Shown: positions 1-64,000 of the stretch, one piece after another | How positions within the stretch are numbered: position 1 is the stretch's first letter | Layout of the letters: every line of letters begins with the position of its first letter | NCBI RefSeq assembly: GCF_000016165.1 | Contig: NC_009253.1 | Span: 2,514,332-2,578,331 of the forward strand | Source: Desulforamulus reducens MI-1 | GTDB taxonomy: Bacteria; Bacillota; Desulfotomaculia; Desulfotomaculales; Desulfotomaculaceae | Direction of reading: 5' to 3' | Length of the DNA: 64,000 bases | Notes under the pieces: generated by a model | Told to the model about the DNA's origin: nothing | Databases searched by the model: none | What the model saw: only the letters and a program-made list of their open reading frames with translations | Translations under genes and position numbers: made by a program

Positions 1-1
1 A

Positions 2-39
2 CCTTTGTAGTATTTTAACTACAGAGGTTTTTATTTTAA
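2..39 (+). terminator. Rho-independent terminator of a gene left of the window
   Basis: A 9-bp stem (CCTTTGTAG paired with CTACAGAGG, one G-U pair) with an 8-base loop is followed by GTTTTTATTTT. It would end a plus-strand gene whose coding part lies outside the window. It could also act on the minus-strand gene ending at 78, but the sequence beyond the left edge cannot be seen. Confidence 0.65.
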
Positions 40-77
40 CAAAGGAACAAAAGTGAAAACTTTCCGCCCATGGTTTT

Positions 78-641
78 CTAAGGGGCTTTTGTTGTAAATT
101 TTTTTACTAGCCAAATCAAGGCGACAATTACAAAACAAATGCCAACTGTAATAACCTCAAAATAACCTTCTAGTAATGCCTTCGCTTTTTCCCCAACGGC
201 GATTATTAACAATACCTCCAGGTAAAACCTTGCCCCTCTGCTTAGGGCAGAAGCAATCATAAAGGTCACTTTGTTTATTCGGAATACCCCGGCCGAAATG
301 GTAAATAATTTATAGGGGATCGGTGTAAAGCCTGCTATGGCCACAGCCCAACCACCATAGCGGTCAAACAGGTTTTGAATTTTTCCCAGGCGATCCAGGG
401 AAACCCATCTTTCAAGTAAAGGTCTACCAGCGTACATGCCTATTAAATAACCAAAGAGACCACCAATAATTGAGGCGACCGCGGTAACCGTGGCAAACCA
501 GAGCCCTTGTTCAGGTTGAGCAATGGCCATACCAATCAACAAAATATCCGGTGGAATTGGAAAAAAAGACGATTCAATAAAAGATAACAGGGCCAGCCCG
601 ATGCTTCCATACTCTGCAAAAAAGTCCAATAGTAGTTCCAT
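78..641 (-). CDS. YqaA/DedA-family (SNARE-associated) inner-membrane protein
   Basis: A 187-residue integral membrane protein of the YqaA branch of the DedA/VTT superfamily, whose members are linked to membrane lipid homeostasis; the exact substrate here is unknown. The N-terminus carries the typical pair of hydrophobic segments around SSFFPIPPDILLIGMAIA, followed by a Gly-rich re-entrant stretch (GGLFGYLIGMYAGRP), a conserved central part with GFTPIPYKLFTISAGVF, and two C-terminal membrane segments. A second DedA-type gene of lower similarity lies at 14152. The ATG is preceded by AAAGGTG. Its promoter and a terminator-like hairpin lie directly upstream. The family call is from recognised sequence; function is inferred. 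Confidence 0.85.
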   Translation of the reverse strand: MELLLDFFAEYGSIGLALLSFIESSFFPIPPDILLIGMAIAQPEQGLWFATVTAVASIIGGLFGYLIGMYAGRPLLERWVSLDRLGKIQNLFDRYGGWAVAIAGFTPIPYKLFTISAGVFRINKVTFMIASALSRGARFYLEVLLIIAVGEKAKALLEGYFEVITVGICFVIVALIWLVKKFTTKAP

Positions 642-667
642 CTATTCACCTTTACTTAACTTTTAAT

Positions 668-733
668 ATTCTAAAAAATAATAAAACCTTTAACACAACC
701 TTTTCTGTCTATTGAAAGGACTGTGTTAAAGGT
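668..733 (-). terminator. Terminator-like hairpin at the very 5' end of the yqaA-type transcript
   Basis: Perfect 12-base arms (ACCTTTAACACA at 686-697 and its complement at 722-733) enclose a second short stem (CCTTT/AAAGG). Read on the minus strand the hairpin is followed by TTTTATTATTTTTT. It lies between the promoter at 745-773 and the gene starting at 641, so it could attenuate or stabilise that mRNA. No aptamer fits between promoter and hairpin. Confidence 0.7.
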
Positions 734-744
734 AACTAAACATT

Positions 745-773
745 ATCTTACTGAAAGGTATATCTGGTGTCAA
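745..773 (-). promoter_or_regulatory. Sigma-A-type promoter of the yqaA-type gene
   Basis: On the minus strand TTGACA, a 17-base spacer and TAAGAT. The predicted start falls about 5-10 bases before the hairpin at 733. The -35 box is a perfect consensus match. Confidence 0.7.
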
Positions 774-928
774 TAGTGTCCTTGAACAACCTTTCATTTC
801 TTAACAATTTAACATCTTTTCCTAGATCATTTGCAACTTAGCCCTTCTCTGTACACAAGTGATACAATTATTTCTGCTTAGGAAGGATTTTATAGAAATC
901 CCTAGAAAGTAAATAATTAAAAATTAAT

Positions 929-1050
929 AGTACTCCGAGCTTAGGCACCTAAGATAGTAATTATGGTTCTTAAGCCGTTAGGGTTTGTCTGGAAACGGGC
1001 AGGCCTCCCAATGCGGAAAGGAGAAACACATTATGCCAAATGGCGAGTCC
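929..1050 (+). ncRNA. Moco/Tuco-type riboswitch upstream of tupA
   Basis: The leader contains the hallmarks I recall for the molybdenum/tungsten cofactor RNA motif: ACTCCGAGC at the 5' end, the core GCCTCCC...GGAAAGGAG at 1003-1023, a small GCCAAATGGC hairpin and a closing GAGT that can pair with the 5' ACTC. The segment between GCCTCCC and GGAAAGGAG is only a few bases, so the P3 helix is almost absent, a form associated with tungsten-cofactor (Tuco) variants. A terminator follows at once and the next gene encodes a tungstate-binding protein, which agrees. Motif match is by memory; a covariance model search would settle it. Confidence 0.75.
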
Positions 1051-1094
1051 GTGTACTGTTTTTTCTTTCTTACAGTACACGGTTTTATTTTTTG
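1049..1094 (+). terminator. Riboswitch expression-platform terminator
   Basis: Perfect 11-bp stem CCGTGTACTGT / ACAGTACACGG with a 12-base T-rich loop, followed by TTTTATTTTTTTG. It overlaps the 3' edge of the aptamer, as expected for a transcriptional switch controlling tupA at 1174. Confidence 0.9.
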
Positions 1095-1173
1095 TTTTGG
1101 GGGGTGAAATACTAGCACAGCAAAAAATGTTACAAATTCAACACCGTATATTAAATACATAGGAGGTTTTATC

Positions 1174-2046
1174 ATGAAGAATCGGTCATTAAAATATCTT
1201 GCCTTGCTGTTAACAATGCTTATGCTGGTAGTTGTCGGCTGTGCTCAGCAACAAACCCCTAAGGAAGAAGTGAAGAAGGAAGCCGCAGAACCTGCAATAA
1301 AAGATGTTATTCTAGCCACAACCACCAGTACCCAAGACAGCGGTTTACTGGATGTACTGAAACCTGAGTTTGAAAAGAAAACCGGTTATAACTTAAAAAT
1401 TATTGCTGTAGGCACTGGTGCTGCCTTAAAGATGGGTGAAAAGGGTGAGGCCGATGTGCTGCTAACCCACGCTGCCAAATCTGAAAAACCCCTAGTTGAT
1501 AACGGCATAGCCATAAATTATAACCAGGTGATGCATAATGACTTTATCATTGTAGGACCAGAAAACGACCCCGCAGGTATCAAAAATGCTAAAGCCACTG
1601 CAGAAGCAATGAAAATGATTGCCGATAAAGGTGCTGTCTTTGTATCCCGTGGGGATGATTCCGGTACCCATAAAAAGGAGCTGGGTCTCTGGAAAGAAGC
1701 ACAGATCGAACCTAAAGGTCAAAAATGGTATCAAGAATCCGGTACTGGTATGGGTGCAACTCTCAATATCTCCTCTGAAAAACAAGGTTATACTTTGACC
1801 GACCGGGCAACTTATCTAGCTCAAAAGGACAAGGTGAAGCTTGCTATCCTCTTAGAGGGCGACAAGTCTTTATTAAATATCTACCACGTTATGAACGTAA
1901 ACCCCAAGAAATTTGATAAAGTAAATGCTGAGGGTGGCAAAGCCTTTGTGGACTTTATGTTAGCCAAAGATACCCAAGAAATTATTGCTAAGTTTGGTGT
2001 TGAAAAATACGGTCAACCCCTATTTTTTGCGGATGCCAACAAATAA
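1174..2046 (+). CDS. tupA: Tungstate ABC transporter substrate-binding lipoprotein
   Basis: A 290-residue extracellular lipoprotein. The signal peptide ends in a lipobox (VVVGC, Cys about residue 23), so the mature protein should be anchored to the outer face of the membrane. The family motif ATTTSTQDSGLLD lies near residues 48-60 and the oxyanion-binding region with SRGDDSGTHKKE near residues 158-170, both typical of TupA/WtpA-like binding proteins. The start ATG follows AGGAGG with 7 bases spacing. It is preceded by a Moco/Tuco-type riboswitch and followed at once by a terminator, so the permease (tupB) and ATPase (tupC) genes are not in this operon and must be elsewhere if the importer is complete. 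Confidence 0.9.
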   Translation: MKNRSLKYLALLLTMLMLVVVGCAQQQTPKEEVKKEAAEPAIKDVILATTTSTQDSGLLDVLKPEFEKKTGYNLKIIAVGTGAALKMGEKGEADVLLTHAAKSEKPLVDNGIAINYNQVMHNDFIIVGPENDPAGIKNAKATAEAMKMIADKGAVFVSRGDDSGTHKKELGLWKEAQIEPKGQKWYQESGTGMGATLNISSEKQGYTLTDRATYLAQKDKVKLAILLEGDKSLLNIYHVMNVNPKKFDKVNAEGGKAFVDFMLAKDTQEIIAKFGVEKYGQPLFFADANK

Positions 2047-2080
2047 AACAAATACAAGCAAAGAAATTTCTCTACAGCTA

Positions 2081-2117
2081 GAACCACTGCTTAAAACAAG
2101 CAGTGGTTCCGTTTTTT
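2081..2117 (+). terminator. Terminator of tupA
   Basis: Perfect 12-bp stem GAACCACTGCTT / AAGCAGTGGTTC with a 5-base loop, followed by CGTTTTTT. It makes tupA monocistronic. Confidence 0.9.
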
Positions 2118-2140
2118 CTAGTCACCTTAGATAAAAGGAC

Positions 2141-3436
2141 TTAATTAATATAGTAAAAGTACAACATAAAGATAAACATTAACCCATACATGATGGGGTG
2201 AATTTCCTGGTACTTTCTCATGGCCAGTTTAATGATGGGGTACATAATAAAACCTAAGGCAATGCCTGTTGCCACACTGAAGGTTAAGGGCATCATAATG
2301 ATGGTAATAAAGGCCGGCAGTGCCACATCGAATTGCTGCCATTTAATCTTATTAATTTGACTGGCCATCATGGAACCTACAATGATGAGGGCCGGCGCCG
2401 TAACCGGAGTTGTGATAACTGATAATAACGGCGAGAAAAACAGTGCTAAAAAGAAAAACGCTGCTACTACAATGGAAGAAAACCCGGTTCTGGCCCCCAC
2501 TGCAATCCCAGCAGAGGATTCAATTAATGCCGTTACAGTGGATGTACCAAAGGTTGCTCCAACAACTGACGCAGAGGCATCTGCCATAAGGGCTTGACTA
2601 ACCCTTGGAATCTTATTGTTTTTCATAATACCCGCCTGATTAGCCACGGCAATCAAGGTTCCGGAAGCATCAAAGAAGCTGACAAATAAAAATGTAAAAA
2701 TCACTAATAGCATATCATAATTAAAAACATCCGGTATATGACTAAAGGCAACCCCAAAGGTAGGTTCTAAGCTGGGAATGCCACCTATGATAGCAACTGG
2801 TTTATCAATAATTCCCGCTACCATACCAACAATGGTGGTAACAACCATACCATAGAAAATGCCTCCCTGCCAACCCTTAACAATAAACACCACGGTAATG
2901 ATAAAACCAAAAAGGGCAAGAAGTGTTGAAGGTTCTTGTAAATTCCCCAGGGAAACGTAGGTTGCCTTATGGCTTACTATTATTCCTGCATTTTTTAAAC
3001 CTATAAAGGCAATAAAAAAACCAATTCCTCCAGCAATGGCATACTTTAACTCCTCAGGAATCGCATCAATAATCTTTTCCCGAATTTTAAAGGCAGTAAT
3101 AGCCATGAATACAAGCCCTGAAACCAGCACCCCAGCCAGGGCAGTTTCCCAGGCTACGCCCATACCTATAACCACTGAGTAGGTAAAAAATGAATTTAGG
3201 CCAAGACTTGGTGCCAGTGCCAAGGGGTAATTGGCCAGCACACCCATAACCAGGGTTCCTATGATGGCGGAAAGGGCCGTTGCTGTAAATACCGCACCCT
3301 TATCCATTCCTGCCTCCCCAAGGATCATCGGATTAGCCACTAAAATATAACACATGGATAAGAAAGTTGTCATTCCACCAATAAATTCCGTTCTGTAGGA
3401 TATACCATACTCATCAAAGCCAAAATATTTTCTCAT
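2141..3436 (-). CDS. NCS2-family purine permease (guanine/hypoxanthine type)
   Basis: A 431-residue multi-spanning transporter of the AzgA/PbuG-like branch of NCS2 (COG2252), importing nucleobases with protons. Recognisable blocks include the N-terminal EFIGGMTTFLSMCYILVANP, the GLNSFFTYSV stretch in TM3, and the C-terminal ALAFIMYPIIK-like segment (here IALGFIMYPII). Length fits the family (about 430-480). ATG start with GGGGGC upstream. The long leader holds a guanine riboswitch with terminator, so expression should fall when guanine or hypoxanthine is plentiful; this supports guanine/hypoxanthine rather than adenine as the main substrate. Substrate assignment is inference. Confidence 0.9.
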   Translation of the reverse strand: MRKYFGFDEYGISYRTEFIGGMTTFLSMCYILVANPMILGEAGMDKGAVFTATALSAIIGTLVMGVLANYPLALAPSLGLNSFFTYSVVIGMGVAWETALAGVLVSGLVFMAITAFKIREKIIDAIPEELKYAIAGGIGFFIAFIGLKNAGIIVSHKATYVSLGNLQEPSTLLALFGFIITVVFIVKGWQGGIFYGMVVTTIVGMVAGIIDKPVAIIGGIPSLEPTFGVAFSHIPDVFNYDMLLVIFTFLFVSFFDASGTLIAVANQAGIMKNNKIPRVSQALMADASASVVGATFGTSTVTALIESSAGIAVGARTGFSSIVVAAFFFLALFFSPLLSVITTPVTAPALIIVGSMMASQINKIKWQQFDVALPAFITIIMMPLTFSVATGIALGFIMYPIIKLAMRKYQEIHPIMYGLMFIFMLYFYYIN

Positions 3437-3474
3437 AGTCCTTGCCCCCAGCTGTTAAAATTTTATGTCTCAAT

Positions 3475-3515
3475 AAAAAAACTCTAATAATTGGTATAAA
3501 CCAAAATACTAGAGC
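3475..3515 (-). terminator. Terminator of the guanine riboswitch
   Basis: On the minus strand CTCTA...TAGAG with inner TTGG/CCAA pairing, followed by TTTTTTTATT. It lies between aptamer and permease gene, the usual OFF-switch layout. Confidence 0.85.
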
Positions 3516-3567
3516 CTTGACCTTTAAGTATAATGTATACAGTAACCATTAGTTTACTATAGACATT

Positions 3568-3640
3568 AAACTCGTAGTCAAGCTATTTAAGGTAGCCTGG
3601 TAGAAACTTTCAAGCCGTATTCTTGAAAATATACGAGTTA
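3568..3640 (-). ncRNA. Purine riboswitch, guanine-specific
   Basis: The minus strand shows P1 ACTCGTA/TACGAGT, the J1/2 TATATTTT, the P2 loop AATACGG, the core GTTTCTACCAGG, the P3 loop TACCTTAAAT-type sequence and the J3/1 TGACTACGAG. The specificity position (equivalent to C74 of xpt) is C, indicating guanine/hypoxanthine rather than adenine. It precedes an NCS2 permease. Confidence 0.93.
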
Positions 3641-3649
3641 ATTTTTTTA

Positions 3650-3678
3650 TTTATAGAGTTTTACTTTAGCAGAAACAA
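3650..3678 (-). promoter_or_regulatory. Promoter of the purine permease leader
   Basis: Minus-strand TTGTTT, 17-base spacer, TATAAA; the predicted start lies a few bases before the aptamer at 3640. The -35 box is imperfect. Confidence 0.55.
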
Positions 3679-3717
3679 GGACAGTTCGTCAATGCTTATT
3701 TATACTCCTAATATGTT

Positions 3718-3757
3718 AAAATACGGCTCCCAACAGGAAGCCGTATTTTAATTATTT
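3718..3757 (-). terminator. Bidirectional terminator after the receiver-like gene
   Basis: Perfect 11-bp stem AAAATACGGCT / AGCCGTATTTT with a 10-base loop, A-rich/T-rich on both sides. It ends the minus-strand gene at 3762 and separates it from the guanine riboswitch unit. Confidence 0.8.
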
Positions 3758-3761
3758 TTTG

Positions 3762-4133
3762 TTAAATTGCTATGGATTGTAGGGCGGACGTTACAATGTC
3801 CCGCAACCGTTCAATCTGTTCACTGGGATTAAGCAATACATGGTCAACTTTAGCCTTTATACACTCCATTAAATCATCCTTGGTAACTTGGTCCGTATAA
3901 ACAATAATTAATCCACTATGTAAGTCCTTGATTTGCTGGATAAAGTCAAATCCAGTATCTTTAATTGTTTGCAAAGAGATAAAGATGATGCCCGGCCCCT
4001 TTGATACAATACTTGTAACGGCTTCACTTGTGTTGCCACACTCATAGGTAAGAAAATTAAACTGCCAAAGAAGAAGCTTCAAGTCGTATCGGGTTGCTGC
4101 ATTTTTATCAATGATGAGACTAGCGTTTGTCAT
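3762..4133 (-). CDS. Degenerate response-regulator receiver protein
   Basis: A 123-residue stand-alone protein with the length and pattern of a CheY-like receiver: beta1 NASLIIDKN, beta3 GPGIIFISLQ, beta4 GLIIVYTDQ and beta5 VDHVLLNPS. The acidic pair after beta1 is reduced to a single Asp (DKN), the phospho-acceptor Asp at the end of beta3 is replaced (FISLQ, near residue 53), and the beta5 Lys of the KP motif is absent (LLNPS). It therefore probably cannot be phosphorylated in the usual way. The upstream gene is a PAS histidine kinase and the leader carries a c-di-GMP-I riboswitch with a hairpin over the ribosome binding site, so it is more likely an output of c-di-GMP signalling than a phosphorelay partner. 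Function unknown. Confidence 0.8.
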   Translation of the reverse strand: MTNASLIIDKNAATRYDLKLLLWQFNFLTYECGNTSEAVTSIVSKGPGIIFISLQTIKDTGFDFIQQIKDLHSGLIIVYTDQVTKDDLMECIKAKVDHVLLNPSEQIERLRDIVTSALQSIAI

Positions 4134-4143
4134 AAATGCAAAT

Positions 4144-4161
4144 CCTCCTTATAAAAGGAGG
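4144..4161 (-). promoter_or_regulatory. Hairpin that buries the ribosome binding site of the receiver-like gene
   Basis: On the minus strand CCTCCTT, loop TTAT, AAGGAGG: the whole Shine-Dalgarno sequence is in a 7-bp stem, 10 bases before the ATG at 4133. The preceding bases GACCCTCC (4164-4157) can instead pair over 7 bp with GAGGGTC (4223-4217) inside the riboswitch, giving two exclusive folds. Confidence 0.7.
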
Positions 4162-4180
4162 GTCATGGAGTGTTAATCAG

Positions 4181-4265
4181 CACCCGGAGCAACTGGCTGT
4201 CATAGGTTCCCCCTTAGACCCTCTAGCTTTGCGCCCCTACCTTTCAGTAGGTTTGCCTTTCTTTA
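4181..4265 (-). ncRNA. Cyclic di-GMP-I (GEMM-I) riboswitch
   Basis: The minus strand reads AAAGGCAAACC, a stem capped by a GAAA tetraloop-type turn (CTACTGAAAGGTAG), then GCGCAAAGC, GGGTCTAAG and ATGACAGCCAGTTGC, the conserved series of the GEMM-I class including the GAAA tetraloop and its receptor region. A TATATAAT -10 box at about 4280-4287 gives it its own promoter between the kinase gene and the receiver-like gene. The downstream SD-sequestering hairpin suggests translational control. Class assignment by motif memory, strong match. Confidence 0.85.
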
Positions 4266-4349
4266 TTATGTTAATTTAAATTATATAGACTTTGTTTCAT
4301 CTTTAAAATAGGACATCTGTCCCGGTTCACAACCAATAGACACTCTATT

Positions 4350-5732
4350 TTAGCTTACCTTCGTATTACACAATTGGTTTTGATTATCAAAGGGGAATTT
4401 TATCAGAAAGATTGTACCATTAGGGCCTGTTTTTACATCCACTGAAGCATTGTGTCTCTCTGCAATGCCATAACAGATTGCCAGCCCTAAGCCAGTTCCA
4501 CTATCCTTTGTGGTATAAAAAGGCGTACCTATCTTTTCGAGAACTTCGGGCTTAATGCCTTCCCCTTCATCACGAATAGATAATATGGTATGAGGTTCTT
4601 GGATATAGGTACGTATGGTAATGTTCCCTCCCCTTGACATGGCATCCAGACCATTCCGAATTAAATTGAGAATAATTTGTCTTATTTCATTTTCGTCCAA
4701 CAGCAAATCGGGTACCTTGTCTAAAACTGCATAGACATACTTTTCTTCCTTTAAAGCCTGGGCTTGTAGCAAGGGCAAAATTTTCGTGACAATGGAATTG
4801 AGATTCTTCATCTCGACCCTTTCAGGTTTGTTTCTGGCCAGTGTGAGAAATTCTGTGATAATAGAATTAGCTCGATCAAGTTCTTCAATCATCAGCATGA
4901 ACTGTTCTTTATAGATATCACAACTTTCTTTCTTGGTTTGAAAAAGTTGTAAAAAACCTCTTACGGTGGTTAATGGATTGCGGATTTCATGACCAATACC
5001 AGCAGCCACTTGTCCAACCAGGTTCAACCTGTCCAGTTTTTTGATTTCCTTTTCCATTTGCTTTGACTCTGTTATATCTCTAAGGGATATCAGTACACAG
5101 GAAACTCCGGTTACATCTACCACTACACCAGAACCCTGTAGCACCTTTTCCTCCCCTGAATTTGTACGTAGTATAACTTCTTTATCAGTATAATGACCTT
5201 CATTACCCAGTAGCGTTAAAAGTTCCTGTTGCAATTGTGGGTTCACCCAAAGATTAAAATCCAGAGGTGTATATCCAATGACTTCTTCTCTTCCGTAACC
5301 AAAAATCTTTTCAAAACTATCGTTAACATCGATAAACCTAAAATCATCCAGTCTATTAATGGTCTGAATGTTTGGATTGGCATGAAATACTCTGGCAAAA
5401 CGCTGCTCCGATTGCTTTAATGACAACTGAGACTTTGTTAACTCTTTATTTTTACGAAAAAGAAAAACTGTTAAGAAAAATCCCGCAACACTGGTAAGCA
5501 ATCCCACCCACACTAGGCCTTTGTTTATTTCATAGAAATTAGAATACTGCGTATGAACGGTTTGGTCGTTGGAGAAGATGTTTCCTTGATTTACTACAGG
5601 AGAGCCTGGTTGATCCTTTCCATTTACCTCTGCATAGCATATATGTGCGTAATATAAAATACTAAAGAGTAATAAATTGCAGAGGAATAAAACAAATATT
5701 GTTTTGTTTTTTATAATTGGACAACACAACAT
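4350..5732 (-). CDS. Membrane PAS-domain sensor histidine kinase
   Basis: About 460 residues. An N-terminal hydrophobic segment (FVLFLCNLLLFSILYYAHICYA), a short extracellular part of about 45 residues and a second membrane segment (GLVWVGLLTSVAGFFLTVFLF) precede a PAS domain (about residues 112-228, ending ISLRDITESKQ), a HisKA domain with the phospho-accepting His in HEIRNPLTT (about residue 253), and an HATPase domain with N box NLIRNGLDAM, G1 DEGEGI and G2 GTGLGLAI. Architecture resembles sporulation-type kinases of Firmicutes. Of several N-terminal ATGs, the one at 5732 is best spaced from AAGGA. No standard response regulator is adjacent; the neighbouring receiver-like protein lacks the acceptor Asp. 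Confidence 0.9.
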   Translation of the reverse strand: MLCCPIIKNKTIFVLFLCNLLLFSILYYAHICYAEVNGKDQPGSPVVNQGNIFSNDQTVHTQYSNFYEINKGLVWVGLLTSVAGFFLTVFLFRKNKELTKSQLSLKQSEQRFARVFHANPNIQTINRLDDFRFIDVNDSFEKIFGYGREEVIGYTPLDFNLWVNPQLQQELLTLLGNEGHYTDKEVILRTNSGEEKVLQGSGVVVDVTGVSCVLISLRDITESKQMEKEIKKLDRLNLVGQVAAGIGHEIRNPLTTVRGFLQLFQTKKESCDIYKEQFMLMIEELDRANSIITEFLTLARNKPERVEMKNLNSIVTKILPLLQAQALKEEKYVYAVLDKVPDLLLDENEIRQIILNLIRNGLDAMSRGGNITIRTYIQEPHTILSIRDEGEGIKPEVLEKIGTPFYTTKDSGTGLGLAICYGIAERHNASVDVKTGPNGTIFLIKFPFDNQNQLCNTKVS

Positions 5733-5963
5733 TGTCATCATCCTTTTTAAAAAACTTGGCTGGTGTCAAACCTATGGGGTACCAGACTTTTAGGTTCTAG
5801 GTGACGTCCTTAATAGCCCTATGCATGTTGGATATTTTCTCTTCCTATATGCCAAAAGGGTTCATACTTTTATACGTCTTATTTGTAAAATTGGATAAAT
5901 GGTGAAATTTTCCTTCATGGAAAAAAGATATATATTGTCGAAGACGATATTTTCATGCCTCGT

Positions 5964-5998
5964 AATAAAAAACAGCCCTTTTCTATCTGAAAGGGCTG
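5964..5998 (-). terminator. Terminator of the hydrogenase-like gene
   Basis: Minus strand CAGCCCTT / AAGGGCTG stem with a 10-base loop followed by TTTTTTATTA. It closes the gene ending at 6011. Confidence 0.85.
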
Positions 5999-6010
5999 CT
6001 CCTATGGAAA

Positions 6011-7741
6011 TTATACATAGTTTCTTCCAATATTGGCCATTGCAGAACCAATGTTCAGAAGTTGATCATAGGTAGCAACGATCTGTTCCAGGGAATTTGT
6101 TACAACCTTAATGGCCTTTTCCTGTTCCAAAATCATTACACTATCTTCTCTAAGACTATTTAAAACACTGGCAATATCTGCAAAGGCATTGGTGGCTTGT
6201 TCGGATTGCAACTTTGTTTCAGCAGCAATCTTTTTAATTTCTTCTAAGTCAGGACTCAGGGTAGTTGTTTCCCCTGTATCTTGATTGGTAGGACATTGAT
6301 ACTGTGATACCATATCTAAAACTTTATTGGCCAGTTCTAGTGTGTCTTTAGCAATGGTATTGGTCTCTTTAATTAGCCCCTCCAAATGTTGATTACGAAC
6401 ATTCATTTTTGATGTGGATCCCTTAAGGGTTAGGGTTGAAAAATTAATAGATTCCATCGAAAGCATTAACTTATTACTCATGTCCATAAGACTATTGGTT
6501 AAGGCTGGCACCTGACTCAGGAGAAAGGGGAGACACATTTCTTTTTCTGCCATACCCTGCAAACAAGCAACAGCTTTTTCCCAACAGGTATCATAACCAC
6601 AGGCGCTGCAATTAACCAGATCCCTTGCACTAAGTTTACCGGTTTCCCTTAATGTTTGCCAAACTTGTTCATCAGTAAATTCCTTTTTTACAATTGGTTT
6701 TGCCTTAAAGGTGCGCTGAAAAGTTAGTTCCTTTATCTTCTGCAAAAATTCTTCATTCGGGGGGAGGTTATTGTTATTCTTAACAGTATTAAAAACCAAC
6801 TGGGACCTTACCACCGATGGTTTTTCACTCACCATGCCTGGTCCCATCACACAGCCTTCACATACCAGCATATCAACAAACCGAGGTGTAAACTCTCCGC
6901 TGTCAATGGCCCTTAACACCTCAATGCAATGCCGGGCCCCTTCCACCACTACAATTTCCATGCTGGCAATATCTTCATTAATACCAGAGGTTTTTAACAG
7001 ACCTCCACTGATGGGAAAAGTCCTTGCTATATCTGGTTGTGGATTTTCCCAAGGTTCTTCACTGAGCTGTTGCCATTCCATTTCTTCCTGATTATACCAC
7101 TGCTCAAGTTGTTTAAAGGTAATTACTGCATCAACATAGCCACTGGTATTAGGATCGATTGATTCATTTTTTTTCGACAGACAAGGTCCAATAAATACTA
7201 TTTTATAATCCGGGTAAACACGCTTTATGATCTTTGCCTGGATTAACATAGGAGAATCAATGGGGGCCAAGCAATCTAATAATTGGGGGAAATATTTTTC
7301 AACCAGTTGAACAACAGCCGGGCAAGCAGTTGATATAATTGGCTGTTTTCTACTAACTTGATAGAAATATTTTTTATATTCTCTGGCACATATTCCTGCT
7401 CCATATGCCACTTCCTGAACACTAGAAAATCCAAGTTTCTTCAGGGAGGATACCATTTTACCTGCGGATAAGGCAAAGGATGCAGAGTACGATGGAGCAA
7501 CGATGGCAGCCACTTTTTTCCCTTCTGCTAGCCACTGTTGGATAATCGGCTTCTCGTCCTGGACTAATTTCGCTCCAATGGAACAGGCAAGAACGCACTG
7601 ACCACAACAAAGGCACCCTTCTTCAATAATTTCCGGGAGACCTCTTTTTATAGAGATTGTTTTAACAGGGCATGCCCTCACACATGCATAACATTTTCTA
7701 CAATTATCACGATCAGTCGTAATTAAGGCGATAATAATCAC
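6011..7741 (-). CDS. [FeFe]-hydrogenase-like iron-sulfur sensor protein
   Basis: A 576-residue modular protein. Residues 10-60 hold two 4Fe-4S motifs (CRKCYACVRACP and CLCCGQCVLAC). Residues about 75-320 match the large-subunit catalytic fold of [FeFe] hydrogenases, but the H-cluster motifs are altered: L1 reads STACPAVV (canonical TSCCP, proton-transfer Cys replaced by Ala), L2 reads GPCLSKK, and L3 reads CEGCVMGPG (CxxC rather than CxxxC). Around residue 375 an ARLF-type Fe-S motif (CSACGYDTCWEKAVACLQG) follows, then a long helical, coiled-coil-like C-terminus. This is the build of sensory (HydS/HsfB-like) rather than catalytic enzymes. No hydABC partners nearby. Start: GTG at 7741 directly abuts GGGGG; the true start may be a few codons inside. 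Confidence 0.8.
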   Translation of the reverse strand: MIIIALITTDRDNCRKCYACVRACPVKTISIKRGLPEIIEEGCLCCGQCVLACSIGAKLVQDEKPIIQQWLAEGKKVAAIVAPSYSASFALSAGKMVSSLKKLGFSSVQEVAYGAGICAREYKKYFYQVSRKQPIISTACPAVVQLVEKYFPQLLDCLAPIDSPMLIQAKIIKRVYPDYKIVFIGPCLSKKNESIDPNTSGYVDAVITFKQLEQWYNQEEMEWQQLSEEPWENPQPDIARTFPISGGLLKTSGINEDIASMEIVVVEGARHCIEVLRAIDSGEFTPRFVDMLVCEGCVMGPGMVSEKPSVVRSQLVFNTVKNNNNLPPNEEFLQKIKELTFQRTFKAKPIVKKEFTDEQVWQTLRETGKLSARDLVNCSACGYDTCWEKAVACLQGMAEKEMCLPFLLSQVPALTNSLMDMSNKLMLSMESINFSTLTLKGSTSKMNVRNQHLEGLIKETNTIAKDTLELANKVLDMVSQYQCPTNQDTGETTTLSPDLEEIKKIAAETKLQSEQATNAFADIASVLNSLREDSVMILEQEKAIKVVTNSLEQIVATYDQLLNIGSAMANIGRNYV

Positions 7742-8111
7742 CCCCGGAATAAATCATTTATTAAAGACTTCGACATTATGCTAATTACCCCTCCATAGAA
7801 GAAACTATTATTGTTAAAATAGTGTGTGAAACTGGAACCATGATTGTTTACTTATTTTTGTAGCAAGAACAGTGCCATAGAAGAAAAGGCTAAATACAAC
7901 AATAGACGTTAGATAAACAATCCCGGGTATGGCTGGTTGACTAAGCTTATAACTCCTAATTTATGGAATTAATATTTAATTCAAGAAATAGTGTTCCCTT
8001 TTTGTGTTCTTATACGGAACACGTGTTTAATTTATAGACAGGTGAAGAATCTGAAACCTTCTCCTCTTCCTATGATATAATGAATACCTAACAATGGGTA
8101 GGAGGTAGTTT
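7742..8111. other. Intergenic region with divergent-gene promoters
   Basis: About 370 bases between divergent genes. A plus-strand extended -10 box (TGATATAAT at 8073-8081) probably drives the gene at 8112. An inverted pair GTGTTC...GAACAC lies at about 7987-8022. No ORF with a ribosome binding site and no recognised RNA class was seen. Confidence 0.4.
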
Positions 8112-8831
8112 TTGGTGGCATTATATTTAGATATCGATATTGATTATTTTATTAACCCAATCATTAAGGAATCCCGAGCAAACCACCGCCCCCTTGATGA
8201 TAGGAGCTATTATATTAATGATCCATATCAACTATTTTCTATTATAAAACATAAAGAAATAGCATTGGGACAAAAACGTTATATATTCACCAACCATATG
8301 CAGAGTCATCTTAGATGGTGGTTAAATGGAAAATCTGATAATACGATCATTCATATTGATGCACACAGTGATCTTTACGGCAATCCTCGTGTTGACTTGT
8401 CGAAACTTGAAAGACTTGGTTGTCAAAACTTTCTATGGCATTCCATTCGAGAGGGCCTAATTTCTGAAATATATTGGGTCTTTCCGGATAAGGCCCTTGA
8501 TCTTACAGACAATAATATTGTAATGAGTATGTTCACTGTGGATCAAATTAAAAACTATTATTTGAAGGACAATATCCTAAATATTGAAATTAATTGTCTG
8601 CTTCCGGGAGGTCAACCAAAAAACATTCTCTATCACCTATTAAAAGCAACGGACTTACCTTTATTTAATCAGAAAGCTGAGATTATTACAGTGGCTACAT
8701 CCCCGGAATTTATTCCTCGTCAAGCCGATCCCTTAGTGACTTCTGTGGGTCGTTACCTTAATCTGGAAACCAGTATGCTGGAGAATATTCTTCAACAACA
8801 TCTTGATATGAAGACCATAGATGAAGAATAA
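8112..8831 (+). CDS. UPF0489-family protein (arginase/deacetylase-like fold)
   Basis: A 239-residue soluble protein. The N-terminal YLDIDIDYF and the central IIHIDAHSDLYG (about residues 81-92) match the metal-binding aspartate/histidine pattern of the UPF0489 family, a relative of the arginase/histone-deacetylase fold; a later TVATSPEFIP is also typical of the group. The biochemical function of the family is not established. Start is TTG at 8112 or GTG at 8115, both within range of AGGAGGT. It is monocistronic, between the hydrogenase-like gene on the other strand and the Mg-responsive corA unit. Confidence 0.75.
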   Translation: MVALYLDIDIDYFINPIIKESRANHRPLDDRSYYINDPYQLFSIIKHKEIALGQKRYIFTNHMQSHLRWWLNGKSDNTIIHIDAHSDLYGNPRVDLSKLERLGCQNFLWHSIREGLISEIYWVFPDKALDLTDNNIVMSMFTVDQIKNYYLKDNILNIEINCLLPGGQPKNILYHLLKATDLPLFNQKAEIITVATSPEFIPRQADPLVTSVGRYLNLETSMLENILQQHLDMKTIDEE

Positions 8832-8945
8832 ATTGCTTGATAGATATCTAGATGATGTTAGCGAAAGAAAAACACAGATAATCAATTTTTTTAAATATTT
8901 ATTCCTTTATACAGGTCAAAATCGCTTTAAATTTACCTTAAACGG

Positions 8946-8974
8946 TTGACACTTTTGCTGCAATGTCCTATATT
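8946..8974 (+). promoter_or_regulatory. Sigma-A promoter of the corA leader
   Basis: TTGACA, 17-base spacer, TATATT. The predicted start is about 8981, just before the M-box. Confidence 0.85.
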
Positions 8975-8991
8975 TAAATTAAGTAAACATT

Positions 8992-9152
8992 TTCTTCGTT
9001 AGGTGAGGCTTCTACATAGACAGATGCCACTGCCCGGAAATGTCGAGAGACTCTAACGGGTTAACAGGTATTACCGGATTAAGGTTTTACCTAATGTGGC
9101 TGGGACATTCCCAATGCCCTAGCTATGTATGTGCTAAAGCTTGTACGAGTGG
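8992..9152 (+). ncRNA. M-box (ykoK) magnesium riboswitch
   Basis: The leader contains the conserved M-box blocks in order: GTTAGGTGAGGCT, CACTGCCCGGAAATGTCGAGAG, AACGGGTTAACAGG, AAGGTTTTACCTAATGTGGCTGG and GTGCTAAAGC, with CTTCGT/ACGAG available to close P1. High Mg2+ should favour the terminator that follows. It lies upstream of corA, a Mg2+ transporter gene, which agrees with the class. Confidence 0.95.
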
Positions 9153-9183
9153 GGAGGCCAATTAGCCCCTTTGGGGGTGTTCT

Positions 9184-9220
9184 AGACCTTCTGTTTTTTG
9201 CTGAAGGTTTTTTTATTTTT
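9184..9220 (+). terminator. M-box expression-platform terminator
   Basis: Stem AGACCTTC / GAAGGTTT with an 11-base loop, followed by a T-rich run (TTTTTTTATTTTT). Upstream GGGGAGGCC and AGCCCCTTTGGGGG offer alternative pairings. Confidence 0.85.
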
Positions 9221-9331
9221 CCAATAGGAGGTGGTAAGGATGGATGACCCGTATCCCGCGACTAAAAATGCATATCCTTCTTTCATTCTTACCATAATAG
9301 GAATTACTTGGTAGGGTCCATCTTCTATTGG
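9221..9331 (+). repeat. Interrupted inverted repeat enclosing the leader ORF
   Basis: Blocks CCAATAG (9221-9227), GATGGA (9239-9244) and ACCC (9247-9250) are complementary, in order, to GGGT-CCATC (9314-9322) and CTATTGG (9325-9331). The 5' arm covers the ribosome binding site and start of the leader ORF; the 3' arm ends about 10 bases before the corA ATG. Confidence 0.6.
9240..9314 (+). CDS. Possible 24-residue leader peptide ahead of corA
   Basis: A short ORF between the M-box terminator and corA: AGGAGG at 9226-9231, 8-base spacing, ATG at 9240, TAG at 9312-9314. The peptide begins MDDPYPATKN and ends in a hydrophobic FILTIIGITW. Its start region (CCAATAG, GATGGA, ACCC within 9221-9250) is complementary in blocks to GGGTCCATC and CTATTGG at 9314-9331, which lie just past its stop and before the corA start. 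Translation could therefore change access to the corA start. Leader ORFs before Mg2+ transporter genes are known in enterobacteria (mgtL, corL); here translation is unproven. Confidence 0.5.
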   Translation: MDDPYPATKNAYPSFILTIIGITW

Positions 9332-9341
9332 GGGTGATTCC

Positions 9342-10310
9342 ATGATTAAGACTTACATGTATGATCATAACACAGATAAAATGCGACATGATGTAAGTTT
9401 AGATAACTTACACCCATTTTTAACTAATAAAAATAATTTTTTATGGGTGGATTTATATAATTTTTCTGAAGAAGAAATTAAATATGTGGCTAATGCCTTT
9501 GATTTTCACGAACTGGCCGTGGAAGACTGTATGCATTATAGTCCACGGGCAAAACTTGATAAATACGATGATTATTATTTCCTTATGATGCACGCCATTC
9601 GCTACAACGAAGAGCGTGATGAAGAGATCATGTTGGTACAGTTAAATATCTTCTTGGGTGAAAATTATGTGGTAACCGTCCACAAAAATACCTTACCCAG
9701 CTTAGGACGTATGGCAAAGATTTGCCTAAATGACTGTAAATTGTCCAATCAAGGCAGGGACTTTTTCTTATATTCAATTATCGACGGTCTGGTGGACGAG
9801 TATTTCCCGGTCTTGGACAGAATTGGCGATCGGATTGAAGATCTGGAAGATGAAATTTATGAAAAACCCAGCCGTGAAACCACTGATGAATTTTTGGCTT
9901 TAAAAAGAACCATTCTAACCATGCGCCGAGCCATTACCCCGCAGCGCCGAATTTTCTATAGTATCAGTAGCAGTTCCTTTACCATTAGTGAAGACAATCA
10001 ACCCTATTATCTAGACTTAAAAGACCACCTAGAGCGAATCTCGGATACCATAGATGGTTATAAGGATCTAACTGACGGTGCTTTGGCCACCTATTCGTCT
10101 ATCATCAGTGCCCGTACCACAGAAACCATGCGAGTACTGACTGTGATATCAACTATTTTTATGCCTTTAACCTTTGTAACTGGTTTTTTTGGGATGAACG
10201 TGCCTTTGCCAGATCAAACCTCCCTATGGTCCACTGTAAGTATTACACTGGGGCTTGTATTAGTATCTTTGTGGATGGTTGTACTCTTCCGCCAAAAGAA
10301 ATGGATGTAA
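9342..10310 (+). CDS. corA: CorA-family magnesium/metal-ion channel
   Basis: A 322-residue pentameric-channel-type protein of the CorA family. A large N-terminal cytoplasmic domain (about 1-260, including ELAVEDCMHYSPRAKLDKYDDYYFL-type sequence) is followed by two C-terminal membrane helices; the first ends in the signature GMN (TGFFGMNVPLPD, near residue 285), the second is ITLGLVLVSLWMVVLF and ends with a short basic tail. ATG start preceded by GGGGGTG. Control is predicted by the M-box riboswitch upstream and perhaps by the leader ORF. A strong terminator follows, so the gene is alone in its unit. Confidence 0.95.
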   Translation: MIKTYMYDHNTDKMRHDVSLDNLHPFLTNKNNFLWVDLYNFSEEEIKYVANAFDFHELAVEDCMHYSPRAKLDKYDDYYFLMMHAIRYNEERDEEIMLVQLNIFLGENYVVTVHKNTLPSLGRMAKICLNDCKLSNQGRDFFLYSIIDGLVDEYFPVLDRIGDRIEDLEDEIYEKPSRETTDEFLALKRTILTMRRAITPQRRIFYSISSSSFTISEDNQPYYLDLKDHLERISDTIDGYKDLTDGALATYSSIISARTTETMRVLTVISTIFMPLTFVTGFFGMNVPLPDQTSLWSTVSITLGLVLVSLWMVVLFRQKKWM

Positions 10311-10312
10311 TA

Positions 10313-10347
10313 AAATGCCTCTGCCAGATATCTGGCAGAGGCATTTT
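10313..10347 (+). terminator. Terminator of corA
   Basis: Near-continuous palindrome AAAATGCCTCTGCCAG/ATATCTGGCAGAGGCATTTTTT, ending in a T run. Confidence 0.92.
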
Positions 10348-10386
10348 TTCGCACATAATCAGTAATAAAAAGAGGGGACTTAATAA

Positions 10387-11550
10387 TTAATGATCTTTTC
10401 CCTTTTTGGCTTTGTCATTTCCCTTTTGTCTGTCTTTTTCTTTATCGTCCCTTTGCTTACCATTATCTTGTTGCTGACTTGGCTTAGCAGGTTTCTCATT
10501 TTTTGTACTTTCTTCATTCTGCATATAGCTTTGGCGACGGTCATCCCGTCGCTTTTGGCTTTCTATTTCCTCTTCCTCTACTTCCCCATCCCTTTCATCG
10601 TCCACTGGTTTGGCTTCTTTTTGAGACGGATGGTCAAGTATTTCTTTCCAATTTGCAAAAGATCGGTCAGGGTCTTGTTTCTTTTGTTGTCCCGGGGGAA
10701 GGATGATATTGGGTTGATTTTTCAAACTAGGTGCTCTAGTTTCTTTTTTTAGCATCTTATCGGAATCCGACTTTTCCTTTACCTTAATCTCTACTTTGCC
10801 ATTCATCTTTGGGTGCGGTAGGTACTGCTGAATTTCGATTCCTTTTTCCTTCTCCAGTTGACCTAGTCCTTTTTTCTTTAAATCATCCAGACTAATATTA
10901 CCGCCCCTTTGGGCACTTCCCTGATGTATTAGGTAGCGGCCCACGGATACTCCATTTTGGCTAGCCACACTGTGCTCTTGCTCTGTGGCACTTTCGATTA
11001 CTATTTTAATCGGGGTTGGTAACTGTGCCACAGCAAGCTGAACGGTTGTTTCCAGCTTATCTTGTTCTACCACCGTTCGTTTCTCCTTAGTGGGAATTAC
11101 TGTTGCCAGTATCACGTTATTATTACTATTTAAATAATTGCACTTAGCCGCCTCTTCCACCAAGCTTTCCACTGCCTTGTAGACTTGCATTTTTTTCGGC
11201 GTTACTTTTTCCAACAGTTCATTACCATCTTCATTAAGTCCTTTAACTTCGATCACTGTTCCAGAGTCGTTAACCGTTAGTTCTATGCTGGGGTTGATAT
11301 CCAATGCTACATAGGCTGCTGCGGTATTAATGAAGAATTGGCTCCAAATACCCATAAGCAGAACTATCAGTACAGAGGCGGCGGCAATACTCTGAGTTAG
11401 CGAAGGGTGTTTTAATTCATAACCTGGGATCTCCTGGCCTAAGCTATTGTCCTTGCCGATTAGCATAACTCTAATAAAACGTCCTTCGGAGGTCATCAGC
11501 ACACCAAGAGGTCCTTTCTTTTGTACTAGGATTCCCTTAACCTTTGCCAT
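10387..11550 (-). CDS. rsgI: RsgI-type anti-sigma-I factor
   Basis: A 387-residue membrane anti-sigma factor. The N-terminal cytoplasmic RsgI domain (about 1-50, GILVQKKGPLGVLMTSEGRF) should bind SigI; one transmembrane helix follows (about 57-77, SIAAASVLIVLLMGIW), then the extracellular RsgI-middle domain with AYVALDINPSIELTVN (about 79-95). The last 150 residues are low-complexity, strongly charged and Lys/Asp/Glu/Gln-rich, not a carbohydrate-binding module as in cellulolytic clostridia. The start overlaps the end of sigI by 14 bases, the conserved operon arrangement. Its signal is unknown; heat or envelope stress is plausible from Bacillus. Confidence 0.9.
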   Translation of the reverse strand: MAKVKGILVQKKGPLGVLMTSEGRFIRVMLIGKDNSLGQEIPGYELKHPSLTQSIAAASVLIVLLMGIWSQFFINTAAAYVALDINPSIELTVNDSGTVIEVKGLNEDGNELLEKVTPKKMQVYKAVESLVEEAAKCNYLNSNNNVILATVIPTKEKRTVVEQDKLETTVQLAVAQLPTPIKIVIESATEQEHSVASQNGVSVGRYLIHQGSAQRGGNISLDDLKKKGLGQLEKEKGIEIQQYLPHPKMNGKVEIKVKEKSDSDKMLKKETRAPSLKNQPNIILPPGQQKKQDPDRSFANWKEILDHPSQKEAKPVDDERDGEVEEEEIESQKRRDDRRQSYMQNEESTKNEKPAKPSQQQDNGKQRDDKEKDRQKGNDKAKKGKDH

Positions 11551-12289
11551 AGTTGCTTCCCCCCTTTCCTTCTGACCAACCAGTTAATTTTAAATATGAA
11601 AAGAGATAGATAAATCGGTCTCTGTGATAAAGCAAAATGGACATGGCAATGATATAGCGCCGTCCCTTTTCAAGGGTTTTACGATGCAGACCCGAAGCTA
11701 ATGCCAGTTCCTTAACGGGTAGCCGACCGGTACGTAACAGCTGCTCCATAAGAGAAGTTGTTTCAGCCACTAATCTGGCCACAGAAATGAGGTTTTCTCT
11801 GGAGTCCCTGTGTTTGGGCGAAGCATCAACCAGTTCACTAACACTAATACCATACTGAGCAAGTTCCTTTTGAAATTCCAGCACTTCTTCCTGGCGCTCT
11901 TGCATTTCTGCTTCCTGCATGTATTTCTCCCAGGCCTGAGCAGTCTCATGCTGCACCGGCGCATGGTCAGCCACTTGGTATTCCAGTGGTTGATGTCTGT
12001 GCCGGGACTCTTTGCGGAAATGATCTGAAAGGCGACTCTTTATAACTAACCGGGCAAAACCAAGAAATGGAATGTTTTTCTCTTCTGCAAACCGATCAAT
12101 GGCTTCGTTAAAAGCCATCAAGCCAATGCTTAATTCATCGTCACGCCCCCATTCCAGGGGACGATTACAAACCTTTATACAGGTACCTTGAATAAACGGT
12201 TTAGCACTGGCTAATAGTTCTTCTCTCACTTGCGTATCGCCATTCCTAGCCTGGTTCAGGTACAGTGCCGTATATTGTTCTAACGTCAA
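11537..12289 (-). CDS. sigI: RNA polymerase sigma factor SigI
   Basis: A 250-residue sigma-70-family factor of the SigI type. Region 2 is visible as DDELSIGLMAFNEAIDRFAEEKNIPFLGFARLVIKSRLSDHFRKE (described here in parts: LSIGLMAFNEAID, then GFARLVIKSRL), followed by the SigI-specific C-terminal domain with ELAQYGISVSELVDASPKHR and the GLHRKTLEKGRRYIIAM helix-turn-helix-like end. TTG start after GGAG. It is followed by rsgI, with translational coupling likely. SigI controls heat-shock/envelope functions in Bacillus and cellulosome genes in Clostridium thermocellum; targets here are unknown. Confidence 0.92.
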   Translation of the reverse strand: MTLEQYTALYLNQARNGDTQVREELLASAKPFIQGTCIKVCNRPLEWGRDDELSIGLMAFNEAIDRFAEEKNIPFLGFARLVIKSRLSDHFRKESRHRHQPLEYQVADHAPVQHETAQAWEKYMQEAEMQERQEEVLEFQKELAQYGISVSELVDASPKHRDSRENLISVARLVAETTSLMEQLLRTGRLPVKELALASGLHRKTLEKGRRYIIAMSILLYHRDRFIYLFSYLKLTGWSEGKGGSNYGKG

Positions 12290-12611
12290 AGGTGGTCACT
12301 CCTCCTGACCCAACTACTCCCCCTCTGGTAACCTATCTTTTGTTATGCTATAGATTACGGTTTTATTTTTTTTTTTAAGCGGGTATTAACGGAGAGATGG
12401 GATAATAAAAATCCCCTGCTTTGTAAAAGGGGGCAGGGGATGTCCATAACTATTTTACCTGGGTTGGTAGTAAGAAGCAACACATAGAGGTATATCCATC
12501 ATCCATCCTTACCAATTTCTGTTAAAGAAAAAAGGTTGATCTAGAAGGAATTATATTTCCTTTTGCATAAATTATAGTAGAGAACAGAAGTTAGAAAGGT
12601 GGCTTTTAACA
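12290..12611. other. Intergenic region upstream of sigI with a minus-strand terminator
   Basis: The region holds a minus-strand terminator (separate entry) and, beyond it, an unassigned stretch on the same strand with TTGGTA...TACCAA (12466-12516) around very short ORFs. The 16 bases TGGTAAGGATGGATGA here (minus strand) also occur at the start of the corA leader ORF. No protein-coding gene is claimed. Confidence 0.4.
12402..12441 (-). terminator. Terminator upstream of sigI on its strand
   Basis: Minus strand ATCCCCTGC / GCAGGGGAT, 13-base loop, then TTTTATTATC. No gene on this strand lies directly upstream, so it would end either a short leader/small RNA or read-through. Confidence 0.75.
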
Positions 12612-12845
12612 TTGAATACTAATCAGGCCAAAGTTAAGCTTTTTGAGCCCTATGCTGTAGGAGATATGGTGGTTTATGTGACTGGACCAAACCGGGGCTC
12701 TGTTATAGAGGCAGACTGTCGTTGGGAATTGACCACCACTGTGGATAGTTGTGACTGCTGTACCTTTCGCTGGCGCTCCTACAAGGACCCTTCTTTTAAG
12801 TGTCGGCACATACTGGCTCTGCGCCAGGTATTGGGATTGGAGTAA
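12612..12845 (+). CDS. Small SWIM-type zinc-finger protein
   Basis: A 77-residue protein. The C-terminal half has Cys-Asp-Cys near residues 47-49 and KCRHILALRQ near 64-73, fitting the CxCx(n)CxH pattern of SWIM zinc fingers, which bind DNA, RNA or protein partners. The N-terminal half (FEPYAVGDMVVYVTGPNRGSV) looks like a small beta-rich segment. TTG start, preceded by GAAAGGTGG. It stands alone between the divergent sigI unit and a palindromic repeat. Most SWIM domains are parts of larger proteins such as SNF2 helicases; a free-standing one of this size is of unknown role. Confidence 0.7.
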   Translation: MNTNQAKVKLFEPYAVGDMVVYVTGPNRGSVIEADCRWELTTTVDSCDCCTFRWRSYKDPSFKCRHILALRQVLGLE

Positions 12846-12853
12846 GGATTACT

Positions 12854-12970
12854 AGGACTTACAGCAGACGAAATGAGATCGCCCTCAACAAAACGTCCAT
12901 GTTTTGGTTCGGCTGGCGCGTCCAGGATGGAAGTGCCTCCTCATTTCGCTCTGCTGTTTCGCCCAGTCCT
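12854..12970. repeat. Palindromic intergenic element, copy 1
   Basis: Outer arms AGGACT...AGTCCT, then AGCAGA-GAAATGAG against CTCATTTC-TCTGCT, enclose an inner hairpin CAAAAC/GTTTTG and a block GGCTGGCGCGTCCAGGATGG. The inner hairpin block (reverse complement CCGAACCAAAACA...GTTTTGTTGAG) and the GCTGGCGCGTCCAGGA block recur at 28936-29079. It is intergenic and non-coding. Confidence 0.7.
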
Positions 12971-13066
12971 GTTACCATTGCTTAGATAAGTCGCTGCACA
13001 GGGATAAACTTAAATCCCCTTGCTTATCGTTCCCTTCCCATTGCAAAACGAACCAGCGTATCGTTA

Positions 13067-13990
13067 TTATAAGTACAACCTGCCTGCTAATTGTTTAATG
13101 GCAGCATCTCCCAGTACCCGGTATCCTTCGTGGGTGGGGTGTCCACCGTCCAGCAAGTACTGAGGATTTCCCTGGTCGGAGCCTTCTACCAACAGTGGTG
13201 TATAAAAGTCTAATGCAAAGAACCCCATCTCCTGGGCATATTGGCCGATCCACTGGCGAGTCTCACTTAATGCGTTGTTATAATCCTCGGCTTCCTGGCG
13301 GCTACCTTCATAGCATTGCAGAATTTGTTCAATATTTAAAGGAGAAGGTAAGACCATAACGGGGCAAATTCCATGCTCTAAAGCCATTCCTACCACCTGC
13401 CGGACATTCTGCTTAACCTCCCCCAGGGAAACCTTCTGCCAGCCATCATTGTGTCCCCCGGCAAAGATTAAATAGGCAGGTTTTTCTGGGATCACATCAG
13501 TCCGCATCCGTACCAGCATCTGTCCAGTAGTTTCTCCATTGATACCACGGTTCAACATTTGATACCCGGTACTTTCAATCACCCTGGTCACCCAGGAGAA
13601 TGCCGGGCCATCGGGATAGCCATAGGTGATACTGTCACCTAAACAAAGGATCTTATTCCGGTATATCACCTCTTCAAAGGCTTGCACCCCTTCGGGATCC
13701 GTCAATGCAAAGGTCAGTTCATTTAAACCAGCACCTAGGGACATATGCCTTCTGGCTTCAGAAACCATGATCCGGGCCATCTCCTCCACCGAAATCTCTT
13801 GTCCTCTGGTATTTACCACTGGTAATATCAGTGCCTTTAAGCGCTGTTCTTCTGCAACCCTTAGGGCTTTAGCCGTAATTTTCCGTATTTCTTGCTGAAG
13901 GTTCTCTTTTCTATCCGCTTGCATTACTTGATCTTGTTTAGAATAAAACTGGCTAAGTACCTTTAAGTCCCCTTGGACAACACGAATCAT
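13067..13990 (-). CDS. SGNH/GDSL hydrolase with a shortened macro-like N-terminal domain
   Basis: A 307-residue protein of two parts. Residues about 113-307 form an SGNH hydrolase: block I ILCLGDSITYG (nucleophile Ser120), the NRGINGETT oxyanion region, block III AGGHND and block V DGGHPTHEGY (catalytic Asp/His). Such enzymes act as esterases or deacetylases. Residues 1-110 look like a macro domain with its middle deleted: MIRVVQGDL matches the start of macro domains and ALILPVVNTRGQEISVEEMARIMVSEARR plus ELTFALTDPEGVQAFEEVI the C-terminal half (quoted in parts); the ADP-ribose binding loop between them is missing. ATG after GGGAGGGAAGAGG. Monocistronic. Macro assignment is inference; the hydrolase call is strong. 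Confidence 0.8.
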   Translation of the reverse strand: MIRVVQGDLKVLSQFYSKQDQVMQADRKENLQQEIRKITAKALRVAEEQRLKALILPVVNTRGQEISVEEMARIMVSEARRHMSLGAGLNELTFALTDPEGVQAFEEVIYRNKILCLGDSITYGYPDGPAFSWVTRVIESTGYQMLNRGINGETTGQMLVRMRTDVIPEKPAYLIFAGGHNDGWQKVSLGEVKQNVRQVVGMALEHGICPVMVLPSPLNIEQILQCYEGSRQEAEDYNNALSETRQWIGQYAQEMGFFALDFYTPLLVEGSDQGNPQYLLDGGHPTHEGYRVLGDAAIKQLAGRLYL

Positions 13991-14151
13991 CCTCTTCCCT
14001 CCCAGATTTACCAGTTATTATTATAGAAGTATTCTCTGTCTAAAAATGGAAACCTTTTGGTTTTTTGAAAAACATCTCTGCTAAGTCAACAGGCAACATA
14101 AAATTATTTAAAACTAGGTAGATAAACAAATTTCCTGCCTGAAAAATAAAT

Positions 14152-14751
14152 CTATATTTTATTACGATTAAAAATAGGTAGATAATGACGAAGCATATAC
14201 ATACCCAATAAAAATATCAACACAGCCCACAGGTATTTGAACCCTAGTACATCCATAATCTTAGGCCAATTTTGTCCCAGCAGGGCTCCCCCACCTAGAA
14301 AGACCGTTAACCATAGTACCGCATGAATGGCATCAAAAAATAAAAATCTAAATATTGAAATACCACTGATGCCTGCCACATAGGGAGTTAGATTACCAAT
14401 GGTGGGAATAAACCTCCCGCCAATAATAAAAGCCGGAGCAGACTTCACGAACAGTTCCTGGGCTTTGCTAAATCTCTCCTGGGTAAGCCGTAGGTATTTG
14501 CCCCATTTTATGAGGAAGGGTTCTCCAATATAACGACCCAGAGTAAAGGCTGTGGCGGAACCAAGCATATAGCCTGCAAGGGCCACTAACCATGCAATAA
14601 AAATATTAAAATCACCCTGACGGCATAAAAAACCTGTCAGGCCCACCAAGACACTGCCTGGAAAAGGAAGTCCCAGGGCTTCCAGGAAAACTCCTACAAA
14701 CAGTCCCGGCAAGCCCAGCTTACTTAAATGTTCTAAGATTTGTTCCGTCAA
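14152..14751 (-). CDS. DedA-family membrane protein
   Basis: A 199-residue DedA/VTT protein, closer to classical DedA than the gene at 78. Features: N-terminal GLFVGVFLEALGLPFPGSV, the Gly-rich LAGYMLGSATAFTLGRYIGEP, the conserved RFIPTIGNLTPYVAGISG and C-terminal membrane helices. DedA proteins are needed for membrane potential and act as lipid (undecaprenyl phosphate or phosphatidylethanolamine) scramblases or flippases in several bacteria. TTG start after GGGGGGAGGAAT. Stands alone. Confidence 0.88.
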   Translation of the reverse strand: MTEQILEHLSKLGLPGLFVGVFLEALGLPFPGSVLVGLTGFLCRQGDFNIFIAWLVALAGYMLGSATAFTLGRYIGEPFLIKWGKYLRLTQERFSKAQELFVKSAPAFIIGGRFIPTIGNLTPYVAGISGISIFRFLFFDAIHAVLWLTVFLGGGALLGQNWPKIMDVLGFKYLWAVLIFLLGMYMLRHYLPIFNRNKI

Positions 14752-14894
14752 ATTCCTCCCCCCCGGTTTATTATGACTAGATCAGCTATTTAATATTTCC
14801 CCTTTGTGTCTGGGCATATTAAGGAAAAATAAAGGAAAGGATGGAATTATACGCCGTCTGGTAGGTTCTTCGGGACCCGCATTTTATATTTAGA

Positions 14895-14940
14895 AATTGA
14901 AAGGGGTTGTTGCACTCTGGTTCATTGTGCAACAGCCCCC
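14895..14940 (-). terminator. Terminator after pyk
   Basis: Minus strand GGGGCTGTTGCAC / GTGCAACAACCCC, one mismatch-like G-U position, 11-base loop, then TTTCAATTTC. Confidence 0.75.
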
Positions 14941-14950
14941 TTCGCTTATA

Positions 14951-16702
14951 CTATAAAACTCTGGCAACACCGCCGTAAATCAGCCCTCGCTGGCTATCCA
15001 CCGTAATAATTTCATCGTCTGGTAGAATACCAGTGGCGTTATCAACGCCTACTATAACGGGTAAGCCAAATTCCAGTCCCACAATGGCAGCATGGGAAGT
15101 AAGACCACCTTCTTCCGTTATCACGGCTTTGGCTTTCTGCATAGCAGACACGAAGTCACGATCAGTGGCCATAGTCACCAAAATATCACCCGGCTGAACC
15201 TTAACCATGGCTTCCTCCGCCGTTCGACAAATCCTAACCTTACCTGTGACAGCTTTCTGGCCAATGCCTGTTCCTTTGGCCAGCAGAGTCCCCACTGTGT
15301 GAACCTTCATCATATTGGTGGTACCATGAACACCCACCGGTACACCGGCAGTAATAACAATTAGGTCGCCAGCAGTAATATGTCCGGAGGCCAGGGCCGC
15401 TTCCACGGATATATTAATCATTTCATCTGTACCATGTACATCTTCAATTAAAAGAGGAACAACCCCCCAAACCAGAGCCATTTTTCTTAACACATTGGAT
15501 CTGGGTGTCACAGCAATCACAGGTACTTTGGGCCTATACTTGGAAATCATTCTGGCGGTATGTCCGCTGGCCGTCGCGGTTACAATGGCGGTTACACCCA
15601 ATTCCCTAGCCACACTGCAAACGGCCTGGCTAATACCATCGGTGACCGTTCTCTGTATGGCAGCTCCTCTGATTTCCAGCAGGTCATCAAAATTTACAGC
15701 AAGCTCTGCCCGCTGGGCAATACGAGCCATGGTTTCAACGGTTTGTACAGGATACTTACCCGCAGCTGTTTCGCCGGAAAGCATAATTGCATCGGTTCCA
15801 TCAAAAATGGCATTAGCCACATCGCTGGCCTCGGCCCTGGTTGGTCTTGGATTCTGGGTCATGGACTCCAGCATTTGTGTAGCAGTAATAACTGGTTTAC
15901 CTGCCCTGTTGCACATTTCAATCATCGTCTTTTGTAAGACAGGTACTTCTTCTGCAGGGATTTCAACGCCCAAGTCACCTCTGGCCACCATGATACCATC
16001 TGCAACATTAATAATACCAGTCAGATTCTCCACACCCTGGCGACTTTCAATCTTAGCTATGATATCAATATCCGCATCATATTCCTCAAGGATTTGGCGA
16101 ATGGCGAGGACATCCCCGGGTTTGCGAATAAAGGATGCAGCAATAAAATCTACCCTTTGCTCTATACCAAAGCGAATGTCCTCAATATCCTTTTCGGTAA
16201 TCGAAGGAAGGTTTACATTTACACCAGGTAAATTAACTCCCTTCTGGTTGGAAAGTTGACCACCATTAACGACTCTACAATGAACATCTGGTCCCTCCAC
16301 AGATTCCACAACCATTTCGATTAACCCATCTGCCACAGCTATCCGACTGCCAGGCTTCACATCCTTGGGCAAATCCTGATAAGTTACAGACACAATGGTA
16401 TTGTCACCGGTAACCTCCCTGGTTGTCAGGGTAAATTGCTGATCCTGTTTTAGGATAACCGGCGGTTGGGCAAATTTCTTTAAACGAATTTCCGGACCCT
16501 TGGTATCTAGCAGAATGGCAATATTTTTGTTTAATTCATCTGCAGACTGGCGAATAGCAGCAATTCTCTTGGCATGGTCCTCATGGGTACCATGGGAAAA
16601 GTTTAATCTTGCAACATTCATGCCTGCCAGCATCATATTTTTCAGCGTTTCCACATCTTCACTGGCGGGACCGATGGTGCAAACAATCTTTGTACGTCTC
16701 AT
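14951..16702 (-). CDS. pyk: Pyruvate kinase with C-terminal PEP-utiliser-like domain
   Basis: Phosphoenolpyruvate + ADP to pyruvate + ATP, the last step of glycolysis. The ATG at 16702 (MRRTKIVCTIGPASE) follows GGAGG by 8 bases and is the natural start. The (beta/alpha)8 domain carries MARGDLGVEIP and TQMLESM, with the substrate region MNVARLNFSHG. After the regulatory C domain, residues about 475-583 form an extra domain with GGLTSHAAIVGLEFGLPVIVG, the phosphohistidine swivel motif found in Bacillus-type pyruvate kinases. Total about 583 residues, normal for that class. pfkA lies 48 bases upstream on the same strand, so the two key glycolytic enzymes are probably co-transcribed. Confidence 0.97.
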   Translation of the reverse strand: MRRTKIVCTIGPASEDVETLKNMMLAGMNVARLNFSHGTHEDHAKRIAAIRQSADELNKNIAILLDTKGPEIRLKKFAQPPVILKQDQQFTLTTREVTGDNTIVSVTYQDLPKDVKPGSRIAVADGLIEMVVESVEGPDVHCRVVNGGQLSNQKGVNLPGVNVNLPSITEKDIEDIRFGIEQRVDFIAASFIRKPGDVLAIRQILEEYDADIDIIAKIESRQGVENLTGIINVADGIMVARGDLGVEIPAEEVPVLQKTMIEMCNRAGKPVITATQMLESMTQNPRPTRAEASDVANAIFDGTDAIMLSGETAAGKYPVQTVETMARIAQRAELAVNFDDLLEIRGAAIQRTVTDGISQAVCSVARELGVTAIVTATASGHTARMISKYRPKVPVIAVTPRSNVLRKMALVWGVVPLLIEDVHGTDEMINISVEAALASGHITAGDLIVITAGVPVGVHGTTNMMKVHTVGTLLAKGTGIGQKAVTGKVRICRTAEEAMVKVQPGDILVTMATDRDFVSAMQKAKAVITEEGGLTSHAAIVGLEFGLPVIVGVDNATGILPDDEIITVDSQRGLIYGGVARVL

Positions 16703-16749
16703 CCACAGAACCTCCCTTGCTAAAAACAAAAATATAGTTACTGTTTTTT

Positions 16750-17727
<978 letters not shown>

Positions 17728-17751
17728 TTAAGTCCCTAAGATACACCTATA

Positions 17752-17775
17752 GCCTGCCGCAAAACGGCAGGCTTA
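17752..17775 (-). other. Hairpin between accA and pfkA
   Basis: AGCCTGCCG / CGGCAGGCT with a 5-base loop and no T run, so more likely an mRNA processing or stability element than a terminator. A near-identical stem (GCCTGCCG/CGGCAGGC) is found at 56038-56057. Confidence 0.5.
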
Positions 17776-17796
17776 TCCTTTGAATATAAATGTTAT

Positions 17797-18741
17797 TTAA
17801 CCAGTTTGCCCCATTGCCCGGAATTTTGCATATCGGGACTCCACTAATTCTGCCGGGTCCCTCTCTAAAATTGCCTTTAAGTTACGTTCTAGGGATTCAT
17901 CAATAAGACCGTAAGCTTTGGGCAAATCATTGTGAGCCCCACCTAGGGGCTCCGAGACAATTTCATCGATGACACCCAATCTTAACAAATCCTGAGCTGT
18001 CAGATTTAAAGCTTGGGCTGCTTCCTTGGCCTTTGTGCCGTCTTTCCAAAGGATGCTGGCAGCAGCCTCCGGGGAGCTAACAGAGAAAATGGCATGTTCC
18101 TGCATCAAAATCTTATTGGCTACACCCAAGGCCAATGCCCCACCACTGCCGCCTTCTCCAATAACAATAGAAATTACCGGTATTTTGAGAGCAGACATAG
18201 CCATAAGATTCTTAGCAATTGCCTCTCCCTGTCCCCTCTCTTCCGCACCCATGCCAGGGTATGCCCCTGAAGTATCAACAAAACAGATGACAGGGCGGTT
18301 AAATTTTTCAGCCTGTTTCATCAGACGCAAGGCTTTGCGGAAGCCCTCCGGGTGAGCCATACCAAAATTACGCTCCACATTTTCTTTGGTATCATGACCC
18401 TTTAGGTGACCGATAACCGTTACAGGGATACCTTTATACCAGGAAATTCCACCAATAACAGCAGGGTCATCACCATATAGACGATCGCCATGCATTTCTA
18501 GAAAATCCGAAAAAAGAGCATTTATATAATCCAGGGCATTGGGTCTAGCAGAATGCCGGGCAATTTGTACCTTTTGCCAGGGATTCAAGTTGCTGTATAT
18601 TTTTTCTTTCATATCTCTGGATTTTTTCTCTAGTAGGATAATTTCCTCAGAAAAGTCAATCCCCTTTTCATTGGTAAATCTCTTTAGCTCTTCAATTTTA
18701 GCCTCTAACTCCAATATTGGCCTTTCAAAATCTAACGCCAT
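17797..18741 (-). CDS. accA: Acetyl-CoA carboxylase carboxyltransferase subunit alpha
   Basis: A 314-residue subunit of the carboxyltransferase that makes malonyl-CoA for fatty-acid synthesis, acting as an alpha2beta2 complex with AccD. Recognisable: the N-terminal helical [38 protein letters not shown], and the oxyanion/CoA-binding [15 protein letters not shown]. Length is typical. ATG after AGGAGG; the start lies 12 bases from the accD stop, so the pair is translated from one mRNA in the order accD-accA, followed by pfkA and pyk. Confidence 0.97.
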
Positions 18742-18752
18742 ACTGGCCTCCT

Positions 18753-19619
18753 TTAATTCGTCCCATGAAGTGAAAGAATGTTAGCCAGGGTATCTTTAAG
18801 CTGTGGACGATTCACAATCATATCGACCATACCATGCTTTCGCAAAAACTCAGCCCTTTGGAAGCCCTCGGGTAACTTTTGCCGAATGGTTTGCTCAATA
18901 ACCCTAGGGCCGGTAAAACCAATTAAAGCTCCGGGTTCTGCTATAATAATATCTCCCAGAGAGGCAAAGCTGGCTGTTACTCCGCCGGTTGTGGGGTCAG
19001 TAAGGACAGCAACATACAATAATCCCGCTTCATCTAATTTAGCCAAAGCTGCAGCAGTTTTTGCCATTTGCATAAGAGATAAAATTCCCTCCTGCATCCT
19101 GGCACCACCGGAAGTAGAAAACAGAACCACCGGTAATTTCTTTTCAATGGCTCTTTCAATGGCACGGGCAATTTTTTCTCCAACCACAGATCCCATACTA
19201 CCCATAATAAAATGCGAGTCCATAACACCAATGACCACAGGATTTCCGCCTATGGTACCTTCGCCGGTTACTACGGCTTCCTTCAATTCAGTTGCTTTTT
19301 GAGCAGACTGTATTTTTTCCTGATAATCTGGAAAATTCAATGGATTCAATGTAATTAACTCATTGTCACGTTCCTGAAAAGAACCTTCATCTAGGGTCAT
19401 ATGAATACGCTCTTGCGCATTTAACCTAAAATGAAAATTGCACTTATGACATACCTTAAAATTTTTATCCAATTCCTTTGTATAAAGAATTTCATTGCAG
19501 CGAGAACATTTTACCCATAAACCTTCTGGAATGTCTCTTCTTTCGTTGCCTTGAGTCGTTTCTGTTTTTTCGGGACGTACAGTTACATATTTAGGTTTGC
19601 GAAATATTTCTAGGACCAA
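18753..19619 (-). CDS. accD: Acetyl-CoA carboxylase carboxyltransferase subunit beta
   Basis: A 288-residue partner of AccA. The zinc ribbon [23 protein letters not shown] (Cys-x2-Cys...Cys-x2-Cys, about residues 38-60) is complete; the crotonase-like core shows [19 protein letters not shown] and [20 protein letters not shown] start with GAGAGGTG upstream. Located directly before accA; biotin carboxylase and biotin carrier genes (accC, accB) are not in this window. Confidence 0.97.
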
Positions 19620-19649
19620 AACTCACCTCTCCCTTAGTTCCCCGTAGCT

Positions 19650-19841
19650 TTATACTGTATTGATAATTTCCAATGCCTCATCCAGCTCTGATTCCGGTAC
19701 TAAGATTTCTACCGATCCATTATCATTGCCGTTCGGCAGTCCGATATTGCGTAATTTTACTAGCAAACCTTCATTTACTAACGCATTCTGTAATTTTTCG
19801 GCTTGTTTACGATTGGGCGCAATATATACTACCGTCCACAC
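19650..19841 (-). CDS. Small DUF2007-like protein
   Basis: A 63-residue protein, MWTVVYIAPNRKQAEKLQNA near the start and VEILVPESELDEALEIIN at the end, matching the short ferredoxin-like DUF2007 (putative signal-transducing) pattern: VY.AP at the N-terminus, then a helix, then VPE..L.EA. GTG start, GGGGG about 10 bases upstream. It precedes accD on the same strand with a 30-base gap and is probably co-transcribed. Role unknown. Confidence 0.75.
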   Translation of the reverse strand: MWTVVYIAPNRKQAEKLQNALVNEGLLVKLRNIGLPNGNDNGSVEILVPESELDEALEIINTV

Positions 19842-20047
19842 TTGTTAAAGGCCCCCTTGAATTACAAAATAGAATAAGTCAATATTCGTTATAGTTGTTT
19901 CTATCAAGTGCCCAGGTAATCCTCTTTTTTTTTTAGAAAAACTTGCCTTACGACAAAGCCTTTGCCACGCCTACAGCAAAAATAAGTAAAAGATTTATTT
20001 ACCCAGAGTAGCCAGATTAGTTTTATATCTCATGCCTAAAAACAAGT

Positions 20048-20073
20048 ATATCCAGAGATACGTCTCTGGATAC
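20048..20073 (-). terminator. Terminator of mtrB
   Basis: TATCCAGAGA / TCTCTGGATA, 10-bp stem with a 4-base loop; read on the minus strand it is followed by TACTTGTTTTTAGG. Confidence 0.65.
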
Positions 20074-20108
20074 TGTCCCACGGAATACCGGAAAAAACAA
20101 ATTATATT

Positions 20109-20339
20109 TTACTCATCTGTTCGAATTTTCCCATGCTTGGTCATAACTTCTGCACGACCACGAATTTTAATCGCCGAGGTATGCTCTGTAAATTGGGCAA
20201 TCATAACTTCACCTTTATCAAGTTTTTCAGTATGATGGAATTTTGTTACGCCACCTCGAGTTAAACCAATAAGGGTTACTCCATTTTCTAAGGCTTTAAC
20301 CACCACATAATCGCCCACTATATCCAACTTTTCTACCAT
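20109..20339 (-). CDS. mtrB: TRAP, trp RNA-binding attenuation protein
   Basis: A 76-residue protein closely matching Bacillus [44 protein letters not shown] and [23 protein letters not shown] forms an 11-subunit ring that binds tryptophan and then NAG (G/UAG) repeats in trp leader RNA, causing termination or blocking translation. The RNA-contact Lys/Lys/Arg pattern (KLDKGE, KIRG) is kept. ATG at 20339 chosen because GGGGTGA sits 6 bases upstream; a GTG three codons earlier overlaps that SD. No trp genes and no mtrA (folE) are adjacent; targets must lie elsewhere. Confidence 0.93.
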
Positions 20340-20439
20340 GCTGTTCACCCCAGTAGTTTCCTCTTTTTTACAGTAAAAACATCATATCATAGATACTAAT
20401 ATTTGACAAGCTTGCCCCTTGGTGTTTGAACGATTCCCA

Positions 20440-21117
20440 TTATATTTCTTCCCTGCCGCAATCCCAACAGAGCAAAAGTTGAATATTTTGTAATCTCCCA
20501 TAAACGATCAGCTTATCTTCCTCCAGCAAAATTTGAGATCCCCTAGGAGAATGCAAAAATTCTTCTTCCCTTTCCAGGGCTAATATAAAGAGTTCATGAT
20601 CTCGTATTTTACTTTCAGCAATACTCTTTCCTACTAGAGGATTATTCTTTTTTAACTTTACTTCTGCCACTCCATACTGCCTATCTAAATGCAATACTTC
20701 CTCCACAGTCCTTTTTTGTAAGGTCCTATGGCGAGACAATTGCTTTTCAATGCCTTTATCAAAACTACCACGAATCTTGCGGCTTGAAGCAATGCTTATG
20801 GCCAATAGCAGCATTGTAATGGCAGTTGCCACTTGAATTAGGGTCAAGGGGTGCCTCATTAGTTCAATTAACACAGATACAATGGTGGCAGTTCCCAAAT
20901 ATCCCATTACCATCAAAACCATAATAATACGCCGCCGCACATGGTGTTTGACAACCATTTCAGATTCTGATGTGGTGTAGCCTACTGTAACCAGGGCTGT
21001 AAGGGCCTGAAAACGGGCTTTATGCAGATCCATGCCGGTTAATTTTAAGGCAATAGCCGATATTTCTACAATGATAAAAAGGACGAGGATAAAGGATACC
21101 AGAAAGATCAGGTTCAT
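20440..21117 (-). CDS. Membrane protein with TrkA-C (RCK_C) domain
   Basis: A 225-residue protein: three membrane helices in the first 110 residues (FLVSFILVLFIIVEISAIAL; IIMVLMVMGYLGTATIVSVL; IQVATAITMLLLAISIAS) and a cytoplasmic C-terminus, residues about 150-220, with the TrkA-C pattern (VKLKKNNPLVGKSIAESKIRD, ILLEEDKLIVYG in parts). TrkA-C domains bind c-di-AMP or other ligands in potassium-transport regulators, but this protein lacks a pore-like motif and an NAD-binding TrkA-N domain. ATG after AAGGAGG. Probably an ion-transport-related regulator; unproven. Confidence 0.75.
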   Translation of the reverse strand: MNLIFLVSFILVLFIIVEISAIALKLTGMDLHKARFQALTALVTVGYTTSESEMVVKHHVRRRIIMVLMVMGYLGTATIVSVLIELMRHPLTLIQVATAITMLLLAISIASSRKIRGSFDKGIEKQLSRHRTLQKRTVEEVLHLDRQYGVAEVKLKKNNPLVGKSIAESKIRDHELFILALEREEEFLHSPRGSQILLEEDKLIVYGRLQNIQLLLCWDCGREEI

Positions 21118-21223
21118 TTAACAACCTCCTTTTTATGTAATGAGAAGATTATATCAGCGGGACAAGGGCTGACTCAAGTTTCTAGTGCTGGGTAAATATG
21201 GTTTTTATTTTAGCAGAATAAAA

Positions 21224-21248
21224 AAGACCTGGAATATCTAGGTCTTTA
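21224..21248 (-). terminator. Terminator of dnaE
   Basis: Minus strand AAAGACCT / AGGTCTTT with a 9-base loop followed by TTTTATTC. Confidence 0.85.
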
Positions 21249-21252
21249 CACT

Positions 21253-24200
21253 CTATAGATCCAGCAAACTTTCCGGCACCGGGTAAGTATCCGGATCAAA
21301 GGGCCCGCTGGAGATCGTTACCGGCTTCACCAACCCACTGCGGGGCAAAGGGTTAATCTTAGGCTGTTCTGGTTGCGATGCTTTCACGGTTTTAGCTACG
21401 GTATACCTACCAGGAACTTCTTTGACACGGGAGGTATCCCGGGCAGCAGCCACTGGTGCTTTCAATGGCTGGTTAAAACGCAATAGTATATTGTCTTCCC
21501 CCAGAAGGCTTGTAAGGGATCGTTTTAAATTTAGGCTTAAGGAAACCTCTTTTTCCAATTGCACTTTATGCCTGTCTTCTGGGTAAAAGAGAAATACTGG
21601 CGAGCTTCCCGGGTGCGATATCAGGCGTTCTTCCAGTTCTTTTGATATGACATTCTCTGATAACCTTAACCACAGTTCGCAGGTAACATTCTCCAGCGGC
21701 TGGATTTCCTCCGCCAGTATTTTAGTCTCTTCACCGTTGTTGTTCAATTTTCCCTTTAATAAAAGTGGGACTTTTAAATCCAGTAGACTAAAATGACGAC
21801 GGTATACTTGCGGAAAGACAACAACTTCACAACTTCCCGTCAAATCTTCCAGGGTCAAAAAGGCCATTGGGTCTCCCTTGCGGGAGGTTATCCGTTTGAT
21901 GGTAGAAATGATTCCCGCCACCAACAGGTTATTACCGTCGGGGAGCTCTGCCAAATGCACCACCCGCTGAACCTCCAGTTGATCCAGCAGCCAACCGAAT
22001 TCTGACAGTGGATGCCCGGAAATATACAATCCTAGTGCTTCCTTTTCCATTTCCAGTTGTTGTCGTGACGTTAACCTAGGAACATGAGGCAGCTTAAGTT
22101 CCATCACCTGGGCCGGACTTTCAGACATCAGGTCAAATAAGCTTACCTGACCTTGCTCACGGTCCCGCTGTGAACGGGCAGCATGCTCAAGGCCAGTGTC
22201 CAAACCAGCAAGAAGCTGGGATCGGTAGCCAAAGGCATCCAATGCCCCGGCCTTAATCAAGCTTTCCAACACCCTTCGGTTGGCTATTCGGGTGTCCAAA
22301 CGACCACAGAGATCATAGAATCCAGTAAATGGACCTTTCTTTTCCCGAATTTGTATTATCTCTTGAACAGCACCCCAGCCAACGTTTTTCACCGCTGCCA
22401 TACCAAAACGAATGGCACCATTGGCAGCTGTAAAGTTTTCCCGGCTCAAGTTAATATCCGGTGGCAACACCTGTATTCCCATACGACGGCATTCATCTAT
22501 ATACAGGACCACTTTATCTGTATTGTCCCGTACCGAGGTAAGCAGGGCCGCCATGTACTCAACCGGGTAATTGGCTTTCAAATAGGCAGTTTGGTAGGAA
22601 ACTAAGGCGTAAGCAGCAGAGTGCGATTTATTAAAACCATAACCCGCAAAGTATTCCATCAGATCAAACATCTTTTCTGCCAGTTGCCTACTATAGCCCC
22701 TAGCCACAGCTCCAGGAATGGGGTTTTTCAGGGGCTTTCCCTTATCGTCAAGGGTGCTGCCGTTAATAAACCAGTCCCGATGCATGCCCATAATTTTAGC
22801 AATCTTTTTACCCATGGCCTTGCGTAATGCATCGGCCTGCCCAAGGGAGTAACCGGCCATGATCCTGGCAATCATCATAACCTGTTCCTGGTATAGAATA
22901 ACTCCATAGGTTTCCTTCAGAATTGGTTCCAGATCTGGGTGAAAATAATCCACCTTGTTTTGCCCGTGTTTGCGCTGGATAAAATCCTCCACCATGCCGC
23001 TGCCTAGGGGACCCGGGCGGTAAAGAGCAACCAAGGCTACAATGTCCTCAAAGGCATTGGGTTTTAGTTCCCTTAGAATGTTGCGCATGCCGCTACTTTC
23101 TAACTGGAATACGCCAACTCCTTCACCCCGGGTAAGCATATCAAAGGTTGCTTGATCATCTAAGGGAATCGTATTAATATCTAGTTTAGTTTCTTTTATT
23201 TGCTCAATTAAATTGACGGTTTCTGAAATTACAGTTAAGTTGCGTAGCCCCAGCAAATCCATCTTCAATAGACCCAGTTCCTCCACTGTGGTCATGGGAA
23301 ATTGGGTGGTCACCAAACCATCTGAGGTTTTGCTCAAGGGCAGGTATTCCACCAGAGGCTCCCGGGATATTACCACCCCGGCAGCATGGGTGGAAGCATG
23401 TCTTGGCATTCCCTCTAATGCAGCGGCAGTATCAACCAGCCGTTTAACTTCGGGGTCTTGGTCGTAAGCTGCCTTTAAATCCGGTGAACTTGTAAGTGCT
23501 TTGGCAATGGTTATATTAAGCTCCGTTGGCACTAATTTTGCTACCCGATCCACATCACCATAGGGCATATCCAGAGCTCGGCCTACATCCCGAATGGCTG
23601 CCCTTGCAGCCATGGTTCCAAAGGTAATGATCTGGGCTACCCGGTCCGTACCATATTTTTGCACAATATATTCAATGACTTCTCCCCGGCGCTCGTAGTC
23701 AAAGTCGATGTCAATATCCGGCATGGAGATACGCTCTGGATTTAAGAACCGTTCAAACAACAGGCCATATTTCAGGGGATCAATATTGGTAATACCCAGG
23801 GCGTAAGAAACAATGCTCCCGGCAGCAGAACCCCGCCCGGGCCCAACAGCAATACCCTTCTGCCGAGCATAATGGATAAAGTCCCATACAATTAGAAAAT
23901 ACTCATCGTACCCCATTTTGCCAATAACATTTAGTTCGTATTCCAGTCGTTCCTGAACAGGTCCAGAGCAATGTCCATATCGTTTTATGGCACCTTCCAG
24001 GCATTTTTCCCGTAGATATTGGGCTGGGCTGGATTCTTCGGGTACTGTAAAATAAGGTAAGTGGTACTTGCCAAATTCTAAATCCACCTGACACCGCTCG
24101 GCAATACGCAGTGTGTTGCTCAGGGCATCGGGTATCTCAGCAAAGAGAAGGTTCATCTCATGGGGGCTTTTCAAGTACATTTCCTGGCTTTCGAATTTCA

Positions 24201-24912
24201 TTCTTCCCGGTGTGTTAATGCTTTTACCGGTTTGAATACAAAGCAACACATCCTGTATCTCTGCATGTTCCCGTTTCAGGTAATGAACATCGTTGGTTGC
24301 CACCAGCGGGATTTGTAATTCTTTGGCAATTTTTAGTAATTCCCGGTTAACTGTACGCTGTTCTTGATAACCGTGGTCCTGCAGTTCTAAAAAAAAGTTG
24401 TCTTTACCAAAAATATCAACATACTCTCTTGCGGCCTGGCGAGCCTTTTCCGGTTGGCTGCCTAAGATTTTATCGGCAACCTCCCCTGCCAAACAGGCAC
24501 TGAGGGCAATAAGTCCTTTGTGATAGCGCTGTAGCAGTTCCTTATCCACCCTGGGCTTATAATAAAAACCCTCGGTATAACCAAGGGACACCAATTTTAG
24601 AAGGTTTTTGTACCCTTCCTGGTTTTCAGCCAGCAGTACCAGATGATTCGGTTGATCGTCCAGTTTGGGTGTCCGGTCAATCCTGCGGCGGGGTGCCACA
24701 TAGACTTCGCAGCCTAGTATGGGTTTTACCCCTTCCTTATGGCAGACTTTGTAAAAGTCTACCACCCCAAACATGCAGCCGTGATCGGTAATGGCAAGGG
24801 AATTCATGCCACTTTCTTTGGCCTGCTTAGCCATTTGATTAATACGGCTTGCTCCATCCAGCAGGCTGTATTCAGTATGTACGTGTAAGTGGACAAATTG
24901 ATTCTCCGGCAC
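21253..24912 (-). CDS. dnaE: DNA polymerase III alpha subunit (DnaE type)
   Basis: About 1,219 residues, the replicative/lagging-strand type C-family polymerase. The PHP domain opens with FVHLHVHTEYSLLDGASRI; the palm carries the catalytic aspartates in MPDIDIDFDYE and the finger/nucleotide region GVGPGRGSAAGSIVSYALG (here VGPGRGSAAGSIVSYALG). An OB-fold domain follows near residue 1,000 (LLVAGIISTIKR, FLTLEDLTGSCEVVVFP). The last 80 residues are a Pro-rich, poorly conserved tail. Start: an ATG at 24948 exists, but GGAGGGGAAAGTA precedes a GTG at 24912 with proper spacing and the PHP domain begins just after; I prefer the GTG. It is a single-gene unit ended by a terminator. Confidence 0.96.
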   Translation of the reverse strand: MPENQFVHLHVHTEYSLLDGASRINQMAKQAKESGMNSLAITDHGCMFGVVDFYKVCHKEGVKPILGCEVYVAPRRRIDRTPKLDDQPNHLVLLAENQEGYKNLLKLVSLGYTEGFYYKPRVDKELLQRYHKGLIALSACLAGEVADKILGSQPEKARQAAREYVDIFGKDNFFLELQDHGYQEQRTVNRELLKIAKELQIPLVATNDVHYLKREHAEIQDVLLCIQTGKSINTPGRMKFESQEMYLKSPHEMNLLFAEIPDALSNTLRIAERCQVDLEFGKYHLPYFTVPEESSPAQYLREKCLEGAIKRYGHCSGPVQERLEYELNVIGKMGYDEYFLIVWDFIHYARQKGIAVGPGRGSAAGSIVSYALGITNIDPLKYGLLFERFLNPERISMPDIDIDFDYERRGEVIEYIVQKYGTDRVAQIITFGTMAARAAIRDVGRALDMPYGDVDRVAKLVPTELNITIAKALTSSPDLKAAYDQDPEVKRLVDTAAALEGMPRHASTHAAGVVISREPLVEYLPLSKTSDGLVTTQFPMTTVEELGLLKMDLLGLRNLTVISETVNLIEQIKETKLDINTIPLDDQATFDMLTRGEGVGVFQLESSGMRNILRELKPNAFEDIVALVALYRPGPLGSGMVEDFIQRKHGQNKVDYFHPDLEPILKETYGVILYQEQVMMIARIMAGYSLGQADALRKAMGKKIAKIMGMHRDWFINGSTLDDKGKPLKNPIPGAVARGYSRQLAEKMFDLMEYFAGYGFNKSHSAAYALVSYQTAYLKANYPVEYMAALLTSVRDNTDKVVLYIDECRRMGIQVLPPDINLSRENFTAANGAIRFGMAAVKNVGWGAVQEIIQIREKKGPFTGFYDLCGRLDTRIANRRVLESLIKAGALDAFGYRSQLLAGLDTGLEHAARSQRDREQGQVSLFDLMSESPAQVMELKLPHVPRLTSRQQLEMEKEALGLYISGHPLSEFGWLLDQLEVQRVVHLAELPDGNNLLVAGIISTIKRITSRKGDPMAFLTLEDLTGSCEVVVFPQVYRRHFSLLDLKVPLLLKGKLNNNGEETKILAEEIQPLENVTCELWLRLSENVISKELEERLISHPGSSPVFLFYPEDRHKVQLEKEVSLSLNLKRSLTSLLGEDNILLRFNQPLKAPVAAARDTSRVKEVPGRYTVAKTVKASQPEQPKINPLPRSGLVKPVTISSGPFDPDTYPVPESLLDL

Positions 24913-25021
24913 TACTTTCCCCTCCAGCAAAGCTGAGTTCCTCCTCATATTTTAACATGAATTTAAAGCATGAAACTAGCTGTAAGTTTGCAGATTAAAC
25001 TAAAAGGGCTCCGGACATACC

Positions 25022-25049
25022 ACACAAAAGACACCGGTTTCCCGGTGTC
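25022..25049 (-). terminator. Terminator of the DUF2225 gene
   Basis: Minus strand GACACCGG / CCGGTGTC, 4-base loop, then TTTTGTGTG. Confidence 0.8.
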
Positions 25050-25076
25050 ATCAAAAACGCTATAAAGTTAGTTAAG

Positions 25077-25766
25077 TTACCCCTTTTGCTTGGCTTCCTC
25101 CCGGATATCCTGCCAGCGAGATCTGGCCAACCTATTAAAGACTGGGTAACGATCCGCCTCTGGGTGGGTGGTCACAGCCTGAAACCATTTGATGGCGTCC
25201 TTAAGATCACCATTGCGGTAAGACAATTCCCCGATAAGATAGATCATGCGTAATTCTTTTTTTGCATCTGAGGAAGATTCTCTTTCATAGGCACGCCTTA
25301 GAAACTCCAATGTTCGGCGCAGAGCCTGCTCTTCATTATTTTTATTGCCCTGATAGCGATAGAGCCAGCCCAATCGCAGGTACAAAGAACCCTTCACAGA
25401 ATCCTTGGCATTTCTTAGCTCCTGGCATAAAATGGCCTTGTTGTATGCCTTGATTGCCTGTTCCAGTGTTCGTAGTCCACTGTACTGAGCTCCGTCATTA
25501 TGCCAACTGGACAATATAGTATTAATGGACATTTTTTCAGCTTCATCCAGAGGACGATTGGTTTCTTTGGTAAAACCAAAACCACAATGACGACAAACCA
25601 TAACATCATAAAAAATAGGATTAATGCCATTATAATAACCACAAAAGTCACTGTCCTGTTTTTCCAGTGAAATATATTTACTTTTCACTTCAGGATGGAG
25701 AAAGTCTTGTCCGCAATTTGGGCAGGTTACTTTTGCTTGAAAAATCATTTCCATAGTTGCTTGCAT
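25077..25766 (-). CDS. DUF2225 family protein (zinc-ribbon plus TPR-like helices)
   Basis: About 229 residues. The N-terminal zinc-binding part has CPNCGQDF and VMVCRHCGFGFT (two Cys pairs); the C-terminal two thirds are alpha-helical with TPR-like periodicity (GSLYLRLGWLYRYQGN, LRMIYLIGELSYRNGDLKDAIKWF). This is the DUF2225 family, common in Firmicutes, function unknown. Start: the first in-frame ATG (25799) is only 2 bases from an extended -10 box TGGTATAAT (25801-25809), so it would be upstream of or at the RNA start; the ATG at 25766 preceded by GGGAG is the better choice. Confidence 0.8.
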   Translation of the reverse strand: MQATMEMIFQAKVTCPNCGQDFLHPEVKSKYISLEKQDSDFCGYYNGINPIFYDVMVCRHCGFGFTKETNRPLDEAEKMSINTILSSWHNDGAQYSGLRTLEQAIKAYNKAILCQELRNAKDSVKGSLYLRLGWLYRYQGNKNNEEQALRRTLEFLRRAYERESSSDAKKELRMIYLIGELSYRNGDLKDAIKWFQAVTTHPEADRYPVFNRLARSRWQDIREEAKQKG

Positions 25767-25800
25767 ATTCTTACGCTCCCGCACATGAAGTTCTACCATT

Positions 25801-25809
25801 ATTATACCA
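25801..25809 (-). promoter_or_regulatory. Extended -10 promoter of the DUF2225 gene
   Basis: TGGTATAAT on the minus strand, a TGn-extended consensus -10; no good -35. Its position rules out the ATG at 25799 as an SD-led start. Confidence 0.6.
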
Positions 25810-25846
25810 AATAATTAACTGGTTAGGATATTTTTTCAACAATTAC

Positions 25847-26647
25847 CTAAAGATACCTCCTACCTCCCAGATAACGGTTAACAAAAAAAGAATCATCAAA
25901 GGATGTAATTGTTACCCCTTCCTTTGAACGGGCATTAATAAACAGGCCATCCCCCTGGTATATTCCCACGTGAGAGGGTCCTGGATCGACTGTGGAAAAA
26001 AATACCAGGTCGCCCATTTCCAGTTCTTCTATTTCTACAGGCTTACCAATCCTAAACTGATCCTGGGCATTCCTTGGAAGCTGATAACCATTAACCAAAT
26101 AAGCCATGTAGGTTAGACCTGAACAATCCACCCCTCGGACAGTCATGCCACCCCAAAGGTATGGTACTCCGGATAATAAACCTGCAGCAGTCAGTATGCC
26201 TTTCCTAAGTCCATAGCCCTTTAAAGGTATTCTGTCGGTTACAATTTTTGGTAAAAAGGCAAAATCACCCCTGGGTAAAGCCACCTGGAGATATTCTTGC
26301 TCTTCGGACACAACCTTGAGCAAGCTTCCCATAAATACTGTACATAAAGCCTCATAGTGACTATTGGGATGATTGGTTAGCCTGGCAGTGGCCCTTATAA
26401 CCTGGACGTTAGCCCCTTCCTTAGACCACTGGGGTACACAGAAATGATCCATCTTTGCCCAACCGGGCAAACCTTCATAGGTCTGAATATGGAACCAATC
26501 ACCTTCCACTCCCATTACCAGGGCAGGCCACCCCATTAACTGCTGAGTCACCAGTGGAACTCCTGCCTCCGGTTGTTCCAGGATATCTGCCACAGCCACC
26601 GCTGTCACTACCGTCGTACCCACCTCTACCTCTCTCAGGTTAGGCAT
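25847..26647 (-). CDS. NlpC/P60 cell-wall peptidase with SH3-like domains
   Basis: A 266-residue enzyme of the YkfC-like gamma-D-glutamyl-L-diamino-acid endopeptidase type. Residues 1-145 hold two bacterial-SH3-like modules (VVTAVAVADILEQP, WFHIQTYEGLPGWAK, then a second one). The catalytic NlpC/P60 domain, residues about 150-266, shows YLWGGMTVRGVDCSGLTY (nucleophile Cys in DCSG) and SHVGIYQGDGLFINA (His). No signal peptide is visible, which suits muropeptide recycling in the cytoplasm, as for YkfC, rather than wall remodelling outside. ATG after GAGGGGTG. Confidence 0.88.
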   Translation of the reverse strand: MPNLREVEVGTTVVTAVAVADILEQPEAGVPLVTQQLMGWPALVMGVEGDWFHIQTYEGLPGWAKMDHFCVPQWSKEGANVQVIRATARLTNHPNSHYEALCTVFMGSLLKVVSEEQEYLQVALPRGDFAFLPKIVTDRIPLKGYGLRKGILTAAGLLSGVPYLWGGMTVRGVDCSGLTYMAYLVNGYQLPRNAQDQFRIGKPVEIEELEMGDLVFFSTVDPGPSHVGIYQGDGLFINARSKEGVTITSFDDSFFVNRYLGGRRYL

Positions 26648-26688
26648 AGAATCACCCCTCGCCTTTTACCTAAACCATATTCGATTGC

Positions 26689-27000
26689 TTACTTTGTTAT
26701 GCTCTCTACGGTATAATTACCAAACTCCGGTTGACCATTCAACATTTGCATAAGTTGTAAAAATCCCGCTGCTGCACTGGGATCACTGGTTAATTTGGTC
26801 ATGGCAGTCTGCTGTGCCTCTTCATTTTCCCATATAGAAATAACCACAAACTTATCCTCATTACCTTTGGATTTGGCTATGTATCCGTGTATCAGACCGG
26901 GTTGATTCATTAAGGCTTTCATGTGTTCCTGAATAACTTCCATTAGTTTATTACCCTGACCTTCCTGGGCTTCTAGTTTACCAAATGTGATAACTTGCAT
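26689..27000 (-). CDS. Antibiotic-biosynthesis-monooxygenase (ABM) domain protein
   Basis: A 103-residue dimeric alpha+beta-barrel type protein: VITFGKLEAQEGQGNKLMEV, PGLIHGYIAKSKGNEDKFVV and ISIWENEEAQQTAM give the ABM pattern (beta-alpha-beta, conserved WEN). Family members include small monooxygenases, haem oxygenases of the IsdG type and proteins without enzymatic role. No haem-binding residue can be named with certainty. It starts two bases upstream of the bshA stop region, on the same strand, and is likely co-transcribed with bshB1-bshA. Confidence 0.75.
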   Translation of the reverse strand: MQVITFGKLEAQEGQGNKLMEVIQEHMKALMNQPGLIHGYIAKSKGNEDKFVVISIWENEEAQQTAMTKLTSDPSAAAGFLQLMQMLNGQPEFGNYTVESITK

Positions 27001-27002
27001 TT

Positions 27003-28139
27003 TTATCCCTCCTGAGTATCTTGTTTATGATTTAATAGCTCTTTGTAAATACTTTCATATTTTACCACCCATTGCTCTGCATTAAACTGTGATATGGCAT
27101 AGTTTCTGGCATTGTTGGATATTTTTTGTTTTAGATCGTTGTCTTCTAGCAGCATTAACGTGTAACGGGCCATTTCTTTCACATCCCCCACTTCAGCAAG
27201 AAAACCAACCTGCCCGTGTATCACCACCTCAGGAATGCCACATGCATGGGCAGCCACCACAGGTACGCCACAGGATAAGGATTCCAATGCCACCAGTCCA
27301 AAGCTTTCGCAACTGGAGGGGTATAACAGCACATCCGCTGCTGCCAAAATAGGCGCAACGTTGTCAATCTGTCCTAAGAAATTTATGTCCTGGGTTAGAC
27401 CTAGTCTTTTGGCTAGTTTTTGAACAGCGGGCATATCCGGCCCGTCTCCGATAAGGATTAAGCGAGCTCTTCGTTTCTGCCTAACGCCTTTAAATATGTG
27501 GATTACATCCAGCACCCTTTTTAATGGACGAAAATTAGATATATGAATTAAAATTGCCTCATCTATACGGGCAACTGATTTCCTTTCAATTCTTACTTCT
27601 GGTTTAAAAACCTCGGTATTCACAAAATTATAAAGAACTGGCAATTCCCCTGTGAAATGAAAGGTTTGGCGCGTTTGTTCAGCCAAAAAGGAAGAAACCA
27701 CAGTAACCAAGTCGCTTTTTTCCAAACTATAGCGGGTAGTTTGATAAAATTCCTGGTGGGCTCCCACCAATGAAGTGTCTGTACCGTGCAGAGTGGTTAT
27801 AACTGGTATATATTTCCCAAAAATTTGCCTAGCTAAAAGAGCACTCAGGGAATGGGGCACAGCATAATGGGCATGTAAAAGATCTAGGTCATAATTTCTT
27901 AAGACTTCCAATGTTTTATTGACCTGGGTAATAAAATATGGGGGTACTTCAAACAAGGGGTGATGAAAGGCACCCACTTCATGGATAAAAATATTCTTTT
28001 GATAATTTTCCAGTCGAAAAGGGCGTCCCACCGTAATAAAATGAACCTCATGCCCCCGCTTTGCCAAACATTTCCCTAACTCTGCCGCCACCACACCACT
28101 ACCTCCATAGCTAGCATGGCACAACATACCAACCTTCAT
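27003..28139 (-). CDS. bshA: N-acetyl-alpha-D-glucosaminyl L-malate synthase (bacillithiol step 1)
   Basis: A 378-residue GT4 glycosyltransferase joining UDP-GlcNAc and L-malate. The start KVGMLCHASYGGSGVVAAELG is typical of BshA; further motifs are ITTLHGTDTSLVG, HISNFRPLKRVLDVI and the GT4 donor-site block SSCESFGLVALESLSCGVPVV. Its ATG overlaps the TGA of the deacetylase gene bshB1 (ATGA), so the two are translationally coupled. The third gene, bshC, is not in the window. Confidence 0.92.
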   Translation of the reverse strand: MKVGMLCHASYGGSGVVAAELGKCLAKRGHEVHFITVGRPFRLENYQKNIFIHEVGAFHHPLFEVPPYFITQVNKTLEVLRNYDLDLLHAHYAVPHSLSALLARQIFGKYIPVITTLHGTDTSLVGAHQEFYQTTRYSLEKSDLVTVVSSFLAEQTRQTFHFTGELPVLYNFVNTEVFKPEVRIERKSVARIDEAILIHISNFRPLKRVLDVIHIFKGVRQKRRARLILIGDGPDMPAVQKLAKRLGLTQDINFLGQIDNVAPILAAADVLLYPSSCESFGLVALESLSCGVPVVAAHACGIPEVVIHGQVGFLAEVGDVKEMARYTLMLLEDNDLKQKISNNARNYAISQFNAEQWVVKYESIYKELLNHKQDTQEG

Positions 28140-28864
28140 CCCTTCACCCCCAGCAAGCTGGTCGGATCTTGAATGGCCAGAGGAATTGCCGTAATAAACC
28201 CTTCACCATATTGACATCCCATCAAGGACCCATAATAGCAATCCCGACTTTCTATTATGGAAAGAAAACTACCGGGACCAGCGTTCAGAAATGTTTTTTG
28301 GATATCCCGTCCCTGGCCAAATTGTGTTTTGTGTGCCATAATGGCCGCCCTTTTTATCTCATAGCAATGACTAACATCCACGACAAATTGAGGTTCAGTT
28401 GCTCTGGACAAAAAATAATGCCAAAGATGGCTGGCACGATGGGGAAGTAAATGATCACAAACCTTTTTTAGCCCCGCATCAAAATGGGCTTCTATCGTAA
28501 GTCTGGCAGCATTGACATGATCTGGGTGCCGGTCTTCCCAATAAGGGCAAAGGATTAAACGGGGCCTGCTCTGACGAATCACTTCTACCAGAGCCTTTAC
28601 GTTTTTTTTAATCAGAGTAATTTCTCGATCCGGTAATCCCAGACATTTGCGCCAGGTTACTCCTAGCACCTGAGCAGCACCTTGGGCCTCTTTCTGACGC
28701 TCTTCAGGAGTTCCGTTAGTAGACATTTCCCCGGCTGTAAGATCAAGCAGCCCCACGCTGAGCCCCTGCTGAACAAATTTTGCCACAAGACCCCCGGCCC
28801 CTGCTTCAATATCATCCGGATGGGCCCCAATTGCCAATACATCGATCTTGTTAACGGTAATCAA
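28136..28864 (-). CDS. bshB1: Bacillithiol biosynthesis deacetylase BshB1
   Basis: A 242-residue LmbE/PIG-L-type zinc deacetylase that removes acetyl from GlcNAc-malate. The zinc motif AIGAHPDDIEAGAGG (residues about 11-25), LTAGEMSTNGTPEERQKEA and the second motif EDRHPDHVNAARL are all present and of the BshB1 type; the SGALMG-like end (YGSLMGCQYGEGF) is also characteristic. Annotated start TTG is close to GGAG, so the exact start is uncertain by a few codons. Overlaps bshA by 4 bases. Confidence 0.9.
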   Translation of the reverse strand: MITVNKIDVLAIGAHPDDIEAGAGGLVAKFVQQGLSVGLLDLTAGEMSTNGTPEERQKEAQGAAQVLGVTWRKCLGLPDREITLIKKNVKALVEVIRQSRPRLILCPYWEDRHPDHVNAARLTIEAHFDAGLKKVCDHLLPHRASHLWHYFLSRATEPQFVVDVSHCYEIKRAAIMAHKTQFGQGRDIQKTFLNAGPGSFLSIIESRDCYYGSLMGCQYGEGFITAIPLAIQDPTSLLGVKG

Positions 28865-28935
28865 CTCCTTTTTTTATTAGTTCGCCAGTTGAAAAAAAAT
28901 CCTTGCACTATATAAGCAAGGTATGCACATTATCG

Positions 28936-29079
28936 TAGCACAGTTTACAATACTAGCAAAACACAGAAAAGAAGTTTGCTGGCGCGTCCAGGACGGACGT
29001 ACCAACCGAATCAAAACAAAGATGTTTTGTTGAGACAACCAAATTTCTCCCTGTGTAAGCCCTAGTGTTGTCTGTGCTA
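28936..29079. repeat. Palindromic intergenic element, copy 2 (MITE-like)
   Basis: Terminal arms TAGCACAG (28936) and CTGTGCTA (29072) with further imperfect complementarity inward (ACAATACTAG/CTAGTGTTG; ACACAG...CTGTGT) give a 144-base interrupted palindrome. The core GCTGGCGCGTCCAGGACGG and the hairpin CAAAACA...TGTTTTGTTGAG are shared with 12854-12970. No ORF. It lies between bshB1 and the GH57 gene. Confidence 0.7.
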
Positions 29080-29124
29080 AGATCGGAGTGAACGGTGATA
29101 ATATGCATACCCGTAAGATTATCT

Positions 29125-30738
29125 TTAAGAAATGGCTGCTTGCTGCCCAGCATCCCTACTACGCCAGGAACGGTAATCAATGTCAGGAAAAATATTGTTC
29201 TGCCATTCTAAATGGGATACAAAACCTTCATCAATCCTACAGTATTTAATATCGTCATACAATCTTAGAAAGTTCGCAAGATGCTGTTTGGTTCTTCGAA
29301 TGGCATAGGATACCATAGTTCCGGTGGCAATAATAAAGGCCCAATCGCTGCTTTGTGCCAACAAGAGTTCTCTCCCTGCCTGATTTAAAGCCCGGCGAAG
29401 GTTACCATTTGCTTGAGGAAACATATCAGCCAGTTCTGTCATACGATCTGCTGCCATGTGAAGGTGCCGATAAATCCAATGATTTTTTTCATTCAGCCAA
29501 ACCCCATTATAACCCGCATCACCCCAGGTGGAGGAACATGGTGTGGTCACCTGATTCACCTTATATTGTTTCAAGTAATCCATTGGAGTTATCAGCTTTA
29601 GACTTTGATTGCTAGCCATTTTACGAATTAAAAACTCAAGCCATTGGGGACCCTCAAACCACCAGTGGCCAAAGAGCTCCGCATCATAGGGAGCTACAAT
29701 AATAGGATGTCTTTCCATAATGGAAGACAGGTATTCAACTTGCTTTTCCCTGTTAAACAGAAAATTCCCCGCATGAATTTCTGCTTTCCTGCTGGCCCAC
29801 TCCGGATAATAGGGCTGTTTATGGGATAAATCCACCTTCCCTGTAATGCGGTGATACTTCAGACCAGTATGGACCCGGATACCATCAGGGTGAATGTACT
29901 CTTTAATGTACTCATAATCAAGATCATACCCAATATCCCGATAAAATTCTCGGTAATCCGCATCACCAGGATAACCTTCATCGGCACTCCAAACCTGTTT
30001 TGAACTTTCAATATCCCTAGCAAAGGCCGCTACCCCAGAGGGACAATAAACAGGCGCATAATTTGCAAAACGGGGACGATGATAGGCATATAATAGGCCA
30101 TGACTATCGGTAAAAAAGTATTTTAAGCCATACTCTTTTAAATTTTCATCAATTCCCGGACTGTAACCACATTCGGGTAGCCAAATTCCTTCCGGTGCAC
30201 GGCCCAGATGTTTCTTATGTAGATTGACAGCTGTGTCAATCTGGGCCCGAACAGCCTCAGGATTGGTCATCATAATCGGCAAGAAGCCATGGGTGGCTGC
30301 ACAGGTTGTAATATCCAAGAAACCCCTATCCTGTAATTGCTTAAATGCATTCACAAGATTACAGTTATTCTCATGGACAAAGATATGATAGGCCCTTTGA
30401 AACCGCTCCTTATACATAAGAGCTGCTGAATTAAAATGGCCATCACGGGTACGTACTTCTTCTTTTTCGGCCAATTCCATCAACTTTTTGAGGTGACGAA
30501 CATATCTCCCCTGTAGTAAAGGATCCATTAACATGGATAATAGTGGTGGTGAAATGGAGAAAGTCAAGCGAAAGGGTACATTTTCCCCTGCCAGCCTATT
30601 AAAAACATCCAGTAAGGGAATATATGTTTCTGTTAAAGCTTCGTAGAACCAATTCTCTTCCAGATATTTTTCACTCTCAGGATGCCTTACATAGGGTAAA
30701 TGTGCATGTAAAACAATTGATAGGTAACCCTTTGTCAA
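29125..30738 (-). CDS. GH57 family 1,4-alpha-glucan branching-enzyme-like protein
   Basis: A 537-residue cytoplasmic protein with a GH57 (beta/alpha)7 domain followed by the DUF1957 helical domain, as in the AmyC/TK1436-type branching enzymes. Motifs: SIVLHAHLPYVRHPE at the N-terminus, GIWLPECGYSPG with the nucleophile Glu (about residue 190), and IVAPYDAELFGHWWFEGP with the acid Asp (about 350). The expected product is alpha-1,6 branches in glycogen. TTG start after GGAGGGATTCCC. The DUF4912 gene directly upstream is a frequent neighbour of such GH57 genes; a GT4 synthase-like gene and CBM lie 8-10 kb away. Confidence 0.9.
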   Translation of the reverse strand: MTKGYLSIVLHAHLPYVRHPESEKYLEENWFYEALTETYIPLLDVFNRLAGENVPFRLTFSISPPLLSMLMDPLLQGRYVRHLKKLMELAEKEEVRTRDGHFNSAALMYKERFQRAYHIFVHENNCNLVNAFKQLQDRGFLDITTCAATHGFLPIMMTNPEAVRAQIDTAVNLHKKHLGRAPEGIWLPECGYSPGIDENLKEYGLKYFFTDSHGLLYAYHRPRFANYAPVYCPSGVAAFARDIESSKQVWSADEGYPGDADYREFYRDIGYDLDYEYIKEYIHPDGIRVHTGLKYHRITGKVDLSHKQPYYPEWASRKAEIHAGNFLFNREKQVEYLSSIMERHPIIVAPYDAELFGHWWFEGPQWLEFLIRKMASNQSLKLITPMDYLKQYKVNQVTTPCSSTWGDAGYNGVWLNEKNHWIYRHLHMAADRMTELADMFPQANGNLRRALNQAGRELLLAQSSDWAFIIATGTMVSYAIRRTKQHLANFLRLYDDIKYCRIDEGFVSHLEWQNNIFPDIDYRSWRSRDAGQQAAIS

Positions 30739-30756
30739 GGGAATCCCTCCTGTTAT

Positions 30757-31464
30757 TTATATTTTACAGCTAGTTTCCAAGGGTTCCAGTCCCTTGCCCA
30801 CCAGCATGGCTGAGCTAAAACCATATGAAAGTTTTTCTTTGTTTAAATACATTTCTTCAATCCACATCCACTGTTCATCAAAACGTTCTGAAACAGAGGC
30901 CCTTGGCGTAGTCACCATATTGGAAGTCAGTAACAAAATATACCGGCCATCCAGTAATACACGCCCCAATTCCAGAAAAAATGTGCGTTCTGGCTGACCA
31001 ATTTCGATAAACCAGTTATCCGCAAAGGGGTCTAGGGAAATTTCCTGGTAGCTATGGCCCCCTCGTTCATACTTATTCAGACCTGTTACATCATAAATTC
31101 TTAATACCTGCCTGGAGGTAAGCCAGTTTTCTTCACCGTACCGATGAATAAATTCCCTTTTTTTCTGGTCATTCACTTCCCAATATGCGTAGAGCCAATT
31201 TGGATCCCTGGCCATTACTACCAGCCGATTTACTCCATAATAGTGGGGTATAAATGGATCCTCTTCCATTCGAGGGACGGGTTTTTGGTGAGAAACTTCT
31301 GGAATTTCCGGGGATATTTCTTGTGCAAACTCTTCCGCTGGTTCCCTTGTTGGCAACTCGGGTTTTTTTAAAGCATTGGCGGTTTTGTGGTTCCTAGGGA
31401 AAACTAAAAATGCCAGTACAGCCAATGCTAAGAGTCCCAGTAGCAAAAGCCACAAATTATCCAT
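30757..31464 (-). CDS. DUF4912 protein with N-terminal membrane anchor
   Basis: About 235 residues. One N-terminal membrane helix (LWLLLLGLLALAVLAFLVF), a short acidic linker rich in Pro/Glu, then a DUF4912 domain (about residues 75-225) with VMARDPNWLYAYWEVNDQKK, LRIYDVTG and the GRYILLLTSNMVTTPR end. DUF4912 is a beta-rich domain often beside GH57 alpha-glucan enzymes; function not established. The ATG at 31464 follows AAGGAGG with 9 bases; an in-frame TTG seven codons earlier overlaps the SD. The stop is 18 bases from the GH57 start. Confidence 0.8.
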   Translation of the reverse strand: MDNLWLLLLGLLALAVLAFLVFPRNHKTANALKKPELPTREPAEEFAQEISPEIPEVSHQKPVPRMEEDPFIPHYYGVNRLVVMARDPNWLYAYWEVNDQKKREFIHRYGEENWLTSRQVLRIYDVTGLNKYERGGHSYQEISLDPFADNWFIEIGQPERTFFLELGRVLLDGRYILLLTSNMVTTPRASVSERFDEQWMWIEEMYLNKEKLSYGFSSAMLVGKGLEPLETSCKI

Positions 31465-31656
31465 CTTTTTTACCCTCCTTGGCAAGATATTACATGTAAA
31501 CTTTGACCTTTTTTATACTAAAACGGTGGGAATGAGGAAATTTTAAGACCAATGTGACTTTCCTTAGTATTACCCAGGAAAAATGCCTTTATAATGTTTC
31601 ACCACTGGTTATAAATGCCTCATTACCTGAAAACTTGTCTTAAATGGAGGTATTGG

Positions 31657-32334
31657 ATGATTTTTAAAAAAATTTCCCAAAATATTTGGGGTATATCCGA
31701 TGTAATATGGGTTTTTCTTCTTCGCTTGATGTTTGTTTATTTGTTTAGTAAGATCGTACTGCCTTTGATATCTGGAATTTCTCCCAGGTTGGTGGAGATT
31801 TTGGACCGGGTGATTTTGCTTAGCCTCACCTTTTATTTTGTATCACGTAAAAGCAGTATAGATAAGCTAGGATTTCACTTTAATCACTTGGGAAGGCAAG
31901 TTCTTTACGGGGTGATTGGGGGAGGCTTTCTTTTTGCTTTGGCAGAAGGAACCCAGCGGGCCCTGGTAGCCTTTTTAGTTGCAGATATCAGTACAAACCC
32001 TTTGGTTAAAGCTGCTGCTGGTGCAAAAAATTTTTCTGATTTATTATGGCCACTCCTCATTGCAGGGCTATTGGTGCCGTTTACCGAGGAGGTTTATTAC
32101 CGTGGTATGGCCTTGCGGGCCTTCGCCAACCGCTGGGGCTGGTTCTTGGGTATTATCATAAGCGCTTTATTTTTCTCCCTGGCCCATCTCAGTGGCATTT
32201 GGTTTGTACAGATCGCCGCAGTAGGAGTAGGGTTAGCAGTTATTTATAGCATCACCGGTTCCCTTTTACCAGGCATCATAGCCCACGGACTTGTTAACAG
32301 TAGTCGTCTTTTAATGGTATACTTTAGCAGTTAA
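31657..32334 (+). CDS. CPBP-family intramembrane metalloprotease
   Basis: About 225 residues with six or so membrane helices. The Abi/CPBP motifs are complete: EEVYYRGMALRAF (EExxxR, catalytic Glu pair), FSLAHLSG (FxxxH) and GIIAHGLVNS (HxxxN/B). This is the Rce1-like fold, with roles from prenyl-protein processing to bacteriocin immunity; the target here is unknown. The ATG at 31657 preceded by GGAGGTATTGG is preferred over an upstream ATG (31615) without SD. It is transcribed away from the DUF4912 gene. Confidence 0.9.
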   Translation: MIFKKISQNIWGISDVIWVFLLRLMFVYLFSKIVLPLISGISPRLVEILDRVILLSLTFYFVSRKSSIDKLGFHFNHLGRQVLYGVIGGGFLFALAEGTQRALVAFLVADISTNPLVKAAAGAKNFSDLLWPLLIAGLLVPFTEEVYYRGMALRAFANRWGWFLGIIISALFFSLAHLSGIWFVQIAAVGVGLAVIYSITGSLLPGIIAHGLVNSSRLLMVYFSS

Positions 32335-32354
32335 TTCTTTGGATATGCTAAAAC

Positions 32355-32378
32355 TGGAAAACACACCTAGTGGTGTGT
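32355..32378 (-). terminator. Terminator after lysO genes
   Basis: Minus strand ACACACC / GGTGTGT with a 4-base loop followed by TTTTCC. Short T run, so moderate strength; it also lies just past the convergent CPBP gene. Confidence 0.55.
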
Positions 32379-32394
32379 TATGATCTATGAGTAC

Positions 32395-32997
32395 TTACAG
32401 TTTTATATTGATAAAGAAGGGAACCAGCACAGGAACAAGGGCGGTTAGGATCGAGCCGTTAATAAAGGCAACAACAGCCATATCGGAATCGGTGGCCTGG
32501 GTAACCACTGGCAAAGTGGTGTCCATTGTTGTGGCTCCTCCCGGTGCCACCGTGGAAAGCCGGCCAATATAACGAGCCACCAGTGGCACCGTAATAAAGG
32601 TTAATAATTCACGGGCCACATTGGTCATAAAGGCCAGGGTACCCGTTTCTACATTATATATTTCAGCAATTAATATACCAGACAAACTGTACCAGCCAAA
32701 ACCTGCCCCAATGGCAGAGGACTCATTAAAGGGTAAGCCAATGAATAAACCGGTTACAACTGCACCGGCAAGGCTTCCCACAGCCACCAGAACCGGAATT
32801 AATAATACTTTCCAGCCCATATTCCATAACCGCACCCAAACTTCTTTCTGACGTCCAAGGTCTATACCAATAGCAAGGAGCAGTAGGTATAGGGAGGTGG
32901 TGGTGACATAATCCAACTGCTGTATATATTGTGCGGGGATTACCCAGTGGCCCAGGGCTATGCCCAGTACCACGGCCCCCAGAATGATCCATGTCAT
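32395..32997 (-). CDS. LysO family lysine exporter, C-terminal half protein
   Basis: A 200-residue membrane protein equal to the C-terminal part of E. coli LysO/YbjE (DUF340): SLYLLLLAIGIDLGRQ, the conserved GAGFGWYSLSGILIAEIYN and FMTNVARELLTFITVPLVAR, and PGGATTMDTTLPVVTQATDSDMAV (in parts). LysO exports lysine and thialysine. In E. coli both halves are one protein of about 300 residues; here the N-terminal half is the separate gene just upstream (18-base gap). ATG with GAAGGAGTG upstream, so this is a genuine gene start, not a frameshift remnant. Confidence 0.88.
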   Translation of the reverse strand: MTWIILGAVVLGIALGHWVIPAQYIQQLDYVTTTSLYLLLLAIGIDLGRQKEVWVRLWNMGWKVLLIPVLVAVGSLAGAVVTGLFIGLPFNESSAIGAGFGWYSLSGILIAEIYNVETGTLAFMTNVARELLTFITVPLVARYIGRLSTVAPGGATTMDTTLPVVTQATDSDMAVVAFINGSILTALVPVLVPFFINIKL

Positions 32998-33015
32998 AGT
33001 ATCACTCCTTCTGGT

Positions 33016-33342
33016 TTAGATTTTATGACAAGTTTGGTTTTTTGCTGCTTTTTCCCTGCTTTCTCGCAGTTGACGGCTAATATATTTTTCAGCCAATCGA
33101 ACCATGAAAACACTGCCAATAATACTGCCTAGGGCCAGCAACAGTGCTTGGTACCCTAAACGATCTAAATCTAACAACAATTTTTCATTGGCTCCTAACT
33201 GGGCCCCCATGGCTAGCAGCATAATTATCAGGCAAAACGTGGTGAACTTAGCAATATTTTTTGGATGAATGGATAATAAGTTAAAGTGCCCCATCAGCAC
33301 TCCTAGGACCACAACAATCAATACCGGTGCTATTTTTATCAC
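33016..33342 (-). CDS. LysO family lysine exporter, N-terminal half protein
   Basis: A 108-residue protein with three membrane helices matching the N-terminal DUF340 part of LysO: IAPVLIVVVLGVLMGHF, CLIIMLLAMGAQLGANEKLL and ALLLALGSIIGSVFMVRLAEK. It ends in a basic tail. GTG start, weak SD (AGGA). It is the first gene of a two-gene unit with the C-terminal half; the two proteins should assemble into one carrier. Split LysO pairs are known in other bacteria. Confidence 0.85.
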   Translation of the reverse strand: MIKIAPVLIVVVLGVLMGHFNLLSIHPKNIAKFTTFCLIIMLLAMGAQLGANEKLLLDLDRLGYQALLLALGSIIGSVFMVRLAEKYISRQLRESREKAAKNQTCHKI

Positions 33343-33423
33343 TTCCTATATTTTCTACAAACACTATTACTTTAGCACGACCTCAAAAACATGGTCAATA
33401 TATTCTATAAAGGAGGATTATTC

Positions 33424-33846
33424 ATGTATAACAACCCCAGTGATGAAAAAATCAAAGAACTTCTAAGCCAGTTTAAAACCATTGCGGTGGTTGGTCTATC
33501 GGATAAGCCCCATCGTGATAGCTATAAGGTGGCCCAATACCTGCAACAACATGGTTATCGTATTATACCGGTTCACCCAAGGGTCCAAGAAGTTCTGGGG
33601 GAAAGGGCTTATAAAACCCTAGCAGAAATTCCAGACCAGGTGGATCTGGTAAATGTATTTAGAAAAAGTGAAGAAACCCCTCAGGTGGTGGAGGAAGCAA
33701 TTCCCTTAAAGCCCCAGGCTATCTGGCTCCAGTTGGGTATCTCCAATGAGGCTGCGGCTAAGCTGGCCACCAATGCCGGTCTGGCATTTATTCAGAACAA
33801 ATGCATCAAAGTAGAACACGCAAGGCTTCTGGCGGATGGAAGATAG
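33424..33846 (+). CDS. CoA-binding domain protein (YccU/YneT-like)
   Basis: About 140 residues forming a single Rossmann-type CoA_binding_2 domain: FKTIAVVGLSDKPHRDSYKVAQYLQQHGY, YRIIPVHPRVQEVLGERAYKTL, IPDQVDLVNVFRK and AIWLQLGISNEAA (quoted in parts). The N-terminal Gly motif (VVGLSDKP) and the conserved Cys in NKCIKVEHARL are as in the YccU/YneT family. ATG at 33424 follows AAAGGAGG; the upstream in-frame ATG has no SD. It overlaps nth by 11 bases and leads a nth-trmL operon. Confidence 0.85.
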   Translation: MYNNPSDEKIKELLSQFKTIAVVGLSDKPHRDSYKVAQYLQQHGYRIIPVHPRVQEVLGERAYKTLAEIPDQVDLVNVFRKSEETPQVVEEAIPLKPQAIWLQLGISNEAAAKLATNAGLAFIQNKCIKVEHARLLADGR

Positions 33847-34471
33847 GATACAGCAGATTCTAACCCGGCTGGCAGAGACTTATCCCAATGCCACCACAGA
33901 TTTAAAATACACCACACCCTTCGAGTTGCTGGTGGCTGTCATTTTATCTGCCCAGAGTACCGATGCTCAGGTTAATAAAATTACCGAAAAGTTGTTTCAG
34001 AAATATAATACTGCGGCTTCCTTTGCCCAGTTGACCCCGGCGGAAGTGGCTGAACACATTAAGGGTTGCGGTCTCTTCCGGAATAAAAGTAAATTTCTTG
34101 TGGAAACCAGCCGTATACTAGTTGAAAAATACAACGGCCAAGTTCCCCAAGCCAGGGAAGAATTAGAGAAACTGCCCGGTGTGGGCAGGAAAACTGCCAA
34201 TGTTGTTTTGGGAGTTGCCTTCGGACAAAACACCTTTCCAGTGGATACACATGTGCACCGACTGGCCCACCGCTTGGGTCTGGCTTCCGGTAAAACACCG
34301 GAACAAGTTGAAAAGGAATTATGCCAGATCATGCCGCCGGAATTGTGGCAACCCTGCCATCACTGGATTATTCAGCACGGTAGAAGGATTTGCGATGCCC
34401 GCAACCCCCGCTGTGGCCAATGCTGTTTAATAGATCTTTGCCCGGAGGCCCTTAAGAAAGGGGAGTTTTAG
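33836..34471 (+). CDS. nth: Endonuclease III, base-excision repair glycosylase/AP lyase
   Basis: A 211-residue bifunctional DNA glycosylase for oxidised pyrimidines. The helix-hairpin-helix LPGVGRKTANVVLG carries the catalytic Lys (about residue 120), and VDTHVHRLAHRLG the catalytic Asp (138). The C-terminal 4Fe-4S loop is complete: Cys-x6-Cys-x2-Cys-x5-Cys in CDARNPRCGQCCLIDLC. Length fits the family. Starts inside the end of the upstream gene and shares one base with the trmL start. Confidence 0.96.
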   Translation: MEDRIQQILTRLAETYPNATTDLKYTTPFELLVAVILSAQSTDAQVNKITEKLFQKYNTAASFAQLTPAEVAEHIKGCGLFRNKSKFLVETSRILVEKYNGQVPQAREELEKLPGVGRKTANVVLGVAFGQNTFPVDTHVHRLAHRLGLASGKTPEQVEKELCQIMPPELWQPCHHWIIQHGRRICDARNPRCGQCCLIDLCPEALKKGEF

Positions 34472-34929
34472 TGCATATCGTTTTGGTTGAGCCAGAAATA
34501 CCTGCCAACACCGGCAATATTGCTCGTACCTGTTCCGTCACCGGTGCCAGCTTACACTTGGTAGAACCCCTGGGTTTTTCTACCGATGACCGTTATTTAA
34601 AAAGAGCAGGGCTAGACTACTGGCACCTGCTGGATTTGCATTATCATAAAAGTTTTGCTGCCCTGCAGCAGCAATATCCAGAGGGACGCTTTTGGTATTT
34701 CACCACCAAAGGTGGCAGGCCTTATCATGAGGCATCCTTTGAAGAAAATGATTTTTTAGTTTTTGGTAAGGAAACTGCTGGGCTACCCAAGGAACTGCTG
34801 GCTGCCAACCCGGATAACTGCTTAAGAATCCCCATGCTGGGCCAAGTACGTTCCTTAAATCTGTCTAATTCAGTGGCCATCGCAGTGTACGAAGCCCTTA
34901 GACAGCATAATTTCCCCAACATGACATAA
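34471..34929 (+). CDS. trmL: tRNA (cytidine(34)/uridine-2'-O)-methyltransferase
   Basis: A 152-residue SPOUT methyltransferase methylating the wobble ribose in leucine tRNAs. Motif 1 EIPANTGNIARTC, motif 2 LVFGKETAGLPKELL and motif 3 RSLNLSNSVAIAVYEALRQ are all intact. GTG start overlapping the nth TAG (TAGTG), with GGGGAG upstream. Third gene of the plus-strand operon. Confidence 0.94.
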   Translation: MHIVLVEPEIPANTGNIARTCSVTGASLHLVEPLGFSTDDRYLKRAGLDYWHLLDLHYHKSFAALQQQYPEGRFWYFTTKGGRPYHEASFEENDFLVFGKETAGLPKELLAANPDNCLRIPMLGQVRSLNLSNSVAIAVYEALRQHNFPNMT

Positions 34930-34950
34930 TGCCTCCCTTCTGGGAGGCAT
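34929..34950 (+). terminator. Hairpin after trmL
   Basis: ATGCCTCCC / GGGAGGCAT with a 4-base loop; followed by ATTCAATATTATATTT, so only a weak T tract. Confidence 0.6.
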
Positions 34951-34963
34951 ATTCAATATTATA

Positions 34964-35033
34964 TTTAGCCCTCAGCCTTTAGCTATTAGATGTTATTTTT
35001 TAGTTTAACAATATTAAATGGCTAATGGCTAAA
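34964..35033. repeat. Imperfect AT-rich palindrome
   Basis: Left arm TTTAGCCCTCAGCCTTTAG and right arm ATTAAATGGCTAATGGCTAAA are largely complementary (TTTAGCC/GGCTAAA, AGCC/GGCT). It fills the gap between the convergent trmL and alaX-type genes. Confidence 0.45.
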
Positions 35034-35049
35034 CCCTAAAGACTATCCC

Positions 35050-36264
35050 TTAAGGCTTACGGTTGATGGCTGAGGCAACCATTTCCTTTAATTGTTCCAC
35101 TGGTAATTTCTGAGCCTTGCCTTGGACCAGCTCAGCACTGCCGCCGCCTTTACCCTCCAGCACTGGCCATAGTTCGGCAGCCACACTGTTCATAGAGGTT
35201 GCTACCCCTGAACCCCTGGCCATTACCACATCAAAGGGACCGGTACCACCCATTAGTACAGCCACCCTGCCCGACTGGGCACACCAGGAGGTAGCCACCC
35301 CCCGCAGCATTTCCATGTCAGCTTCAGAAAAGTGTTGTATTAGAATACTTGTTTCACCCGAGGAAATGGCCTCCGTTGCCAACTCCTTAGCCAGATAACG
35401 ATATTTGAGGGACAGTAATTCCTTACGTTCCTTTTGGAGTTTCTTCAACTCCACTTCTCTTTTTTCTAACCGAATAAGGGCTTCATTACCAGAAGCTCCG
35501 ATAGCCTTCTCTAACTGGTGAAGAGTGTCGGCGGTTTGTCTCATCCATGCAATGGTTCGTTCGCCACAAATAAAGGACAACCTTATGTTTCCCCTTAACT
35601 TTTCTATTTTTAGAATTTTACAGGGACCTACCTCACCTGTACGCTGGGGGTGAGTACCACAACAAGCATTTTCATCAATACCCGGGATCACCACCAACCG
35701 TACTTCATTTTGATCCGACGGTAGTTTCTTAATTAATTCCTGCCCAAGATCTTCACGCTTATAATATTCTGTTTTCACCGGAATATTTTCCATGATAATC
35801 CGGTTTACTTCCAGTTCCACTTCTTGCAATACATCCTGTGAAATGTCCCCCACAGTTAAGTCAATGGTGGAAGTCTCCGGGCCTAAATGAAATCCCACTG
35901 TATCCCAACCATAATTACGTTCAAAGACAGCAGACAGTATGTGTTGACCATGATGTTGTTGCATATGATCTTGCCGTCTTTCTGCATCCACAGTCAATAA
36001 CACACTGGCACCTATGGTGGGCTTCAGGGACCCGGCAATCCAGTGCACAATGCCCTCGGGCCTTTGTTCCACATGCAATACTTCATGGGATGTTCGACGG
36101 GCATCACAGACAAGGGTTCCCCGATCGGATGGTTGACCTCCCCCCTCCGGGTAAAAGATAGTTTCCTCAAATAAAATGCCGGTTTTGTCTTGATCTTCGA
36201 TAAATCCTTTGACGTTGGTACGGTATTGCAGCAGGTAAGGATCGACCTGGTATATTCCTGTCAA
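35050..36264 (-). CDS. AlaX-L type alanyl-tRNA editing protein with DHHA1 domain
   Basis: A 404-residue free-standing trans-editing enzyme that hydrolyses mischarged Ser- or Gly-tRNA(Ala). The N-terminal beta barrel has FEETIFYPEGGGQPSDRG; the zinc site is QQHHGQHILS (HxxxH) with CCGTHPQRTGEVG (Cys and His). After a coiled-coil (KREVELKKLQKERKELL) the C-terminal DHHA1 domain shows GRVAVLMGG and GGGSAELVQGKA. This is the long AlaX-L form, lacking the aminoacylation domain of AlaRS. TTG start. Single-gene unit. Confidence 0.92.
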   Translation of the reverse strand: MTGIYQVDPYLLQYRTNVKGFIEDQDKTGILFEETIFYPEGGGQPSDRGTLVCDARRTSHEVLHVEQRPEGIVHWIAGSLKPTIGASVLLTVDAERRQDHMQQHHGQHILSAVFERNYGWDTVGFHLGPETSTIDLTVGDISQDVLQEVELEVNRIIMENIPVKTEYYKREDLGQELIKKLPSDQNEVRLVVIPGIDENACCGTHPQRTGEVGPCKILKIEKLRGNIRLSFICGERTIAWMRQTADTLHQLEKAIGASGNEALIRLEKREVELKKLQKERKELLSLKYRYLAKELATEAISSGETSILIQHFSEADMEMLRGVATSWCAQSGRVAVLMGGTGPFDVVMARGSGVATSMNSVAAELWPVLEGKGGGSAELVQGKAQKLPVEQLKEMVASAINRKP

Positions 36265-36369
36265 AACTATCCTCTCCTCTCAGGGTTACGAACTAATGAA
36301 CATAACTTTCGACATAGCTTAGAAAATTCCTTGTGGGTGGTCTGTTGTTCTGTAAGTTATCAGCTAAAA

Positions 36370-36399
36370 TTGCAACCTAGCCCTAGGGCTAGGTTGCAA
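36370..36399 (-). terminator. Terminator overlapping the end of the nucleotidyltransferase gene
   Basis: A 30-base perfect palindrome centred at 36384-36385 (TTGCAACCTAGCCCT and its complement); on the minus strand followed by TTTTAG. Its 5' arm includes the last codons and the TAG stop of the gene ending at 36389. Confidence 0.7.
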
Positions 36400-38857
36400 T
36401 AATTTGTTTTATTTTATCGGTATAAAAATGGGTTAACTCCTCTGCAATTTCCATGGAATCCCCTTCTGTGAAAATCCGGCATACCGGTTCCTCCGGGTCT
36501 GGTAATACCAGAGCCCAACCGTTAGTATGATAGACCTTTACCCCATCCAGTAGTTCCATGTCATTGTCTTGCTCCTCAATGAGCCGCCGGATAACCCTGC
36601 CCTTGTCTTCCCAGGGAACCTCCACTTTGACTTGATTTAAAAAAGTGTTTGGGATCTCCTTGATTAATTCTTCCAAGGTTATATCTTTGCAGGCACAAAA
36701 CTCAAGTACCTTTAGCAATGCAAGCAAGGCATCAAAATTCATTAGATAATGATGGGTTGCCGCATTATTTGAGACCTGGTGATTGATAATCTTGTTTATA
36801 AAGTCTTGTTGGGAGGTTTTGGTACGTACTACGCTTCCTTGATATTTCCTAGCCAATGCCTCGATGGCCCTGGGAGCTGTGATCGGCACAATGACAGGAC
36901 CAGCCTGTTCTTTCAGAATAATAAGGGAAATTAGGGCTGTTAACAGATCATCACTTATTACATTTCCTCGGCCATCTACTAGGATAAGCCTGTCACCATT
37001 GGGGTCGATAATAGCACCGGCTGCTCTGCCTTTATTTTGTACTGTATGGGCCAGCTCTTGCAGGTATTGCTGGTACCATTGCCAATCCCTTGGTTCCGCA
37101 GTGGACTGATCTGCCGCAAAACGCTCTAAGGAAATGCCCAGGGAGGACAGTGCTCCCGAGACAAAATGGTCTAGATTATCTAGGTCATACAATAATACAA
37201 GTTGTTGACCAGACTTCTTTAATGCAGTGGTGTTAACCGCTCCAGTTAAATGCTCAATATAGGTTTCCGCCGCTTGGGGCATAGTGATAATAGGAAGAAT
37301 TTGTTGGACCTCCACCCGGCGAACATCTTCTCTGGCTAGGGTGTTTTCAACCTTCCGTTCCTGTCCCCGGGATATATTGCCGCCCCTGTCATTGGTAAAA
37401 AGCAAATTAACCTTATCAGCCCGTTGAGAACTTATGCGAACGTGTATACCTGCCTGACAGTTGCTGGCTTGCACCGCGTAACGGTGCATGGGAGTAATTC
37501 CTTGACAAAAATCCACCACTTGGATGCCTGTTGACTGTAAGCCACAGGCCAGGGCCTCTTTAATCATGCGGGATGCTGCAAAACGATCGCAGGAAATACC
37601 AACCCTTGTACCCACCGGCAGATTGGTACCGAAGGCAGCCCCTACCCGACTGGAAAATTCAGGCGTAATATCAATATTGCTCAAACCCGTAATGCCTTCA
37701 ATACCAAAGAGTCCTTTGGGCTTAGCTGTTCCCCAAACAAGGCTACTTTCTACGGTTGCACCAGACTCCACCACTTTGTCAGGCCATAGCTTGACATCGG
37801 GCTTCAACAGAGCGCGCTCTTTTATTATAGAGCCGCTGCCAATTACTGCACCTTCATATACCGAAGCATTGGTGTTAATCTTTACACCACTGCCCACCAC
37901 AGCTCCCCGAATAGCAGCCCTGCTGCCTAGGTAAACACCATCCCACAACACACTTCTTTTCAGGGTTGACTGGTCTCCAATCAAACAATTATTACCAATT
38001 ACAGAGTAGGTGCCTAACACAGCAGCCGCGCCTATTTTGCAATTTTGCCCAATTAATGCTGGACCTATAATTTTGGCCCCTGCTTGAATTTGCGTATTTT
38101 CTCCTACCCAAACACCCGGAGCCACTTGCTCCCCAGGTATCGATACAGAAACCTTACCCGTTAAGCAATCCTGATGTGCCTGGACATATTGCTGTAAATT
38201 CCCAATATCACACCAATAACCAGAAAGGGAAACTCCAAACAAGGGCTGCTTTTCCTTCAGCAAAATAGGAAATAAATCATTACTAAAATCAAACTTCTGG
38301 CCTGGTTCAAAATAGTTAAGTACTTCTGGCTCTAAAATGTAAATGCCAGTATTGACCGTATCGCTAAATACTTCTCCCCAACCGGGTTTTTCCAGAAATT
38401 GAGTAATATGGCCATCACCATTGGTGATCACAACTCCATACTCCAGTGGAATATCAACTGGCGTTAAGACCAATGTGGCAATGGCACCCTTCTTGCGATG
38501 AAACTCCAGGGCCTGGCTTAAATCCAAATCTGTAAGGGCATCACCGCTGATCACAATAAAGGTTTCGTCAAGGAATTTCTGAGCATTTTTGACACTGCCG
38601 GCAGTTCCTAGGGGCACTTCTTCCACATAGTAACGCATATGCACATTAAAATCAGCTCCATTACCAAAATAACCTCGGATGGCTTCAGGTAAGTATTGCA
38701 AGGTTACCCCGATATCATGTACCCCGTGTTTTTTTAATAAATGCAATATATGTTCCATCATTGGGCGATTACATACCGGCATCATGGGTTTCGGCAAACC
38801 ACAGGTTAATGGCCTTAACCGGGTACCTTCGCCACCAGCCATAATAATAGCCTTCAT
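36389..38857 (-). CDS. Sugar nucleotidyltransferase / phosphomutase-like fusion protein
   Basis: About 822 residues in three parts: an N-terminal nucleotidyltransferase (MKAIIMAGGEGTRLRPLT, GTAGSVKNAQKF, VISGDALTDLDL), a left-handed beta-helix of hexapeptide repeats (about 240-375) and a C-terminal phosphoglucomutase/phosphomannomutase-like region. The usual names are mannose-1-phosphate guanylyltransferase or glucose-1-phosphate nucleotidyltransferase; substrate is not certain. In the mutase part the catalytic phosphoserine loop TASHNP is replaced by ISSQRADKVN and the metal loop reads DPNGDR, so mutase activity is doubtful. The ATG at 38857 follows GAAGGAGTG. Lies 28 bases after the GT4 gene, probable operon for alpha-glucan or polysaccharide synthesis. 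Confidence 0.88.
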   Translation of the reverse strand: MKAIIMAGGEGTRLRPLTCGLPKPMMPVCNRPMMEHILHLLKKHGVHDIGVTLQYLPEAIRGYFGNGADFNVHMRYYVEEVPLGTAGSVKNAQKFLDETFIVISGDALTDLDLSQALEFHRKKGAIATLVLTPVDIPLEYGVVITNGDGHITQFLEKPGWGEVFSDTVNTGIYILEPEVLNYFEPGQKFDFSNDLFPILLKEKQPLFGVSLSGYWCDIGNLQQYVQAHQDCLTGKVSVSIPGEQVAPGVWVGENTQIQAGAKIIGPALIGQNCKIGAAAVLGTYSVIGNNCLIGDQSTLKRSVLWDGVYLGSRAAIRGAVVGSGVKINTNASVYEGAVIGSGSIIKERALLKPDVKLWPDKVVESGATVESSLVWGTAKPKGLFGIEGITGLSNIDITPEFSSRVGAAFGTNLPVGTRVGISCDRFAASRMIKEALACGLQSTGIQVVDFCQGITPMHRYAVQASNCQAGIHVRISSQRADKVNLLFTNDRGGNISRGQERKVENTLAREDVRRVEVQQILPIITMPQAAETYIEHLTGAVNTTALKKSGQQLVLLYDLDNLDHFVSGALSSLGISLERFAADQSTAEPRDWQWYQQYLQELAHTVQNKGRAAGAIIDPNGDRLILVDGRGNVISDDLLTALISLIILKEQAGPVIVPITAPRAIEALARKYQGSVVRTKTSQQDFINKIINHQVSNNAATHHYLMNFDALLALLKVLEFCACKDITLEELIKEIPNTFLNQVKVEVPWEDKGRVIRRLIEEQDNDMELLDGVKVYHTNGWALVLPDPEEPVCRIFTEGDSMEIAEELTHFYTDKIKQIIAT

Positions 38858-38885
38858 AATATCACTCCTTCCCATGCTCTATCCC

Positions 38886-40130
38886 TTAGTGGGCCACTGT
38901 CCGAACAACCTTGCCTATTAATTTTTCTTTTTTCCAGGGAGCTTTTTGGTCCGCATCAATGATCTCCTGATATACCTGTCTGGTTTGTTTGGCAATACCT
39001 TGCCAATTATATTTTTTGATCACATCATTGTAAGCCCGCTCTTTCATTTGCCGAGCAGAATTGTTATCCATCAGGCAATGCAATATGCTGTCTGCCAAGG
39101 AATTGGCATTACCTGTATAGGACTTCATGCCATTGAACCCGTGTTGGACAATTTCACCCAGACCTCCATTGTCAGAGACCACCACAGGGGTCTGGGCGGC
39201 CATTGCTTCCAGGGCCACAATACCAAAGGGCTCGTATAAACTTGGGAATACTGCTACATCCGCATAATGATATAGGCTATTTCGAGTCATATCATTTACA
39301 TAACCTGTAAAATAGATTTTATCTGAAATCCCTATTTGTACAGCTTTATGCTTAAGCTCCCCCTCAAATGACCCCTTTCCTGCTATGACAAATTTGGTGT
39401 TAGGATGATAATGTAATATCTTTGGAACCGCCTCCAGTAGTACCTGTACACCTTTCTCAGGTACCAACCTGCCCACATAATAAACAATTTTCTCATGGGG
39501 ATTAGCAAAGGTATCTCGCTTGACAGGTGTCTTAGGGTCAAATTTAAAGTTTGTGGGTTCTACTCCGTTGGGTATAATATTTATTTTATCTACGGGTAGT
39601 TGAAAAATATGGGTTAACTGCCCTTGCATGTATTCACTGCAGCAAATGACGCGCCAGGATTCATAGGTTAGCCACCATTCGATATCACTGATGTGCCTTT
39701 GAATATCATTATGTAATCCGTTATTCCGTCCCCACTCAGTGGCATGGATAGTGGATATCAGGGGGATCTTGTGGGAATGTTTACAAACCTTGGCCGCATA
39801 GGCCACCAACCAATCGTGGGCATGTATGATATCAACCTGCTCCAGTTCATGAAATAAGGTAATAAACCTTTCAATCATAGCCATGTTTAACTGCATAACC
39901 CAGGTAACAAAATCCGGGGAAGAAACCTTAAAAGAAGTAACCCGATATACATGCACACCCTGTATTTTTTCATAATCTGGTGTATCTGGGCTCCCGCAGG
40001 TTATTACATGAAGGTCTACATCCTGTCTAGCCATTGCAATGGTTAAATCATAGACATGCTGAGCTAACCCTCCCACACTTAAGGGCGGGTATTCCCAGGA
40101 AAAAGTGACAACCCTCAATTCTTCACGCAC
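38886..40130 (-). CDS. GT4-family glycosyltransferase, glycogen-synthase-like
   Basis: A 414-residue GT-B enzyme. The N-terminal VVTFSWEYPPLSVGGLAQHVYDL (in parts) is the acceptor-side Gly loop seen in starch/glycogen synthase-like GT4/GT5 proteins; DIIHAHDWLVAYAAKV, STIHATEWGRNNGLH, VYYVGRLVPEKGVQVLLEA and the donor-site block SLYEPFGIVALEAMAAQTPVVVSDNGGLGEIV (in parts) follow. It probably elongates alpha-1,4-glucan from ADP- or UDP-glucose, working with the GH57 branching enzyme at 29125 and the nucleotidyltransferase next to it. GTG start with a close SD; start uncertain by a few codons. Confidence 0.88.
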   Translation of the reverse strand: MREELRVVTFSWEYPPLSVGGLAQHVYDLTIAMARQDVDLHVITCGSPDTPDYEKIQGVHVYRVTSFKVSSPDFVTWVMQLNMAMIERFITLFHELEQVDIIHAHDWLVAYAAKVCKHSHKIPLISTIHATEWGRNNGLHNDIQRHISDIEWWLTYESWRVICCSEYMQGQLTHIFQLPVDKINIIPNGVEPTNFKFDPKTPVKRDTFANPHEKIVYYVGRLVPEKGVQVLLEAVPKILHYHPNTKFVIAGKGSFEGELKHKAVQIGISDKIYFTGYVNDMTRNSLYHYADVAVFPSLYEPFGIVALEAMAAQTPVVVSDNGGLGEIVQHGFNGMKSYTGNANSLADSILHCLMDNNSARQMKERAYNDVIKKYNWQGIAKQTRQVYQEIIDADQKAPWKKEKLIGKVVRTVAH

Positions 40131-40210
40131 CCTTCTGGTAAATTAGACCTAGATTACTGGCTAGTATTTACCATTTATGTGCTTTTTATGTTCAGGAAAA
40201 CTCTTTAGTA

Positions 40211-40243
40211 CAATAAAATCCCCTACCGGAGAACCGGTAGGGG
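40211..40243 (-). terminator. Terminator of the CBM gene
   Basis: Minus strand CCCCTACCGG / CCGGTAGGGG, 4-base loop, then ATTTTATTG. Confidence 0.9.
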
Positions 40244-40249
40244 AACATA

Positions 40250-40639
40250 TTAGTGTCCATCCATTGTGCCGTTATGAACCTGAAAGGTCCAGTTTTTACC
40301 AGAATTATTGTCCCAGTTGTAGGCATTGTCATGAAAACAGAAGTTAAACTGGGTGTGGGTTTCGGGCATGGTAACAGCCTTGACATAGCCATAACCAGTT
40401 TTAGCCATTCTTTGGTCCTGCACGGCATTCCAATGATTTAGGTTACCAAAGCCACAGTGCAAGTAAACTTCCTGGGCACCATCCTTGGCTAAAAGTCCAT
40501 CATAAAATACCACCACATCTTGACCAGCCGTAATGGGTGTAGGGTCTACCACAACACCCTGGGGAAATTGCGCTTCGTACATTTCTTTTAAACGATAGGC
40601 ACCCATTGTTGGTTCACCAAAGTTTGTTCTATTTGCCAT
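40250..40639 (-). CDS. Single-domain CBM25/53-type starch-binding protein
   Basis: A 129-residue protein without signal peptide. Residues about 30-125 match a CBM25/CBM53-like module: VDPTPITAGQDVVVFYDGLLAKDGAQEVYLHCGFG and FNFCFHDNAYNWDNNSGKNWTFQV (in parts), the NWDNN.G.NW.F ending being the starch-binding signature. No catalytic domain is attached. In the cytoplasm it could bind the storage glucan made by the nearby GT4 and GH57 proteins. ATG after AGGAGGTG; own terminator. Confidence 0.82.
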   Translation of the reverse strand: MANRTNFGEPTMGAYRLKEMYEAQFPQGVVVDPTPITAGQDVVVFYDGLLAKDGAQEVYLHCGFGNLNHWNAVQDQRMAKTGYGYVKAVTMPETHTQFNFCFHDNAYNWDNNSGKNWTFQVHNGTMDGH

Positions 40640-40739
40640 AAATACACCTCCTAGTTAACATTGGGGATCATCTTTATTATCTGAAAGCCTAATGATCTTT
40701 ATAGGAGGTAAATATTATAAAAACTCTCAATTTTTTTTA

Positions 40740-40777
40740 CAAACTCAAAACCACCTTTGCAGGTGGTTTTGAGTTTG
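40740..40777 (-). terminator. Large palindrome after the leuD-like gene
   Basis: Perfect 16-bp arms CAAACTCAAAACCACC and complement with a 6-base loop. There is no clean T run on the minus strand (TAAAAAAAATTG follows), so it may act as a factor-dependent or stability element rather than a classical terminator. Confidence 0.6.
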
Positions 40778-40832
40778 TTGATTTTAGGTTGTTTAATAAT
40801 AACCCCTTATACTCCGGTGGATACTTTTTCTT

Positions 40833-41333
40833 CTAACCAAAGTTGAAACCACCGTATTTTCGAAAGTGCGGTGCCAATCCCCCATCATTTAGAATTTTAA
40901 TCATCACCTGGGGCAGTGGCTTTACAGAAATTTTTAAATCTTTAGTACGGTTAATGATAACACCGTTTGTTAGATCCACATCCAGTAAATCACCGGGATC
41001 AATTAAATCGGTATCACATTCCAGCACCGGCAAACCAGTATTAATGGCATTGCGATAAAAAATCCGGGCAAAGGACTTGGCTAAAACAGCACTGATATTA
41101 GCATGTTTAATGGCCAGAGGTGCCTGTTCCCTAGAGGAACCACAGCCAAAATTACTGCCGGCAACAATAAAATCTCCGGGAGTAACCTTGCTGTAAAAAT
41201 CAGGGTCCAAATCTTCCATAACATGTTTTGCCAGTTCATTCATATCCAATGTTTTAAACTTATATTTACCCGATATTATATAATCGGTATTAACATCATT
41301 ATCAAACTTATGGCTTTTTCCTTGAAATTTCAT
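40833..41333 (-). CDS. LeuD/HacB-family hydratase small subunit
   Basis: About 166 residues, the swivel-domain subunit of a two-subunit aconitase-superfamily dehydratase. KFDNDVNTDYIISGKY, the core FIVAGSNFGCGSSREQAPLAIK and the MKFAR-like FARIFYRNAINTGLP are typical. The recognition loop between YIISGKYKFKTLDM decides between isopropylmalate, homocitrate or citrate-type substrates and does not have an obvious LeuD YLK motif. ATG at 41333 preceded by AGGTGAGG; the gene follows the large subunit with a 9-base gap. See the large subunit for pathway alternatives. Confidence 0.85.
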   Translation of the reverse strand: MKFQGKSHKFDNDVNTDYIISGKYKFKTLDMNELAKHVMEDLDPDFYSKVTPGDFIVAGSNFGCGSSREQAPLAIKHANISAVLAKSFARIFYRNAINTGLPVLECDTDLIDPGDLLDVDLTNGVIINRTKDLKISVKPLPQVMIKILNDGGLAPHFRKYGGFNFG

Positions 41334-41342
41334 CGGCCTCAC

Positions 41343-42599
41343 CTACTTTACGAAGTCTCTGGGGTCGCTAATGACACCTGTCAATGCTGAGGCTGCCACC
41401 GTTGCCGGAGAAGCCAGGTAAATTTCTGCATTGCTGTTGCCCATGCGCCCCTTGAAATTACGGTTTGCCGTGGAAATGACGGTTTCACCGTCTGAAGGAA
41501 CACCATTGTGAGTACCCACACAGGGACCGCAACCGGGTGTAACAACCGCAGCACCGGCTTCCACCAACCGCTGAATGACTCCTTCTTCCATAGCTTCCAG
41601 ATATATCTTACGGGATGCAGGTGCTACAATAAACCGTACATCTGGATGAACCTTTTTACCAGCTAGGATTGAAGCAGCAATCCGCAGATCCTCCAGACGA
41701 CCGTTAGTACAGGTTCCTAAAAAGGCCTGTTGAATAGGAAGTCCTTTTACCTCTGATAGGGGAGATACGTTATCCACCCGGTGGGGTTTAGCCACTTGGG
41801 GCTCCAGATTGGAAACATCAAGTTCCAGTACCTTATAGTAATTGGCATTAGCATCGGCAGAAACCGCTGTGAATTGCCGTTCTGTGTATTGTTTCAGCCA
41901 TGCAAAGGTTTTATCATCGGCTTCCATTAAACCAGCCTTGGCCCCCATTTCAATGGCCATGTTGGATATGGTGAAGCGGCCTTCCATGGACAACGCAGCA
42001 ATGGCCTCACCGGTGTATTCCGCTGCCATATAGGTACAACCATCGGCAGTTACCTGACCAATTAAGTAGAGAATTAAATCCTTGGCATAAACTCCGCTGG
42101 GCAGTACACCATTGCAGACAAATTTAATGGTTTCCGGTACCTTGAACCACATTTTGCCGGAAATCAGTCCTCCGGCTAGGTCCGTGGAGCCAACCCCGGT
42201 GGAAAAAGCATTCAATGCCCCGTAGGTACAGGTATGACTGTCTGCACCAATGACCAGACTACCCGGACCAACCTTACCACTTTCGGGAATCAGTTGGTGA
42301 CAAACCCCTTCCCCAATGTCATAAAGGTGACAACCCTTTTGCTTAGCAAACTGACGCATAATTTTATGTAAAGCAGATACCCCTTCTAGGGGGCTGGGAG
42401 AACTATGGTCAATAACCAAGGCAACCTTTTCTGGATCAAATAGTTCCTTGCCGTCCATATTTTCATAGGCCCGAATAGCCAGCGGTGATGTACCGTCCTG
42501 TCCCATGACAAAATCAACCTGGGCTACCACGATGTCATTGGCCTGGCAATCCTGGCCGCTATGAGAAGATAATATCTTCTCAATAATAGTTTTGCCCAA
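41343..42599 (-). CDS. LeuC/HacA-family hydratase large subunit (aconitase superfamily)
   Basis: About 418 residues with the three 4Fe-4S ligand Cys in the blocks GADSHTCTYGALNAF, LGTCTNGRLEDL and TPGCGPCVGTHNG. It belongs to the archaeal/short LeuC branch that includes isopropylmalate isomerase, homoaconitase and related hydratases. The TTG start at 42599 is preceded by GAGGG and lies directly after the stop of the nifV-like gene, so an upstream in-frame ATG inside that gene is not used. Next to a homocitrate-synthase-like gene, likely substrates are (homo)citrate/(homo)aconitate; no leuA or leuB is adjacent. Confidence 0.85.
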   Translation of the reverse strand: MGKTIIEKILSSHSGQDCQANDIVVAQVDFVMGQDGTSPLAIRAYENMDGKELFDPEKVALVIDHSSPSPLEGVSALHKIMRQFAKQKGCHLYDIGEGVCHQLIPESGKVGPGSLVIGADSHTCTYGALNAFSTGVGSTDLAGGLISGKMWFKVPETIKFVCNGVLPSGVYAKDLILYLIGQVTADGCTYMAAEYTGEAIAALSMEGRFTISNMAIEMGAKAGLMEADDKTFAWLKQYTERQFTAVSADANANYYKVLELDVSNLEPQVAKPHRVDNVSPLSEVKGLPIQQAFLGTCTNGRLEDLRIAASILAGKKVHPDVRFIVAPASRKIYLEAMEEGVIQRLVEAGAAVVTPGCGPCVGTHNGVPSDGETVISTANRNFKGRMGNSNAEIYLASPATVAASALTGVISDPRDFVK

Positions 42600-42600
42600 A

Positions 42601-43734
42601 TTAATCCCTCTTTCCGAAATGATCTTCATAGATATAAACCAATTCTTTATCAAACAAGGATCGCTTTAAGGATACTGATGCAGAACGTATTTTAGGCAAT
42701 AATTCTTCGGCTTCTTCCTTGGATAAGTCAATGCCATACTCGGCAAACTTCATTCTCAGGGAAGCACTGCCGGAATGTTTACCAATCACGATCTGCCGTT
42801 CCAAGCCCACTTCTTCCGGTTGGAATGCTTCATAGGTTTTAGGGTTCTTAATGGCCCCGTCGGCATGAATACCAGACTCATGGGCAAACATATTGGAACC
42901 TACAATGGCCTTACTGCAGTGTAATTCCCGGCCAGAGGCCCGGGCAACATATTCTGCCACTTCTCGAAACATCTCAGTTTTAAAATTCAAGTCAATATCA
43001 TAGAGATGCTTTAAGGCCATAACAACTTCTTCCAAAGGTGAGTTACCAGCTCGTTCACCCAAACCTGTAATGGTTACCCCTACCCAATTGGCCCCGGCCT
43101 TAACCCCGGCAAAGGCATTGGCTGTTGCCATGCCAAAGTCATTATGGGTGTGCATTTCAACCTCAATGTCCACTGCTTCCTTTAGCTTTTTAATGTTATC
43201 ATAACAGGTAAAGGGTTCCAAAATACCAACCGTATCGCAGTAGCGAAGCCGGTCTGCACCAGCCTGCTTAGCGGCCTTGGCAAACTCAATTAAAAAATTC
43301 AGATCACTACGGGAAGCATCCTCTGCGTTAACAGAAATATACATGCCTTCCTTTTTGGCAAATTCCGTGGCCCGAACCATATGCTCCAGAACCCATTCAC
43401 GACTGGTTTTTAGCTTATGCTTAATATGAATGTCCGATGTAGAAATGGATATGGCCACAGCATCCACTCCGCAGGCTATGGATGATTCAATATCTTTAAG
43501 CACCGGGCGATTCCAGCCCATAATGCTAGACTTTAGACCCAGTTTGCAAATTTCTTTAATTGCTTCCTGCTCGTCTCCACCCATTACAGGAATACCTGCT
43601 TCAATTTGATCAACACCCAGTTCATTGAGAAACTGTGCAATTCGCACCTTTTCTCTGTTTGCAAACACCACGCCGGCGGTTTGCTCGCCGTCACGCAATG
43701 TTGTATCTACAATCCAAATTTTTCTGTTATCCAC
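42601..43734 (-). CDS. Homocitrate synthase (NifV)-like or Re-citrate synthase enzyme
   Basis: About 377 residues of the DRE-TIM metallolyase family: IWIVDTTLRDGEQTAGVVF (the NifV form of the DTTLRDG motif), the HTHNDFGMATANAFAGVKAGA metal-binding block and GERAGNSPLEEVV. It condenses acetyl-CoA with a 2-oxo acid: 2-oxoglutarate (homocitrate synthase) or oxaloacetate (Re-citrate synthase, known in Clostridium kluyveri as a NifV/LeuA relative). GTG at 43734 follows GGAGGT by 6 bases; the earlier in-frame TTG lacks an SD. First gene of an operon with the hydratase subunits. Confidence 0.85.
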   Translation of the reverse strand: MDNRKIWIVDTTLRDGEQTAGVVFANREKVRIAQFLNELGVDQIEAGIPVMGGDEQEAIKEICKLGLKSSIMGWNRPVLKDIESSIACGVDAVAISISTSDIHIKHKLKTSREWVLEHMVRATEFAKKEGMYISVNAEDASRSDLNFLIEFAKAAKQAGADRLRYCDTVGILEPFTCYDNIKKLKEAVDIEVEMHTHNDFGMATANAFAGVKAGANWVGVTITGLGERAGNSPLEEVVMALKHLYDIDLNFKTEMFREVAEYVARASGRELHCSKAIVGSNMFAHESGIHADGAIKNPKTYEAFQPEEVGLERQIVIGKHSGSASLRMKFAEYGIDLSKEEAEELLPKIRSASVSLKRSLFDKELVYIYEDHFGKRD

Positions 43735-43992
43735 AGTAACACCTCCATATGCCAAGTAAAACTTAAGATTTATCTTATCACAATGGAGTCATTATGAATA
43801 TTGGGTATTAGCTATTTATACTGTATACATTTATAAATTTGAATTATAGTAAAAATTGTTATATTTTTTCTGTTATCTCAATCATGCTTTTGTTTTTACA
43901 TGTTCTAATCCGTATTATTAATTAAACAGTTTCGGTTGGACACTTTATAAAATGTTTAATTTATTGTACAACTTTATGATATTTATCCATGT
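43735..43992. other. AT-rich leader/intergenic region upstream of the nifV-like operon
   Basis: Roughly 260 very AT-rich bases. On the minus strand TTGTAC-16-TATAAA (about 43943-43970) and a TATAAT in ACTATAATTC are promoter candidates. No riboswitch or T-box pattern recognised. Confidence 0.35.
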
Positions 43993-44033
43993 AAAAAAGA
44001 TTGTTTCCACTGTCTGTGAAAACAATCTTTTTT
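43993..44033 (-). terminator. Terminator of the gat operon (bidirectional)
   Basis: AAAAGATTGTTT / AAACAATCTTTT stem with T-rich tails on both strands, directly after gatB. Confidence 0.85.
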
Positions 44034-44035
44034 GC

Positions 44036-45475
44036 TTATAATTTTTCCCGCAGCATTTTATTAACCATCTCTGGGTTCGCTTTACCCTTGGTGGCTTTCA
44101 TGACTTGGCCCACCAGGAAGCCAATGGCCTGGGTTTTACCTGCTTGATAATCCTGTACTGATTTTGGATTGGCAGCAATCACTTCATCTACAATAGAAGC
44201 AATGGCACCCTCATCGGAGATCTGGACCAGACCCTTTTCTTTTACAATTGCTTCCGGGTCTTTACCAGAGGCAAACATTTCTTCAAAAACGGCTTTGGCA
44301 ATCTTGCCACTAATGGTCCCTTTATCCAATAGTTTTAACATTTCCGCCAACTGGGCAGGCTTTATTTTACAAGCGGTAATCTCAATTCCACCAGCATTAA
44401 GCAGACGGCTCAGTTCACCCATGATCCAGTTGCTAATAGCTTTGGGATTATTATAATGCTCCATAACTTCTTCAAAGTAGTCGGACATTTCTTTGGTTAA
44501 GGTTAATAGCGCGGCATCATATTCCGGTAAACCATATTCTGTAATATACCGACTCCGACGCTGATCTGGTAATTCTGGCAGTGATTCACGAATAAAATCA
44601 ATCCACTGGTTATCCAACACCAGAGGTACCAGATCTGGATCTGGGAAATAGCGGTAGTCATGGGCCTCTTCCTTACTGCGCATGGAAACGGTAATACCCC
44701 TTGCCTCATCCCAGGTGCGGGTTTCCTGAATAATCCTTCCGCCGGATTCCAACACACCTATTTGTCTTTCAACCTCAAAATCCAGAGCCCGCTGTAATGC
44801 TCTAAAGGAGTTAAGATTTTTAATCTCAGCCTTGGTCCCGAATTCCTTTTGCCCCACTGGACGAACCGACACGTTTACGTCGCAGCGCAGGCTGCCCTCT
44901 TCCATCCGGCAATCAGATACACCAGTGTACTGGACAATTGCCTTCAGCTTTTCCACATAGGCCCTGGCTTCTTCTGATGATCTCATATCCGGTTCAGAAA
45001 CAATTTCAATTAAAGGTACACCCGTACGGTTATAGTCCACCAGGGAGTAAGGAGTAGTTACGATATTCCCCTGGTGTACCAGTTTACCTGCATCCTCTTC
45101 CATATGTAAACGGGTGATGCCAATGCGTTTTGGCTGTCCATCCGCCACAATATCCAGATAACCATGCTCAGCAATGGGCAGATCGTACTGGGAAATCTGA
45201 TAGTTTTTCGGTAAATCCGGATAATAGTAATTTTTACGGTCAAACTTGGAGAAGTTGGCTACCTGACAGTTCAGTGCCAGGGATGCCCGCACCGCATATT
45301 CTACCACTTTTTTGTTTAACACCGGTAGGGTACCGGGGAGTCCCAGACACACGGGACAGGTATGATGGTTTGGATCCCCACCAAATTCGGTGGTGGAGTT
45401 ACAAAAAATCTTTGTGTTGGTTTTCAGTTCAACGTGTACTTCAATACCGATGACAGTTTCATACTGTTGTGTCAT
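44036..45475 (-). CDS. gatB: Asp-tRNA(Asn)/Glu-tRNA(Gln) amidotransferase subunit B
   Basis: About 479 residues of the GatCAB complex, which converts Glu-tRNA(Gln) and Asp-tRNA(Asn) to the amide forms. [20 protein letters not shown], the zinc-type CxxCx..C (FCNSTTEF...[11 protein letters not shown]) and [17 protein letters not shown] identify the cradle/kinase domain; the C-terminal 150 residues are the GatB/YqeY helical tRNA-binding domain. ATG at 45475 with GGGGGTGGAG upstream. Last gene of gatC-gatA-gatB. Confidence 0.97.
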
Positions 45476-45487
45476 CTGCTCCACCCC

Positions 45488-46945
45488 CTATATCTCAGGC
45501 CGAAGCCTTGTATATTCCGTATTTTGCTCTAAGGTATAGGCAATTCTCAAAAGAGTTCCTTCATCAAAGGCTTTGCCCATTAGCTGCAGACCCACAGGCA
45601 GGTTATTGGCCAGACCGCAGGGCAGAGAGATTGCCGGAATGCCTGCCAAGTTCACCGGTATGGTGCAAACATCCTGTAAATACATCTGGATGGGGTCATT
45701 GACCATTTCTCCAATTTTAAAGGCAGTTGTGGGAGAAGTGGGTGATAACAGTGCATCATATTTTTCAAAGGCACGATCAAAGTCTTGTTTTATTAGGGTT
45801 CGCACCTTTAGAGCCTTTAGATAGTAAGCATCGTAGTAGCCCGCAGACAGGGAATAGGTTCCCAACATAATGCGGCGCTTCACTTCATCACCAAAGCCCT
45901 GGCTGCGGCTGCGCATGAACATATCCACTAAATCACGGGCCTCTTCAACCCTCAGGCCGTAGCGTACTCCGTCATAGCGGGCTAGGTTGGAGCTTGCCTC
46001 GGCTGTAGCAATTAGATAATAAGCTGGCATGGCATAATCCGTATGGGGCATGCTGGTTTCTTCAACATGAGCGCCCAGCTCTGTAAGTTTTTGGATGGCA
46101 GCTTTGATTTTTTCCCTAACCTGCGGGTCAATGCCGTCCGCCATATATTCCCGGGGCACACCAATTTTCATACCCTTAATATCGTTGGTAAGAAACTGGG
46201 TATAGTCTGTCTGTTTTAAATTGGCCGAAGTACTGTCCATCGGGTCATGGCCGCAGATCACGTTAAGGACATGGGCCATGTCTGTAACATCCCGAGTGAA
46301 AGGTCCAATTTGATCCAGAGAGGACGCATAAGCCACCAGCCCATAGCGAGATACACTACCGTAGGTTGGTTTCATTCCTACTACACCGCAAAGGGCAGCA
46401 GGCTGGCGAATGGAACCACCGGTGTCAGAACCCAAGGAAATAATCGCTTCCCCGGCAGCCACTGCTGCAGCTGATCCACCACTGGACCCGCCGGGAACTC
46501 GGTCCAAATCCCAGGGGTTGTGGGTTAAATGAAAGCCCGAGTTTTCCGTGGAAGAACCCATGGCAAATTCATCCATGTTGGTTTTTCCCACCATAACCAT
46601 ATCCGCAGTATAAACCTTTTCCACTGAGGTGGCGGAGTATGGGGGAACAAAGTTGTAAAGGATCTTAGATGCACAGGTGGTACGAATCCCCTGGGTGCAC
46701 ATGTTGTCCTTAATGGCAATGGGAATACCCGCCAAGGGTCCAATGGACTCTCCGGCGGCAATTTTTTGGTCCACCTGTCGGGCCTTTATTTCGGCCTGTT
46801 CCCTGGTAAGCGTAAGGTAGGACTTAACTTTATCCTCAACCTGCTCAATACGGTTGTAAACAGCTTCGGTTATATCCAGCGCAGAGATTTCTTTTTTCGT
46901 AAGCAGTTGATGAAGCTGGTGGGCAGTAAGCTGAAAGAGATCCAA
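45488..46945 (-). CDS. gatA: Asp/Glu-tRNA amidotransferase subunit A (glutaminase)
   Basis: A 485-residue amidase-signature enzyme that releases ammonia from glutamine. The Ser-cisSer-Lys triad is visible: Lys in [13 protein letters not shown], the signature [14 protein letters not shown] and [18 protein letters not shown] with the nucleophile Ser. TTG start after AGGAGGGAGC. It stands between gatC and gatB with short gaps. Confidence 0.97.
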
Positions 46946-46963
46946 AATGCTCCCTCCTATTTA

Positions 46964-47245
46964 CTAAACAATTTTCGGCACTTTAAAAAAGTTTTCTTCC
47001 CGGTCCGGAGCATTGGCTAGGGCTTTTTCCGGGTCAATATGCTTTCCTACCTTATCTTCCCTAAAAACGTTCTGTATGGGGAGAACATGGGCTGTGGGAG
47101 GCACATCGTCAGTATTCAGTTCCTGCAATGCCCTTGCTGCATCCAGGATTTTATTTAACTGTTGGGTGTACAACTCTTTTTCCTCTTCTTTTAATTCCAA
47201 GCGAGCCAGCAAAGCCACATGCTCAACATCTTGTTTACTAATCAA
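46964..47245 (-). CDS. gatC: Asp/Glu-tRNA amidotransferase subunit C
   Basis: About 93 residues, the belt-like subunit stabilising GatA-GatB. VEHVALLARLELKEEEKELYTQQLNKIL and the end LANAPDREENFFKVPKIV (in parts) match the family closely. The TTG at 47245 is preceded by GGAAGGTG and gives the usual GatC length; the longer frame upstream is not supported by an SD. First gene of the operon. Confidence 0.94.
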   Translation of the reverse strand: MISKQDVEHVALLARLELKEEEKELYTQQLNKILDAARALQELNTDDVPPTAHVLPIQNVFREDKVGKHIDPEKALANAPDREENFFKVPKIV

Positions 47246-47415
47246 CCGAGTACACCTTCCTTTGCTCAAAACTGTCAATATTATACCAAAGTTTGTTAAT
47301 ATGACGCAACTTGACCAAAATTTCAATAATAATTTTTATTAAATACAAGACGTATTCTTTAACTTTTTGGGGTAATCTAATTTTGATTTCATGTTTTTAT
47401 AAAGGAGGGAATGTC

Positions 47416-47847
47416 TTGCACGAGAAAAAAGTTATCAGCACCGACAAAGCTCCTGCTGCCATTGGTCCTTACTCCCAGGCCATTGCCTTTGGTCCATTAA
47501 TTTTTACTTCTGGTCAAATTCCCTTTGACCCCGCCACCGGTAATCTGGTTGCCGGAGATATACAGGAGCAAACCCGCCGCAGTCTGGAAAACATTAAGGC
47601 AATCCTAGAAGCCGCCGGTGCCAGCATGGAACAGGTAGTCAAGACCACCGTATTCGTAAAGGATATGAATGATTTTGAGAAGATTAACCAGGTTTACGGT
47701 GAGTATTTCCCCAATCCTTCGCCGGCTCGTTCCCTGGTTCAGGTAGCTCGCCTACCAAGGGATGTGGGTATTGAGATTGAGGTTATTGCTGCACCGGGTC
47801 ATGGTCATGCTGAAAGTGGTGGCGGTGGTTGCGGCTGCGGACATTAG
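47416..47847 (+). CDS. ridA: RidA-family deaminase with a Cys/His/Gly-rich tail
   Basis: About 143 residues. The first 125 are a standard RidA (YjgF/YER057c/UK114) protein, which hydrolyses reactive enamine/imine intermediates from PLP enzymes: [37 protein letters not shown], and the substrate-binding Arg in [16 protein letters not shown] and the Glu in IEIEVIA. The final stretch [18 protein letters not shown] is an addition not part of the usual RidA fold and looks metal-binding. TTG start after AAAGGAGG; transcribed alone between gat and a convergent SLH gene. Confidence 0.92.
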
Positions 47848-47867
47848 GGACATTAGTAAGATGTAGC

Positions 47868-47903
47868 AAAAAAGGACTTACCGTTAGGGTAGGTCCTTTT
47901 TTG
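47868..47903 (+). terminator. Terminator between ridA and the convergent SLH gene
   Basis: AAAAAAGGACTTACC / GGTAGGTCCTTTTTT with a 5-base loop; strong on the plus strand and also A/T-flanked on the other. Confidence 0.9.
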
Positions 47904-47935
47904 CCTTCCAACAATCCCTATGAAAAACCTAACAT

Positions 47936-49324
47936 CTAATCCACCCGCTCCAGTACCTGAATCTCCAGCACCCTTTCATAGAAGGGCTCGCCAATGTAAA
48001 AGATTTTCACTTTATCCTTTTCATCGGGATCACTGGTATCGTCTCCTTCTTTATCCACAATTCTACCGGCATCCCAGCCATAGAAGTGATCCGGCACATA
48101 TTTTTTGCTGCTGCCCTTTCCCTTTTCTTCTAAGTAAAGTGCCCGGTTAATCCGGTCAATTTCTCCACTAATATTTTTCACATCCAAGATAGTTAAGGCT
48201 TTCACAGTACCACCAGAGGTTAGACCAAGTTTTAAAAACTGCCCAGACTTTAATTTTTTTAGCAGGTCTTTATTGGTTTTGCTTTTAGATTTTTCATCAC
48301 TGGTCTCTGCATCCCAGGCAATCGGATAGTCCACCTCCTCATTCATTAAATCCTTCACCGTGAGGATAAACGGCTCCCCTTCGGCATGGCGTAGGTAACT
48401 GGCATATACTTCCCTTTGTACCGGTGAAAAGTTTCTACGATCAACAAGCTCTACATAGGCCAATCTTCTTTTACTGTCCAAAATACCCTCTATTCGATAA
48501 TTGATACACTGATTTAAATTCATCGGACGGCCCTGCCAGTAGGCTTTACAACTGGCATTGGCAACAACCTTCTGAATGCCCTTGAGCGAGCTAACTTGTA
48601 CATCAATGCCATTTTTCCCCTCAGTAGTCCCTGCTATCCAGCCACTGACTTTCTTCTTAGCATCCAGGTAAATCCAACCCTGATCATATAGTTTGGATAA
48701 AATAGCTGCTAACTGGCCTCTGGTGACACTACCGTTTGCTCTAAAGGTTCCATCCGGAAAGCCAGACATCACTTTCAGTTCATGAACCGCCTGTACCGCT
48801 GGCAGGTAGTCTTTCGGAATACTGTCATTGTCTTTAAAAATGGTATCTTCCGCTGGTGCTTTTAGATACAAAGCTTTTGCTAGTAAAACCGCCAATTCCC
48901 CCCGGCTAATTGGCCTGTCATAACGAAAATTTTTGAGCATGGACCCTGGTAGATAATTTTGTTGTACAGCAAAATCCACATATTTTTGATTAATAGGAGC
49001 TACATAAGCAGTGGCCGGCCTGTTCTTTAGTGACTTCATTTTTTTAATCTGTGCAGCATAGCCGGCCCCATCCATTATGCTGGTGATGGACTCCATGCAG
49101 CTAACGGGTTGATTGGGCCGAAAGGTGTTATCCTCAAATGGTATCATTAAACCAATAGCTGTTATTTTCTCTATTGGCTGCTTAGCCCAGTAATTGTTTA
49201 TATCCTTAAGGTCCACCGTCGAGGACTGCACTCCCAGAGCCCAAACTGTGACGGGCTGCAAAAGACATAGTAGCAAGAAAAGAAATGTGCGCATACTTTT
49301 CATTAGAATTCTTATTATCCTCAC
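47936..49324 (-). CDS. Exported SLH-domain protein
   Basis: A 462-residue protein with a signal peptide (MRTFLFLLLCLLQPVTVWALG) and three S-layer-homology repeats in the first 250 residues (DINNYWAKQPIEKITAIGLM; YDRPISRGELAVLLAKAL; GFPDGTFRANGSVTRGQLAAIL), which anchor proteins to pyruvylated secondary wall polymer. The remaining 210 residues are a beta-rich region with no recognised domain. The GTG start overlaps the stop of the PQQ-propeller gene upstream (GTGA), so the two are translationally coupled and probably act together at the cell surface. Confidence 0.88.
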   Translation of the reverse strand: MRIIRILMKSMRTFLFLLLCLLQPVTVWALGVQSSTVDLKDINNYWAKQPIEKITAIGLMIPFEDNTFRPNQPVSCMESITSIMDGAGYAAQIKKMKSLKNRPATAYVAPINQKYVDFAVQQNYLPGSMLKNFRYDRPISRGELAVLLAKALYLKAPAEDTIFKDNDSIPKDYLPAVQAVHELKVMSGFPDGTFRANGSVTRGQLAAILSKLYDQGWIYLDAKKKVSGWIAGTTEGKNGIDVQVSSLKGIQKVVANASCKAYWQGRPMNLNQCINYRIEGILDSKRRLAYVELVDRRNFSPVQREVYASYLRHAEGEPFILTVKDLMNEEVDYPIAWDAETSDEKSKSKTNKDLLKKLKSGQFLKLGLTSGGTVKALTILDVKNISGEIDRINRALYLEEKGKGSSKKYVPDHFYGWDAGRIVDKEGDDTSDPDEKDKVKIFYIGEPFYERVLEIQVLERVD

Positions 49325-50541
49325 CCCTTAAATACATCCACAAACCGATACATAGTACCCTTGTCCGTATAAATAAGGATACTGCCGTCCTTCAATAAAA
49401 TAGGTGCCCTGGTAATGGTATCCTTTTCATCCTTCCCGGTGTCAACCATAATGCCACCTCCCTTGGCTAAGGTCTGACCGGTAGTTTTATCAATCTCTTT
49501 GTCCCAAAGCAAGCGACCGGCAAAACTAACACAAAAAATTCTGCCATCTGTGCTTCCTGCATAAATACGCTTTTTGGAGGGATCAACAGCCACTCCGGAA
49601 GCAACATTCAGTAGGGGAATATCCCATTTTAATTGACCGTTATCCCCATTAAGACAATATAGCCTGCTATTGCCACAAAAAAAGATGGTATTGTCATTGG
49701 AAAAGGAAATATCTGTTATATCTTGAGTTTTAACTGAATAGGACCATTCCTCTCGTCCTTTTTTCGGATCATAACAGCGGATTTTAGCCGATGTATTTCG
49801 ATCCAGGGCGGCAGGATTGGTTACAACAATGAGATTACCCTCCGATCCAAAGGTCATGTGAATATTCTTGATGGTTCCAAGACTCTCCTGCCAAAGTTTT
49901 GCCCCCTGTTTATCAATGGCCTGTAGGCTATAACCTTTGTCTTTGTCTCCCAGACAAACATAAACTGCCTGTTCGTTCCCCTGCAAAGCAAGAATATTTT
50001 TTTCATCGGAATAGCGCCACTTATGACTTTTTAGTGGTTCCAGGGCATAGAGTCCGTCAGCAACCCCCAGATAGATTAAATTATTAGGCCCTGCAGAAAC
50101 CGCTGCGCTGCTTTTGCTTCCTTTGGCTTTGGGTAGCAGACGGTAAAGCCAGGTTACACTGCCATTGGGTCTCATTTGTTGAATTCCTTCGGTTCCAGTG
50201 GCATAAATGATCTGATTTTGTACCAACAGTGGTTGCGTGATCTTGCCCCCCATATCCATTTTTCTTTCCCAAAGCTTAGTACCTTTGCTTAAATCATAAC
50301 AGATGATTTTATTACCCGCCGGACAATACAGGAGACCATTATCGGTTATAGTAACATCCGCCGATAATTTACCGGCTTTCTCCACCATCCATTTTACTTC
50401 TCCATAGGGATAAAGCCGCCCAGCTGCCTCAGCCTGGAAAATCACAGTAAAAAATGCCAAAATCATAAGAAGTATTACATTAAGCTTTTTCAAATGATCA
50501 AACCCCCATTGCATATTTTTCTTCTTGTACCGCAGGGGCAC
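49321..50541 (-). CDS. Exported PQQ-like beta-propeller protein
   Basis: A 406-residue secreted protein. After a signal peptide (LKKLNVILLMILAFFTVIFQ, ending AEAAG) come seven or so propeller blades with the repeated pattern G.LYCL...G.LKW (for example NKIICYDLSKGTKLWERK; RLYCLNGDNGQLKWDIPL; RIFCVSFAGRLLWDKEI). This resembles BamB/PQQ-binding-like propellers; no cofactor residues are evident. Start uncertain: GTG at 50541 has a too-close SD, ATG at 50514 a weak one, and TTG at 50493 is preceded by GGGGG and begins exactly at the signal peptide. Coupled to the SLH gene by a 4-base overlap. Confidence 0.82.
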   Translation of the reverse strand: MPLRYKKKNMQWGFDHLKKLNVILLMILAFFTVIFQAEAAGRLYPYGEVKWMVEKAGKLSADVTITDNGLLYCPAGNKIICYDLSKGTKLWERKMDMGGKITQPLLVQNQIIYATGTEGIQQMRPNGSVTWLYRLLPKAKGSKSSAAVSAGPNNLIYLGVADGLYALEPLKSHKWRYSDEKNILALQGNEQAVYVCLGDKDKGYSLQAIDKQGAKLWQESLGTIKNIHMTFGSEGNLIVVTNPAALDRNTSAKIRCYDPKKGREEWSYSVKTQDITDISFSNDNTIFFCGNSRLYCLNGDNGQLKWDIPLLNVASGVAVDPSKKRIYAGSTDGRIFCVSFAGRLLWDKEIDKTTGQTLAKGGGIMVDTGKDEKDTITRAPILLKDGSILIYTDKGTMYRFVDVFKG

Positions 50542-50607
50542 TTCCTTCTAAAAAGGATTCTTTTTATTCCTATATCTTACTTTTCGGCCTTAATTGTCGG
50601 TACTTAA

Positions 50608-50641
50608 ATAAAAAACCCCGGCCTAACCTAGGACCGGAGTT
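50608..50641 (-). terminator. Terminator of ligA
   Basis: Minus strand ACTCCGG...CCGGGGT stem with inner pairs, followed by TTTTTTATTT. Confidence 0.8.
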
Positions 50642-50651
50642 ATCTTTGAAC

Positions 50652-53565
<2,914 letters not shown>

Positions 53566-53594
53566 ATTTTTCCTCCGCCCTTATTGTTACCAAT

Positions 53595-55787
53595 TTAGAT
53601 CTTTTCCAGTGGTGCATACTGGGCAATCAGGGTTTTTAGGCCCATTTCAGGAAATGCCACAGTAATTTCTGCATTACCGCCATTGCCCTTTACTTTCACG
53701 ATAACCCCGTCACCCCATTTGGCATGCCGAACTTTGTCTCCCAGTAAATAACTCTTAGGAACTGCCGCAGGGGCGGCTGGGGCTTGGGTCGCTATTGTAC
53801 CGGTTTTATTAAATAAACTGGATTTTATAAGCCCGGATCCCGCAGCTAGCTTTTTAACAGGGGATTGGCCAACGGTCAGTTCTAGGGGTATTTCCTCTAA
53901 GAAGCGGGATTTGGCATTCATGTTGGTACGCCCAAACAGGGTTCTTTCCCAACAGTGGGTAATGTATAGTTCTTCTTCAGCCCGGGTAATACCCACATAG
54001 GCCAGTCGACGTTCCTCCTCCAGTTCCTCTTCGTCGTAAAGGGCCCGGCTGTGGGGGAACACGCCTTCTTCCATGCCGGTTAAAAAGACTACCGGATATT
54101 CCAGCCCTTTGGCACTGTGTAGTGTCATTAAAGTAATTTGATCTGCTTGGGGGTCGTGCCGATCCAAATCGGTTACCAGGGAAATGGTAGAAAGGAAATC
54201 CGCCAGCCCCCCGGTTTCTTCCCCCTGTTGTTTATCATATTCTTTTGTAACCGTGAGGAATTCCTGCAAGTTCTCCAAGCGGGTTCTGGCCTCAACGGTA
54301 TTTTCCAGTTCCAGTTCAGCCTTATAGCCAGTGCGATTTAGAACCTCTTCGGTGATCTCCGTTACAGAAAGGAACTCCACCTGTTTCTTCAAACTGGCAA
54401 GGTTGTCTGCCAGTTCTCTACATTGCTTGCGGGCTTTAGCCGGCACACCAGGAATATCATCCACCAGAGCCAGAGCCATTAAGACAGTGAGATCTCTTTC
54501 TGTGGCAAAGTTGGTCAGCTTTTCAATGGATGCAGCCCCCACTCCCCTTTTGGGTACGTTAATTATACGCAACAGGCTCTGGCTGTCTACAGGGTTCGCA
54601 ATTACTCTTAAATAGGAAAGAAGATCTTTAATTTCTTTACGGTCATAGAACTTCTGCCCACCAAAGATACTATAGGGAATGCCTTGACGAAGAAAAACTT
54701 CTTCAAAAACACGGGATTGGGCATGGGTCCGGTAGAGTATGACCATATCACGATACTTGCGGTTATGGGAGAAACGCAAATCTTTAACACGGTCCGCAAT
54801 GTACATAGACTCAAAGCGTTCGTTCTCTGCCCGGTAGATATGAATTCGATTACCCTCCCCTTTGGAGGTCCAGAGTTTCATATCCTTAGCCTCAGCATTG
54901 TTTTTAATAACAGCATTGGCAGCCTGTAGAATGTTACCGGTGGAACGGTAGTTTTGTTCCAGTTTGACCACTTTTGCCTCGGGATAGTCCCGTTCAAAGT
55001 CCAGAATGTTGTTAATATCGGCTCCCCGCCATTTATAAATAGACTGGTTGGGATCACCTACCACACAAACATTGCGATGACTTTCTGCCAGCATGTTCAC
55101 CAAAACATACTGAGTATGGTTGGTGTCCTGGTACTCATCCACCAAAATATATTTAAATTTATTTTGGTAATAGGCTAGGACATCTGGGTTTTCCTTAAAC
55201 AAACGCACTGTTAACATGATTAGGTCATCAAAATCCACCGCATTATTTTTAAATAGTTTTTCCTGGTACAGGCGATAGACCCTGGCAGCTACCTGTTCAA
55301 AATATTCAAAGGCCTGACGATCATATTGGGCCGGTGTCTGAAGCTTGTTCTTTGCTCCTGAGATCGCTGACAGCATAGCCCGGGGTTGAAACCTTTTTTC
55401 ATCAATTTCTAATTCCTTTAGGCATTCTTTGATGACAGTTTGTTGATCAGCATCGTCGTAAATGGAAAAGTTAGAACCATAGCCCATAACATCGATTTCT
55501 CTTCTGAGGATACGCAGACAGGCACTGTGAAAGGTAGTTACCCAAAGGTCCTTGGCTGCTTGGGGTACTAAATTTTCTACCCTTGCTCGCATTTCATTAG
55601 CAGCCTTATTGGTAAAGGTGATGGCTAAAATGTTATAGGGCCGAACTCCTTGGCTGAGAATTTGGGCAATTCGATGTGTCAGCACTCTGGTCTTACCGGA
55701 GCCAGCACCTGCCAGTACCAACAGGGGGCCTTCCGTATGTTGTACCGCCTCTTCTTGGGCAGGATTCAATTGCGATAAAATATTCAT
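53595..55787 (-). CDS. pcrA: UvrD/PcrA-type ATP-dependent DNA helicase
   Basis: A 730-residue SF1A helicase. Walker A LAGAGSGKTRVLTHRIA, motif Ia AITFTNKAANEM, motif II VDEYQDTNHTQY, motif III GDPNQSIYKWRGA, motif V MTLHSAKGLEYPVVFLTG and motif VI EERRLAYVGITRAEEEL are all intact. The last 70 residues contain the Tudor-like C-terminal domain (YLLGDKVRHAKWGDGVIVKV), typical of PcrA, which helps bind RNA polymerase. ATG after GGTGGAGG. Upstream gene of amj-ligA; an extended -10 promoter is visible. Confidence 0.96.
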   Translation of the reverse strand: MNILSQLNPAQEEAVQHTEGPLLVLAGAGSGKTRVLTHRIAQILSQGVRPYNILAITFTNKAANEMRARVENLVPQAAKDLWVTTFHSACLRILRREIDVMGYGSNFSIYDDADQQTVIKECLKELEIDEKRFQPRAMLSAISGAKNKLQTPAQYDRQAFEYFEQVAARVYRLYQEKLFKNNAVDFDDLIMLTVRLFKENPDVLAYYQNKFKYILVDEYQDTNHTQYVLVNMLAESHRNVCVVGDPNQSIYKWRGADINNILDFERDYPEAKVVKLEQNYRSTGNILQAANAVIKNNAEAKDMKLWTSKGEGNRIHIYRAENERFESMYIADRVKDLRFSHNRKYRDMVILYRTHAQSRVFEEVFLRQGIPYSIFGGQKFYDRKEIKDLLSYLRVIANPVDSQSLLRIINVPKRGVGAASIEKLTNFATERDLTVLMALALVDDIPGVPAKARKQCRELADNLASLKKQVEFLSVTEITEEVLNRTGYKAELELENTVEARTRLENLQEFLTVTKEYDKQQGEETGGLADFLSTISLVTDLDRHDPQADQITLMTLHSAKGLEYPVVFLTGMEEGVFPHSRALYDEEELEEERRLAYVGITRAEEELYITHCWERTLFGRTNMNAKSRFLEEIPLELTVGQSPVKKLAAGSGLIKSSLFNKTGTIATQAPAAPAAVPKSYLLGDKVRHAKWGDGVIVKVKGNGGNAEITVAFPEMGLKTLIAQYAPLEKI

Positions 55788-56095
55788 CTATTTCCTCCAC
55801 CTGGTAGTTTCTAGGGTTACTAAGGTTGGAAAGACCTTCTCTTTCCACATGTTAGGAAAAACACAGTACATTATATCAAACATTGTGTTTTAAAGAAAAG
55901 TCTTTCTTCCCCTGTCCGTTAACAATGCTCCTTTGAGTTATTGATGAAACTCTTTTGGAAATTGTCTTAAATTACGCTGAAAAAATGTAAGCTATATGAT
56001 ATAATTAAAATACCTCATCAAAAAGTGCACCTCCGTGGCCTGCCGGTAACGGCAGGCTGCCTTATTTGCCACTAGCTTTATTTATATATAAAAAT
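55788..56095. other. Intergenic region between pcrA and hisIE
   Basis: Contains the pcrA promoter region (extended -10 at 55870-55878) and a GCCTGCCG/CGGCAGGC hairpin at 56038-56057. Arms AAAACACA and TGTGTTTT (55857-55890) flank the -10 box. No ORF or RNA class recognised. Confidence 0.45.
55870..55878 (-). promoter_or_regulatory. Extended -10 promoter of pcrA
   Basis: Minus strand TGATATAAT; inverted arms AAAACACA/TGTGTTTT around it could be an operator. Confidence 0.55.
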
Positions 56096-56119
56096 AGCAC
56101 CACTATCTACAGTGGTGCT
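56088..56119 (-). terminator. Terminator of the his operon
   Basis: Minus strand AGCACCACT / AGTGGTGCT with a 6-base loop followed by ATTTTTATAT. Confidence 0.88.
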
Positions 56120-56198
56120 GAGCTTTAATATAAACCTTTTTTAGTATTCACGCTAACACTGCTTACTCCGATCTTCTCACAGAAATTCACCAGACACC

Positions 56199-56879
56199 TT
56201 ATTTCCGACGCTTTGCCAGTTCCCGGTACACCTCCTGGGTACTAACCCCTTGGTTGGCCAGCAACACCAGCAGGTGATAGATCAGATCCGCTGCCTCGTA
56301 GGTGAGTTCTTCTTGGCTGTTCTTGGCTCCAATGATAACCTCGGCGGCTTCTTCCCCAATCTTCTTGCAGATTTTATCTACGCCCTTTTCAAATAGATAG
56401 GTGGTATAGGAACCTTCCGGGCGGTCCTCTTTACGGCTCAGGATAACTTGAAACAGTTGCTGGATAATTTCTGCCCCAACTGTTTCTGTTGTATTGCCAT
56501 AAACCGCTGCAGGGTCAAATTTCTTCTCGCCCTCCACAATGACAGTGTTATCCTGGTTTATTTTATTATGGAAGCAGGATGTATAACCCTCGTGGCAAGC
56601 GGCTCCACCCACCTGTTCCACCAACACCAAAAGTGTATCGGCATCACAGTCATAATAAAGCCCCTTTACCCTTTGTACATGGCCGGAGGTTTCACCCTTT
56701 TTCCACATTCTTTGGCGGCTGCGGCTGTAAAACCAGGTTTCTCCGCTAGCCTGGGTTTTTTCAACTGCTTCTTGGTTCATCCAGGCCATCATTAATACTT
56801 CCTTTGTATGTACATCCTGCACAATGGCCGGAATCAGTCCCGCTTCATTATACTTTAAAACCTCTTTGTCAAACTGCAT
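56199..56879 (-). CDS. hisIE: Phosphoribosyl-AMP cyclohydrolase / phosphoribosyl-ATP pyrophosphatase
   Basis: A 226-residue bifunctional enzyme for steps 2 and 3 of histidine synthesis. The HisI part (1-115) has [19 protein letters not shown], the metal site [13 protein letters not shown] and [10 protein letters not shown]; the HisE part (about 135-226) has [35 protein letters not shown] (in parts) and [17 protein letters not shown] start. Last gene of the his operon, followed by a terminator. Confidence 0.96.
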
Positions 56880-56919
56880 TTCCGCTCACCAGCTTCCTTC
56901 ATTTTCCATGCAAGCCTTT

Positions 56920-57678
56920 TTAAAGTCTTACCGGAATACCCTGTTCCATTAGATACTCTTTGGCCTGCCGAATAGTATATTCCCCAAAGTGAAAAATCGA
57001 TGCCGCCAGGGCTGCATCAGCCATGCCATCGGTTAAGCCCCGGGCCATGTGTTCCAGATTGCCCACCCCACCGGAGGCGATTACGGGGATTTTCACATGT
57101 TGGGCAATTGTTCTGGTGAGGGCCAAATCAAACCCCTCTTTGGTCCCGTCCCTGTCCATACTGGTAAGCAAAATCTCACCGGCACCTAATTCCTCGGCTT
57201 TCAAGGCCCACTCCACCGCATCCAAACCAGTGGAAGTACGGCCACCATGAATATATACTTCCCATTTTTCCGAAGCAACCTGACGGGCATCCATGGCCAC
57301 AACGATACATTGGCTGCCGAACTTAATGGCCCCTTCGGAGATAAGCCGGGGGTTCTTGATGGCTGCCGTATTAATACCAATTTTATCGGCCCCGGCCTTT
57401 AGCATCAGTCTCATGTCATCCACCGTTCGAATGCCGCCGCCCACAGTGAAAGGGATAAAGACCTCCTCCGCCGTACGTCGCACCACATCCAGCATAGTGA
57501 CACGGCCATCTGAAGAAGCTGTTATATCCAGAAACACCAATTCATCGGCTCCTTCTTTGTCATAAAAGGCAGCCAGTTCCACTGGGTCTCCGGCATCTCT
57601 CAGGTTGACAAAATTTGTCCCCTTAACCACTCTGCCAGCAGTTACATCCAAGCAGGGAATCACTCGTTTCATCAGCAT
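56920..57678 (-). CDS. hisF: Imidazole glycerol phosphate synthase, cyclase subunit
   Basis: A 252-residue (beta/alpha)8 protein that works with His[21 protein letters not shown], the catalytic Asp in PCLDV and in [15 protein letters not shown], and [13 protein letters not shown] are as expected. ATG with GGAGG upstream, overlapping the hisA stop by 7 bases. Confidence 0.97.
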
Positions 57679-58412
57679 ACTGATTCCTCCCCCCGGGCAA
57701 TGACCAGGGCCTCAGGCAACTTGACAGCATTGGTATAAAGAGCCTTTCCCAGGATGGCTCCCTCCACCCCATCTTGTTCCAATTTTTTCAATTGCCGAAT
57801 ATCTTCCAGAGAAGCAACACCGCCGGAGGCGATTACCCTAAGTCCACTGTTCCTGGCCAATTCGCCAGTGGCTGCCAGATTTGGTCCAGATAGTTTACCG
57901 TCACGCCTAATATCCGTAAAAACTGCCCGTTCGATTCCCAACTGTTTCATTTCCAGGGCTAAGTCCAAGGCTGTTCTTTTAACAGTTTCTCCCCAACCCT
58001 GAATTGCCACCTGACCGTCCTTGGCATCAATTCCCAGCAGAATCCGCTGACCATATTTACGGCAGGCCTCAGCCACCAATTCTGGTTTTAGAATGGCTGC
58101 ACTGCCTAGAATAACACGGTCAACTCCCAGGGACAATAAGTCTTCAATGGTTTCCAAATCACGGATACCTCCGCCCACCTGGACCGGCACCTGAACCCCC
58201 TGCACAATTTGGGCAATGGATTGGCGGTTACGTGGTTGACCGGCAAAGGCACCATCCAAATCCACCACATGGATGTACTGGGCACCCTGATCCTGCCACA
58301 ACCGGGCCATGCTGCCAGGATCATTGGAGTATACTGTGGCACTGTCCATACGCCCTTCCACAAGACGTACACATTGACCCTCTTTTAAATCTATGGCCGG
58401 AAACAGGATCAT
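57672..58412 (-). CDS. hisA: ProFAR isomerase (1-(5-phosphoribosyl)-5-[...] isomerase)
   Basis: About 246 residues, a (beta/alpha)8 isomerase paralogous to His[21 protein letters not shown], catalytic Asp in [20 protein letters not shown] and [14 protein letters not shown]. The ATG at 58412 overlaps the TGA of hisH (ATGA), which fixes the start; an apparent longer frame lies inside hisH. Confidence 0.97.
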
Positions 58413-59020
58413 GCCCTCACCATCTTTCCAAAGTTTTCTAAGATACGAATTCCCAGAGTGCTGCTCTTTTCGGGATGAAACTGAATACCAAATACATTGG
58501 CCTTGCCCACGACGGCAGGAAACCTTACCCCATAGTCCGTCAGGCATAGGATCAGGTTATCATCGGTTGGCGCCACATGGTAGGAATGAACAAAATAGAA
58601 AGCTGAACCATTTGAGATTCCCTCTAGTAAAGGGCTTGCTTGTTTGATTTCTATTTGATTCCAGCCCATGTGGGGTACCTTTAGGGTACCGGCGGGAAAC
58701 CGTTTTACTGTACCAGGCAGAATGCCCAGCCCTTTGGTTTTACCAAACTCTTCACTGGATTCAAATAATAGCTGTTGTCCTAAACAAATGCCTAAAAAGG
58801 GTTTCTCCCTCTGAACAACCCTTTTGATGGCTTCAACCATGCCGCTCTTTTTAAGGTTTTCCATGGCATCGGCAAAGGCACCTACACCGGGCAAAACCAC
58901 CGCCCGTGCATCGTCTACCTGCTCTGGTTGTTGGACTATTTCTGCCTGGTAGCCTGCCCTGGCAAAGCCCTTTTGCACACTGCGTAAATTGCCCATGCCA
59001 TAATCAATAATGGCAATCAT
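58409..59020 (-). CDS. hisH: Imidazole glycerol phosphate synthase, glutaminase subunit
   Basis: A 203-residue class I glutamine amidotransferase. The nucleophile Cys is in FLGICLGQQLLFESS (about residue 79) and the His/Glu pair in FGIQFHPEKSS. ATG after GGGAGTGTTG; coupled to hisA by a 4-base overlap. Confidence 0.97.
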   Translation of the reverse strand: MIAIIDYGMGNLRSVQKGFARAGYQAEIVQQPEQVDDARAVVLPGVGAFADAMENLKKSGMVEAIKRVVQREKPFLGICLGQQLLFESSEEFGKTKGLGILPGTVKRFPAGTLKVPHMGWNQIEIKQASPLLEGISNGSAFYFVHSYHVAPTDDNLILCLTDYGVRFPAVVGKANVFGIQFHPEKSSTLGIRILENFGKMVRA

Positions 59021-59021
59021 C

Positions 59022-59612
59022 TTACAACACTCCCTTAGTGGAAGGAATACCTGTTAACCGTTGATCCTTGGACACCGCCTGTCGTAAAGCCCTTCCTAGG
59101 GCCTTAAAGGCTCCCTCAATAATATGATGGGTATTGCGACCACTTAACATTCGTACATGAAGGGTCATACCACAGTTCAGGGCCAGTGCTCTAAAAAATT
59201 CTTCCACCAATTCGGTATCGAAATTTCCCACTTTAGCCGCGGGCAAAGGTAAATCTAATTCCAAATGACCCCTGCCGCTCATATCCAAAGCCACTAGAAT
59301 CAAGGATTCATCCATGGGTACCAAAGCATGGCCATAGCGAACGATTCCCTGCTTATCCCCCAGGGCCTGCTTGATGGACTGTCCCAAGGTGATCCCCACA
59401 TCTTCTACGGTATGATGATCATCAATATGAGTATCTCCTGCTGCTTTCACAGTTAGATCAAGGGCCCCGTGTTTGGCAAATAAGCAAAGCATATGATCAA
59501 AAAAACCGACTCCGGTTGCCACCTGATATTTGCCATTACCGTCCAGAAAAACTTCCACCAAAATGTCGGTTTCAGAGGTTTTGCGTTCGAATTTAGCTTG
59601 ACGGTTTAGCAA
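59022..59612 (-). CDS. hisB: Imidazoleglycerol-phosphate dehydratase
   Basis: A 196-residue monofunctional dehydratase: GVGFFDHMLCLFAKHGALDL, the metal-binding DDHHTVEDVGI and NTHHIIEGAFKALGRALR (both HHxxE). No histidinol phosphatase domain is fused, as usual in Firmicutes. TTG start overlapping the hisC stop. Confidence 0.97.
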   Translation of the reverse strand: MLNRQAKFERKTSETDILVEVFLDGNGKYQVATGVGFFDHMLCLFAKHGALDLTVKAAGDTHIDDHHTVEDVGITLGQSIKQALGDKQGIVRYGHALVPMDESLILVALDMSGRGHLELDLPLPAAKVGNFDTELVEEFFRALALNCGMTLHVRMLSGRNTHHIIEGAFKALGRALRQAVSKDQRLTGIPSTKGVL

Positions 59613-60703
59613 TTGTCTTTTTCCTCCCTTAATTGCTCAAGAACTTCTGTTAGGGCTTGCAGAAATTTTGTATTTTCCTCCGGGGTACCAATGGACATGC
59701 GCAGGAAACCGGGCAATTCCGGACCGCCCAATTGACGGATGAGCACTCCTTTTTCCAATAAACCCTGGTAAACGGTTTTACTGGCATAATTGGTTCGGAA
59801 AAGGATATAGTTTGTAACTGAAGGGTAAGATGTTACTCCTTCTAAACTTTGTAAATTTTGATAAACCTTCTCACGTTGCTCTTTAATCTCCTGAATTTGC
59901 AGTTTAAAGTGCTCCTTATTTTTTAACACTACTCTGGCTGCGGCCTGTGAAAAGGAATTTAAATTATAGGGTTGTTTGACCTTCTTTATTTGACGTAATA
60001 CATCTGGGTGAGCCAGCATGTAGCCAACCCGCAAGCCTGCCGTTGCAAAGGCTTTGGAAAAGGTCCGAAGAATTAACAGGTTGGGATAACGGTTCAACAG
60101 AGGGGTACAGTCTTCTCCACCAAACTCCAGATAGGCCTGGTCAACCACCACCAGGCAATTTACCTGCTGCAGCACACCTTCTATTTCCTCTAGGGTCGAA
60201 GCATTACCTGTGGGGTTATTGGGGGAGCAAAGAAAAATTACCCTTGCTTCCGGTTTCCGAGCATAACTCACCAAGGCAGGTACGTCAACAGAGAAATCAC
60301 TACGACGGGGCACTGGAATGGGTCTGGCCCCCGCAATCAGAGCATGTATTTTATACATGCCGAAGGTGGGGTTGGTGATAAGCACCCGACCACCGGTGCC
60401 AAAGGTTAGTAATATATTTAAGATTAGCTCGTCAGAACCATTACCCGCCATCACCTGTTCCGGTAACACCCCTGCATATTCTGCAATGTCTTTACGTAGT
60501 TCAATGGCATCACTATCAGGATAGCGGCTCAGCAGTTCATCGGCAACGAGGGCAGCCATCTGTTGGGCCACTGCTTGAGGAAAGGGAAAGGGGTTTTCAT
60601 TGGCATCCAGTTTAATGGCCTCGGGGTAGAGGTGGGCATCATAGGGTATCAATTTCTCTAAATCCGGGCGAATGAGTTTGGTTACATTAAAAGAATCACG
60701 CAA
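59606..60703 (-). CDS. hisC: Histidinol-phosphate aminotransferase
   Basis: About 365 residues, fold type I PLP enzyme. KLDANENPFPFP near the N-terminus, CSPNNPTGNAS, VVDQAYLEFGG and the PLP-Lys in LRTFSKAFATAGLRVGYM. Several possible starts: TTG at 60703 lies 10 bases after GAAGGA, GTG at 60712 is too close to it, and the upstream ATG has no SD; I prefer 60703. It sits between hisD and hisB. Confidence 0.94.
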   Translation of the reverse strand: MRDSFNVTKLIRPDLEKLIPYDAHLYPEAIKLDANENPFPFPQAVAQQMAALVADELLSRYPDSDAIELRKDIAEYAGVLPEQVMAGNGSDELILNILLTFGTGGRVLITNPTFGMYKIHALIAGARPIPVPRRSDFSVDVPALVSYARKPEARVIFLCSPNNPTGNASTLEEIEGVLQQVNCLVVVDQAYLEFGGEDCTPLLNRYPNLLILRTFSKAFATAGLRVGYMLAHPDVLRQIKKVKQPYNLNSFSQAAARVVLKNKEHFKLQIQEIKEQREKVYQNLQSLEGVTSYPSVTNYILFRTNYASKTVYQGLLEKGVLIRQLGGPELPGFLRMSIGTPEENTKFLQALTEVLEQLREEKDNC

Positions 60704-60831
60704 TTTTTTCACATCCTTCAAAGGGAATGTCCCAGTTTTTCTTCGGTGCAATGAATATATACACATCTAATATTTAAGTTATCCCCATTAGCTCCGGTCT
60801 CCGCACCGATAGCAAATACCTTCTTGTCAAT

Positions 60832-62124
60832 CTATTTACCCAAACGTACCTTCACAGCGTTGGCGTGGGCCTGCAGTCCCTCTACCTCGGCCAGACGAAT
60901 AATGTCCGGTCCCAGCTTCTGCAAGCTTTCTTCCGAAAAGCCGATCACGCTGGTTTTTTTCATAAAGGTATCCACATTCAGTGGTGAGTAAAAGCGGGCT
61001 GTGCCGCCGGTGGGCAGGACATGGTTGGGACCCGCCAGATAATCTCCCACCGGTTCCGGGGAATAGTGACCCAGGAAAACAGCTCCGGCATGTTTAACTT
61101 TGCCTAAGTACTTAACTGGTTCGTTCAGCAACAGTTCCAGATGCTCCGGAGCAAAGCGGTTGGCCCACTGCAGAGATTCGTCGATGCTTTCTGTTAAAAT
61201 GATGGCACTATGATTGGACAAGGACTGACGAGCAATTTCCTGTCTAGGCAATTCAGCCAACTGTCGTTCTAATTCCATGCTAACGGCCTCCGCCAAGGCA
61301 GTATCGTGAGTTAGTAAAATGGCCGATGCCATGGGATCATGCTCAGCCTGGGAGAGCATATCCGCAGCCGCACAGTCAGGTTTAGCAGTGCCATCTGCCA
61401 CCACCAACACTTCACTGGGACCTGCCAGCATGTCAATACCCACTACCCCATAAACCATCCGTTTGGCCAGGGTTACATAGATGTTGCCGGGTCCTGTGAT
61501 TTTATCCACCGGAGCAATGGTTTCTGTGCCATAGGCCAGGGCAGCAACGGCCTGGGCTCCACCCACTTTATAGATGTCATCGACTTCGGCTTCTGCCGCA
61601 GCCACCAGGGTATACGGATTGATCTTTCCATCGTTCATGGGTGGCGTAACCATAACAATTTGTGTAACCCCAGCTACTTTAGCGGGAATAGCATTCATCA
61701 ATACTGAAGATGGATAAGAAGCGGTTCCACCGGGAACATAAATACCCACCCGATCCAATGGAGTAATCAACTGACCTAGGACGCTGCCCTCTGGATCTGG
61801 TTGGAACCAGGAACGGGTCAGTTGCTTCTGATGAAAGTTTTCAATCCGCTGCTTGGCCAGACGCAGGGATGCTAAAATCTCCGGGTCCACTTGCTGGTAG
61901 GCTGCTTCAATTTCCTCCGGAGTTACCTTTAAACTTGTTGGTTCCAGACTTGCTTTATCAAAACGCCGGGCAAAAAAACATAGGGCTTTATCTCCCTGTT
62001 CTCTCACCTCTTGCATAATAGAAGCAACCCGTTGGGCCACCTCCGCCTGGGTGTCTATTCTGTTATTTAATAAGCTGGCTATTTTTTCCTCATCTGAGGA
62101 CTTAATAACTCTAATCATTTCCAT
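60832..62124 (-). CDS. hisD: Histidinol dehydrogenase
   Basis: A 430-residue zinc enzyme for the last two steps: histidinol to histidine. [70 protein letters not shown] and the zinc-site [13 protein letters not shown] and [14 protein letters not shown] are present. ATG overlapping the hisG stop by 14 bases. Confidence 0.97.
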
Positions 62125-62779
62125 TTAGCTTCCCCTCCTCCACAACTTGCCGCATTCTATCTACTAGGGGATTTATCCGTTCGCTCTTTAAGCGGTGACT
62201 GACCCGGTTAGCAATCAAGCGGGTGGTTGAACTAAGTACATCGGCCACTGGTACCAGTTTGTTCTCACGCAGAGTACGACCAGTGGATACCAGGTCCACG
62301 ATCATCTCAGCTAATCCCACGATGGGTGCTAATTCAATGTTGCCATGCAATTTAACAATTTCCATTTGCATACCCCGTTGGCGAAAGAATTCTTCAGCAA
62401 TGCGGGGGAACTTGGTGGCTACACGGGTTTGATTCCAATACTGAAGTTGTTGTTCCTTGCCCTCGGGCACAGCCACCACAAAGCGACAGCCTCCGTATTT
62501 TAAATCCAATAACTCGTAAATATCCTTATGCTGTTCCATAATAGTATCTTTTCCCACCAGACCCAGATCTGCGGCTCCATATTCTACATAGGTAGGAATA
62601 TCAGTGGGCCGACAGATAATAAAGCGTACCGCTTCTTTTTCGGATTGCAGCAGTAGCTGACGCCCGGGATCTTTCATAAAATCTATATCCAAACCTGCCA
62701 TGCCCAGAAGTTTTACGGTTTCTTTGTATAGGGTTCCCTTGGGCAAAGCAATAGTTAATTGTTCTCTGGCTGCCACCAC
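62111..62779 (-). CDS. hisG: ATP phosphoribosyltransferase, short form
   Basis: About 222 residues, step 1 of histidine synthesis. [30 protein letters not shown] and the PRPP loop [17 protein letters not shown] (here [12 protein letters not shown]). It lacks the C-terminal regulatory domain, so it is the HisG(S) form that needs the HisZ partner for activity and feedback; no hisZ is present upstream in this window. Start: GTG at 62779, 8 bases after GAGG. First gene of the operon. Confidence 0.95.
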
Positions 62780-62821
62780 GGGTATCACCTCTTTAACTTA
62801 TTAAATTACTAATATAATGAT

Positions 62822-62850
62822 ATGTTAAATGCATGTAGTAAAGGTGTCAA
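62822..62850 (-). promoter_or_regulatory. Sigma-A promoter of the his operon
   Basis: Minus strand TTGACA, 17-base spacer, TAACAT. The leader to hisG is about 40 bases, too short for a T-box or attenuator. Confidence 0.8.
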
Positions 62851-62936
62851 GTAAAATTTTTAATACCCTTTGGTGGTAATAATAAATTGCACATGTATTT
62901 CTAGTATTCCTTTAATTTAATGAATTAATGCTAGAT

Positions 62937-62975
62937 AAAGAAGAAACCCCCCAGCATTTCTGCCGAAGGGTCTCC
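62937..62975 (-). terminator. Terminator of the surface-protein gene
   Basis: Minus strand ACCCTTCGG / CTGGGGGGT stem (several G-U pairs), 8-base loop, then TTCTTCTTT. Confidence 0.7.
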
Positions 62976-62984
62976 TCTGTGGAT

Positions 62985-64000
62985 CTAGTCTACCAAGGGA
63001 ATAGAATCAGTAAGTTCATCGGTAATAGAATTAGTGAGTTCATCAGTAACAGGATCAGTAAGTTCATCGGTGACAGGATTAGTAAGTTCATCGGCAACAG
63101 GATCAGTTATTGGCACATCTGTTATTGTATTTATTTCCTCCACGCTTAGGTTATTGGGAATAGTTTCAACATCGGTATTTTCCAAGGTTACTAACATATT
63201 TGCATTGGTATCTTCTAAAGGAAAAGAACAATCAAGACTTGTGGTAACATACCCTGTTTTACTAAAAGTTAGTTTATATTCCCCTGCCATTGGTCTATAA
63301 TCATCACTGGGGTAGATAACATAGTGTCCCTCATTTTCTTCATTATTCATTTCGTTATGAAAGACCCTTTGTAAAGGAATATTTACACCATCTTTTTCCA
63401 AAGAGAAATTAAACACGAGACTGGAATCCTCGTCTAGATCGCCAGCAACAAGATCTGTTATTGGAGCACCTGTTGCTGCATCTTTTACCCTCACACCTAG
63501 ATGATATGGAACAGACATCTCGGTACTCTCTAAGGTAACTGCTATATCTGCAGCGGGATCCGCTGGTGCTCCAAGAGTAATTCTCACACCTTCCATCATG
63601 TGACCCTGGTGTCCGCCTTGTACCGACACAAGTCTCCAAAAATCTGAAGTGTTGTGAAGATACAGTTCAGACACACCCTGGGGAATAGCTGCAGCAATAT
63701 CAAACATTGCAGTATTATCCCGGGGGGTAATGGAGTTGATGGGGACAATTATTTCATTATTACCAGCATAATAGGAAAGCTTTACTTCTTCAGGTGTAAG
63801 TCCTGCTAGGCTTTTATCAAGATTAAGTGTGAATCCGTCGTTGGTAACATTATTTACATAGGCTTTATTGGTAATGACTGGTGACCAATGAGACAATATT
63901 TGGATAAAACCACCCACATTGACACCATCGCCAGTGGCACGGCAGAGCAGAAGGTAGCCTGCATCGGCTTCGCTGGTTGTATAGGTTAGCTCTGTTGCTC
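62985..64000 (-). CDS. C-terminal part of a surface-type protein (cut by the window edge)
   Basis: The reading frame stays open to the right edge (residues ending ...TGDGVNVGGF before the visible GTG at 63917), so the gene starts outside the window; the GTG is internal. The visible 338 residues are beta-rich and acidic, with sections such as VKLSYYAGNNEIIVPINSIT and YRPMAGEYKLTFSKTGYVTTSL that look like surface/adhesion-type immunoglobulin-like modules, though no family can be named with confidence. The last 45 residues are a tandem repeat of TDPVTDEL-type octapeptides. Probably exported; the anchor, if any, would be in the missing part. Confidence 0.65.
   Translation of the reverse strand, partial: ATELTYTTSEADAGYLLLCRATGDGVNVGGFIQILSHWSPVITNKAYVNNVTNDGFTLNLDKSLAGLTPEEVKLSYYAGNNEIIVPINSITPRDNTAMFDIAAAIPQGVSELYLHNTSDFWRLVSVQGGHQGHMMEGVRITLGAPADPAADIAVTLESTEMSVPYHLGVRVKDAATGAPITDLVAGDLDEDSSLVFNFSLEKDGVNIPLQRVFHNEMNNEENEGHYVIYPSDDYRPMAGEYKLTFSKTGYVTTSLDCSFPLEDTNANMLVTLENTDVETIPNNLSVEEINTITDVPITDPVADELTNPVTDELTDPVTDELTNSITDELTDSIPLVD
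63001..63110 (-). repeat. 24-base tandem repeat encoding TD(P/S)(V/I)TDEL(T) units
   Basis: Four full 24-base units (63001, 63025, 63049, 63073) plus a partial one, in frame, with silent and conservative changes between units (for example agttcatcggta versus agttcatcagta). They give an acidic Thr/Asp-rich C-terminal tail. Confidence 0.9.

Follow-up and report, generated by a model that had tools for sequence, protein, structure and literature searches.

The window analysed here is a stretch of 64,000 nucleotides from Desulforamulus reducens MI-1, whose genome consists of a single contig of 3,608,104 bases with six matches to RF01051, the c-di-GMP-I riboswitch family. One of these matches lies in the window on the minus strand (4267-4185), directly upstream of a gene on the same strand (3762-4133) for a stand-alone degenerate receiver of 123 amino acids. 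The receiver gene sits between a PAS histidine kinase gene and a permease gene, the latter placed behind a purine riboswitch (Rfam match at 3656-3555, minus strand). Beside the PAS kinase gene, a further gene (6011-7741, minus strand) carries an iron-hydrogenase large-subunit domain together with Fe-S motifs, as in the sensory hydrogenases. On the plus strand, Rfam also places a Moco/Wco riboswitch (921-1040) before a gene at 1174 for a tungstate/molybdate-binding lipoprotein-like protein, and an M-box riboswitch at 8988-9160; altogether, four riboswitch classes are found within about 8 kb of the window.

The first-pass annotation had described the target as a receiver-like protein that lost its phospho-Asp, next to a PAS kinase. 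The two genes do adjoin each other in the window, but a functional link between them finds no support: the neighbours differ at the orthologues read, and this non-conserved neighbourhood, together with the leader's own promoter-like site (TTTAAA-16-TATAAT, 4280-4307, minus strand, 10 of 12 consensus matches), speaks against it. Such promoter-like sites occur in the region at the level of chance, and it is the position of this one that points to a leader promoter. Given the unrelated neighbours at the orthologous loci, the receiver gene is most plausibly a unit of one gene with a promoter to itself.

A degenerate receiver family

The receiver nature of the protein and the loss of its phosphorylation site hold on closer reading. 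It matches the Pfam Response_reg model (PF00072) with 34.4 bits over a cut-off of 30.2, its AlphaFold2 model shows a receiver fold (pLDDT 88), and Foldseek matches this model to receivers with E-values of about 1e-7 to 1e-6 and TM-scores of about 0.8; among the NCBIfam models, none scores above its cut-off. The acceptor Asp and the conserved Lys of phosphorylatable response regulators are both absent, their positions being taken by Ser53 and Asn102. Across the family, the acceptor position is Ser or Ala in all 11 aligned members. The fold is that of Spo0F/CheY-type stand-alone receivers and of the phosphorylation-independent, FrzS-like ones, from which these proteins differ as a distinct family by the change of the acceptor Asp to Ser, less often to Ala, and of the Lys to Asn in most members.

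When 113 genomes of the class were searched with a profile, 15 members of this family emerged from nine of them, with scores of about 95-207 bits, clearly separate from ordinary receivers, which score near 60 bits and below. Beyond the window's own protein, no member appeared among 398 sampled genomes of the phylum, and the eight other genomes of the same genus that were searched yielded no close homologue. The paralogues of loci L011, L023 and L024 extend beyond the receiver domain in a conserved C-terminal tail (about EGG-x-M/I-x-W), and the Pelotomaculum orthologue (L096, 2380) has no ATG, GTG or TTG at the expected place after its Shine-Dalgarno (SD) sequence, its frame suggesting an ATT start. 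Since the family lacks a phosphorylation site, c-di-GMP most likely provides the input of these receivers by setting their amount, in place of a kinase that phosphorylates them.

Aptamer and Shine-Dalgarno hairpin

A c-di-GMP-I (GEMM-I) aptamer had been proposed on the minus strand, with an Infernal search against RF01051 as the means to check it. In this search, cmscan aligns 4267-4185 with the full model (1-87) at 69.7 bits (E 1.4e-11 for the window), against a gathering score of 35 bits, which upholds the assignment. In Vc2 numbering, counted along the Vc2 sequence, the ligand contacts G20, A47 and C92 align with G at 4256, A at 4229 and C at 4189; the G at 4256 indicates the c-di-GMP type rather than the c-AMP-GMP type. 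These three letters and the GNRA tetraloop, which is GAAA, are invariant in all nine leaders compared. Judged by its sequence, the element is a genuine c-di-GMP-I riboswitch and is predicted to bind its ligand.

The helices are named P1, P2 and P3 after PMC4744006. According to the cmscan alignment, P3 comprises the pairs 4217-4201, 4218-4200, 4219-4199, 4220-4196 and 4221-4195, wherein the 5′ strand GGGUC faces GAC-AG-CC (4201-4195), the 3′ strand GACAGCC of the ligand-bound aptamer (4195-4201, minus strand). The aptamer, the GAAA tetraloop and the G20/A47/C92 positions are those of the RF01051 class, from which this element departs in its P3 5′ strand (CTAGAGGGTC instead of the common form CCACGGGTC) and in having almost no P1. 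In the leaders of the receiver family P1 amounts to 0-2 bp, and its near-absence may be the reason why P3 would have become the switching helix.

Downstream of the aptamer, the minus strand reads CCTCCTT (4161-4155), TTAT and AAGGAGG (4150-4144), a hairpin (4144-4161) that buries the entire SD sequence (AAGGAGG, 4144-4150), as the first reading had it. The SD sequence stands 10 nt before the ATG start codon (4133-4131). The stem of the hairpin is retained in the orthologues despite their differing loops and stem letters, and in the window it also fits a weak terminator pattern. Its 5′ arm is overlapped by GACCCTC (4164-4158), and GGGUC of P3 forms part of GAGGGTC (4223-4217), both strands lying exactly where they had been claimed. 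GAGGGTC thus holds the P3 5′ strand and is the exact complement of GACCCTC, so that P3 and the anti-sequestor formed by these two strands cannot coexist, as had been suggested, and the hairpin holding the SD sequence is likewise incompatible with this alternative pairing to an aptamer strand. As GAGGG is itself SD-like, part of its match to the anti-SD arm is built in. The pairing goes beyond chance in that the GAC preceding this arm is a 1-in-64 match in the window leader alone and the complementarity recurs in all related leaders. We consider it likely that the element works as a translational OFF switch for the receiver gene, with the 5′ strand of P3 as its switch strand.

Retention of the pairing across leaders

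RF01051 matches stand directly upstream of 9 of the 15 family members recovered from the class. P3 has the form TARAGGGTC in these leaders and in none of 79 other c-di-GMP-I aptamers parsed from the class, where it is mostly CACGGGTC or CATGGGTC, and the altered purines lengthen the complementarity toward the anti-SD arm. A pattern made of RNA letters and blind to the protein (GGGTCTAA, TATGRCAGCC and GRCCCTCC with gaps), run over 84,980 genomes, met five other loci (Peptococcaceae BICA1-7, Pelotomaculum UBA3102, Desulfocucumis palustris, Bacillota MES5 and Desulfovirgula Tomsk), all five directly before the same receiver gene. Ten copies of the shorter P3 variant CTARAGGGTCTAARGG are present in the 113 genomes; nine precede genes of the receiver family and one precedes flgB.

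The seven anti-sequestor pairs are paired in 62 of 63 cells over nine leaders, compared with 30-65% in slid controls. GRC precedes the anti-SD arm in all nine, while the spacer before it is divergent and 15 to 32 nt long. Two-sided compensatory changes are absent from these nine leaders, where all changes are one-sided (to G-U), and column shuffles equal every pairing measure, for which reason the anti-sequestor shows conservation and not covariation. The best downstream duplex of the P3 strand is modestly better in energy than in other leaders (p 0.004, among related sequences). Plain complementarity over 110 nt separates these leaders poorly from other c-di-GMP-I leaders, which leaves the argument to position and conservation. 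Comparison of the window with eight other leaders speaks for the proposed wiring of an aptamer strand against the SD hairpin, which is well supported on these sequence grounds and is kept across several related genera.

The flgB copy of this P3 variant belongs to a c-di-GMP-I aptamer (L182, contig C36 of genome G036, 1557-1472, minus strand) that is followed by a terminator. AUCCUC in the terminator arm can form six pairs with GAGGGU, with a probability of about 0.9 in folding calculations before the other terminator arm is made. This one case suggests that the P3 strand may serve either output, an SD hairpin or a terminator, and it also lends something to a different reading of the window, where the hairpin at 4161-4144 would be mainly an intrinsic terminator favoured by c-di-GMP, transcription would stop there, and SD masking would be a by-product. 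A terminator scan does list this hairpin as terminator-like, and the T run behind it is longer in some orthologues (CTTTTTTT in L099 and ATTTTTT in L095). The tail in the window, however, is interrupted (ATTTGCATTT) and that of L098 reads TTTCC, whereas the stem, with four G-C pairs, is built on the SD sequence itself, and all leaders have the start codon 6-10 nt beyond it. We therefore regard termination as an unlikely main role of this hairpin.

Predicted direction of the switch, and its relatives

The energetics of the translational switch were calculated with ViennaRNA, a model of secondary structure without tertiary contacts or ligand. With P2 and P3 enforced, as in a locked aptamer, the unpaired probability of the SD sequence is 0.00 in all six core leaders; with the anti-sequestor enforced, SD exposure rises to 0.27-0.63, the energy gap between the two states being -1.0 to +4.1 kcal/mol. 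In the growing, ligand-free transcript, the probability of the anti-sequestor is 0.97-1.0 in five of the six until the SD sequence begins to emerge, and 0.73 in the sixth (L099). Up to three SD bases out, the five keep to 0.95 or more (L095 has 0.84 at that length); the probability declines in most leaders as the SD sequence emerges, while L097 remains at 0.9. When all 64 triplets were swapped in before the anti-SD arm, the native one ranked first in five of the six core leaders and third in L099; for the window leader, the native GAC gives 0.97, compared with a median of 0.02 over the 64 options.

These calculations suggest how the switch could operate. Without c-di-GMP, the nascent leader would open P3 and form GAGGGUC:GACCCUC before the SD sequence is made, which would then emerge free for a ribosome to load. 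Bound c-di-GMP would instead lock P3, GACCCUC would be freed, its arm would close on AAGGAGG, and the receiver would no longer be translated at high c-di-GMP. The OFF direction is thus a prediction that follows from the anatomy of the leader and from its folding. At full length and without ligand, the window leader refolds to a closed SD hairpin (unpaired 0.01), which requires the ON state to be kinetic, and the switch looks like one whose decision would be made while the SD sequence is being transcribed.

The closed full-length leader could also mean that the anti-sequestor goes unused, the SD hairpin being always closed or otherwise controlled, and c-di-GMP acting weakly or via another pairing. 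The lack of compensatory changes would agree with this, as would the paralogue leaders L011 and L023, which do not favour the alternative pairing (L024 is mixed). It is nevertheless an improbable account, as GRC has been kept in the nine leaders even though the SD hairpins of the core leaders do not use this triplet, the native triplet comes first among the 64, and in nine of ten cases the tailored P3 variant accompanies the receiver gene. An ON switch, in which c-di-GMP would increase receiver translation as reported for the ON-type relatives Vc1 (PMC4744006) and pilM (PMC9262584), is very unlikely and was rejected on anatomy, since the strand that opens the SD hairpin belongs to P3, which the ligand should stabilise, and a locked P3 buries the SD sequence in every core leader.

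An OFF switch of the c-di-GMP-I class has precedents. Vc2 of Vibrio cholerae, going by the title of Inuzuka 2018 (cited in PMC11218506), represses translation by masking the ribosome-binding site; on the strength of this title, c-di-GMP-dependent masking is shared with the present leader and the target gene differs. Cd1 of Clostridioides difficile shares the OFF logic at the level of transcription: its aptamer, once bound to the ligand, is compatible with the repressive hairpin and in competition with an alternative fold, an antiterminator that takes the 3′ strand of the aptamer (G147-C87 and C148-G86; PMC9262584), whereas here the P3 5′ strand would act as the switch strand, with SD masking as the output. 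As Cd1 and Vc2 are already OFF-type c-di-GMP-I switches, the kind of switch and its logic are known. The CmrRST system of C. difficile uses a class II riboswitch. It resembles the present case in the c-di-GMP-linked control of response-regulator genes (PMC8844915), but is an unrelated system of three genes.

In the literature searched, with most subscription journals outside its scope, there is no description of the P3 5′-strand wiring, of this leader or of the receiver family; the aptamer class is known, and the wiring and the target family look undescribed. Tentatively, they could be seen together as a conserved module of one class, where a receiver gave up control by phosphorylation and has its abundance set by a c-di-GMP riboswitch whose P3 was reshaped (CACGGG to UAGAGGG), the 5′ strand of this helix being a switch strand that could be coupled to either an SD hairpin or a terminator. 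Most work on c-di-GMP-I riboswitches covers few switches. The aptamer sequence seems here adapted to its output, so that the switching strand might be predicted from changes in a helix supposed to be conserved. Moreover, the module ties c-di-GMP to a receiver family devoid of a phosphorylation site, a simple and testable case of a two-component part with a changed input.

Some observations concern the upstream regions at large. In the MES5 genome (G053), which contains 15 c-di-GMP-I aptamers, the receiver gene is accompanied by two that lie within about 1 kb (L009, 2747-2837, plus strand). Upstream of the receiver genes at L039 and L040, remnants of the first hairpin of the aptamer (GGCAAA...) are discernible by eye, with the remainder absent; even at E 10, Rfam gives no c-di-GMP match there. 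These could possibly be decayed riboswitches. A palindrome like TAGGACTATAGTCCTA is present upstream of most genes of the receiver family, with or without a riboswitch (as in L034, L011, L096, L098 and L024), its copy in the window (4323-4308) being weak (10 of 16) and its genome-wide counts mostly not above control. It also adjoins some other c-di-GMP-I aptamers (G053:C3:197633 and G053:C1:292955), and is possibly a candidate operator of some regulator.
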